This document shows, in pieces, positions 1-34,785 of a DNA stretch of 34,785 nt. The translations under genes and the position numbers were made by a program. Origin of the DNA: a virus; IMG/VR virus record IMGVR_UViG_3300033142_002178, positions 1 through 34,785 of that record; one strand, 5' to 3'. The notes below the pieces were generated by a model that had not been told where the DNA came from, did not search any database, and was given only the letters and a program-made list of their open reading frames with translations. Position 1 is the stretch's first letter. Each line of letters begins with the position of its first letter.

Positions 1-114
1 TCCTGGGCCAGAGGTTCACGCGGTAAGAGATGGTGCCGCTAGACAAAACAACTTACGTGAAAGACTAGCAAAATTACAGACGATGCGGGGACAGGCGAAA
101 GAGGATTTCAAGCG
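1..114. repeat. Terminal direct repeat, left copy
   Basis: These 114 bases are identical to the last 114 bases of the window. The repeat lies inside the scaffold protein gene, and joining the copies keeps one open frame. This fits a circular or circularly permuted molecule whose assembly overlaps itself. A fixed T7-type terminal repeat is less likely, because it would interrupt an essential gene at the genome ends. Confidence 0.95.
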
Positions 115-169
115 TGCCTTATATCGTGATTATGAAGATGAATATCCAGGAGACCAGTACTTTGGCTAA
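2..169 (+). CDS. Scaffolding protein, C-terminal part (continues from window end)
   Basis: This is the 3' end of the gene that begins at 33971 and runs off the right edge. Once the 114-bp repeat is collapsed, 701 nt from the right end plus 169 nt here make 870 nt, exactly 290 codons with the stop. The tail of the protein is charged and ends in an Asp/Glu/Tyr-rich stretch (RDYEDEYPGDQYFG). Charged C-terminal segments are common in scaffolds, where they contact the capsid protein. The stop at 167-169 overlaps the likely TTG start of the next gene. Confidence 0.85.
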   Translation, partial: PGPEVHAVRDGAARQNNLRERLAKLQTMRGQAKEDFKRALYRDYEDEYPGDQYFG

Positions 170-605
170 AATTAAGAAAGAAACTACTAATCAGAAAACG
201 GAATTTTTGAAGAAGTTGGGTGCTGAGGCTAACAAACCAAAACCCAAAGAGCTCGCATTATATGAAAACGCACTTAAGCATTTGGAAGGACATAGCACCA
301 ATAATGATTTGCCATGGTTCGATTTAAAAGCCAAAGACGCAGATAAGAAAAATGTTTTTGCTGACTTTTTTGTAGCTAAATGGACGCGCAATGCCTATGG
401 CGGCTTGTTTGTAAATCTTAATCCAGAGAAAAAACCCCTAAGCGCGGTTCAGAAAAAGTGGGTAGCTCGCTTCAGAGGAAAAGGATATGCGTGCGTGACC
501 GTCAGTACTTCTGATGAATTTGGTTGGGCTGTTAAAGATTATGCGTATGCTGCCGGACAGATGGGCAAGCAATATTACAACACAAGGTGGGAGCGAGAGG
601 TATGA
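162..605 (+). CDS. VRR-NUC-like protein, probably lacking a complete nuclease motif
   Basis: A 147-aa protein. I choose TTG at 162 because an AGGAGA ribosome binding site lies 8 nt upstream and the start overlaps the scaffold stop by 8 nt, the same overlap length seen between the 33694 gene and the scaffold gene. A longer frame opens at GTG 114 but has no such site. The C-terminal half has the late pattern of phage VRR-NUC (PD-D/ExK) proteins: a GLFV strand, then a Pro/Lys-rich turn, LSAVQKKW and a RGKGYACVTV strand. Where the family usually has the catalytic ExK, this protein reads NLN, so it may be inactive or a distant structural relative. The N-terminal third is Lys-rich and unrecognised. 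It is translationally coupled to both neighbours, so it is probably made with the head proteins. The family assignment is tentative. Confidence 0.6.
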   Translation: MAKIKKETTNQKTEFLKKLGAEANKPKPKELALYENALKHLEGHSTNNDLPWFDLKAKDADKKNVFADFFVAKWTRNAYGGLFVNLNPEKKPLSAVQKKWVARFRGKGYACVTVSTSDEFGWAVKDYAYAAGQMGKQYYNTRWEREV

Positions 606-802
606 AAGGGAAAGTTAAATGGTTTTCATCTGCTAAAGGGTTTGGTTTTATAACTAGCGACTCTACAGATACAGATGTGTATGTTCATTTTTCAGATATT
701 AAAATGAGCGGCTTCAAAACCTTGCAAGTGGAGCAGGAAGTGGACTTTGAATTGATTGATGCGCCCAAGGGATTGGCTGCGAAAGAGGTTATTGTGACTT
801 AA
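602..802 (+). CDS. Cold-shock domain protein (CspA-like)
   Basis: A 66-aa single cold-shock domain, the usual length for bacterial CspA proteins. It binds single-stranded RNA or DNA and melts secondary structure. RNP1 is visible as KGFGFI (about residues 12-17) and RNP2 as VYVHF (about 26-30), after the typical KGKVKWF opening. The ATG at 602 overlaps the previous stop (ATGA) and has a GAGAGG purine tract upstream. A longer reading from GTG 587 is not needed. Its place between scaffold and major capsid genes is unusual. It may act as an RNA chaperone for the late transcripts, or as a transcription antiterminator as host Csp proteins do, but that is inference. Confidence 0.93.
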   Translation: MKGKVKWFSSAKGFGFITSDSTDTDVYVHFSDIKMSGFKTLQVEQEVDFELIDAPKGLAAKEVIVT

Positions 803-933
803 GTTATTCTTAAGCTATACTTCATTTAAGGACGCATCTGCCTAACCTTATTTTATAAGGAATCGGAAAAGGGACCCTGTATTGGCTAACTCTTAATAAA
901 GATTCATAACATCAATCTTATTAGGAGGCACAA
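803..933 (+). promoter_or_regulatory. Leader before the capsid gene: hairpin and weak promoter candidate
   Basis: The gap holds a perfect inverted repeat, CCTTAT-TTT-ATAAGG (846-860), which could be an RNA processing or pausing hairpin. A weak promoter-like pair, TTGGCT (882-887) and CATAAC (905-910), is separated by 17 bp. A strong site, TTAGGAGG, precedes the ATG at 934. High capsid expression would fit a dedicated promoter here, but the -10 match is poor. Confidence 0.3.
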
Positions 934-1947
934 ATGCCAGCACAATTATCCAAAGTAGCGATCCAGCAGTTCCATGACCAATTTACTAATGCGTATCAAG
1001 CATCAGCTCAATTAACCGAGACCGCAAACACAGTGTCCGGAGCACGCGGCGATGCTTACAAATGGCCCTTACAAGGGGATGCGGCGATGGAGTTAAGAAT
1101 GGCTCCTCAGTCATTAATTCCTGTCGCTAGTAATGATTACGCTCAAGTAACAACTACCTTTGGCAACTATATACTTAACTTGCCAGTTGATATATTTCAG
1201 CAAGCTGAATTAATAATCGACACGCTCAGTCAACTTGGACTTGTCCACGCAAAAGCAGCGGGAAGACGCGAAGACCAATTCTTATTAAATGCCTTGTATG
1301 CAGCGGGTAATGGACCGTTAAATACTAATACTCAATTACCTGACCAGGAACCTCCAGGGTATGTGCAGGCTAATGTGGGAAATACGACCGCATCGCCGGC
1401 CGCCGCTGCAACCAACTTAAATGTGGAGAAGATTATTCAGGCAGCAGCCTTACTTGACCAAGCTAACGTACCCCATGAAGATAGGTACCTAGCTATAGAT
1501 GCGAGAATGATGGCCGGGCTGATGTCTAATGGTGAAGAACCAACCAACATTTTATACAACAACACTAAAAATCTGATGCAAGGCGGTATCGACACATTCA
1601 TGGGCTTTAAGATATTCACACTTGGATTTCGTCAAGAGGGCGGCATAACACTTAGACCTGGTGGTAACTCGAATCCTGGTGTTGGCTTGTTGCCTGGGTT
1701 ACCTGGACCTGAATACAACCCTGATGGTGGTGGTGCGTTTACCGGAGTCAACTCCACGGCCATAGCTTGGCACAAAGGTGCTCTTGGGTCAGTTTACTCA
1801 CTAAATCCAGTGACTGAAGTTGAATGGGCTCCGGCTTACCAATCTTGGTTAACAATAAGTCGTCTACGTATGGGTGCGAGTGCGTTGCTCGGTAAAGGTA
1901 TCGTCTACATTGACTGTGACAATACTGCGGCACCAGCTATAGCTTAA
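934..1947 (+). CDS. Major capsid protein
   Basis: A 337-aa protein close in length to the T7 capsid protein (345 aa), in the T7 position after scaffold and before tail tubular protein A. It would form the icosahedral HK97-fold shell. Visible features include an acidic/hydrophobic helix region (RREDQFLLNALYAAG), a Pro/Gly-rich loop at about residues 130-150, and a second Gly/Pro-rich insertion at about 238-268 that could be a surface loop. The C-terminal strand region (VTEVEWAPAYQSWLTISRLRMG) is typical of this class of podovirus capsid protein. It has its own strong RBS and is followed at once by an intrinsic terminator, as T7 gene 10 is. Confidence 0.85.
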   Translation: MPAQLSKVAIQQFHDQFTNAYQASAQLTETANTVSGARGDAYKWPLQGDAAMELRMAPQSLIPVASNDYAQVTTTFGNYILNLPVDIFQQAELIIDTLSQLGLVHAKAAGRREDQFLLNALYAAGNGPLNTNTQLPDQEPPGYVQANVGNTTASPAAAATNLNVEKIIQAAALLDQANVPHEDRYLAIDARMMAGLMSNGEEPTNILYNNTKNLMQGGIDTFMGFKIFTLGFRQEGGITLRPGGNSNPGVGLLPGLPGPEYNPDGGGAFTGVNSTAIAWHKGALGSVYSLNPVTEVEWAPAYQSWLTISRLRMGASALLGKGIVYIDCDNTAAPAIA

Positions 1948-1953
1948 TCCCAA

Positions 1954-1975
1954 GCCCCTTCGGGGGCATTTTCTT
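1954..1975 (+). terminator. Rho-independent terminator after capsid gene
   Basis: A GCCCC-TTCG-GGGGC hairpin with a UUCG tetraloop, followed by the T-rich run ATTTTCTT, 7 nt after the capsid stop. It would partly insulate the highly expressed capsid gene from downstream genes, as T-phi does in T7. The next gene starts only 16 nt later, so read-through or a processed transcript must feed it. Confidence 0.8.
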
Positions 1976-1990
1976 AGAGGAGATATACAG

Positions 1991-2551
1991 ATGGCTTTTG
2001 AATATAAAAATTTAGTTCAATTGAGCGCTGGCGAAACGAGCCCGGACCAGTTGGGTGGTCAGAAGTTGATGTCTTATGAAAGCGAGAATGATTTGGTAGC
2101 GACTATGGCCACTGCCGGTTATTTTAACGATATCGCTAAATTAGTTAGGTTTGGCTCCCTGTTTATTTTGACTGATAATTTTCCCCTTAGTGATGTTTTC
2201 CAAGTCACATCTAACAATCCAGATGCTGATGTGGTTATTTTGGCTCCATACGCGATGCCCGTGCCTGCTTCTGGAGTTTACTACGAAACCCTAGCCGAAG
2301 TAGCTGCCACATTTGTAACTGCCGGGGGTCTTTCGGATGTTTACCCGATGGCTGATTCTGTTATGGGGGCTTATGCTAATTTCTCCCTTAATAGCCCAGT
2401 AAATGACATTGGCCCACCAATCGCGCATTCTGGGATTGAGCACATTGAATGTCAAGCGGGCCAAGTTGAAATCTTCTGGTCCAGACCAGTGATACCAGGC
2501 CAGACGGTAAACCTGTGGTTGCAAATTAGATCAGGAACACCGACACCTTAA
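1991..2551 (+). CDS. Head-array paralogue 1 (possible capsid decoration/minor virion protein)
   Basis: A 186-aa protein of unknown function and the first of six small genes between capsid and tail tube. Its N-terminus (NLVQLSAGETSPDQ, then a YES-x-NDL segment and AGYF) aligns by eye with the genes at 3922 and 4606, which share L-x(3)-PGE-x-S-x-DQ, a Tyr-rich stretch and GYF/GFF. The C-terminus (GQVEIFWSRP, VNLWLQIRS) matches the ends of the same two proteins (LQIKWAATWPGG; CEIFWHGATAPG). The predicted fold is beta-rich with no membrane segment. Strong RBS AGAGGAGATATACAG. Its position and virion operon suggest an outer capsid or head-tail protein. Nothing identifies it directly. Confidence 0.75.
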   Translation: MAFEYKNLVQLSAGETSPDQLGGQKLMSYESENDLVATMATAGYFNDIAKLVRFGSLFILTDNFPLSDVFQVTSNNPDADVVILAPYAMPVPASGVYYETLAEVAATFVTAGGLSDVYPMADSVMGAYANFSLNSPVNDIGPPIAHSGIEHIECQAGQVEIFWSRPVIPGQTVNLWLQIRSGTPTP

Positions 2552-2561
2552 GGAGAAGGAA

Positions 2562-2960
2562 ATGGCTGAATATTATAATCCGAAGAATTTTGCTTTAATA
2601 GCTGGCGAGGCACAGGACCCGGAAGCGCAAATTCCACGGGTTTTTTCTTATTATGCTGAAGATGATTATGTGTTGGATGTTTTAAATGGGCCTGCTCCAG
2701 TACCTCCGGTTCCTGCGGGCACGAAATTCTTTGGTTTAAGAACTAATGGTTCAGGTTCTCCATTGACCCAGGAAGAAAAACTGTTGCCTAGTGCGGCCAA
2801 TCAGTTGTGCGCCGGAAGCGGGATTATGATTTACGGTCCTAATCAACAAGGTCCTGGAAATCCTGGTTTTGGGAAGTATTATATTTTGTATCTTAGGATG
2901 ACCTCCTTCTGGGGTTATGATACATCTTATGCTCAAGTTTTTTATTATGCAGAACCCTAA
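2562..2960 (+). CDS. Head-array paralogue 2 (short subfamily)
   Basis: A 132-aa protein of unknown function. It is clearly homologous to the next gene. Shared segments are FALIAGE/FALTAGD near the N-terminus, IPRVF-x-YYA, then FFGLRT-(N/D)-GSG-x-PLT, a Lys-Leu-Pro-Ser-Ala-Ala stretch, and SGIMIYGPNQ/SVIMVYGPNQ near the C-terminus. The FALIAGEAQDPE start still echoes the GE-x-S-x-DQ motif of the longer subfamily. It has an AAGGAGAAGG RBS and lies 10 nt after its neighbour. It is probably a small beta-sandwich virion protein. Confidence 0.75.
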   Translation: MAEYYNPKNFALIAGEAQDPEAQIPRVFSYYAEDDYVLDVLNGPAPVPPVPAGTKFFGLRTNGSGSPLTQEEKLLPSAANQLCAGSGIMIYGPNQQGPGNPGFGKYYILYLRMTSFWGYDTSYAQVFYYAEP

Positions 2961-2972
2961 GGAGGGGCGATA

Positions 2973-3374
2973 ATGGCTATTTTTACACCCGAATATTTCG
3001 CTCTAACGGCGGGCGATGAACTAGATGTATCTCAAAATATCCCTCGTGTATTTGGCTATTATGCGGGGAATATTGAAATGAAGGGCGGTAGTGGCTCGAT
3101 GTTCCCAGGGGTTTCTGACCCAGTACCTGGTCAATCCTACACTGGGTTCTTTGGACTGCGGACGGATGGGTCAGGTGCTCCTTTAACAGATGATGAGAAA
3201 AAATTACCTAGCGCAGCTCCCCAGTTCAATCGAGGAAGTGTGATTATGGTATATGGCCCGAACCAGCTTTTGGTCCCCCCAAATCAGAAGAAATGGATAG
3301 TTTATTTATACATAACTTCGTTGCCTAATAAAGATACTGCGTACACTGTTTTGTGGTCTTATATACAACCTTAG
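2973..3374 (+). CDS. Head-array paralogue 3 (short subfamily)
   Basis: A 133-aa protein, sister of the 2562 gene (about half of the aligned residues look identical by eye). It has the same FFGLRTDGSG block, the acidic DDEKKLPSAA block and the VYGPNQ block. It differs in the loop before FFGLRT, which is Gly/Met/Ser-rich here and Pro-rich in the sister, as expected for exposed loops that diverge. RBS AAGGAGG. The pair suggests a recent tandem duplication within the array. Function unknown. Confidence 0.75.
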   Translation: MAIFTPEYFALTAGDELDVSQNIPRVFGYYAGNIEMKGGSGSMFPGVSDPVPGQSYTGFFGLRTDGSGAPLTDDEKKLPSAAPQFNRGSVIMVYGPNQLLVPPNQKKWIVYLYITSLPNKDTAYTVLWSYIQP

Positions 3375-3383
3375 GAGATTATA

Positions 3384-3908
3384 ATGAGCGGCTTTCCTTT
3401 AGACCCTCTTACTCAATACAACCCAAATCAATTAGCTAATTTAACTGCCTCCACAGCCGTATCCTCAGCTTATCTTGATCGATCGCCTAATATTGATATT
3501 CCACCAGTTGGGACAGATGCCAGTAGCTTGATTCCTAAATTATTTGGGTATTTAAGTGGTTCATATGACCCGGTAGAGACTGGAAATTCAAGTGCTCAGA
3601 TTAGTCAAGATGGTTATTTTGGGCCTGCTCTTCCAAGACCTGGTGGGCCTATGCCTCCTTTTCCTCCTCCCTCAGGAGCCGGTGGTTCTGGTATTGGCGC
3701 TAACAGCAATACTAATTATGGACAACCCAGCATTAAGAATAACGCTGCTCCAGGAAGTTTAATATTAACTTATTCAGTTAATGAATCTCCCACGGACCCT
3801 AGCGCATGGGTAGTTGATGAAATATCCCAATCTGAACTAATCACGGCAGCTCAAAATATTCCTTGGGTTGATGAGGTTACGACTCAGGAAATTAATCTAC
3901 CGGTTTAG
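3384..3908 (+). CDS. Head-array member 4 (divergent, Pro/Gly-rich loop)
   Basis: A 174-aa protein of unknown function. It is the most divergent member. It keeps IPKLFGYLSG (compare IPRVFGYYAG), DGYFGPALP (compare FFGLRT) and a GSLILTY-x-VNES segment (compare GSVIMVYGPNQ). Between them lies a Pro/Gly/Ser/Asn-rich stretch (about residues 88-125) that is probably disordered or surface-exposed. RBS TTAGGAGATT, 9 nt after the previous stop. Membership of the family is supported only by order and these short blocks. Confidence 0.65.
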   Translation: MSGFPLDPLTQYNPNQLANLTASTAVSSAYLDRSPNIDIPPVGTDASSLIPKLFGYLSGSYDPVETGNSSAQISQDGYFGPALPRPGGPMPPFPPPSGAGGSGIGANSNTNYGQPSIKNNAAPGSLILTYSVNESPTDPSAWVVDEISQSELITAAQNIPWVDEVTTQEINLPV

Positions 3909-3921
3909 ATGAGAAAAAAAT

Positions 3922-4563
3922 ATGGCTGAAGCAAACATAACAAAATTAGCGCGAGTTGTTCCGGGAGAGCTAAGCCCCGATCAGGCCGTTATTGATTATG
4001 CTTATTATGAGCCAGCTTTGTTTTTGCAAGATATTTTAAGTGAAGGGTTCTTTAATCAGCTATCGCATGAATTAACTTTATATTCAAGGATTAGTGTTTA
4101 TTGTTTGGCGGAAAACTCGGGCCCAGTACAACCTTCCTTAACACGGTTTGATTTGGTTGTTATTTTGAAAGAGCCTATCCCGTATAAAAATTACGATAGA
4201 ATTAAAGTAGTTCCATTGCCGGGGGTTTGGCAGGATACGGATGAGCCTGACGTATGGTCGGTGCCAACGCTGAAATATCAAGGGATGGTTAAGTGGACTC
4301 CTCCAGCTAACACCCAAGCCAATATTGTTCTAGTGCCCAATGTTAGAGTTGATTTTGTTGTTCAAGATGTAGTTCTGTTTAATCAACCTAACTGCCCAGG
4401 AGAGGTTAATGAACATTTAATCCAAGTGGTTTGCGTAAGCGGCCCTAATCAGTTGCAAATCAAATGGGCAGCCACATGGCCCGGTGGGGTAGAGTCTTTT
4501 AATGTCGCCGCAGGACAAGCACTGTCCATGTATGTTGAAGTTTGGGGGGATTTAATATTATAA
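3922..4563 (+). CDS. Head-array paralogue 5 (long subfamily)
   Basis: A 213-aa protein of unknown function. The N-terminus (NITKLARVVPGELSPDQ, then DYAYYEP, GFF) is the clearest partner of the 4606 gene (DITKLTQYTPGEVSTDQ, NYYYMAP, GYF). It ends in an aromatic/hydrophobic strand (SMYVEVWGDLIL), like the other long members. The RBS is weak (GATGAGAAAAAAAT). It is likely beta-rich and virion-associated, by position. Confidence 0.75.
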   Translation: MAEANITKLARVVPGELSPDQAVIDYAYYEPALFLQDILSEGFFNQLSHELTLYSRISVYCLAENSGPVQPSLTRFDLVVILKEPIPYKNYDRIKVVPLPGVWQDTDEPDVWSVPTLKYQGMVKWTPPANTQANIVLVPNVRVDFVVQDVVLFNQPNCPGEVNEHLIQVVCVSGPNQLQIKWAATWPGGVESFNVAAGQALSMYVEVWGDLIL

Positions 4564-4605
4564 GCGATTACATTTTGCTAATTGCGATTGATTAAGGAGA
4601 ATATA

Positions 4606-5301
4606 ATGGCATTTGATATTACTAAATTAACTCAATATACACCGGGAGAAGTGAGCACCGATCAAGCCCATAGAAACTATTACTATATGGCCCCTGAAGA
4701 AGAGGCATTGGAGATTGCTTTTCCAGGGTATTTTGATGAGGCAGCCAATGTGTTGGATATTGGTTCTCGAATCACTTGCTGGTGTCTCTGTGTCAATGTC
4801 TTCGCCCCCCCAGCCGATACCCATACGCTGGGACAGCTATCATTTAGGGTGAAAGGAATATATGTCGATCCTGAGGGCATCACTAGGGTAATTCTGAATA
4901 TGGGCACAGAATGTATATCCAAAGGTGATTCCAGGCCGGCCGCCACACGATTAGCCTATGTGCCTATGACTAAGATATTTGAGGGGCCCATAACCCTCGA
5001 AAATTCAGCAACTACTAACCCCAGCCGTAACTCATTCCCTGGGACTCTTGCGGCACCTTTGCCAGATGGGGTTGCTTATTATGACTTAACAGCACGGACA
5101 TTGATGACATGTGCGCCAGTGATTGCGCCAATTGACCCGCCCAATAATTATGTCCCCTATCTCATAAAGCCGGTGCCAGGTGTGGGAGGATATCGGGGGG
5201 AATGTGAAATTTTTTGGCACGGGGCAACAGCTCCGGGTCCAGGGATAGTTTATACGTTATGGGTGACTGCATGGGATATGAAAATAGAAGAACCCCTATA
5301 A
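4606..5301 (+). CDS. Head-array paralogue 6 (long subfamily)
   Basis: A 231-aa protein. I place the start at ATG 4606 because AAGGAGA lies 8 nt upstream. An upstream in-frame codon at 4582 lacks a site. It shares DITKL-x(4)-PGE-x-S-x-DQ, NYYYMAP and GYF with the 3922 gene, and GECEIFWHG with the C-terminus of the 1991 gene. Six Cys residues are unusual for a phage structural protein that is not exported. It lies 15 nt before tail tubular protein A. Function unknown; probably a virion surface or connector-associated protein. Confidence 0.75.
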   Translation: MAFDITKLTQYTPGEVSTDQAHRNYYYMAPEEEALEIAFPGYFDEAANVLDIGSRITCWCLCVNVFAPPADTHTLGQLSFRVKGIYVDPEGITRVILNMGTECISKGDSRPAATRLAYVPMTKIFEGPITLENSATTNPSRNSFPGTLAAPLPDGVAYYDLTARTLMTCAPVIAPIDPPNNYVPYLIKPVPGVGGYRGECEIFWHGATAPGPGIVYTLWVTAWDMKIEEPL

Positions 5302-5316
5302 TCAGCGGAAAGAAAC

Positions 5317-5886
5317 ATGACCTCCAAATTAGAAGTTATCAATCAATCATTAACGTATCTGGGGAATCCCACCGTACCGGCTCTGACAGTAGGTGACCCG
5401 GTAGTTAATGCCATGTCCCTGATTTATGATGCTGAAAAATCCAATTTATTATCGTGGAATCCGTGGCGTTTCGCTACAAAATGGGCAGAGCTCACGGTGT
5501 CGGCTGTCCCTTCACCTTACCCAAAATTCCAATATGTATATAATTTGCCCACTGATTATATCCAGGCCATAGATACATACTTTTGGAGTAATTATAATAT
5601 TGTTGGCCCGTTAATCTTATCCAATACAGGGCCGCCGTGGAAATGGTCATATATATTTAATGTCCCCGAAAGCGCGTTTCCTGATTATTTTACATTAGCC
5701 CTGAGCCATACCATTGCTAGTAAATCAGCGACGCTCTTAACTGAAAATCCCGAAATAGCTAAGTACTGGCAACAACAAGCTAGTATTCAAACTCTCAGAG
5801 CACAGAACCGTGACGGCACCGCCGTTCCTGCTCAAACCATACGCGACAATCCAATGTTAGCAAACCATTTCTTCAGGAATTTCTAA
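5317..5886 (+). CDS. Tail tubular protein A (T7 gp11-like gatekeeper)
   Basis: A 189-aa protein close to T7 gp11 (196 aa). It forms the ring below the portal that joins head and tail. Family hallmarks are the opening (SKLEVINQSLTYLG), the NPWRFATKW-type motif after an alternating helix, a YVYNLPTDY turn, and the C-terminal helical region (FTLALSHTIASKSATLL) with a long Gln/Ala-rich helix. RBS GGAAAG. It is followed 1 nt later by tail tubular protein B, as in T7-like phages. Confidence 0.88.
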   Translation: MTSKLEVINQSLTYLGNPTVPALTVGDPVVNAMSLIYDAEKSNLLSWNPWRFATKWAELTVSAVPSPYPKFQYVYNLPTDYIQAIDTYFWSNYNIVGPLILSNTGPPWKWSYIFNVPESAFPDYFTLALSHTIASKSATLLTENPEIAKYWQQQASIQTLRAQNRDGTAVPAQTIRDNPMLANHFFRNF

Positions 5887-5887
5887 C

Positions 5888-8329
5888 ATGGCATATTATG
5901 TCACCACCCATGACTTCACCCACGGCCAGATTGACAAGGTTTTAAAAGCCCGGTCAGATTTGGCGCTTTATAATAAGGGTGCATTAGAGATTAAGAACAT
6001 GGTTGTTAGGGCGGGCGGGGCTGCTAAGTCGAGATTTGGCACGCAGTGGTTGGAGGAGGGTGTAGATTATGGTATTCCTGCGCCTCCCAATCCTGTGGGA
6101 TTCCCCAATCCTGATATTTCAGTGACGGCTAATGGAAACAAACCCGGCTATCAAATGTTCGATTTTGTCCCTAGTGAGAGTGTCCAGTTGTTAGTTATTT
6201 TAGGTGTAGAGAGTGGATTTCCCCTGGACCCAGGACTTTCTAACCGATTTGTATATTATGTAGCTAAAAATACTACTGGCACCGGTCCTGCCACTGGCAC
6301 ATTTAATTTGGTGGAAGCTCCGGGTGCTCCTCCTGACTGGATAATTGATAATAACCAGGTAGCTAGAATTAAATACCGCCCAGCTCAAAACCAAACCGAT
6401 TTTATATTAGTAACTGGCACCGAAGCTCCATTGAGATTAAATTGGACGGGCGCTACTGTCACGGCGACTAGCTTGGATTTCACTACCGCCGATGGAAGCA
6501 ATCCTCCTCAGCATGATTTTGCTCAGGGGAGGTATAATGGAGTTACGTTTACGTTGAGTATTGGTGGTGGCGGGGTAAGTGCTACAGATATAACACCAGC
6601 GGGGACTCCTGCTGCTAACCTTCCTATTTTAACCCTAGGCCCGCCAATTCCCGCGCCAGTCCTGGGTCAGTGGAATGGGTTTTATTATGACGGGGTTAAC
6701 GCTGACAATCATTACGTAAACGGAGTTTTTGAAGCCATAGGCCCTATCGCTACGGTAGGTTCTCCTATTGGGATAGCCATTATTGTTTCGCTTACCAGCA
6801 ATACTATAGCCAGAGTACGAATTGTTAGTCCTTTCGACCCTTCGCTAGCTATTCCACCAGCCACTGCCGGAGCCATAGGTACACAGGTCGTCTTAACTGA
6901 GCCGGCGTTTAGCCAGTCTAACGGAGCCACTTTCCCGGGACGTGGCCAGCCCCGCACCGTCAGTTTTTATGAATCGCGCTTAATATTAGCTGGTTCTGAC
7001 TCTTTACCGCAGTCATTATTCATGTCACAGATTGGCCAATTCGATAACTTCGCCACGGGCACTGGACTGGCTGATGAAGGTATAGCTTACACAATCGCAG
7101 CCGGAAGCGAAGACCAAATTATAAACATGGTATCTGGGCGCTCATTACAAGTCTTCACCACCACCAATGAGTTCAGTGCTCCGGTGTGGTCTGAAGCAGG
7201 ACTAACCCCAGAAACCGTAACCATCCGCCGACAGACCAGTATTGGCTCATCTAACTGTATACCTGCCGTGTTAGATAATATGACTGTCTATAGTAAGCGC
7301 GGTGGTCGCTCATTAATGGGATTTGAATCACTCAACTCAGGCGGGAATACGTACAATTCTCAAGATGTTAGTGCCCTGAGCTCTGAGATAGTGAACGAGC
7401 CCATCCACATGACGAGCTATGTTGAGAATAACGCTTATGACGCTAATGTCCTGTTTGTGATTAATGAGGGTATTGATGACGTTCAGCAGCGACAGATGAT
7501 AGTGTATGAATCCTTAAGAGAGCAAAATGTGGCTGCATGGACCACTACCTCTACGCGAGGTGAATGGGAAAATGTGGAATCAGTGGGTGATGAAGTATTT
7601 TTTATAACCAAACGCGGCACCGGAGCCACTCCAGGTAACTATGAATTTGAACGGATGAACTCAAATATTGTGATGGATGCTGGGATTGAGTGTGTGGCGA
7701 CTAATGCGGGACCGCAAGCGACGATTCTTGTACCGGACCCTGGTGGTGGTGCTCCTATCCCATTAATTATGCCGACTATGTATTATGAGCAGACGATTGA
7801 CATTGTATCGTATGTGGGAAGTGACCCCAGACATCCTCAGGGGCTATGGATTGGTGAAGCTCAAGTCAGTAATACTGGCGTAGTTACTATTATCATCCCT
7901 CAAACCCCCGACCCGCCGGTTGGTCCTGGGCCTATTTCACCAGCTAACCCTTACACTTATTGGATTGGGTTAAACTTCGAGCAAAAAATAGAAACAATGC
8001 CGATTGATATCAAGACGCAAATGGGCTCGATGCTATATTTCAAGAAAAAAATATTCAAAGTATTTGTGCAATATTATGAGTCTTATCCGTTTTTTGTGAA
8101 TGGTCAAGAATCTCCACTACGGAGACTAGGGCCACCTTATACTCCCCCAGCGATTCAGTTAAATATGCCTGAGTTGCCATATTCGGGGATATGGATGACA
8201 CCCACAATGCAGAAATTAAATTTACCCAACAATTATTATGTGGGGTTTGTTCGTGAAGCTACGGTGTTAATTGAAACCACCAGACCTTTGCCATTAACTA
8301 TAACGGGCCTTAGTATGGGCGTAGGATAA
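5888..8329 (+). CDS. Tail tubular protein B (T7 gp12-like nozzle)
   Basis: An 813-aa protein (T7 gp12 is 794 aa). It forms the hexameric tail nozzle. The N-terminal pattern is diagnostic for the family: a HDFTHGQID segment, SDLALYNKGALEIKNM and GGAAKSRFGTQW. The central part has the PRTVSFYESRLILAGS motif and the FTTTNEFSAPVW strand typical of nozzle proteins. RBS AGGAA, overlapping the end of the previous gene. The gene lies in the conserved A-B-internal protein order. Confidence 0.9.
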   Translation: MAYYVTTHDFTHGQIDKVLKARSDLALYNKGALEIKNMVVRAGGAAKSRFGTQWLEEGVDYGIPAPPNPVGFPNPDISVTANGNKPGYQMFDFVPSESVQLLVILGVESGFPLDPGLSNRFVYYVAKNTTGTGPATGTFNLVEAPGAPPDWIIDNNQVARIKYRPAQNQTDFILVTGTEAPLRLNWTGATVTATSLDFTTADGSNPPQHDFAQGRYNGVTFTLSIGGGGVSATDITPAGTPAANLPILTLGPPIPAPVLGQWNGFYYDGVNADNHYVNGVFEAIGPIATVGSPIGIAIIVSLTSNTIARVRIVSPFDPSLAIPPATAGAIGTQVVLTEPAFSQSNGATFPGRGQPRTVSFYESRLILAGSDSLPQSLFMSQIGQFDNFATGTGLADEGIAYTIAAGSEDQIINMVSGRSLQVFTTTNEFSAPVWSEAGLTPETVTIRRQTSIGSSNCIPAVLDNMTVYSKRGGRSLMGFESLNSGGNTYNSQDVSALSSEIVNEPIHMTSYVENNAYDANVLFVINEGIDDVQQRQMIVYESLREQNVAAWTTTSTRGEWENVESVGDEVFFITKRGTGATPGNYEFERMNSNIVMDAGIECVATNAGPQATILVPDPGGGAPIPLIMPTMYYEQTIDIVSYVGSDPRHPQGLWIGEAQVSNTGVVTIIIPQTPDPPVGPGPISPANPYTYWIGLNFEQKIETMPIDIKTQMGSMLYFKKKIFKVFVQYYESYPFFVNGQESPLRRLGPPYTPPAIQLNMPELPYSGIWMTPTMQKLNLPNNYYVGFVREATVLIETTRPLPLTITGLSMGVG

Positions 8330-8338
8330 GGAGGAGAT

Positions 8339-8917
8339 ATGGGAGAAGCTGCCATCTTAGTGGCCGTAGTTGCTGGAACTGCTGGGGAAATGTATGAGCA
8401 AGGACAAGCGACCAATGCCAAGGAAGCTGCACTAGAACTCCAGCGAAAACAGCAAGAAACATTAGCGGCCCAAGAACAAATCCAGCGCGATGATATGCTG
8501 CGTAGGGTTCAGGGTGAGCAACTAGCCCAGGCTGCGGCGGAGGGTATGGCTCCATCATCTGGTACGTTGGGTTCATTGCAGTTAGGTTCATATAATAAAT
8601 TTGCGGAATCAACTCAGACAGCGAAATCTAATTTGGCGATGAAGGAAATGGCTATAGACCAGCAAAAAAGCCAATTAGAAAGCCAGTACTGGGCGCAAAT
8701 GTTTGGGGATGTGTTTGGTGCTGCGGAGGGAATGGCTCAGGTTGGGGTTGGTGCAGGTGGTGGCGGTGGTGGAGGCGGTGGAGGAGATTGGATGGATGCC
8801 GGCTTTGGTAAAGAAAGTCCCGGACTAATGGCACCTACTACTAAGAAACCCAATTTAGTGGATACGTATACAGACACCGACCCGTTTGCAAATTGGCTTC
8901 ATGAGAATGGTGAATAA
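8339..8917 (+). CDS. Internal virion protein, gp14-like ejection protein
   Basis: A 192-aa protein (T7 gp14 is 196 aa) in the gp14 position. The N-terminus is a hydrophobic Ala/Val segment (residues 3-15), followed by a long Gln/Glu/Ala-rich helix (about 22-60), a pattern typical of podovirus internal protein B. A run of ten Gly follows GAG at about residues 140-150. Such proteins are ejected into the outer membrane during infection. Strong RBS AAGGAGGAG. Assignment rests mainly on position, length and composition. Confidence 0.7.
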   Translation: MGEAAILVAVVAGTAGEMYEQGQATNAKEAALELQRKQQETLAAQEQIQRDDMLRRVQGEQLAQAAAEGMAPSSGTLGSLQLGSYNKFAESTQTAKSNLAMKEMAIDQQKSQLESQYWAQMFGDVFGAAEGMAQVGVGAGGGGGGGGGGDWMDAGFGKESPGLMAPTTKKPNLVDTYTDTDPFANWLHENGE

Positions 8918-8919
8918 AT

Positions 8920-11265
8920 ATGGTAACGGCAAAATATACAGAAAGCACACCAGTCCAGCCAGTTGATTTCACAGCGGCAGCCGGTGCAGGTGCTGAAGCT
9001 TGGGCTAAAACTGCTCAAGAAGTAAGCAGTGACGCTTTTAAAAGATTAACTAATCTGAAGATGGAAGAGGCTGTAACTCAGGGAAATATCGAAGGGGCCA
9101 AAGGCACTGAAGCTCAACCCATGTCGGGTGGCACGGCGTATGCCACACGATTTAATCAAGCGCTAGAACAATCAGCTCAGATAGATGTTCACACCAAGAC
9201 TCTCGACCACCTCTCGCAATTGAATCAGGAGTATACCGCCAAGCCCGCGACCATCGCTAATGCTCAAGAATATGCGGCAAAAGGTGAGGCGTGGGTAGCT
9301 GGGGTCATACAACACGCTCCAGCGTCAATGCAAGGGATGGTGCAGAACACCCTTAAACCATTATGGCAGTCCTTTAAAGGGCAATACGGTGATTATACTT
9401 ATAAGCAACAACTCCAAAGCAACGAATTACAACAACGCCTCCAAATGCAACAAGTTATTAATAATGGCGGACTTGCTATTACCAAAGGTGGGTTGGTTGA
9501 CCAAACGCTCACCCAAAAACATTATGAAAAGAGCCAGGAACTCATCCTTTCCAAACCAGCCGTATCTAATGCCCAAAAATTAACTGCTCTAGAGCACCTA
9601 GCCGACACTAATGCTAACGCTTTTAATGATTACTTTTTTCAGACCACTAAGAACCAACTCCAAAACGCCGTAAATAGTAAGAATCAACCACAAATACAAG
9701 CAGCTCAGGACACTCTTAATAAATATGCGTCAGATTCTGGGGAGATTGCCCGTACCTTAAAACGTACTTATCCGAAGATACTAGGCAACTATCCTATGGT
9801 GGAAAAAATGGTCAGGCTCAAAGGCACTGAATACCGGCACGGTGTACAGGCTCAAGCACGACAACTCAAGCATGAATTTGATACTGCCCTGGAAAAACAA
9901 AAGCAAGGATACAAGGTTTCAGGAGAGGATATAGTAAACCTGTCTAGCGCGGTTGATCTTGTCCCCACTGGTAAGCAGTCCCTAGAAAAGATTAAAGATT
10001 GGAACAGCTTCCTAGCCGACGTTGATGATGCCGCAAACCAGGTTGGTGGATATCAATCCCGATTACAAAAAGAAACCAACCCCGACAAAATTAAATATCT
10101 AACGCACTTACAGCACCTGCAAGATACGAACTCCGCAGCGTATTTGAATCGAATCAATCGGGACCACGACTTGGCTCAGACGATGCCACTAGCGGCCAAT
10201 TATCTCCCCAACCAACAACGCAACATTAAAACCGCGCTCAACGACCCGCAATTAGGGAATAATTTGCTAAATGATAAATATAACTCTATCGACAAACACG
10301 GCATATTAAATGCTATAGACCAGAGGAAGCTACAAGGCCACGCGTTAGGGATTTCCTCTGTGCCATTTTTTACTAATCGGCAGGCTAAAAATACAGTCGC
10401 TCACATCCAGTCAATGCCTACTGCGGTAGCTCGTGGCGAGGCTTGGAACAAACTCCGGACCCTCGGGATTGCACCCACAGATGTAGTGAGTCAAGTCAAG
10501 GATGCTGACCCAGCAGACATGGCAGACGCTGCATTCTCTAATAACCAAATAAGCGATATAGTAAAAAATTATAAAGTCATCCATGATGCAGCCCGCGATA
10601 AGTACAAAACTGATGTAGATACGAACGCAGCAAATCTACTGCAAAACCCCACGATGATATCTCTACAACAGGCCGTAAAGCCCAAACTATTCAAGACCAT
10701 CCAACAAGCAGTTCAAGGGATTGGCGATAGTTTGACCCTGGGCAATACGGTGCGGGGGCTTGATATGGACTTTACCCATGTGTTTGGGGGTTATCATGAA
10801 AGTACCCTTTGGGAGAGTGACCGAAACCAGATTATTGATTTTGTGTTAAAGGACATGGGTGTTAATAGATCGGAGACTCAACCGCTGTTAATTCCCCAAT
10901 CCGTCAAAGGGGTTGCAGTCAATGCATTTAAAGTAAGTCGGGGCGCAAATGCCCAAGCTAAAATCGCATATAAAGTGGCATGGACCCCATCTGGTGACGG
11001 TCCGGATTGGCATCACTATCTTGCAACTTACGGGTTTGGAGAGGCCCCTCGCGCAAAAGTTCTAGCCCAGTATAAAGAGCTATTTACACAAATTGGTGAA
11101 CAAGCCAATGCAGATAATCGTGCTGCCTACTTTATTAACTATTCAGCCCATCAATATGCAGCGGTTAGTGGCAGTGGGGTTCTTATGTATTATAAAAACG
11201 CTGACGGTAGCCGAGGTAACCGCATGGTTGGCGATATAACTGCATTGGAAGAAGGACACCTGTAA
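8920..11265 (+). CDS. Internal virion protein, gp15-like
   Basis: A 781-aa protein (T7 gp15 is 746 aa) in the gp15 position. It is mostly alpha-helical and Gln/Asn/Ala-rich, with repeated helical segments such as NELQQRLQMQQ and no membrane segment or signal. T7-like gp15 assembles the periplasmic part of the ejectosome. The C-terminus overlaps the next start by 1 nt (TAATG). It is weakly conserved in sequence, so the call rests on context, size and composition. Confidence 0.7.
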   Translation: MVTAKYTESTPVQPVDFTAAAGAGAEAWAKTAQEVSSDAFKRLTNLKMEEAVTQGNIEGAKGTEAQPMSGGTAYATRFNQALEQSAQIDVHTKTLDHLSQLNQEYTAKPATIANAQEYAAKGEAWVAGVIQHAPASMQGMVQNTLKPLWQSFKGQYGDYTYKQQLQSNELQQRLQMQQVINNGGLAITKGGLVDQTLTQKHYEKSQELILSKPAVSNAQKLTALEHLADTNANAFNDYFFQTTKNQLQNAVNSKNQPQIQAAQDTLNKYASDSGEIARTLKRTYPKILGNYPMVEKMVRLKGTEYRHGVQAQARQLKHEFDTALEKQKQGYKVSGEDIVNLSSAVDLVPTGKQSLEKIKDWNSFLADVDDAANQVGGYQSRLQKETNPDKIKYLTHLQHLQDTNSAAYLNRINRDHDLAQTMPLAANYLPNQQRNIKTALNDPQLGNNLLNDKYNSIDKHGILNAIDQRKLQGHALGISSVPFFTNRQAKNTVAHIQSMPTAVARGEAWNKLRTLGIAPTDVVSQVKDADPADMADAAFSNNQISDIVKNYKVIHDAARDKYKTDVDTNAANLLQNPTMISLQQAVKPKLFKTIQQAVQGIGDSLTLGNTVRGLDMDFTHVFGGYHESTLWESDRNQIIDFVLKDMGVNRSETQPLLIPQSVKGVAVNAFKVSRGANAQAKIAYKVAWTPSGDGPDWHHYLATYGFGEAPRAKVLAQYKELFTQIGEQANADNRAAYFINYSAHQYAAVSGSGVLMYYKNADGSRGNRMVGDITALEEGHL

Positions 11266-13811
11266 TGGCAGACACTTTAATAAGCGATTTTGGCACTCCT
11301 GAAGAGGATATACGCACGGGCACAGGCCCCGAGAGTGTTGAGGAATTACGCCAAGAAGGTAGAGATGAGGAAGATGCTTATAATAAACAGCAAAAAGAAC
11401 TAGCCGAAGAATCTACCAGAATCCCAGAATCCACCGAGCCCTCAACTATTGCTCAGGTTGCTAAGTTTGGGGTTGGTACTGTTGGTAAGTTTTTTACTGA
11501 TGAACTGAGCCCTTGGCGGATTGGTGCAAATTTCATAGCGCAAAACTTATACACGCGCACGAACTTAGTACCTTATATGCAAGATTACCCGAGCCTGGAG
11601 CGGATGGGTCCTGAAGAGTTGAAAGCAAAACTTGCCAGCGACACCTATACCATGGGAGCTACATTATTTGGCAGGCATGGACTCACAGTAGGAGAACAAA
11701 TTACCCCACAACATATAAACGCGGTCAATCAAGGCGTTAGTACTATCGCTTCGTCTACTCTGGGGGTTGGTAATCCGGTAGATAAAAAATTCCAAGAAGC
11801 CCACGAATGGTTTCAGAAGGTCCAAGGCACCAATATCTTAGCCAACACTGTGGCTGATTTGACAAGTGATATAGTGAGATTTGCGCCGGGGATGAAAGCG
11901 GCGGAGAAATCATTTGATTATCTATTTAGTAGTGCTGGTGGGGCTAAAGTTCTGGAGTCCTTATCCAAAATCGGTGTAGGAGGTGCGGTTGCTGGGAAAA
12001 TAACCGAGTCTTTTTTAAATGCACCACCGGTAGCTAAGGCAGCTATGGCTAAAGTCCTCAGTAAAATCCCATTCATATCTGAGAACGGCGCAACCAGATT
12101 AACCACGGCGTTAGTCAGGGGCGCTATTGGTGGCTTAGGGTGGGAGCTTAAGAAAAAATCCCTCGAGAATCTATTTCACGCATCGACAGGAACCCCCTAT
12201 GAAAACCCAGTTAATCAGTTAGCGGATGTGGGTAAAAGTATGTTATGGGGGGCGGGTTTAGATGGCGGTTTGAATTTGGTGGGGATGGCAGCTAGTCGGG
12301 TTGGGAAAGGTATTGTATCTGAAACCAAGCGCTTACGGCTCGCATATAAGGAGGAAATGAAAGCCGAGTTAGAAGCGGAAAAACAACCACATTATGAGAA
12401 GCTGGTTAAGAAATTAGAAGCAATCAAAAAGAGTAAAATAGCGGTAAAAGGGGAGGAGAAAGCTGGAAAGATAGCTAAGGTAGAGGCGGGCCATAAACTT
12501 CCTCACTATCAAACCTTGGTAGATAGGTTAGCTGCAATAAAACAATCCAAACTTGCGGCTAGCGCGGCCCATGAGGCTAAAAAAATTAGCGATACCCATG
12601 AGGCATTAAAATCCTATTATGCGGATGAAGGAAAGCGATTAAAGGATATAGGAACAGAAATTGAACTAGACCGCGTGTCGCGGGGTAAAGAATTATTCAA
12701 CATAAGTTTAGCTACCGACCAAGACCTGGCAAATATGGTTAACATGCATACGGAGGCGGCAGTAGGCACCGATGTAAATAATGTGTTGGGTTATTTGCAA
12801 TCCATGATAAGCAAAAATTTAAAAAATACCTCATTAGAAGACATCTCCGGAATGAGGCGTGCTCGGGACGAACTGCATGAGAAATCCATTACTGACCGCG
12901 TTGAGGTTGATGAGCTATTTAAAGATATAAACAAGTTCACAGATAAACAAATCCAAAATTTACCCTCGTCCTATTTAGCTGCTTTATATAAACAATTGCG
13001 TGAACTAGAATTTGAACCCACCCGCCACGCATATTTAAATGGCAAAAGATTAACTAAACTTATTACAGACACCTACCCCGGGATGAACATCTGGAAAACT
13101 CAAGTGCAAAATTTTATGGCTGGTGAGCGTAACTTGCGGGGGGAGCCATTACAACGACAACTGGCTATTAGAGAGCATACCTCAGATATAGAAAGTGAAA
13201 TCCAATATACGGAAAAATATCTTAAGAAAAATATCTTAAAAGCCAAAAATCGCGCCAAACTTCAAAATAGGCTGAAGAATTTAAAAGCAGAAATAGCTAG
13301 CCATACCGTAGGTAGTAATTTAACTAGCCACGAATTACTTAAGGACTCCATCACTGACTTGCACTTATTAAGTGATGAAATGGACCGCAACCATCAGCTC
13401 AAACAAGCGTTAGATACTATTTTTACTGATGATTTGCATAAGTACACGGTGGCAATGGAAAATAATTCCCGCGCCTATTATTTAAATGAAAATCCTGCCG
13501 CTGAAGCTAGCAAAACTGCCGAAGAAGCGTTAGATGAGATAACGGAAGAGAAAGAGAAAAAGGAAAAGGGCGAAAGTGTTGGTACTGAAAAATCGGCATC
13601 TGAAGAATTAGGCGAAATTACTGGCACTTCTATGAAGCCGGATGAAGAGATTGAGCAACTTGGTCCAGAGCACACGGACGTACTCACGGAAGCGCAACAA
13701 CAAAGTTATCAGAAAAATATGGACTATATTATTAAGACTGAACGCAATCACAAAGGCATCCACAAATGGTTAAGTAAAGTCACGGCTTGTTTGACTGGCG
13801 GAGGTAAATAA
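11265..13811 (+). CDS. Large internal virion protein, gp16-like part 1
   Basis: An 848-aa protein in the T7 gp16 position. The N-terminus is acidic and probably flexible (residues 1-50). Residues 180-340 include Gly/Ala-rich amphipathic segments that could enter membranes (for example KIGVGGAVAGKI). Residues 360-460 form a charged coiled-coil-like region with an internal duplication: PHYEKLVKKLEAIKKSK (about 374) and PHYQTLVDRLAAIKQSK (about 412). The end is Glu/Lys-rich, finishing CLTGGGK. No lytic transglycosylase motif is evident. It is probably ejected with its neighbours. Confidence 0.65.
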   Translation: MADTLISDFGTPEEDIRTGTGPESVEELRQEGRDEEDAYNKQQKELAEESTRIPESTEPSTIAQVAKFGVGTVGKFFTDELSPWRIGANFIAQNLYTRTNLVPYMQDYPSLERMGPEELKAKLASDTYTMGATLFGRHGLTVGEQITPQHINAVNQGVSTIASSTLGVGNPVDKKFQEAHEWFQKVQGTNILANTVADLTSDIVRFAPGMKAAEKSFDYLFSSAGGAKVLESLSKIGVGGAVAGKITESFLNAPPVAKAAMAKVLSKIPFISENGATRLTTALVRGAIGGLGWELKKKSLENLFHASTGTPYENPVNQLADVGKSMLWGAGLDGGLNLVGMAASRVGKGIVSETKRLRLAYKEEMKAELEAEKQPHYEKLVKKLEAIKKSKIAVKGEEKAGKIAKVEAGHKLPHYQTLVDRLAAIKQSKLAASAAHEAKKISDTHEALKSYYADEGKRLKDIGTEIELDRVSRGKELFNISLATDQDLANMVNMHTEAAVGTDVNNVLGYLQSMISKNLKNTSLEDISGMRRARDELHEKSITDRVEVDELFKDINKFTDKQIQNLPSSYLAALYKQLRELEFEPTRHAYLNGKRLTKLITDTYPGMNIWKTQVQNFMAGERNLRGEPLQRQLAIREHTSDIESEIQYTEKYLKKNILKAKNRAKLQNRLKNLKAEIASHTVGSNLTSHELLKDSITDLHLLSDEMDRNHQLKQALDTIFTDDLHKYTVAMENNSRAYYLNENPAAEASKTAEEALDEITEEKEKKEKGESVGTEKSASEELGEITGTSMKPDEEIEQLGPEHTDVLTEAQQQSYQKNMDYIIKTERNHKGIHKWLSKVTACLTGGGK

Positions 13812-16415
13812 ATGGCCATCAGAAAAAACCCACTTGGTCCCTGTATCGAGATGTTTAAGAAAGAAATCACCGCGATTGAATTATTAGACGGTCCAGATGA
13901 AAAAGCCACACCCAAAGAGATTGACTTGTTCGCCCGCAAGCAAGCTAGAGCTCTGAAGACTAGCATTGAAAAACAACTAAAAAGGAACGTACCCTTAACC
14001 GAAGCCACAAATATCGCCCAGAAAGCTTGGTTAGATAATCATGGGCGATGGTGGAGGGCTCATAAGGAGCACCTTTTACTTAAGACCAAAGCGCTGGCCG
14101 ATAATATTAAAGCCGCTGAAGTTTCCGTAGCTGAGGGTACTAAGCCGGTTCCTTCCTTAACTGGCAAGTTGGTGAATCAAGATTTTGCGTCATGGATGTC
14201 CAAAACTTATGATTCCCATTTGAACTTTTATGATAGACATGTCAAAGGGTCTATTTCAGAAATCCAAAATACTAATAAGATGGCTCTAGAATCAGCTTTT
14301 GTCCAAAAAATGACTAAAATTGCGGTGGAATTAAAGCTTAAGTACCATGATGTGCTCAATCATATGATTGACCCTGCGTTAGAGGGTAAAGTTAATAACT
14401 CAATTATGCAGGATTTACAAGATGATTCGGCCTCAAGTAGGATAGGACGCGCAGTTAAAGAAATTACTGACCAAATGCTTAAAATGCAACGTAGGGTGGG
14501 AATCAAAATACCAGATGCAGGGTCCGATTATATTATTAGCCAGAGTTGGAATCCTCAGAAAATGATGAATCCCTCAGACAGACTCTGGAATAAATACGAA
14601 AAACGCCCGAAAGAAACGCTAAATAAATTTGAATATGAAAATGCGGTAAGAAATATTTTTGCTAATGAAGTAGCTCGTCATTTGAATTGGGAGACCACCT
14701 ATCCAGATGAAGAAACCGGGACACTTATCCAGCGCATAGACTTAACCAAGCGAGCTTTTGATAGTATTTTAGGGGAATATAATAATGGCGACCGGCCTAT
14801 GGAAGGGCGGATGGGTGAGGGTTTCATGTCCTATTTAGAAAACCGTTCGCGCCGGCTCCATGCTAAAGATGGTGAAGGTCGAGCCCAAATGGGAGCCACC
14901 TACGGACGTACTTTATTAGAGAATTTGCAGCGGCAGTTTCATTTTGTAGCTAAGAACACTGCGTTAGTGCAGAAGTTAGGCCCTGAACCTGAGGCAGTTC
15001 ATCAGGAAATCAAAGCTTATTGGAAAGAAAAATCTACGCTTGATGAATGGCCAGACCGCGAAAACGAAATTGATGAAGCGTTTAATAGCTACACTAAATT
15101 TGATTATGCCAGGGGTGGATTAGAGAAAGTAACTTTGGCTAAGAATTTAAAATTAGGCACCAGTTTCTTCAGCCTGGGTAATATGGGGGTTAATTCTTTT
15201 CCTGATTCAGCAGTTATGCTTTCTTATTTGCGTGCCATGAATGCTTCGGATAAAGCCAAGACTATCATGCATGCTTTTTCTCATTTCTTCTTTAAGAAGA
15301 CTCGGGAAAATGACCAGCCCTTCTTAGATTTGTTTAATATGGCTGAGGCTTCATTTAGAGACGCTATTACCGAAGTAACTTTAAACTCTGAACATAGCAA
15401 TTATGAACCAAACAGGAATATAGGCAAAGCTGCCCATTTTATGGGTTGGTTGGGGGGTCTAAGCAAATGGGACCAAGCTTTAAAATTAGCTATCAATAAA
15501 ACCTGGTCCAAGAAATTACTTAAAGAAAAATCACTTGAATATAAAGACCTACCCACTGAAACCAAAGATATATATAACCAATTCAACATTACGGAAGCTG
15601 AGCACAATTATTTACGTAATGTGGATGTAGCGGAAGTTAGATTAGGTGGTGAGGGTTATCTAGCTCCACGCGAATATGACAAGCTGACGGATAAGCAAAT
15701 CTCTGAAATGTATGGTATCTCTCCACGCAAAAAAGTTATGATAGACCAACTCCGCCTGGGGTTAGCCACTAGATTTACTACCGCGATGATGTATCAGTCT
15801 AATTATGTGGTTCCTGAGTTAAACGCTCGGGGTGATAGGATGTATCAGCTCCATCAAGTCGCTAATGCCCAGACCGGAGCTACCGTTTATATCCTATGGG
15901 AACTTCTGGCCCAATATAAGAAATGGGCATTTAACTTTTCGAGCAATGTGTTAGGGCGTATTAATCAGGGGCGGGGCACAAAAACTAGTAAAATCGCACA
16001 GAATTTAGAAATCGCCGTGGGTACTGGGGCTCTGTTTTCGATGCTAGACTATTTGAAAGCCGCCGTAACCAATCAGCCAGTTCCGGATTATAATAAGGAT
16101 GATCCTATTACTTCGGTATTTAAACACGTACTTAACTCTTCTATTTCCAATTTTGGGGCATGGGGGTTAGTGTTTAATGCCATATCAGATTTGCCAACAG
16201 GTCAAGTGCAAGGGATTAAGGCTCCAGGAATGTCTACTGTCGCTCACTGGGGTCATGATTTTTTCGCCGTAGCGAGACCAGGCCCGCGTGGGAATAGGTT
16301 TGATAATGTCTTAACACTCGGCCGCGATGTGGCTAATTTGAATTTTCCGTTCGGGATTCTACTTAACCAGGTTCTGGCGAGAATGTATACTAACGATGAT
16401 AAAAGAATTTATTAG
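13812..16415 (+). CDS. Large internal virion protein, part 2 (ejection protein)
   Basis: An 867-aa protein that begins directly after the previous stop, with GGAGG as RBS. The opening (RKNPLGPCIEMFKKEI) resembles the start of large polyvalent or ejection proteins of podoviruses. The body is helical, with the region ENRSRRLHAKDGEGRA (about 345) and FVAKNTALVQKLGPEPEAV (about 379). A C-terminal segment with Gly/Phe/Ala (about 765-790) may be amphipathic. Together with its partner it totals 1,715 aa, against 1,318 for T7 gp16. The gp16 role may therefore be split over two genes. No enzymatic motif is certain. Confidence 0.6.
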   Translation: MAIRKNPLGPCIEMFKKEITAIELLDGPDEKATPKEIDLFARKQARALKTSIEKQLKRNVPLTEATNIAQKAWLDNHGRWWRAHKEHLLLKTKALADNIKAAEVSVAEGTKPVPSLTGKLVNQDFASWMSKTYDSHLNFYDRHVKGSISEIQNTNKMALESAFVQKMTKIAVELKLKYHDVLNHMIDPALEGKVNNSIMQDLQDDSASSRIGRAVKEITDQMLKMQRRVGIKIPDAGSDYIISQSWNPQKMMNPSDRLWNKYEKRPKETLNKFEYENAVRNIFANEVARHLNWETTYPDEETGTLIQRIDLTKRAFDSILGEYNNGDRPMEGRMGEGFMSYLENRSRRLHAKDGEGRAQMGATYGRTLLENLQRQFHFVAKNTALVQKLGPEPEAVHQEIKAYWKEKSTLDEWPDRENEIDEAFNSYTKFDYARGGLEKVTLAKNLKLGTSFFSLGNMGVNSFPDSAVMLSYLRAMNASDKAKTIMHAFSHFFFKKTRENDQPFLDLFNMAEASFRDAITEVTLNSEHSNYEPNRNIGKAAHFMGWLGGLSKWDQALKLAINKTWSKKLLKEKSLEYKDLPTETKDIYNQFNITEAEHNYLRNVDVAEVRLGGEGYLAPREYDKLTDKQISEMYGISPRKKVMIDQLRLGLATRFTTAMMYQSNYVVPELNARGDRMYQLHQVANAQTGATVYILWELLAQYKKWAFNFSSNVLGRINQGRGTKTSKIAQNLEIAVGTGALFSMLDYLKAAVTNQPVPDYNKDDPITSVFKHVLNSSISNFGAWGLVFNAISDLPTGQVQGIKAPGMSTVAHWGHDFFAVARPGPRGNRFDNVLTLGRDVANLNFPFGILLNQVLARMYTNDDKRIY

Positions 16416-16424
16416 GGGAAGATA

Positions 16425-17903
16425 ATGGCAATTCCAGAATACGCATATACGCAAACAGTCGGCAAAAAAACAATGGCGAATGCGGAATTAACTTCTGCAT
16501 GGGTCATGTTTATTAATGTTAAGGCCGATATCATTGTATATAAACAAGCCGCAGCCGGGGGCCCAGCCGTCCTCATCCCCGCCGCAGAGTATACAGTTAC
16601 CATCACTCCGGCCGCACCGTGGGAATTCACCTGGACATACTCAGGAGGAACACCTATCCCCGCAACGGATTACATTATCATCTTCCGTAGAGTTGCAGCT
16701 ATTTTTAACGATTTCCAACCCGGTGCATTTTTAAACGCGGACACTTTAAACGAAGCATTTAATATCGAAACCTTAGCCAATAATGACCAAGGATATTATC
16801 AGCAATTTTCAAAGCCCGGGTATAATGACGAGACCTTAGCCGAACACGGGGTTTTTGCGCCCCCACTGAGCCCGGGACAGGACGATTACCATAACCCTAA
16901 ATTACCTCAGACCGAATATGATTTACCGTATCTGGCAGAAAATCCAGCTAATCCAGGTGATAAGTATGTGTGGGCTTTTGAAGTTAGCGCGTTAGGTCCT
17001 CCTCGTACAGGCGAGTTCGTGAGCACTGTATTATCAGCAGCAGGCACACCTACGGCTGGCGAGTTAAAAAATGAATTACAACGCGAGTGCACAGGTGGTC
17101 CTCCTGGTACGAATATTGTCGGGACTTGCACTACCACTATTGATGCGCTGGGATGGACAACACCGCCGGGGATGACTGTTACGGAATATTTCGGCAATCT
17201 TTATCATAGTGATGCGGGCAATCCTACTCAGAATGGCGCGACGCTGGTTGGTTATGGCGGATGGTCTGGATATACTTCTGTTGCTGGTGCTCTGGACGCG
17301 CTCAAAAGTACGGCTGCGGCGGAGGGTGGTTATTTGGTGGGGTATAATGGTTGGGGGATTGCGGATGCTACTGTTTCGGGAGCTCTTCAACGGTTGAATG
17401 ACGCAGCGACATCGCCCACTGATTCTGGAGCTACTCATGTTAAGTTTTGGGATACTAACCCTCTAGTGCCTGTATCTAAGTCTGTTCAAGAGGGTTTGAA
17501 TGAGTTATACAGCTTATCCGCTCCCATCATTTTGCAAGTAACACTGCCATTTGGTAGTCTCGCCGTCGTCAATGTCGGAACTCTTCCCCCTTCTGCTATT
17601 GCCAATGGCTACCGAGCTGTGCAACGCATCGTTTTATCCGTACGGGCTATTCCTGACCCTGGGTCTCCCGGTTTGCCTGACAACGACTTCTATTCCGTTG
17701 AGCTCTCCCCCGATATCTCTGGTGTTGGCAACTTTGTTGGCACAACACGCATAGGTCACGTGTGGTTGAACGTCGTCGGCACTTGGACGGCAATGCAGTT
17801 TATAATTAACGCAGCCGGTTTAATTACTGTTCAAAAACTCCTCGCTACCTTCCCCAATGATTGGGAAATAAAGGCTACGGCTTACCTAAACACGGAAGTT
17901 TAA
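16425..17903 (+). CDS. Tail fibre protein (T7 gp17-like N-terminal domain)
   Basis: A 492-aa protein. Residues 1-140 match the virion-attachment domain of T7-type fibres: a Thr/Val-rich beta domain, the TDYIIIFRR strand, FQPGAFLNADTLNEAF and the helix ETLANNDQ. The middle (about 260-360) has repeats with a GA-x-LVGY-x-GW-x(6)-V-x-GAL-x-L pattern, common in fibre shafts of podoviruses. The C-terminal 130 residues form a separate beta-rich receptor-binding region. RBS AGGGGAAG. It would set host range by binding a surface polysaccharide or protein. Confidence 0.85.
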   Translation: MAIPEYAYTQTVGKKTMANAELTSAWVMFINVKADIIVYKQAAAGGPAVLIPAAEYTVTITPAAPWEFTWTYSGGTPIPATDYIIIFRRVAAIFNDFQPGAFLNADTLNEAFNIETLANNDQGYYQQFSKPGYNDETLAEHGVFAPPLSPGQDDYHNPKLPQTEYDLPYLAENPANPGDKYVWAFEVSALGPPRTGEFVSTVLSAAGTPTAGELKNELQRECTGGPPGTNIVGTCTTTIDALGWTTPPGMTVTEYFGNLYHSDAGNPTQNGATLVGYGGWSGYTSVAGALDALKSTAAAEGGYLVGYNGWGIADATVSGALQRLNDAATSPTDSGATHVKFWDTNPLVPVSKSVQEGLNELYSLSAPIILQVTLPFGSLAVVNVGTLPPSAIANGYRAVQRIVLSVRAIPDPGSPGLPDNDFYSVELSPDISGVGNFVGTTRIGHVWLNVVGTWTAMQFIINAAGLITVQKLLATFPNDWEIKATAYLNTEV

Positions 17904-18118
17904 TGAAGAAAAAGCTTTTAATAATAACTGGAGGGCTTGCGATCCTTTTAGGACTGGAGCTCTCCGGCGTTAATGCGAAATATATTGACGAAATACAACA
18001 GTACCTAAAGATGGTAATAAGCGTCTATTTGGCCTCCGATGCGACGGGTGATATCCTCAAGCTACTTACTCAGAATTTATTAAGTAAAGATGTTAAAAGT
18101 CCGAACCTTACCGACTGA
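17903..18118 (+). CDS. Small membrane protein, putative holin
   Basis: A 71-aa protein starting at the ATG that overlaps the fibre stop by 1 nt (TAATG). Residues 5-25 are a strongly hydrophobic segment after three Lys. The rest is amphipathic (KYIDEIQQYLKMVISVYL) with a polar tail. Its place between tail fibre and large terminase matches T7 gene 17.5, a 67-aa holin. Only one clear membrane segment is visible, and the VNA at its end could also be a signal peptidase site. An exported small protein is therefore an alternative. Confidence 0.6.
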   Translation: MKKKLLIITGGLAILLGLELSGVNAKYIDEIQQYLKMVISVYLASDATGDILKLLTQNLLSKDVKSPNLTD

Positions 18119-19445
18119 ATTCGTAGCTCGTCCTTATCAGCAAAATTTAATTAATGCATTCTTTAAATCCAAACCATGTCGGCGCGCATATATCGTTTGG
18201 CATCGTAGGTCAGGTAAGGACCTAACTTCATGGATAATACTAACTATAAAAGCACTACAAAGATGCGGCACCTATTATTATCTCTTTCCCACAGCCCGAC
18301 AAGCTCGTAAAGCCCTGTGGTTGGGAATAGGCAAAACTGGCGTTAGTTTCCTTGATTATATTCCTGACCGTTTAATTGATAAGATAAATAATACGGAAAT
18401 GAGAATTCACTTAATAAATAAGTCCGTTATCCAGCTAATCGGAGCTGCTTCATATAATTATGCAATGGGCACGAACCCTGTTGGCCTTGTGTTCAGTGAG
18501 TATGCCTTACAGTCGCCCTTGGCATATACCTATTTATTGCCCATAATAACCGAGAATGGCGGCTGGTGTATTTTAAACACTACGCCCCGGGGACATAACC
18601 ATGCTTACAAATTATTTGAACAAGTTAAAAATAACAAAAATTGGTATACAAGCACAGAGACTGTGGCTACTACTGTATCTTCGCTACGTCTGGGTAAAAG
18701 TGTTGTATCTCCCGATGATATTAAGGAAGCGAAAGCGGGCGGAATGAGTTACGAATTAATAGCGCAGGAATTTTTATGTAGTTGGTCTTCAGGGTTAGAG
18801 ACCGCGTACTTTGCTAAGTACATAGCCCGCTCCCGTGCTCAGGGGATGGTTAAGATGCTTCCTCGAGTTCACAAGACTATTTACACTTTCTGGGATTTAG
18901 GTGTAAAAGACCCCACCGCAATATTTTTCGTAGCTTTTGATGAGCAAAATTTTTTCATAATGGATTATTACGAGAACACCCGGCTTGGAATGGAGCACTA
19001 TATTGAGTATGTGGTGAGATATAAAGAGCGACATAACTGCGTGTTCGGGGGACATTTTGCGCCGCACGACATGAAAGTACAAGAATACAGCACAGGGGAA
19101 ACGCGCTTGGATTTTGCTAGAAAACAAGGCATTAACTTCAAAGTTGTCCCTAAACCTAAGTCTAAAATGCATGCGATTGATGTGTTAAGAGGTATTTTTG
19201 ATTTATTTTACTTTAATAGACCCAAATGTGAGCGCGTGTTTGATTGTCTCATGCAGTACCATGCCGCGATTAATTCCGAGGGGGGCGAATCTAAGCCGGC
19301 CCATGACTGGAGCTCGAACTGTCTTGATGCCATGCAGCTTATTAGCCAGGCTTATATTGCTAATTTACTTCCCATTAAGCCCAGTGTTGCTTATAAAAAA
19401 TATACCTTTAATGAAGCTGCATTTGATTTTATTGCCCCGCGCTAA
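18090..19445 (+). CDS. Terminase large subunit
   Basis: A 451-aa packaging motor with ATPase and nuclease domains. The Walker A-like motif is HRRSGKD (38-44), Walker B is VGLVFSEYA (131-139), and the coupling motif is NTTPRG (163-168). The RNase H-like nuclease acidic residues are Asp269 in FWDLG, Asp327 in APHD and Asp413 in NCLDAM. It is shorter than T7 gp19 (586 aa). The start overlaps the holin-like gene by 29 nt and has only a weak RBS (AAGTAAAG). The 3' end overlaps the convergent ERF gene by 17 nt, with no terminator between them. Confidence 0.93.
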   Translation: MLKVRTLPTEFVARPYQQNLINAFFKSKPCRRAYIVWHRRSGKDLTSWIILTIKALQRCGTYYYLFPTARQARKALWLGIGKTGVSFLDYIPDRLIDKINNTEMRIHLINKSVIQLIGAASYNYAMGTNPVGLVFSEYALQSPLAYTYLLPIITENGGWCILNTTPRGHNHAYKLFEQVKNNKNWYTSTETVATTVSSLRLGKSVVSPDDIKEAKAGGMSYELIAQEFLCSWSSGLETAYFAKYIARSRAQGMVKMLPRVHKTIYTFWDLGVKDPTAIFFVAFDEQNFFIMDYYENTRLGMEHYIEYVVRYKERHNCVFGGHFAPHDMKVQEYSTGETRLDFARKQGINFKVVPKPKSKMHAIDVLRGIFDLFYFNRPKCERVFDCLMQYHAAINSEGGESKPAHDWSSNCLDAMQLISQAYIANLLPIKPSVAYKKYTFNEAAFDFIAPR

Positions 19446-20049
19446 ACTTTTTCTTTAATTTGAGATATTCTGGGTACGCTTCCTTACAAACCGCCGTTGC
19501 ATAAATTCCTTTTAAACTTACCCACGTTGCTTGTAGCTCTTGAAGCGAATCAGCTTCTGCTATTTCCTCTAAAATAGTTGATACGTCTTGTTTAGGAGCG
19601 GCTAATGGGGAAACATAACTTTTTTCTACTGGCTTGTTGTCGTAATATTCAACGTCCTCACCCTTACCACCTGGTATTAAGAAAACCTTAAGTAAACCAT
19701 TTTTGACAGCATAGGCCAGAGCCTTGCCCACCGACGTATCATCTAATCGCGTGCTCAGACCTACTTGTATATAAGTTTCAAAGTCCGTTGGGTCTTCTGC
19801 GTTAATTATTTTCATTTCAACTTCTATTAAAAACGCCGTACCGAGTTGCTCCCATTTGCGGATGGTGGAATAAAAACTCACCTTAGTTTTAATAAACGCT
19901 GACCTGAACGCATTAATCACATCATCTACAGCAATGTAATTATATTTTTGATGATTGTTTTTGCCTTTTTTCGCGATACCAGCTATTTCCGCCATGACCT
20001 TTAATTTTTTTTGCTGTAAATTAATACAGCCTGAGGATTCTTTTGCCAT
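19429..20049 (-). CDS. ERF-family single-strand annealing protein
   Basis: A 206-aa recombinase. It anneals complementary single strands during phage recombination, probably with the exonuclease encoded just upstream. Family signs are the KYNYIAVDDVINAFRSAF segment (about 36-52), which follows a Lys/Gly linker, and DDTSVGKALAYAVKNGLLKVFLIP (about 103-126), equivalent to the conserved D-x-x-x-G-x-A-x-x-YA-x(3)-L core. The C-terminal 70 residues are variable. RBS GGAAG upstream of ATG 20049. It overlaps the exonuclease gene by 29 nt, which suggests coupled translation. Confidence 0.85.
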   Translation of the reverse strand: MAKESSGCINLQQKKLKVMAEIAGIAKKGKNNHQKYNYIAVDDVINAFRSAFIKTKVSFYSTIRKWEQLGTAFLIEVEMKIINAEDPTDFETYIQVGLSTRLDDTSVGKALAYAVKNGLLKVFLIPGGKGEDVEYYDNKPVEKSYVSPLAAPKQDVSTILEEIAEADSLQELQATWVSLKGIYATAVCKEAYPEYLKLKKKFSAGQ

Positions 20050-20896
20050 TTCTTGTGAGCTTCCATGTTGCGTGAGTAAATTGATTTTCCTTAATACCTT
20101 CCGATGACCCGATGAAATTAGTAATAATCGCGTCCAGCCGTTCCTTTTGTGAGAGTAATTTCTTTAAATCCGCTCTTATTGATTTGTTTTTGAGAATAAC
20201 TTTTTTAATTTGTTCTGTGCAGTCTTGATAGTGAGTCGTAGGCTTAGGATATATCTGTTGAGCATCCGCTGCGCTCACTGGCGGCGGGGGAATATTTTTT
20301 AAGACATGGTTGTTCCAGAACTTTTTTACCGCTGAGCGCATGCTAACAGATAAACTATAGTCGCGGTCAAAGCGATATATACGAAAATCATCAACCCCTC
20401 CTAATAACACGGCCAAATACGCGTATTCCCGATTTGTCACCATTAAATACCAGTTTATCTGATAATAGTACTGGATTGGGATGTCATCCTTCTGGCTATC
20501 TTCACTGACCCGTGGTGTTCCCCATGATTTTTGGAGTAATGCGTTAAGCCCTGCCGTTTTTGCTTCAAATATTCCTTTATCACCAATCAATCCATCTACA
20601 TGGGCTATCATATAATCGTACTTTGGGTGTTTAATCATGGGCACGTCCCTGTGCACAGTCATATCCGTCCTTGATTCAAACAAATCAATCACAATTGGCT
20701 CTAATCTATTGCCGCATTCTAATTTCAGGGCTATTTTGGCTAGTGATTGTGCTTGTTTAGATGGTTTGCCAGTTTTTTCAAGCCATACGTCGATGGGAGT
20801 CCGCCACGGATTCACACCCATTATACAACTTACATCAGTCCCGCCAACAGCTCTGGCCCTTTCTTTAATTAGCTGTGTTTTGTCTAATTCTGCCAT
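20021..20896 (-). CDS. YqaJ-type viral recombinase exonuclease
   Basis: A 291-aa PD-(D/E)XK exonuclease that resects double-stranded ends to feed the ERF protein. The YqaJ pattern is clear: GGTDVSCIMGVNPW-type N-terminal motif (18-31), RLEP with Glu66, HVDG with Asp101, and the E-x-K in FEAKT (111-113), followed by IQYYYQINWYL, the conserved Gln-Tyr motif. I choose ATG 20896. A further upstream in-frame codon at 20941 is TTG and would deepen the overlap with the preceding gene. RBS is weak. Confidence 0.88.
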   Translation of the reverse strand: MAELDKTQLIKERARAVGGTDVSCIMGVNPWRTPIDVWLEKTGKPSKQAQSLAKIALKLECGNRLEPIVIDLFESRTDMTVHRDVPMIKHPKYDYMIAHVDGLIGDKGIFEAKTAGLNALLQKSWGTPRVSEDSQKDDIPIQYYYQINWYLMVTNREYAYLAVLLGGVDDFRIYRFDRDYSLSVSMRSAVKKFWNNHVLKNIPPPPVSAADAQQIYPKPTTHYQDCTEQIKKVILKNKSIRADLKKLLSQKERLDAIITNFIGSSEGIKENQFTHATWKLTRNGKRILRLY

Positions 20897-21200
20897 AATC
20901 GTCTGCCACTTGGTCAAAAAGCGCGTGTTCACACAGGACAAAAAATTCTGCCTGCAGATGGATAATAAGGTCTGGTTGGATAAGGGTGTGGTCCACGTCC
21001 CAAGTACTTAGGAGCGCTAATAAATTGGTGCGAAATGCGGTTAAATAATTAGAGGGATCAACTAAGATATCATCAAAATAATCTGGATTATCTGACAAAA
21101 AAGCTGAATACGCCACGGAACGAGCCAGTTGTGAGACTTCATCAAAATCTTCATTTTCAGATGATGCGAGTTCGCGTAAATGATTAAAGTACTCCGACAT
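20865..21200 (-). CDS. Hypothetical acidic protein
   Basis: A 111-aa acidic, helical protein, unrecognised. It is the first gene of the leftward recombination module. It starts divergently from the first Rep-like promoter and overlaps the exonuclease gene by 32 nt. No strong RBS is visible. By position it could be a helper of recombination or an anti-nuclease, but nothing in the sequence shows this. Confidence 0.6.
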   Translation of the reverse strand: MSEYFNHLRELASSENEDFDEVSQLARSVAYSAFLSDNPDYFDDILVDPSNYLTAFRTNLLALLSTWDVDHTLIQPDLIIHLQAEFFVLCEHALFDQVADDYGRIRQNTAN

Positions 21201-21207
21201 AACCAGC

Positions 21208-21235
21208 TTGACTTTTAAATCTCACTAGCTATGAT
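21208..21235 (+). promoter_or_regulatory. Promoter of Rep-like gene 1
   Basis: TTGACT (-35, 21208-21213) and TATGAT (-10, 21230-21235) with a 16-bp spacer, a good sigma70-type promoter. The same promoter stands before the second paralogue. Transcription would start near 21242 and give a leader of about 95 nt. Confidence 0.8.
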
Positions 21236-21337
21236 ACTGCACTAAGACGAAGGGACGCAAATTGCGCCCCCACTGAAATTTAGGAAGCACACCAAGCTTG
21301 GGCCTAAATTTCCCACTACAAAGGAGTAAAATTGTAG
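21236..21337 (+). promoter_or_regulatory. Structured 5' leader of Rep-like gene 1
   Basis: Three inverted repeats follow each other. The first is GGGACGCAAATTGCGCCCC (21252-21270). The second is a 10-bp perfect stem, GAAATTTAGG (21275-21284) with CCTAAATTTC (21303-21312), enclosing the palindrome CCAAGCTTGG (21292-21301). The third is CTACAA (21316-21321) with TTGTAG (21332-21337), whose loop holds the AGGAG ribosome binding site directly before ATG 21338. The second copy upstream of the paralogue keeps the same plan, which argues for function. Confidence 0.75.
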
Positions 21338-22069
21338 ATGAAGGAAGAATACCAGATTAAAAAATGCAGTCAATCTTTTTACTATAAGCTTGACTTGAGG
21401 TTTTCATTGTACAGGGAATATCCTCTCTCTTATCCCGCGCTCTCTAGGTTACGCCCTACGATTTCGCTGGCGGCGTATGACCTTTTTATAGCCATGTGTC
21501 ACTACCAGAGGCGGTACTACTACGACGACTTTAGAGTAGCTGAAAATTACTGGCGCAAAACATGTTGCTTTACTCAGAGGGCCTTTTTAAAGGCCCGCGC
21601 CGAATTAATAAGGCATCAGCTCGTCTGCAAGCACAACCCCTCCCGTTACACGCCCCCTACTTATTCTGGGCTTCGGGGGGAGATTGGGGAAGATGAGCTC
21701 TCTCTCTCCATTCCATCTCCTGTCGAGCTATATTTAAGCGAGCTTTTAAAGGCTAAGCTCATCAACCGAGCCACCCGCTATCTATATTTTCATTTGTTCA
21801 CCGAGGCTCAGACTGCAGATTTCCCCGAAAGTATTTTTTTACACAGCGCGGACATTCGTCAATCCCTAGGGCATCCTTCTCCAACATTGTTGCGGCTAAT
21901 CGCCAAATTAAAAGCCCTAGGTTTGGTTGAAGTAAACGCTGCCAAAACTTGCCACTCTCCCTCAGAATTTTTTATTTTAGTTCCTCAGGTGGAATATCCG
22001 ATGCGTAAGAAGTTCGCGTGGGGTCTAGAGCAAGGGGGCAGCTTGACAATAAAATCTCAATCGTTATGA
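21338..22069 (+). CDS. Rep-like winged-helix protein 1
   Basis: A 243-aa, basic, aromatic-rich protein, paralogue of the 22172 gene. The first conserved block is VAENYWRKTCCFT-x(2)-AFLKARAEL (about 66-90). The second (about 170-200) is a probable winged helix: helix-turn-helix ADIRQSLGHPSPTLLRL, recognition helix, then the strand pair GLVEVNAAK. Two DNA-binding regions in tandem resemble plasmid and phage replication initiators, but no family is firmly recognised, so a transcription regulator is possible. Own promoter and leader; RBS AGGAG in a hairpin loop. The end of the gene contains the promoter of the paralogue. Confidence 0.7.
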   Translation: MKEEYQIKKCSQSFYYKLDLRFSLYREYPLSYPALSRLRPTISLAAYDLFIAMCHYQRRYYYDDFRVAENYWRKTCCFTQRAFLKARAELIRHQLVCKHNPSRYTPPTYSGLRGEIGEDELSLSIPSPVELYLSELLKAKLINRATRYLYFHLFTEAQTADFPESIFLHSADIRQSLGHPSPTLLRLIAKLKALGLVEVNAAKTCHSPSEFFILVPQVEYPMRKKFAWGLEQGGSLTIKSQSL

Positions 22070-22070
22070 T
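22043..22070 (+). promoter_or_regulatory. Promoter of Rep-like gene 2
   Basis: A consensus -35, TTGACA (22043-22048), 16 bp before TATGAT (22065-22070). It is nearly the same as the promoter at 21208 and lies within the last codons of gene 1. Confidence 0.85.
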
Positions 22071-22171
22071 ACGGCACTAAGCGAAAGGGACGCAAATTGC
22101 GCCCCCCACTGAAATCCAGGAACATAAAGCTTTAGCGGGCTTTCCTAAATTTCCTACTACAAAGGATGTAG
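22071..22171 (+). promoter_or_regulatory. Structured 5' leader of Rep-like gene 2
   Basis: Second copy of the leader. It has the same GGGACGCAAATTGCGCCCC hairpin (22087-22105). A long stem pairs GAAATCCAGGAA (22111-22122) with TTCCTAAATTTC (22142-22153), leaving two C-A mismatches. The ribosome-site hairpin is CTACA-AAGGA-TGTAG (22157-22171). In both copies the start codon follows the last base of this hairpin, though its stem length and loop differ. Confidence 0.75.
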
Positions 22172-22924
22172 ATGCGGCAAGAATACCAGGTTAAAAATTG
22201 TAGTCAAGCGTTTGAGTTAAAGAAAGAATTAAAAAATTCCCCTTACAAATATTACTCTCTAACTTATCCAGGTTTCCGGGACTTATATCCTAAGATTTCG
22301 ATACATGCTTACGACCTGTATATGGCGATGGTGAACTATCCCACCAAAACCAAACGGGGCTATTTCAAGGTAGCTGAAAATTACTGGCGCAAAACATGTT
22401 GCTTTACCCATCAGGCCTTTTTGAAGGCCCGCGCCGAATTACAAGGACACGAGGCCATTAAAACTCGCCAATATGGATTGAATAAGCCCCAGTATCAGCT
22501 CAGCACTCCTGTCCAGGAGGTCAAATCCTATCTGATGATTGCGTGGCCCATTGTCCATTACTTGGGTGAACTCTTAGAGCATAAACTTCTAAACCGAGCC
22601 ACGGGCTACCTGTATTTTCATTTGTATAGTCTGGCTTTTCAAGCCGATTTTCCCGAAAGTATTTTTTTACGCACTAGTGACATGCGTCAATCTTTAGGGC
22701 ATCCATCTTCGACATTGTGCGCCCTAATCGCCAAATTAAAAGCCCTAGGTTTGGTTGAAGTAAACGCTGCCAAAACTTGCCACTCTCCCTCAGAATTTTT
22801 TATTGCCGTCCCTGATGTGAAATACCCACCTCGTGAAAATCGGCGCGAAATCCAACTTGCTACCGACGAGCAAGCACGTGCGGCTGTAGCTAAATGCAAC
22901 GCCCGCCTTGCCGCGCTCTCCTAA
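22172..22924 (+). CDS. Rep-like winged-helix protein 2
   Basis: A 250-aa paralogue of the previous gene. It has the same two blocks (VAENYWRKTCCFT near 67 and the winged helix around 168-200) and a longer, Ala/Arg-rich C-terminal tail. Two stretches are identical in DNA to gene 1: 38 bp (22370-22407) and 81 bp (22724-22804). The middle third is quite different. This mix suggests gene conversion of the DNA-binding parts while the central domain diverged. A DnaA box and iterons follow within 100 bp, which supports a role in replication initiation. Not proven. Confidence 0.7.
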   Translation: MRQEYQVKNCSQAFELKKELKNSPYKYYSLTYPGFRDLYPKISIHAYDLYMAMVNYPTKTKRGYFKVAENYWRKTCCFTHQAFLKARAELQGHEAIKTRQYGLNKPQYQLSTPVQEVKSYLMIAWPIVHYLGELLEHKLLNRATGYLYFHLYSLAFQADFPESIFLRTSDMRQSLGHPSSTLCALIAKLKALGLVEVNAAKTCHSPSEFFIAVPDVKYPPRENRREIQLATDEQARAAVAKCNARLAALS

Positions 22925-22969
22925 CGTCCCTGTGGATAAGTTTAGGCGCATGCTGGGTTAAGCCCTCTT

Positions 22970-23014
22970 CACCGTCCCGAATCTGTACTCATGCACCGTC
23001 CCGAATCTGTACTC
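22970..23014 (+). repeat. Two 21-bp iterons
   Basis: CACCGTCCCGAATCTGTAC plus TC occurs at 22970-22990 and again at 22994-23014, a period of 24 bp. The end element CTGTAC is found once more at the start of the dyad at 23063. Repeats of this length beside Rep-like genes are typical initiator binding sites. Confidence 0.9.
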
Positions 23015-23062
23015 TTTATATAATATACTGATCTATTATATATATTATTGATCCTTTTTCTC

Positions 23063-23081
23063 TGTACAAATTTTGAACAGC
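23063..23081. promoter_or_regulatory. 19-bp dyad, copy 1
   Basis: CTGTACAAATTTTGAACAG fits CTGT-N-CAAA-N-TTTG-N-ACAG, a symmetric site for a dimeric DNA-binding protein. Together with one flanking base on each side it matches the inverted copy at 28703-28723 at 20 of 21 positions. It is longer than the 16-bp LexA box. Confidence 0.7.
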
Positions 23082-23097
23082 TCTACAAAAGACAGAT

Positions 23098-23121
23098 AAA
23101 AAAAAAGGGGCCAAGGCCCCG
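23098..23121 (-). terminator. Terminator after radical SAM gene
   Basis: On the minus strand, GGGGCC-TT-GGCCCC is followed by nine T. It ends the leftward peptide-modification operon and would also partly stop rightward transcripts from the Rep genes. Confidence 0.85.
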
Positions 23122-23186
23122 TTACTCAATTCATCATCAAACCAAGATTGTTTAAAAAAAAATGGCTATCAGAATGGTCAGGAAAG

Positions 23187-24287
23187 TTAATTACGGTAAG
23201 GAGTAAATCCCATCTCCGTCATTTTCTTTAGTCCGTAAGTTGTTTTCAGGTAATTGGCAGGACATGCCAAGGCCCATAGATTGAAATTTTTAATCTTGCC
23301 ATCACCAAAGCCCTCATACCACATACTTGCTAATTCAGGGTTCGTTACATCTGCTGTGCCATCTTCTTTCAATTGTGCAAATGTGGCATCAAGGTGAACT
23401 GTGCATTTACCAATCCTACCATCGCGCCTAAGAACCCAGTTGTTAAGTCGAGCTGCATAACACCAATATGGATTTGAGTCCTTGCGCTGATGTTGAGCAA
23501 TACGGTTATCTCCAACCAAGTTCTTTAATCGGGCAATATGATGTCCTGGCGTATCTTCTTTTTTCATGATTAGTTTTTTGAATTTAGGGTCAACTCCGCC
23601 CATATCGTGAATCTCCTCAAATTCCACTTGAAAGCGACGATCGTTGCGGAGGAAGGTTTCATATACCTCATGCACAAAACTATCCATTTGAGCCCCAATA
23701 TTGCCCTGGTGGATATGAATACGCATGGTGATGATGAATTCATGGTCAGAATGTTTAGCGTCCAATAAATTACCCCAAATTTTATCGAAGGTGCCTTTGC
23801 GCTTTGGGTCTTGGATGAGCATTTGTTTTTTAGAGAGTTTGACCACCCGGGTTTGGTCATGAAATTTCCGAGGTCCATCAAATGAGATTTTAAAAGCAAT
23901 CACTCCTGAAGCCCGCATACGGTCCAGCATGCGTTTGTTGAGAGCGGTGCCATTGGTTACCATGTCCCCTTCTACATTAATGCCTAAATCTAGCGCTGAC
24001 AGGCTTATATCTTCAATTTGACTCGGGGCCATGAGCGGTTCACCACCGAACCACGATAGCGATGCTTTTTGAAGCCCATTTTCTGATAAGTTTTTAATCC
24101 AGCTCTGTGTGCCTTTCACCATTTTCGCGCTCATAGGTGGAAATAGTTTGTCGCGTTTGAATCTGTGTTCTTCGTAACAGTACCCGCAATCTAAGTTGCA
24201 GTTTTCAGTCGGTAAGATAGCCACTCGTAGCCATTTTGATGTGATTGCCCTTTCTAACTGCAGGGGGCTCATAAATCGTTGTTCCAT
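23187..24287 (-). CDS. Radical SAM/SPASM-like peptide maturase
   Basis: A 366-aa enzyme. The S-adenosylmethionine cluster motif is C-x3-C-x2-C with Cys30, Cys34 and Cys37 (ENCNLDCGYCYEE). It is followed by LSWFGGEP (77-83), the GGE motif that binds the SAM amino group, and by FKISFDGP (132-139). Three further Cys at 276, 295 (GRIGKC) and 342 could hold an auxiliary cluster of SPASM or twitch type. This architecture is shared by sulfatase-maturing enzymes and RiPP maturases that crosslink side chains. No sulfatase is present, while a small Cys-rich exported peptide is encoded 57 nt upstream. RBS AAGGAAAAAC before ATG 24287. A peptide-crosslinking maturase is therefore the best reading. Confidence 0.85.
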   Translation of the reverse strand: MEQRFMSPLQLERAITSKWLRVAILPTENCNLDCGYCYEEHRFKRDKLFPPMSAKMVKGTQSWIKNLSENGLQKASLSWFGGEPLMAPSQIEDISLSALDLGINVEGDMVTNGTALNKRMLDRMRASGVIAFKISFDGPRKFHDQTRVVKLSKKQMLIQDPKRKGTFDKIWGNLLDAKHSDHEFIITMRIHIHQGNIGAQMDSFVHEVYETFLRNDRRFQVEFEEIHDMGGVDPKFKKLIMKKEDTPGHHIARLKNLVGDNRIAQHQRKDSNPYWCYAARLNNWVLRRDGRIGKCTVHLDATFAQLKEDGTADVTNPELASMWYEGFGDGKIKNFNLWALACPANYLKTTYGLKKMTEMGFTPYRN

Positions 24288-24304
24288 AGTTTTTCCTTGG
24301 TATT

Positions 24305-24324
24305 AAAAAAGGGGCCGAAGCCCC
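24305..24324 (-). terminator. Terminator between precursor and maturase genes
   Basis: On the minus strand, GGGGC-TTCG-GCCCC is followed by six T, 20 nt after the precursor stop. A partial terminator here would make much precursor mRNA and little maturase mRNA, as is common in RiPP operons. Confidence 0.85.
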
Positions 24325-24344
24325 TTGGTTGAAATTAGTTGAGA

Positions 24345-24575
24345 TTAAGCGTCACAGTAGCAATTAATGCCGCAGACTGTCTGGAGCGGGTCATTGATGA
24401 AGTTCATATCTGTATAATTTACATCAAGACTCTGGACTTGCTCTGATAGCACCTGGCTTGCTTTGATTTGTAATGTATTATCTAACGCGCCAAGGTTGGT
24501 TGCTTGAGCTGAACCCGTTAAAGCGACAGCGCCGGCTGTTAAAATTGTTCCTAATATTGCTTTTGAATTTTTCAT
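24345..24575 (-). CDS. Putative exported RiPP precursor peptide
   Basis: A 76-aa peptide. Residues 1-25 form a Sec-type signal: Lys at 2 and 5, hydrophobic core ILGTILTAGAVALTG, then SAQA as a cleavage site. The mature part is acidic with Cys68, Cys72 and Cys74 at the very end (VCGINCYCDA). It holds three short motifs of aromatic-X-Asp/Asn type: YTD (54-56), FIN (59-61) and YCD (73-75). That is the pattern modified in three-residue cyclophane peptides (triceptides). Cys-based crosslinks (sactipeptide or ranthipeptide type) are an alternative. RBS AAGGAAAAATT. The gene sits directly upstream of the maturase with a terminator between. Product function unknown. Confidence 0.75.
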   Translation of the reverse strand: MKNSKAILGTILTAGAVALTGSAQATNLGALDNTLQIKASQVLSEQVQSLDVNYTDMNFINDPLQTVCGINCYCDA

Positions 24576-24626
24576 AATTTTTCCTTATTAATTTCGGCAA
24601 AATTGCCATATCCTACAAATGTAGAA

Positions 24627-25208
24627 TTAAGATTTGACCCCGCCTTCAACGACCGAATCAGGTGATTGGTTAAGTACACACTCCGACTTACAGATAATGC
24701 GCCCATGCACAGTCGTCCCATCTAATGTGATGTGAGCGCGATGACCATTTCTGGGGTCGGCTAATGTAATGTTTGTATTAATTTCACTATGAACTAGCGT
24801 GACTGTATCTGCTGAAATATCCAGATTATTCGCCCGTGTATTTGTTAGCATCACAGTGCCTGTCATCCAGCCATGCCCCAGATGCGAATCTTCAACACGC
24901 ACGCTACCTAATATGCCAAATTTATCGATAGCGCTGCCGTTAATCTTGACGCTACCCAAGTTATTTAAATCTTTGATACGTGAATTAGCTATTACTAGCC
25001 CGCCCGTGTGGGTGTAGTGGCCCAGAGTTTGATTATTAATTTCTGAATGGCCCATAGACCCGGTTAAGAATGTATGAATCGCTTGAAAATCGTGCTCTAA
25101 CAATTTCACGGGCTCTAAAGCATGCGCGTTTGCCTGCCACGTAGCCGCTCCTATTACCGCAATTGCTGTGATGTTATATAAGCTGCTTAATTTATCTACT
25201 AATGCCAT
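24627..25208 (-). CDS. Secreted beta-helix-like protein in the RiPP operon
   Basis: A 193-aa protein. I start at ATG 25208 because AGGAA lies 8 nt upstream. It begins with a signal peptide (about residues 1-30, ending ANAHA). The mature part has units of about 16 residues of the form GSV-K/R-I/V-x(2)-S-x-I/L-x(3-6), repeated four or five times (GLVIANSRI, GSVKINGSAI, GSVRVEDSHL, GTVMLTNTRA, DTVTLVHSEI). This is the pattern of a right-handed beta-helix. It ends with a Cys pair (CKSEC). It may bind, display or protect against the modified peptide in the periplasm, or be a second substrate. This is inference. Confidence 0.7.
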   Translation of the reverse strand: MALVDKLSSLYNITAIAVIGAATWQANAHALEPVKLLEHDFQAIHTFLTGSMGHSEINNQTLGHYTHTGGLVIANSRIKDLNNLGSVKINGSAIDKFGILGSVRVEDSHLGHGWMTGTVMLTNTRANNLDISADTVTLVHSEINTNITLADPRNGHRAHITLDGTTVHGRIICKSECVLNQSPDSVVEGGVKS

Positions 25209-25303
25209 TGTATAATTCCTATGTGAAATGTGATTTTGATTTTGCCGTAATTGAGCGGATATAAAAACCGGGTGCATTCTTTAATCCTGTCTATTTTTTT
25301 CAT
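25199..25303 (-). CDS. Small coupled protein, 34 aa
   Basis: ATG 25303 overlaps the stop of the 86-aa gene (ATGA) and has a good GAGGAAA site 8 nt upstream. The TAG stop overlaps the start of the beta-helix gene by 10 nt. The peptide (MKKIDRIKECTRFLYPLNYG and 14 more residues) is basic and aromatic, with one Cys. It may be a real small protein, or mainly a device that couples translation of its neighbours. Confidence 0.55.
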   Translation of the reverse strand: MKKIDRIKECTRFLYPLNYGKIKITFHIGIIQWH

Positions 25304-25560
25304 AATGTTGTTTCCTCGTTTTTTTTCTGATTCAAAGCTATTTCTTCGCGATTAATTAAATCCGCAAAATCTTCTGACCATTCGCGGGCTTTGTCTTCAG
25401 TGATCGCGGCCCAGTATTTACGCCTGGTTTGAAGAGCGCCTTCTATTAACACCCGCAGCATCGCTAGAACTTCATCGGGCGTACTATAGCCGACCACTTC
25501 ATTCCAACGAACTGTTGTCTGAACTGGCGGTACAAAGCGCTCTGTAAATTGAATTGCCAT
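25300..25560 (-). CDS. Hypothetical protein, 86 aa
   Basis: An unrecognised protein with a helical central part (STPDEVLAMLRVLIEGAL) and a Glu/Lys-rich tail. RBS AAGGAGC. Its start overlaps the 50-aa gene stop by 1 nt, and its stop overlaps the 34-aa gene start. It belongs to the coupled operon ahead of the peptide system. No signal peptide. Confidence 0.75.
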   Translation of the reverse strand: MAIQFTERFVPPVQTTVRWNEVVGYSTPDEVLAMLRVLIEGALQTRRKYWAAITEDKAREWSEDFADLINREEIALNQKKNEETTL

Positions 25561-25712
25561 TACTTGCTCCTTAAATCATGCCATAGAGCCGTTAAATAGC
25601 TGCTGGCGGGTGGTTGGCTAGGGTAGAGCGTAAGTACGCTAATTATCGATTTAAACGCGTCTGAGCGCATTTGCCCTTTTCTTGGGTATTTGTTATTTTT
25701 ATATAGTTTCAT
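25560..25712 (-). CDS. Small coupled protein, 50 aa
   Basis: ATG 25712 follows AGGAAAATATT and the stop TAA overlaps the next ATG (TAATG). The N-terminal 15 residues are rich in Lys/Arg (MKLYKNNKYPRKGQM). The rest is mixed and unrecognised. It encloses one G-rich GGCGGGTGG motif. It appears to be the first gene of the peptide operon. Confidence 0.6.
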   Translation of the reverse strand: MKLYKNNKYPRKGQMRSDAFKSIISVLTLYPSQPPASSYLTALWHDLRSK

Positions 25713-25773
25713 AATATTTTCCTGTTATGTATAAAAATTTGGGTCAATCTCCAGCTTGGCCCTGCTCCAACTC

Positions 25774-26451
25774 CTAACTCCCGACTTTAATTTTGTTCAC
25801 TAGTCTCATGGCCCCTTGATACACCTCATCAGTATTGGATGCGATGTCGTCAGTGGTCAGCTGCAAGTAATATGACTGCATGGTCGGATGATTCAGAGCG
25901 TGCCGATAAATATAATCCCGTGTTGTATTGTTAGCCGCCGCTGCTTTTGTGAGCGTATTGCCCGAAAGTAACGACTTAATACAATCCAACGCCAGGATAC
26001 AATTCTTGGCCGGTCGTCCTCTGCGTGTGTGATGTACTTCGCGCACACTTGCAGCCATTTTCTCTAATGCATGAGTGTTCATGAACTCGCCGATGTATTT
26101 TATTTGCCTGTCTACCGGACATTCTTCTAATGTGGTATTCAAGCCTTCTTTAACGCTTCTTAAGTGCGTTTTATTATCTCGAAAAAACATCAAGCCACGT
26201 TTGATTTCTTTATAACTCGCAAACAATCTGCTCAAGTCATAAATCCATATCGTGTGCCCCTGTTCGTGCACTTTCTCAAGTAGATTCAAACTGCTTAATC
26301 TTACACTTATCTTCTGTCTGATTAATCTGGGTTTGTCGCTATGGATAACTTCAATATCCCCACCCGCCACACGCTGAATTGATTGCAACTGGTTGGTAGG
26401 CTCCCATGCGGCCATCGATATTGATGACTTTCTAATTAATGCGATATCCAT
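25774..26451 (-). CDS. Degenerate serine-recombinase-like protein
   Basis: A 225-aa protein with the outline of a small resolvase or invertase. The N-terminus ALIRKSS resembles the strand that carries the catalytic Ser. IYDLSRLFASYKEI (about 71-84) resembles the D-R-L-x-R helix start. The C-terminus RRGRPAKNCILALDCIKSLL, followed by a TKAAAANNTTRDYIYRHAL helix-turn-helix, matches the resolvase DNA-binding domain. The usual middle motif is missing and the second Arg of D-R-L-x-R is Ala, so catalysis is doubtful. It may act as a DNA-binding regulator. RBS AAGGAGAG. Confidence 0.55.
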   Translation of the reverse strand: MDIALIRKSSISMAAWEPTNQLQSIQRVAGGDIEVIHSDKPRLIRQKISVRLSSLNLLEKVHEQGHTIWIYDLSRLFASYKEIKRGLMFFRDNKTHLRSVKEGLNTTLEECPVDRQIKYIGEFMNTHALEKMAASVREVHHTRRGRPAKNCILALDCIKSLLSGNTLTKAAAANNTTRDYIYRHALNHPTMQSYYLQLTTDDIASNTDEVYQGAMRLVNKIKVGS

Positions 26452-26492
26452 AGTTTTTCTCTCCTTGAGTTCTGTTATCTATTCAGACTGTT

Positions 26493-26708
26493 TCAATGGA
26501 TCGCGTAAGATTTATCTAATGAAATCAATGCTATAGTACGGTACTCAAGCCTGGTTTCTAGATATTCGCGTATAGTTGAAACTGTTTCATGATCGAAAGT
26601 ACGTATGTACTGTTGGTCTTCATTAGCTATGTTTTGTAGCGTATTTTCGAGCAATTCCACATCTGTAAATAGATTGTTTTGTAAGTTATTTAGGTCCAAT
26701 AGATTCAT
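26493..26708 (-). CDS. Hypothetical acidic protein, 71 aa
   Basis: An unrecognised protein, Leu/Asn/Glu-rich and probably helical. RBS AAGGAAATATT. It is divergent from the 206-aa rightward gene, with which it shares an 79-bp control region. Confidence 0.65.
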   Translation of the reverse strand: MNLLDLNNLQNNLFTDVELLENTLQNIANEDQQYIRTFDHETVSTIREYLETRLEYRTIALISLDKSYAIH

Positions 26709-26787
26709 AATATTTCCTTATAAATTGTGTAATGTGTTGTTAAGAAACTGTATAATACAATTATCAGACACTCATTACAAGGACTGT
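26709..26787. promoter_or_regulatory. Divergent control region
   Basis: It contains TATAAT (26751-26756) for rightward transcription. The nearest -35-like hexamer, TTGTGT (26725-26730), is 20 bp away, so the promoter is imperfect. The reverse strand offers TATTAT at almost the same place. The small gap suggests that the two directions compete. Confidence 0.4.
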
Positions 26788-27408
26788 ATGAAAAATCATA
26801 AAATACCTGAGCATAGGCCCATTTCGGTGCCATCAACAATTGATGAAAAGGCCGAACAATTACTACATCCGCAAGACCTCAAAAGATTACGCGCACTCAG
26901 AGATAGTTACTGGCGGTCGGTGCAAGTTGAATCTGTTCTTAAGCCGCTCACGGAGGGTCAAGTCGAGCACATGATGGGATACGCCAGCTGCGGATTTACT
27001 AAGGACGAAACACTCGCAGAGCTCGGACTCACCCGCGCGCAGTGGGATTTGCTAGTTGAAACTTTCCCGCAGATGAAGAAATTATCAGAAGTAGTGGACC
27101 AATTGTTAAAAGCCTATTGTGATAGATTATTGCAAGCGAGTATTAAGGATCCAAAGATTCAATTAAGTGCGATTAAAATGAAGCTAAATGAGTGCCGGCT
27201 TCATGAAAATAGCTTGATTGATATTAAGAAGTTTAGCGCCCTAAAGATTGATGAACAATCGGCTCAGATTCTTGATTGGTTAGCTGCTGGAGTAATATCG
27301 GTTAAGAAGTCTCATCAGTTATTAGATGTTCTGGGGCGCATGCAAGAACTGGTCATGGTGCCAGCTCTTGAAATGCGTGTTGATGAGTTGCGCGGTCAGC
27401 TCGATTGA
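26788..27408 (+). CDS. Helix-turn-helix protein, possible small terminase
   Basis: A 206-aa protein. ATG 26788 has AAGGA 5 nt upstream; a longer frame from 26605 runs over the opposite gene and is rejected. Residues 62-95 (GYASCGFTKDETLAELGLTRAQWDLLVETFPQM) resemble the helix-turn-helix at the start of small terminases, and a long helical middle follows. The usual small terminase gene is absent next to the large subunit, which makes this a candidate. A transcription regulator is equally possible. It is the only sizeable rightward gene in this leftward block. Confidence 0.5.
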   Translation: MKNHKIPEHRPISVPSTIDEKAEQLLHPQDLKRLRALRDSYWRSVQVESVLKPLTEGQVEHMMGYASCGFTKDETLAELGLTRAQWDLLVETFPQMKKLSEVVDQLLKAYCDRLLQASIKDPKIQLSAIKMKLNECRLHENSLIDIKKFSALKIDEQSAQILDWLAAGVISVKKSHQLLDVLGRMQELVMVPALEMRVDELRGQLD

Positions 27409-27773
27409 TTAGCTGCTTCTTTGATGATGAAGTTTTTATTATGAAGTTGCTTGAGAAATAACAAATGCTCAAACACCTTTAGCAACACAGCCGCCAGCCG
27501 CTCTGAATCTGGGTTTCTATTGGCTGTCATCCAGGTTAAGACTAGCCCGTTATCTAGAACATATTTAGAAAAATCCTGGTCTAGAATCCTTGCTGCTTTA
27601 TAGAGCGTTTCTTTATCTGGGCCAGCCGCTGTTTTAATTTCTTGTAACAATGTGGCCGATGACTGGTGAGCTTCGATTAATTTAGTGGTAAATCTAGCGA
27701 TTTTTTCTTTAGGACACGGAAAAAATGCCGCGTCTATAAAGTCTAGTTCATATAATGTTGGTAAAGTTTTCAT
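27396..27773 (-). CDS. Hypothetical helical protein, 125 aa
   Basis: Unrecognised and mostly helical. It has no signal or membrane segment. RBS TAAGGAAAAT overlaps the stop of the 53-aa upstream gene. The 3' end overlaps the convergent 206-aa gene by 13 nt. Confidence 0.65.
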   Translation of the reverse strand: MKTLPTLYELDFIDAAFFPCPKEKIARFTTKLIEAHQSSATLLQEIKTAAGPDKETLYKAARILDQDFSKYVLDNGLVLTWMTANRNPDSERLAAVLLKVFEHLLFLKQLHNKNFIIKEAANQSS

Positions 27774-27783
27774 ATTATTTTCC

Positions 27784-27945
27784 TTAATGTGTTATGAGTT
27801 CATTTCTGATTAGATTTAGCTTCAATAAATCCAGAATTTCAACAGCCCAATGCAGCCCGACAGAACGCAGGACTAACATTAGTTGATTGAGTTGATGGTA
27901 ATTATTGTAAGTTCTATAAGATTGTTCATTCATAATTTCGTACAT
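27784..27945 (-). CDS. Small protein, 53 aa
   Basis: ATG 27945 follows AAGGAAATACACAAG. The protein is Asn/Tyr/Leu-rich with a hydrophobic helix (LMLVLRSVGLHWAVEILDLL, about 22-41). Its stop lies in the RBS of the next gene, consistent with a leftward operon. Confidence 0.55.
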   Translation of the reverse strand: MYEIMNEQSYRTYNNYHQLNQLMLVLRSVGLHWAVEILDLLKLNLIRNELITH

Positions 27946-28004
27946 CTTGTGTATTTCCTTGTGGCAATTTTGTTAAGATTTTGAGAGTTAAGAAGCTCTC
28001 ACTG

Positions 28005-28026
28005 AAAAAGGGCCAATCAAGGCCCT
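28005..28026 (-). terminator. Terminator after 82-aa membrane gene
   Basis: On the minus strand, AGGGCC-TTGATT-GGCCCT is followed by TTTTT, 20 nt after the membrane-protein stop. It separates that gene from the 53-aa gene and would favour expression of the first. Confidence 0.85.
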
Positions 28027-28045
28027 GAGGTTTGGTGAGTTTTGT

Positions 28046-28294
28046 TTATCTTTTGTGAGCTGCTTGTTTGATGATTTGTCTCATTGCAGTGTCATAATCA
28101 TGTGATGATGAATGTGAATGAGCTTTTGTAGTTGAGGTGAAAGGAGAGCAAGCAAGCGCTACAACAAAGACCAGAATAAACAAACCAAACGCACTAATCA
28201 TTAAACCTACAATTCCTTCTCCCACCATGCATAATTTTCCGCCAATGTTTTCTGCTTTAAATTCTGTTGTTTTTTCTTGTATAAATTTTTTCAT
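28046..28294 (-). CDS. Single-span membrane protein with His/Ser-rich tail
   Basis: An 82-aa protein. Residues 25-49 are a strong transmembrane segment (GEGIVGLMISAFGLFILVFV onward) ending at a Cys. The N-terminal 22 residues are charged. The tail has a His/Ser-rich part (HSHSSSHDYD). A dedicated promoter, strong RBS (AAGGAAAA) and own terminator indicate high expression. It could be a holin, superinfection-exclusion protein or toxin-like protein. No family recognised. Confidence 0.7.
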   Translation of the reverse strand: MKKFIQEKTTEFKAENIGGKLCMVGEGIVGLMISAFGLFILVFVVALACSPFTSTTKAHSHSSSHDYDTAMRQIIKQAAHKR

Positions 28295-28334
28295 TTTATT
28301 TTCCTTGATTTCAATTTGTTTGTTAAGTGTGTGT

Positions 28335-28363
28335 ATGATAATTCATTATTGCTTGTGTGTAAA
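28335..28363 (-). promoter_or_regulatory. Leftward promoter of the membrane gene
   Basis: On the minus strand, TTTACA (28358-28363) and TATCAT (28335-28340) are spaced by 17 bp, about 40 bp before the start at 28294. A good sigma70-type match. Confidence 0.65.
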
Positions 28364-28468
28364 GAGTTATCTTCAATTAATTCAATTGATTGGGTCGAAA
28401 TTTTATTAATCAGGCAAAGGCACAGTCAAAAGTGCGAAATTTTAGCTCTTGTATATAAGGAGTAAGTC

Positions 28469-28540
28469 ATGACGGATTTGGTGAGGAGAATTCTTGGAAC
28501 ATTGGTGTGTTCAATTCCAATGTTAATGATAATCATTTAA
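28469..28540 (+). CDS. Micropeptide, 23 aa, hydrophobic
   Basis: ATG 28469 follows a clear AAGGAG (28457-28462) with 6 nt spacing. The peptide begins MTDLVRRILGTLVC and ends in SIPMLMIII, so it would be a very short membrane-inserting peptide of the kind seen in small toxins. No upstream promoter is convincing. Its size makes chance occurrence possible. Confidence 0.4.
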   Translation: MTDLVRRILGTLVCSIPMLMIII

Positions 28541-28644
28541 AAGACCTGCTGTCATTTTATACCATTATATTGGACAAGTTATACTTAAACTTGGGTAACT
28601 TTAACCCTTACAAACCTGAACCAATCCAGTTCTGGTTCATTTAC

Positions 28645-28672
28645 CCGTGATAATAACAGTTATCACGGTTTT
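28645..28672 (+). terminator. Hairpin with T-run, possible terminator
   Basis: CCGTGATAA-TAACAG-TTATCACGG followed by TTTT. It could terminate rightward transcripts from the micropeptide region, or be a structural element of the origin-like region. Its stem is AT-rich, so termination would be weak. Confidence 0.45.
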
Positions 28673-28703
28673 AAATCCCAACCAAATCAAGCACTTAGCA
28701 AAA

Positions 28704-28722
28704 GCTGTTCAAAATTTGCACA
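28704..28722. promoter_or_regulatory. 19-bp dyad, copy 2
   Basis: GCTGTTCAAAATTTGCACAG contains CTGT-N-CAAA-N-TTTG-N-ACAG, the same symmetric site as at 23063, in inverted orientation. It lies 13 bp before a perfect DnaA box. Confidence 0.7.
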
Positions 28723-28805
28723 GTTATCTTAAGATTGTGGATAAAATAGCCAGGTATTGGCTGATAAATAAAGGGTCTGAAAAGAATATTTTATACCATT
28801 AGATG

Positions 28806-28828
28806 CCCCTACCCCCCCCCGACCCCCC
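28806..28828 (-). other. C-rich tract, potential G-quadruplex on minus strand
   Basis: The tract holds C-runs of 4, 9 and 6, so the minus strand has G-runs of 6, 9 and 4. These could fold as a G-quadruplex. Such tracts can stall polymerases or mark processing sites. They are also error-prone in sequencing. Confidence 0.6.
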
Positions 28829-29021
28829 GAGTCCTATATCACCTCCGGAGTCACTTAAAAAATTTCGCCCAAAAATTTGAGAATGAAAAATCCACTAATG
28901 AGTTGGTCAACTAGTCATGGCTTCTGTATAGGTCTTCTGGTATGGTTCAATTCCCGGAGGAGGTACCTTTTAAAACTTGCTAATGCACTCCGGGCCATGG
29001 TGTAGGAGCTAATCAACTTAT

Positions 29022-29297
29022 TCACCACCAACTAAGCCAATCAACTAATGAACGCCGGCGGGTGGGTGTTCTCCATTCTGGGTCATATCCATTTCGCCAC
29101 TCACTATTTTCTTCAGTACGCACGGCCACCTCATGAACAACGGCCATTCGATAATTCATCCACTCCTTATCAAATTCCTCAGCATTACGGCATCGGGATT
29201 TTATGAGCCCGTTAGCTATTTTTTCTTGATTAGCTTGATTTATCCCGGCAGCCACAAGAGCGCGAAAAATTGTTTCTTCATTTACTTCAGTTGTCAT
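29022..29297 (-). CDS. Hypothetical protein, 91 aa
   Basis: The RBS decides the start: GGAG directly abuts an ATG at 29303 but lies 6 nt before ATG 29297, so the latter is used. The protein is charged and helical with a Trp-rich tail (VDWLSWW). Unrecognised. A G-rich repeat (29309-29319) lies directly upstream of its RBS. Confidence 0.65.
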   Translation of the reverse strand: MTTEVNEETIFRALVAAGINQANQEKIANGLIKSRCRNAEEFDKEWMNYRMAVVHEVAVRTEENSEWRNGYDPEWRTPTRRRSLVDWLSWW

Positions 29298-29318
29298 ATT
29301 CATCTCCTGGCGGCTGGG

Positions 29319-29537
29319 TTATCTGTACTTGGCCCGCAAAACTTTCCCATCAACCCTGGTGTGTTGGAATTTATCTGCGCGTTCATATAGGGGCTGGTAT
29401 CCTGCATTGATATAATCTCGCCGAGTCGACTTTTCATTTTGGCAGGCAATTTTTTCATTGTTCATTTCTAAAGTCCAATGGCACCGTCCGCAATTAGAAC
29501 ATTTCATGAACATGTCCCTAATCAACTCTTCAAACAT
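29319..29537 (-). CDS. Small Cys-cluster (zinc-ribbon-like) protein, 72 aa
   Basis: ATG 29537 is chosen because AGGAG lies 6 nt upstream. Residues 13-20 have CSNCGRCH, with a further Cys at about 32, so a small zinc site (C-x2-C...C) is possible. Unrecognised. A G-rich repeat sits upstream of its RBS, as for the neighbouring gene. Confidence 0.6.
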   Translation of the reverse strand: MFEELIRDMFMKCSNCGRCHWTLEMNNEKIACQNEKSTRRDYINAGYQPLYERADKFQHTRVDGKVLRAKYR

Positions 29538-29555
29538 AACAATCTCCTTAACCAC

Positions 29556-29746
29556 CCGCTGGCGGCTGGGTTAAAAACCATACTACCACCCCGAAAATAA
29601 ATTTGCACAACAAATGCGTGTCTGATAATATGTGGTCTGATTAGTTGGCAATGACTAATCGCCGGTAGATTTCAACCGGTTGTTAAGAGCTCGAAACCCC
29701 TCGGTAGCATGATATTCTGACTCTGAGTATTCCACACACCGGGGGA
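29556..29746. other. Noncoding stretch with inverted repeats
   Basis: No gene seen. It contains GATTAGT-N8-ACTAATC (29639-29660) and CCGGT-N8-ACCGG (29662-29679), adjacent to one another. GAAACCC (29693) can pair with GGGTTTC near 29751. It may encode a structured RNA or regulatory leader, but no family is recognised. Confidence 0.4.
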
Positions 29747-30184
29747 CTAGGGTTTCAATCGCGGACTAACTTTTAACGGACCCAAGCGACGATTCCAATA
29801 GCGCAATTCTCTGACCGCATCGTTATATTCCTGGCATATATTCTTGAGTTTTTGATGATAGCGGTAGAGTTGGCGTTGGTTATTAAAATGTTGCTTGAGT
29901 TGCTGGCGGGTGGGTTCTGGGGTAGGGCTGTGCGGATTCCAATTCCTAAAGCAAACATCATCACACACACGGCGCTCTACAAATGGGCTGCGAAGTAACG
30001 GGTAGCTCAAATCCCAGATATATTTCTCCTCAAACGCCCTGATGTGCTGTTCTAATTCCCGCATTTTCGGCCGGAGTTGAGATTCAAGCTCGGCCATGTC
30101 CAGTTCGATGCCATTTTGTAGGATGCGCTGAATTTTCAGGGCCATTTCAATCTGTCTGGCGCGGGTGGGTGGAATTTGAATCAT
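29747..30184 (-). CDS. Hypothetical coiled-coil protein, 145 aa
   Basis: ATG 30184 is the first ATG; an in-frame TTG at 30196 would add four residues. No good RBS precedes either, and a small CCCC-N5-GGGG hairpin lies before the ATG. The protein is helical with Gln/Arg/Glu-rich segments (LEQHIRAFEEKYIWDL; QRQLYRYHQKLKNI). Unrecognised. Confidence 0.6.
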   Translation of the reverse strand: MIQIPPTRARQIEMALKIQRILQNGIELDMAELESQLRPKMRELEQHIRAFEEKYIWDLSYPLLRSPFVERRVCDDVCFRNWNPHSPTPEPTRQQLKQHFNNQRQLYRYHQKLKNICQEYNDAVRELRYWNRRLGPLKVSPRLKP

Positions 30185-30248
30185 GGTGGGCCCCAATGCG
30201 GGGACATAACTATAGGAGATAACGCACTGGGCCCGGATTGATTATATC

Positions 30249-30476
30249 TCATTTGAGCGTTTGTTCGCCATACAACTTGCGATCGACATTTTCACCATTG
30301 GCTTTAAAGTCGGTCAGTGTGGTTTGAAGATTGAATCTTATCCGCTGCATCTGACCAATCATAGCGTCCACATCGGTAATCAATCCCTGAATTTTCGCTG
30401 GTATAGTCAATGCGCGTTCGATTTCGCTGTTTAATTCCTGAATTTGTCGAAATTGCTTGTGTAAATCTAATCCCAT
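30249..30476 (-). CDS. Hypothetical helical protein, 75 aa
   Basis: ATG 30476 is preferred over ATG 30488, because AAGGAT lies 10 nt before the former but touches the latter. The protein is a likely coiled coil (IQELNSEIERAL; DAMIGQMQRIRFNLQ). Unrecognised. It is the first gene of the leftward accessory block. Confidence 0.6.
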   Translation of the reverse strand: MGLDLHKQFRQIQELNSEIERALTIPAKIQGLITDVDAMIGQMQRIRFNLQTTLTDFKANGENVDRKLYGEQTLK

Positions 30477-30488
30477 ACTGAATATCAT

Positions 30489-30602
30489 CCTTAATAATCG
30501 TTAATATAAAATACCCCTGGCGGGTGGGTATGAGTCAAGCGTCTATTATCACTTTTTCTGAAAATACAGTTATACTTAGTGCATTCTTAAGGAGAACTAA
30601 TC
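30489..30602. promoter_or_regulatory. Divergent control region at start of the virion operon
   Basis: TATACT (30571-30576) is a plausible -10 for the rightward late operon; the -35 match is poor, as is common for activator-dependent promoters. AAGGAG precedes ATG 30603. A G-rich repeat (30519-30529) lies in the gap. Confidence 0.4.
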
Positions 30603-30887
30603 ATGACTCGTGAAGAGCGGATGAGGAAGAAACCCGGCGGTTCTAATTACGGGAAATATGATGGCAAAGGTATGAAATTTGCTGGCCCCAGTGGTGGTGC
30701 TCCGAGCCGAACTTATCCGGTGACTTTTGATAATTCCAGTAAAATCGACCCCAAACGTGTTAGAGCAGCATTAGCGTACGCGCACAATGCACCAAATCCT
30801 AAGGGGATTCGTCGCGGGGTAGCTAGAATTGTTAAGAAGGCTGGTGATAAGAGCTTGGCCCAACGAATTTTATCAAAAACTAAATAG
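30603..30887 (+). CDS. Hypothetical basic protein, 94 aa
   Basis: First gene of the virion operon. It is Lys/Arg-rich, with a Gly-rich N-terminal half and a C-terminal DPKRVRAALAYAHNAPNPKG segment. Many phages carry similar small basic proteins before the portal. No function is recognised. It may bind nucleic acid or act in head assembly. RBS TAAGGAG. Confidence 0.7.
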   Translation: MTREERMRKKPGGSNYGKYDGKGMKFAGPSGGAPSRTYPVTFDNSSKIDPKRVRAALAYAHNAPNPKGIRRGVARIVKKAGDKSLAQRILSKTK

Positions 30888-30897
30888 TGAGGATGAT

Positions 30898-31245
30898 ATG
30901 TCATTAGCACGCAAGGTTATCGAAAGCAGACGGCGCAAGGTTGTTGGTGTTAAGCGCGAACACGCAGATTTACCCAACACACGGACTTTACAGGGCGAAG
31001 GTGGATTACCCCCAACTTCTGATGTAGAAGCCCCCCAAAAATGGAAAACTCAGGGCCATCGAGTGAGTGAAAAAGCCACATCCATGGCAGCTAGTGTAAT
31101 GGAAGATAAAATGGGCTATGAATTATATAAAGACCCTAATGACCGCCGCGATCGAAGAGAAGGCAAAGGTCGTCGTCGTAAAGTTATCAGGGGTGGTAAT
31201 CATGGCAATTCTTATGAGCCTGAGGAAGTGCGCGGAGGACGGTAG
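30898..31245 (+). CDS. Hypothetical Arg/Lys-rich protein, 115 aa
   Basis: ATG 30898 has GAGGAT upstream, and starts further upstream run into the preceding gene. The protein is strongly basic, with a charged C-terminal tail (RRDRREGKGRRRKVIRGG). Unrecognised; possibly a DNA-binding or virion minor protein. Confidence 0.65.
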   Translation: MSLARKVIESRRRKVVGVKREHADLPNTRTLQGEGGLPPTSDVEAPQKWKTQGHRVSEKATSMAASVMEDKMGYELYKDPNDRRDRREGKGRRRKVIRGGNHGNSYEPEEVRGGR

Positions 31246-31530
31246 TTGTCGACTATACGGAAACTCCAGCGTGAGATTAAGAAGTTAAGTATAGAGATTG
31301 AAAGTCGGACGGGTAGTGTTGAGATTTATGAAGCTAAGAATAAGCGCGATAAAGCCAGATGTATAAAGGAAATGTCAGAAAAATATGCGCAAAAACATGG
31401 CTGGTTATTCGTGATAGCGCCATACAAATTTACGGAATTCTCAGAACCGGACGACCAAGTCCAAGAACGCGTAAAGAAATATATGTCATCTTTAGGCCAG
31501 GAGTTCGGGCCCCATGGCAGCACGCTTTAA
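31246..31530 (+). CDS. Hypothetical coiled-coil protein, 94 aa, TTG start
   Basis: TTG 31246 follows GGAGG (31234-31238) with 7 nt spacing, directly after the previous stop. The N-terminal 50 residues are a Lys/Glu coiled coil. A hydrophobic strand (GWLFVIAPYKFTEF) and a charged tail follow. Unrecognised. Confidence 0.6.
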   Translation: MSTIRKLQREIKKLSIEIESRTGSVEIYEAKNKRDKARCIKEMSEKYAQKHGWLFVIAPYKFTEFSEPDDQVQERVKKYMSSLGQEFGPHGSTL

Positions 31531-31871
31531 ATAGGAAGTTCACGCATGTATTTATGATCGAAGACCTTATCGATCAAAAGTATGGAAAAGGATTTATGCA
31601 ATACGAATTTTTACACTCTAATATCACCGCCCTACACTTGCCGCTTTTTTCGATGGAGGCGTATATTAAGGAGTTGAAGAAGGTTGGGTGTACAGTGCTT
31701 AGGGTTATGCCCACTAAAGTTAAAAGTCTTGGGTCGTTTTTTCCTAAACTCATTCCATATAATTGCGTCAGTTTAACTAAACTTTACTTAGGGGTTAGAG
31801 CTTATCACGCCATAACACCATACGGGTTGTATAAGTATCTATACAAACAACATAACGTGATTAAAGAATAG
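31514..31871 (+). CDS. Cysteine-peptidase-like phage protein needing a +1 frameshift
   Basis: The downstream part (VFMIEDLIDQKYG through PYNCVSLTKLYLGVRAYHAITPYGLYKYL) resembles a small phage family with a conserved His near the N-terminus and a conserved Cys (here NCVSLTK), thought to be NlpC/P60 or transglutaminase-like. The clean start ATG 31514 has AGGAG 10 nt upstream and gives MAARFK. A TAG at 31532 follows, while the family sequence continues in the +1 frame as RKFTHVFMIED. The in-frame ATG 31554 lacks a good RBS and drops the His. Either a programmed +1 shift, a mutation, or a base error in the sequence is involved. Confidence 0.5.
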
Positions 31872-31880
31872 GAGGTCAAT

Positions 31881-32072
31881 ATGGGAGATTTTTTTGGGGA
31901 TGATGGACAGTCTGCTGCGATGAGAAGTCAACAGGACGACTTGGACCGTATGCAGGAAGAAGTGGAAAGAAAAAACAAACTTGCCCAACAGCGTACAATT
32001 CGCGGCCTCAAGACGGCGGCGGGTGGGTCCGGTGGGTTTGCTAATCGCGATGACCGGGATACTTTTGGATGA
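31881..32072 (+). CDS. Hypothetical protein, 63 aa
   Basis: AGGAGGTCAAT precedes ATG 31881. It is an acidic N-terminus followed by a charged helix (QDDLDRMQEEVERKNKLAQQ) and a Gly-rich tail. Small proteins of this kind often precede podovirus portals. The stop overlaps the portal start (ATGA). The tail contains a G-rich repeat in DNA. Confidence 0.65.
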   Translation: MGDFFGDDGQSAAMRSQQDDLDRMQEEVERKNKLAQQRTIRGLKTAAGGSGGFANRDDRDTFG

Positions 32073-33691
32073 AAGAATTAAGTAAGGAAATGCTACTGGC
32101 CCGAGCTGCCAGTGCTAAGACTGTTGCGGATATGTGGATGTCACAGTTACAGCAGGTCTATGAATTAGTGCTTCCGAACAAAGCTGAGTTTGCCATCTTC
32201 AGACGTATTGAAGGAGGCCCCAGAACTCAATATGTATTCGATTGTACGGCAATTACTGCATTAAAACGATGGGCGGCTAATATGCAGTCGATGTTAATGC
32301 CTAACACCAACTATTGGGCAAAATTTCGTCCTGGTAGTAAAGTGCTCGCCCCTAACTCAGGAATATCTCCACAAGACGCGCAAATAGAATGCGATAAATG
32401 GCAGAAGGATTTCTTTACAGCTCTGAACAAATCCAATTTCAATAACGCAGTTTTTCAATCTATTCTCGAAATGGGAATAAGTACCGGCGTTATGTTACTT
32501 CAGCCCGGCACCAAAACTGACCCGTTTAATTTCAAAGCCGTCCCTCTACATCAGGTGGCTATTGAACAAGGCGCTAATGATACGGTGGAGACTGTATTTA
32601 GAAAATACCGCATGCGAGCAAAACAAGTCTATCAAACTTGGCCTGATGGAAATTACACTGATGGGCAGCTAGCTATATTTAATGGCCCAGCTAATGATGA
32701 GCTAGAGCTACTTGAAGGATGCGTATATGAACCCCAGTTAGATGGTAAGAAGAAGTATTGTTTCTTTGTCATGATGGACGGGTTCGAGAATTTCATTGTG
32801 AAAGAATATCGCACTTGGTCGCCGTGGATTGTGTTCAGGTCTAGTGTGTATGCTGCTGAGTCATTTGGTCGTGGGCCGATTCTGGATTTATTACCTTTTA
32901 TTAGAGAGCTTAATCAACTGGCGCAGTATGATTTACAGGCGGCTAGTTTTGCGGCGAATCCTATATTTTTAGTCGCGGCCGGAAGTGAGATTAACCCATA
33001 TACCGCCAGAATTTCTCCGGGAGCGATAATACCAGTACAGCAAACCACGCCCGGCATGGCCCCGATTAGCCAATTAACAATTCAAGGAACACCTGGTTAT
33101 AGCCAGTTAACTCGTGCTGAGTTAGTAGCGGCAGTTCATGACACTATGAATACTAATCCGATTGTGCCTAATACTTCAGCGGACAAGACAGCTACCGAAG
33201 TTCAAGCAAGACAGGCTGAGTGGTTACGGCAAAATCAATCTACAGCAGCCAGATTAGAGAAGGAATTATGCAGACAAGTTGTTCAGAAATGTTGGCATAT
33301 TATGCATTCGTTTGGTTTGGTGCCTTATCCGTATATTAATGATGTAGATATAGCAGTCGAATTTGAAAGTACGATAAAAGATATTCAAGGATTAAATGAA
33401 GTTAATAAAGCGGTACAAGCATCACAAATGATTACCCAAATTTTAGGACCGCAAGCAGCTATGGCGGCATTTGTTCAGGGGTATAAGGTGGAAGATGTGG
33501 CAACGTATGTTTTAGAGAAACTTGATGTTAATCCCAAGATTATTAGAGACGCAGCTTCGAGACAAAAAATTATGCAAGCAGCGGCTAAACAAAATCAAGT
33601 AACTCAAGCGCAACAGGGTGCGGTTAAAGCTCAAGCTAACCAACTGCAAGACCAGGCGCAAGATAATACCGAGGCACAAGGACAGATTTAA
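32069..33691 (+). CDS. Portal (head-tail connector) protein
   Basis: A 540-aa protein (T7 gp8 is 535 aa). It forms the 12-subunit ring through which DNA enters and leaves the head. Typical marks are the early YELVLPNKAEF segment, a FDCTAITALKRWAANMQSML-like helix, the RELNQLAQYDLQAASFAANP helix near the ring and the SADKTATEVQARQAEWLRQ wing. The C-terminal 40 residues are Gln/Ala-rich and probably flexible. It is coupled by ATGA overlap to the preceding small gene and precedes the scaffold by one gene. Confidence 0.9.
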   Translation: MKELSKEMLLARAASAKTVADMWMSQLQQVYELVLPNKAEFAIFRRIEGGPRTQYVFDCTAITALKRWAANMQSMLMPNTNYWAKFRPGSKVLAPNSGISPQDAQIECDKWQKDFFTALNKSNFNNAVFQSILEMGISTGVMLLQPGTKTDPFNFKAVPLHQVAIEQGANDTVETVFRKYRMRAKQVYQTWPDGNYTDGQLAIFNGPANDELELLEGCVYEPQLDGKKKYCFFVMMDGFENFIVKEYRTWSPWIVFRSSVYAAESFGRGPILDLLPFIRELNQLAQYDLQAASFAANPIFLVAAGSEINPYTARISPGAIIPVQQTTPGMAPISQLTIQGTPGYSQLTRAELVAAVHDTMNTNPIVPNTSADKTATEVQARQAEWLRQNQSTAARLEKELCRQVVQKCWHIMHSFGLVPYPYINDVDIAVEFESTIKDIQGLNEVNKAVQASQMITQILGPQAAMAAFVQGYKVEDVATYVLEKLDVNPKIIRDAASRQKIMQAAAKQNQVTQAQQGAVKAQANQLQDQAQDNTEAQGQI

Positions 33692-33693
33692 GT

Positions 33694-33978
33694 ATGAAGC
33701 AGATTGAAGACCCGTTAGAGTTAATCAATAAAAACCGCGAAAAATTCAAAGAAGATTATAAAAACGAACTACATCAAGTATATCGTGCTGCATATGAAAC
33801 TTTTGAAAATAGTAAATGCGGCCAACAAATGCAGGACATTTTAAGGAAAAAACTATATGCACCTATAGGCCCAGATGTAGATGCTAAGTATATGGCTGGC
33901 CAACACGACATGATACGAATGATTTTTGGGTGGATTAAGAGTTATGAATTATTAGCACAAGGGATTGAACATGGATGA
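33694..33978 (+). CDS. Hypothetical helical protein, 94 aa
   Basis: It lies between portal and scaffold. The protein is charged and helical. The RBS is weak. The 3' end overlaps the scaffold start by 8 nt (ATGGATGA). Its job is unknown; by place it may help head assembly. Confidence 0.65.
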   Translation: MKQIEDPLELINKNREKFKEDYKNELHQVYRAAYETFENSKCGQQMQDILRKKLYAPIGPDVDAKYMAGQHDMIRMIFGWIKSYELLAQGIEHG

Positions 33979-34785
33979 GCAGACAGTAGGTACGAGTGCA
34001 GAAGATACCTCGTTAGTATCTGAGCCCGGTGTAGGGTTGGTTGATTTAGTAGAGACTGACGCAGACCACGTGGGTGGCGGAAATAATAATGTGCGTGGTA
34101 AAGAAGGTTCGATTGAAGATTGGTTTTGGGTGAATAATGACGATTCGCAAATTCCAGGAAAAGGCGAGCCACCAGTTTGGTATAATCAGAAGACTTTCAA
34201 ATCAGTAGAAGAACAGGCCAAAGCCCATCCGGAACTGAGGAAATTGTACAATGATAAGCTCAAGGGATTATCTGGAGCTCCAGAGGGTGACTATAGCTAT
34301 GACTTCCCAGAGGACTTTGTGGAAAAGGGTTATGAATACGATACTAAAAATCCTTATTACCAAGACTTCCTTGATTTGGCCCGGAACAACGGCGTATCAC
34401 AGGAGCTGGTAGAGCAAATGACCGACCTGGTTGTTGAGTCGCAGAATGTGTCACGTGAAACACAAACCGCCCGAGCTGAAGAGGCTATGAATGAGGAATT
34501 TAATCATTTAACAAATGGCGATAGGCATGGATTTGAACGCGCAGTTAAAACCGCAGCTAACAATCCTAATGTAGATAAAGAGCAATTGAACATATTGTTA
34601 GAGAATTTGACTACTGCCGACTCTATTAAAGCTTTTACAGCCCTCCTCCATGAGCCAGATTATGCACGGGTTCCTGGGCCAGAGGTTCACGCGGTAAGAG
34701 ATGGTGCCGCTAGACAAAACAACTTACGTGAAAGACTAGCAAAATTACAGACGATGCGGGGACAGGCGAAAGAGGATTTCAAGCG
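33971..34785 (+). CDS. Scaffolding protein, N-terminal part (continues at window start)
   Basis: The 5' part of a 289-aa scaffold (T7 gp9 is 307 aa). The N-terminus is acidic and probably unstructured, followed by WFWVNNDDSQIPGKGEPPVW and a YNQKTFKSVEEQAKAHPEL motif that is common in podovirus scaffold proteins. The body is a charged, helix-rich rod. It guides capsid protein assembly and is then released. The gene runs off the edge and is completed by bases 2-169 after the repeat is collapsed. It is coupled to the previous gene by overlap. Confidence 0.87.
   Translation, partial: MDEQTVGTSAEDTSLVSEPGVGLVDLVETDADHVGGGNNNVRGKEGSIEDWFWVNNDDSQIPGKGEPPVWYNQKTFKSVEEQAKAHPELRKLYNDKLKGLSGAPEGDYSYDFPEDFVEKGYEYDTKNPYYQDFLDLARNNGVSQELVEQMTDLVVESQNVSRETQTARAEEAMNEEFNHLTNGDRHGFERAVKTAANNPNVDKEQLNILLENLTTADSIKAFTALLHEPDYARVPGPEVHAVRDGAARQNNLRERLAKLQTMRGQAKEDFK
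34672..34785. repeat. Terminal direct repeat, right copy
   Basis: Exact copy of bases 1-114. See the left copy for interpretation. Confidence 0.95.

Follow-up and report, generated by a model that had tools for sequence, protein, structure and literature searches.

Radical SAM enzymes which modify Cys-rich precursor peptides include the SCIFF/ranthipeptide maturases CteB and PapB and the TIGR04463 maturases. The phage locus presented here resembles these systems in combining a putative peptide-modifying radical SAM enzyme with a Cys-rich precursor, but differs in that its enzyme is shorter, has three auxiliary Cys in a twitch-like arrangement and scores far below every curated cut-off, and in that its precursor begins with a signal peptide. 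Anaerobic sulfatase-maturating enzymes (anSME), which act on exported proteins before export and have a SPASM domain with seven Cys, are also radical SAM proteins and are among the best fold matches of the enzyme described here, but their substrate is a large enzyme. With respect to the precursor, the likeness is to the MNIO-modified bufferins and oxazolins, which are also Cys-rich and carry a Sec signal in place of a classical leader, a feature termed highly unusual for RiPP precursors (PMC12452194). The enzyme of the present locus is a radical SAM protein and not an MNIO, and the locus does not classify as a bufferin system.

Sublancin 168, from prophage SPbeta, is a RiPP from a phage genome (PMC6391423). 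The candidate RiPP described here is likewise encoded by a phage genome, while sublancin 168 differs in being a glycocin of a temperate phage with a Gram-positive host and a known immunity protein. The sublancin 168 system also lacks a radical SAM enzyme. To our knowledge, hardly any phage-encoded RiPPs are known apart from bacteriocins of prophages, of which sublancin is an example, and open-access titles and abstracts yielded no account of a radical SAM RiPP carried by a phage. If the reading given below is correct, a radical SAM-modified, Sec-exported peptide which is swapped as a unit between phages would connect natural-product chemistry with phage competition, would give a new enzyme family its minimal pair of precursor and enzyme, and would pose the question of how a modified peptide passes through the Sec channel.

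The cassette and its phage carriers

The window analyzed here is the whole stretch of 34,785 nucleotides of IMG/VR virus record IMGVR_UViG_3300033142_002178. An exact 114-base repeat was present at both ends (1-114 and 34672-34785), indicating that the genome is probably complete and closed on itself. Genes for capsid, tail, head-tail connector and terminase were recognised, and the connector was at most 30% identical to its nearest named relatives, which include Methylophilales phage MEP301, Pelagibacter phages and Vibrio phages. Among the window genes scanned there was no conspicuous integrase, and a weak resolvase-like protein was observed near the cassette. The phage is small and of aquatic type. 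The features of the cassette, by window position, are as follows.

23107..23120, minus strand: terminator-like hairpin with T-run 3' of the enzyme gene, at the cassette end (terminator scan)
23187..24287, minus strand: putative radical SAM peptide maturase, 366 aa, with CX3CX2C at residues 30-37 and auxiliary twitch-like Cys 276, 295 and 342
24309..24326, minus strand: terminator-like hairpin and T-run between the precursor and enzyme genes; hairpin also in L002, L003 and L085
24345..24575, minus strand: precursor peptide, 76 aa, predicted to be exported (ORF, conservation, purifying selection)
24354..24374, minus strand: Cys core CGINCYC, precursor residues 68-74, its first two Cys invariant in four phages
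24501..24575, minus strand: Sec-type signal peptide, precursor residues 1-25, with AQA cleavage site (by inspection; kept in four phages)
24627..25208, minus strand: third cassette gene, predicted exported protein of 193 aa when counted from the conserved start MALVDKLSS (the longest ORF starts at 25277)

The original prediction, made from the window alone, was of a phage-borne cassette in which a signal-bearing 76-aa peptide with three C-terminal Cys stands directly before a radical SAM enzyme. Both ORFs were found as described on the minus strand of this virus record, and the peptide-enzyme pair was present in three more phages (L002, L003 and L085). It had also been made to depend on the peptide being kept beside the enzyme in relatives, as proved to be the case in all three. 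Three features go beyond that prediction: a third gene at 24627-25208, a terminator-like hairpin located between the precursor and the enzyme, and transfer of the cassette from phage to phage. Gene order was constant in the four phages, with the exported protein first, then the precursor, of which L003 has two tandem copies, and last the enzyme, and it is from these four only that the three-gene form is known. Searches for further phages carrying the exported protein, or close kin of the L002 and L085 enzymes, found none, and the more distant phages G009 and G010, which were reached via their exonuclease and whose records may be fragments, showed no enzyme of the family. The recurrence of the pair in three related phages and the dN/dS of 0.15 between the tandem precursors of L003 mark the pairing of peptide and enzyme as more than chance.

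With respect to expression, the GC-rich hairpin between precursor and enzyme was present in 4/4 phages and was followed by a T-run in all but L085. It is likely a partial terminator, which would leave the precursor in excess of the enzyme. Because the terminator scan returned 5 terminator-like sites versus 3.0 (sd 2.0) in shuffles, weight was placed on the recurrence of the hairpin in relatives and not on the scan itself. Two small hairpins were also observed upstream of the precursor in both the window (24576-24626) and L003 (7412-7468), one of them with the stem-loop GGCAATTTTGCC identical in both phages; translation control is a possible function.

Some further observations were made on these genomes. 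Record G001 (L085) also has exact terminal repeats, again of 114 bases; in both the window and L085 these may be genuine or may stem from overlap in the assembly. The window carries two adjacent paralogous winged-helix genes on the plus strand (21338-22069 and 22172-22924; MarR_2-like, below cut-off), possibly encoding replication or regulatory proteins, where L085 has a single copy. A phage-encoded cold shock protein (phrog_729) lies at 587-802 on the plus strand, and its L002 counterpart is 71% identical.

The precursor and its candidate maturase

The precursor reads MKNSKAILGTILTAGAVALTGSAQA / TNLG...NYTDMNFINDPLQTVCGINCYCDA, where the slash marks the AQA site. By inspection the signal consists of a basic n-region and a hydrophobic core followed by this site, and the three Cys lie at positions 68, 72 and 74 within the C-terminus CGINCYCDA. 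The precursors of related phages have diverged to 23-49% identity with the first two core Cys still invariant, and the third is retained in L003. In L003 two tandem duplicate precursor genes (7469-7699 and 7717-7944) were observed, each ending CGVNCSC. Nei-Gojobori dN/dS was 0.15 when the L003 copies were compared with each other and 0.19 when the window was compared with L003a, while in the comparison of the window with L003b synonymous sites were saturated. These precursors are under purifying selection.

As is characteristic of RiPP systems, a small precursor gene kept beside the maturase and under selection was found in four phages (dN/dS 0.15-0.19). A second RiPP characteristic, a leader motif shared with other precursors, was not found in the window precursor; the motif of the bacterial precursors was absent by shuffle test (p 0.55) and weak in L002 (p 0.048), and the control leaders in this test were chosen and trimmed around the motif, which makes their own p-values flattering. 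A shared leader motif is one route of enzyme recognition and is no requirement for RiPPs.

It had further been proposed that three aromatic-X-Asp/Asn motifs in the peptide mark it as a triceptide. YTD, FIN and YCD are indeed present in the window peptide, but in L003, L002 and L085 they are missing or interrupted, and models of cyclophane-forming enzymes scored far below their cut-offs against the window enzyme (GrrM 46, FxsB 39 and YhhB 55 bits versus 310, 370 and 445). This chemistry was not upheld, and we consider a triceptide or cyclophane RiPP very unlikely.

The enzyme contains six Cys in total, 30/34/37 in CNLDCGYC together with 276 (CYA), 295 (KCT) and 342 (CP), and all six were invariant in an alignment of nine sequences. 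It belongs to the radical SAM superfamily, as the Pfam model Radical_SAM (PF04055) matched with 47.9 bits against a cut-off of 29.5 and Cys 30/34/37 are invariant. A domain of SPASM/twitch type had been expected, and while the three further Cys were confirmed, no match to the SPASM Pfam domain was found. Because a SPASM domain has about seven auxiliary Cys and this enzyme only three, the C-terminal domain was classed from its sequence as twitch-like and the SPASM assignment was rejected. The best NCBIfam model was TIGR04463 (rSAM_vs_C_rich), which gave 97.5 bits where the cut-off is 525 and so does not place the enzyme in that family; five relatives scored 103-159 bits with the same model, likewise below 525, and none of the NCBIfam models listed passed its curated cut-off for the window enzyme or these relatives. 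The enzyme is a member of an unnamed, rare twitch-type family which no named family fits.

The predicted structure (mean pLDDT 71.6, pTM 0.76) and the sequence gave CteB, a SCIFF thioether maturase, anSME, SkfB, ChlB and TigE among the nearest solved structures, CteB being the nearest by both sequence and fold; all of these are taken, in part by title, to modify proteins or peptides. Together with the Cys-rich peptides which adjoin members of the family, this supports the earlier view of a peptide-type maturase. The fold matches also included viperin and MoaA, with which the enzyme has the radical SAM core in common. An antiviral viperin-like nucleotide enzyme with an unrelated peptide beside it would account for a PADLOC pVip match within the radical SAM core and for the 51 bits given by the NCBIfam viperin model, but the cut-off of that model is 180, the match is confined to the core, and both the twitch-like C-terminal domain with its three invariant Cys and the peptide neighbours throughout the family speak against such an enzyme, which we regard as extremely improbable.

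Cassette exchange and a proposed role at the host envelope

Trees of the portal, capsid and tail proteins each grouped the window with L085 and L002 with L003 (support 100/100). In contrast, trees of the exported protein and of the enzyme N-terminus grouped the window with L003 and L002 with L085 (support 99.7-99.8/100). As L003 is a fragment which breaks inside the enzyme gene, its enzyme comparison is based on 99 residues; the full enzyme tree agreed with the cassette grouping (support 100/99 and 93/90). Between the window and L085, terminase was 94% identical and the genes flanking the cassette 65-71%, while the enzyme was 36% and the exported protein 31% identical, and the window precursor gave no tblastn match to L085. 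Because backbone and cassette trees conflict with near 100% support and the identities differ, the cassette has moved between phages as a unit. Such swapping among related phages suggests use in a contest at the infected-cell surface.

The third gene of this unit encodes a protein with the conserved N-terminus MxLVDKLSSLYN...HA, which was predicted to form a beta-solenoid (mean pLDDT 77.6, residues 1-36 poor) and has Cys173/Cys177 near its C-terminus, invariant in the phage members. The window protein had no Pfam match, a PDB fold search gave no hit with E <0.001 and only weak matches to beta-helix and pentapeptide-repeat proteins, and homologues were found only in the window, L002, L003 and L085. 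It may be asked whether this protein is a second or even the main substrate of the enzyme, with the small peptide as carrier or co-substrate. The two are co-conserved and co-transferred, the invariant Cys pair lies in a CKxxC-like stretch resembling the CGxxC of the precursor, and exported RiPP precursors in the literature include beta-helix proteins with inward Cys (PMC12452194). This arrangement is nonetheless unlikely in our view, as the Cys pair could form a disulphide and only Cys-rich peptides, with no solenoid gene, were seen beside the bacterial, prophage and T4-like phage relatives of the enzyme.

On the directly supported elements (the genes and their conservation, a peptide under selection, the family to which the enzyme belongs, and exchange as a unit) we favour, with moderate confidence, the reading that the cassette is an exchangeable phage system for a Sec-exported, Cys-modified RiPP whose site of action is the infected host's envelope. 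The peptide is a well supported, though unproven, candidate for the substrate of the enzyme. We infer that in the cytoplasm the twitch-type radical SAM enzyme would modify the precursor at its C-terminal CGxxC(xC) region, that the Sec system would export the modified peptide, and that signal peptidase would cut off residues 1-25. The modification is placed before export since the enzyme has no signal; anaerobic sulfatases provide one precedent for this order of events. Bufferins provide another (PMC12452194).

A Cys-based link is favoured because two core Cys are invariant and because of the kinship of the enzyme, and a thioether-type crosslink would be the simplest and most likely form. As no acceptor residue is conserved, the thioether is deduced from enzyme kinship only, and the conserved Cys and CteB-like fold are consistent with ranthipeptide/sactipeptide thioethers. 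The cassette would thus work like a Cys-modifying radical SAM RiPP system, and we do not claim membership in a named one. The cassette showed no discernible RiPP recognition domain, protease or dedicated exporter, nor did cassette searches, including Pfam and PADLOC, identify an immunity or function gene.

The mature peptide of ~51 aa would then reside in the periplasm or envelope and work with the co-encoded beta-solenoid protein, its most likely role being to change the infected host's envelope or to protect it from rival phages or bacteria. A contest at the envelope was preferred because the divergence, the exchange and the exported product all fit it. The main alternative is metal binding, in which the mature peptide would be a periplasmic RiPP binding, for example, copper, a radical SAM-made analogue of the bufferins which helps the infected host. 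The bufferin plan of Sec signal, Cys-rich sequence and modification before export is matched (PMC12452194), and Cys-x3-Cys-x-Cys could bind soft metals. However, the cassette and neighbour genes scanned included no MNIO enzyme or metal-related gene, and a cassette so divergent and exchanged between phages is nearer to an arms race than to housekeeping; we hold metal binding to be rather improbable. Returning to the envelope contest, a broader version can be offered tentatively and as a possibility only, namely that exchangeable phage RiPP cassettes, with a peptide modified before translocation and a beta-solenoid partner, serve in the envelope as a barrier or weapon specific to the phage, by which superinfection would be excluded or competitors killed, and which is diversified by swapping.

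The enzyme family in bacteria and other phages

The enzyme family was rare, being present in 2/398 sampled Pseudomonadota genomes, one of which was the search centre itself, and in 3/298 genomes of one order. Family enzymes adjoin Cys-rich peptides in Streptomyces, Nocardioides, Paucibacter, Solimicrobium, Caulobacter and Sinorhizobium, and those of Paucibacter and Caulobacter are also accompanied by C39 peptidase ABC exporters. The bacterial and prophage Cys-rich peptides have in common a leader pattern resembling IxVDxxGRVVI. Two bacterial loci, L134 and L135, have signal-peptide-like precursors with Cys-rich tails (GVNCHTC and CKGNGQCCC, respectively), and the exported precursor design is therefore not unique to phages. 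In both of these loci a precursor with the leader motif lies directly beside the family enzyme (L134, 8950-9201 and 7856-8878, minus strand; L135, 945-1373 and 1456-2511, plus strand).

Other phage-type carriers were L086, a prophage-like record with the enzyme beside terminase, and L088, a tail-gene fragment. A further record, L089 (IMGVR_UViG_3300045974_000166, 192,097 b), is T4-like by its tail sheath, tube, portal and capsid. Its region 7968-13706 encodes a family radical SAM enzyme, a 72-aa Cys-rich peptide, a C39 peptidase ABC exporter and, after these, a 730-aa protein which has a signal and a CBM9-like domain; the region has the appearance of a full RiPP-type cluster belonging to this enzyme family. 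In L092 (2079-3424) the family enzyme has as neighbours a phage integrase and a precursor with the C-terminus TNCSCNV; the enzyme frame is in pieces and is probably decaying.
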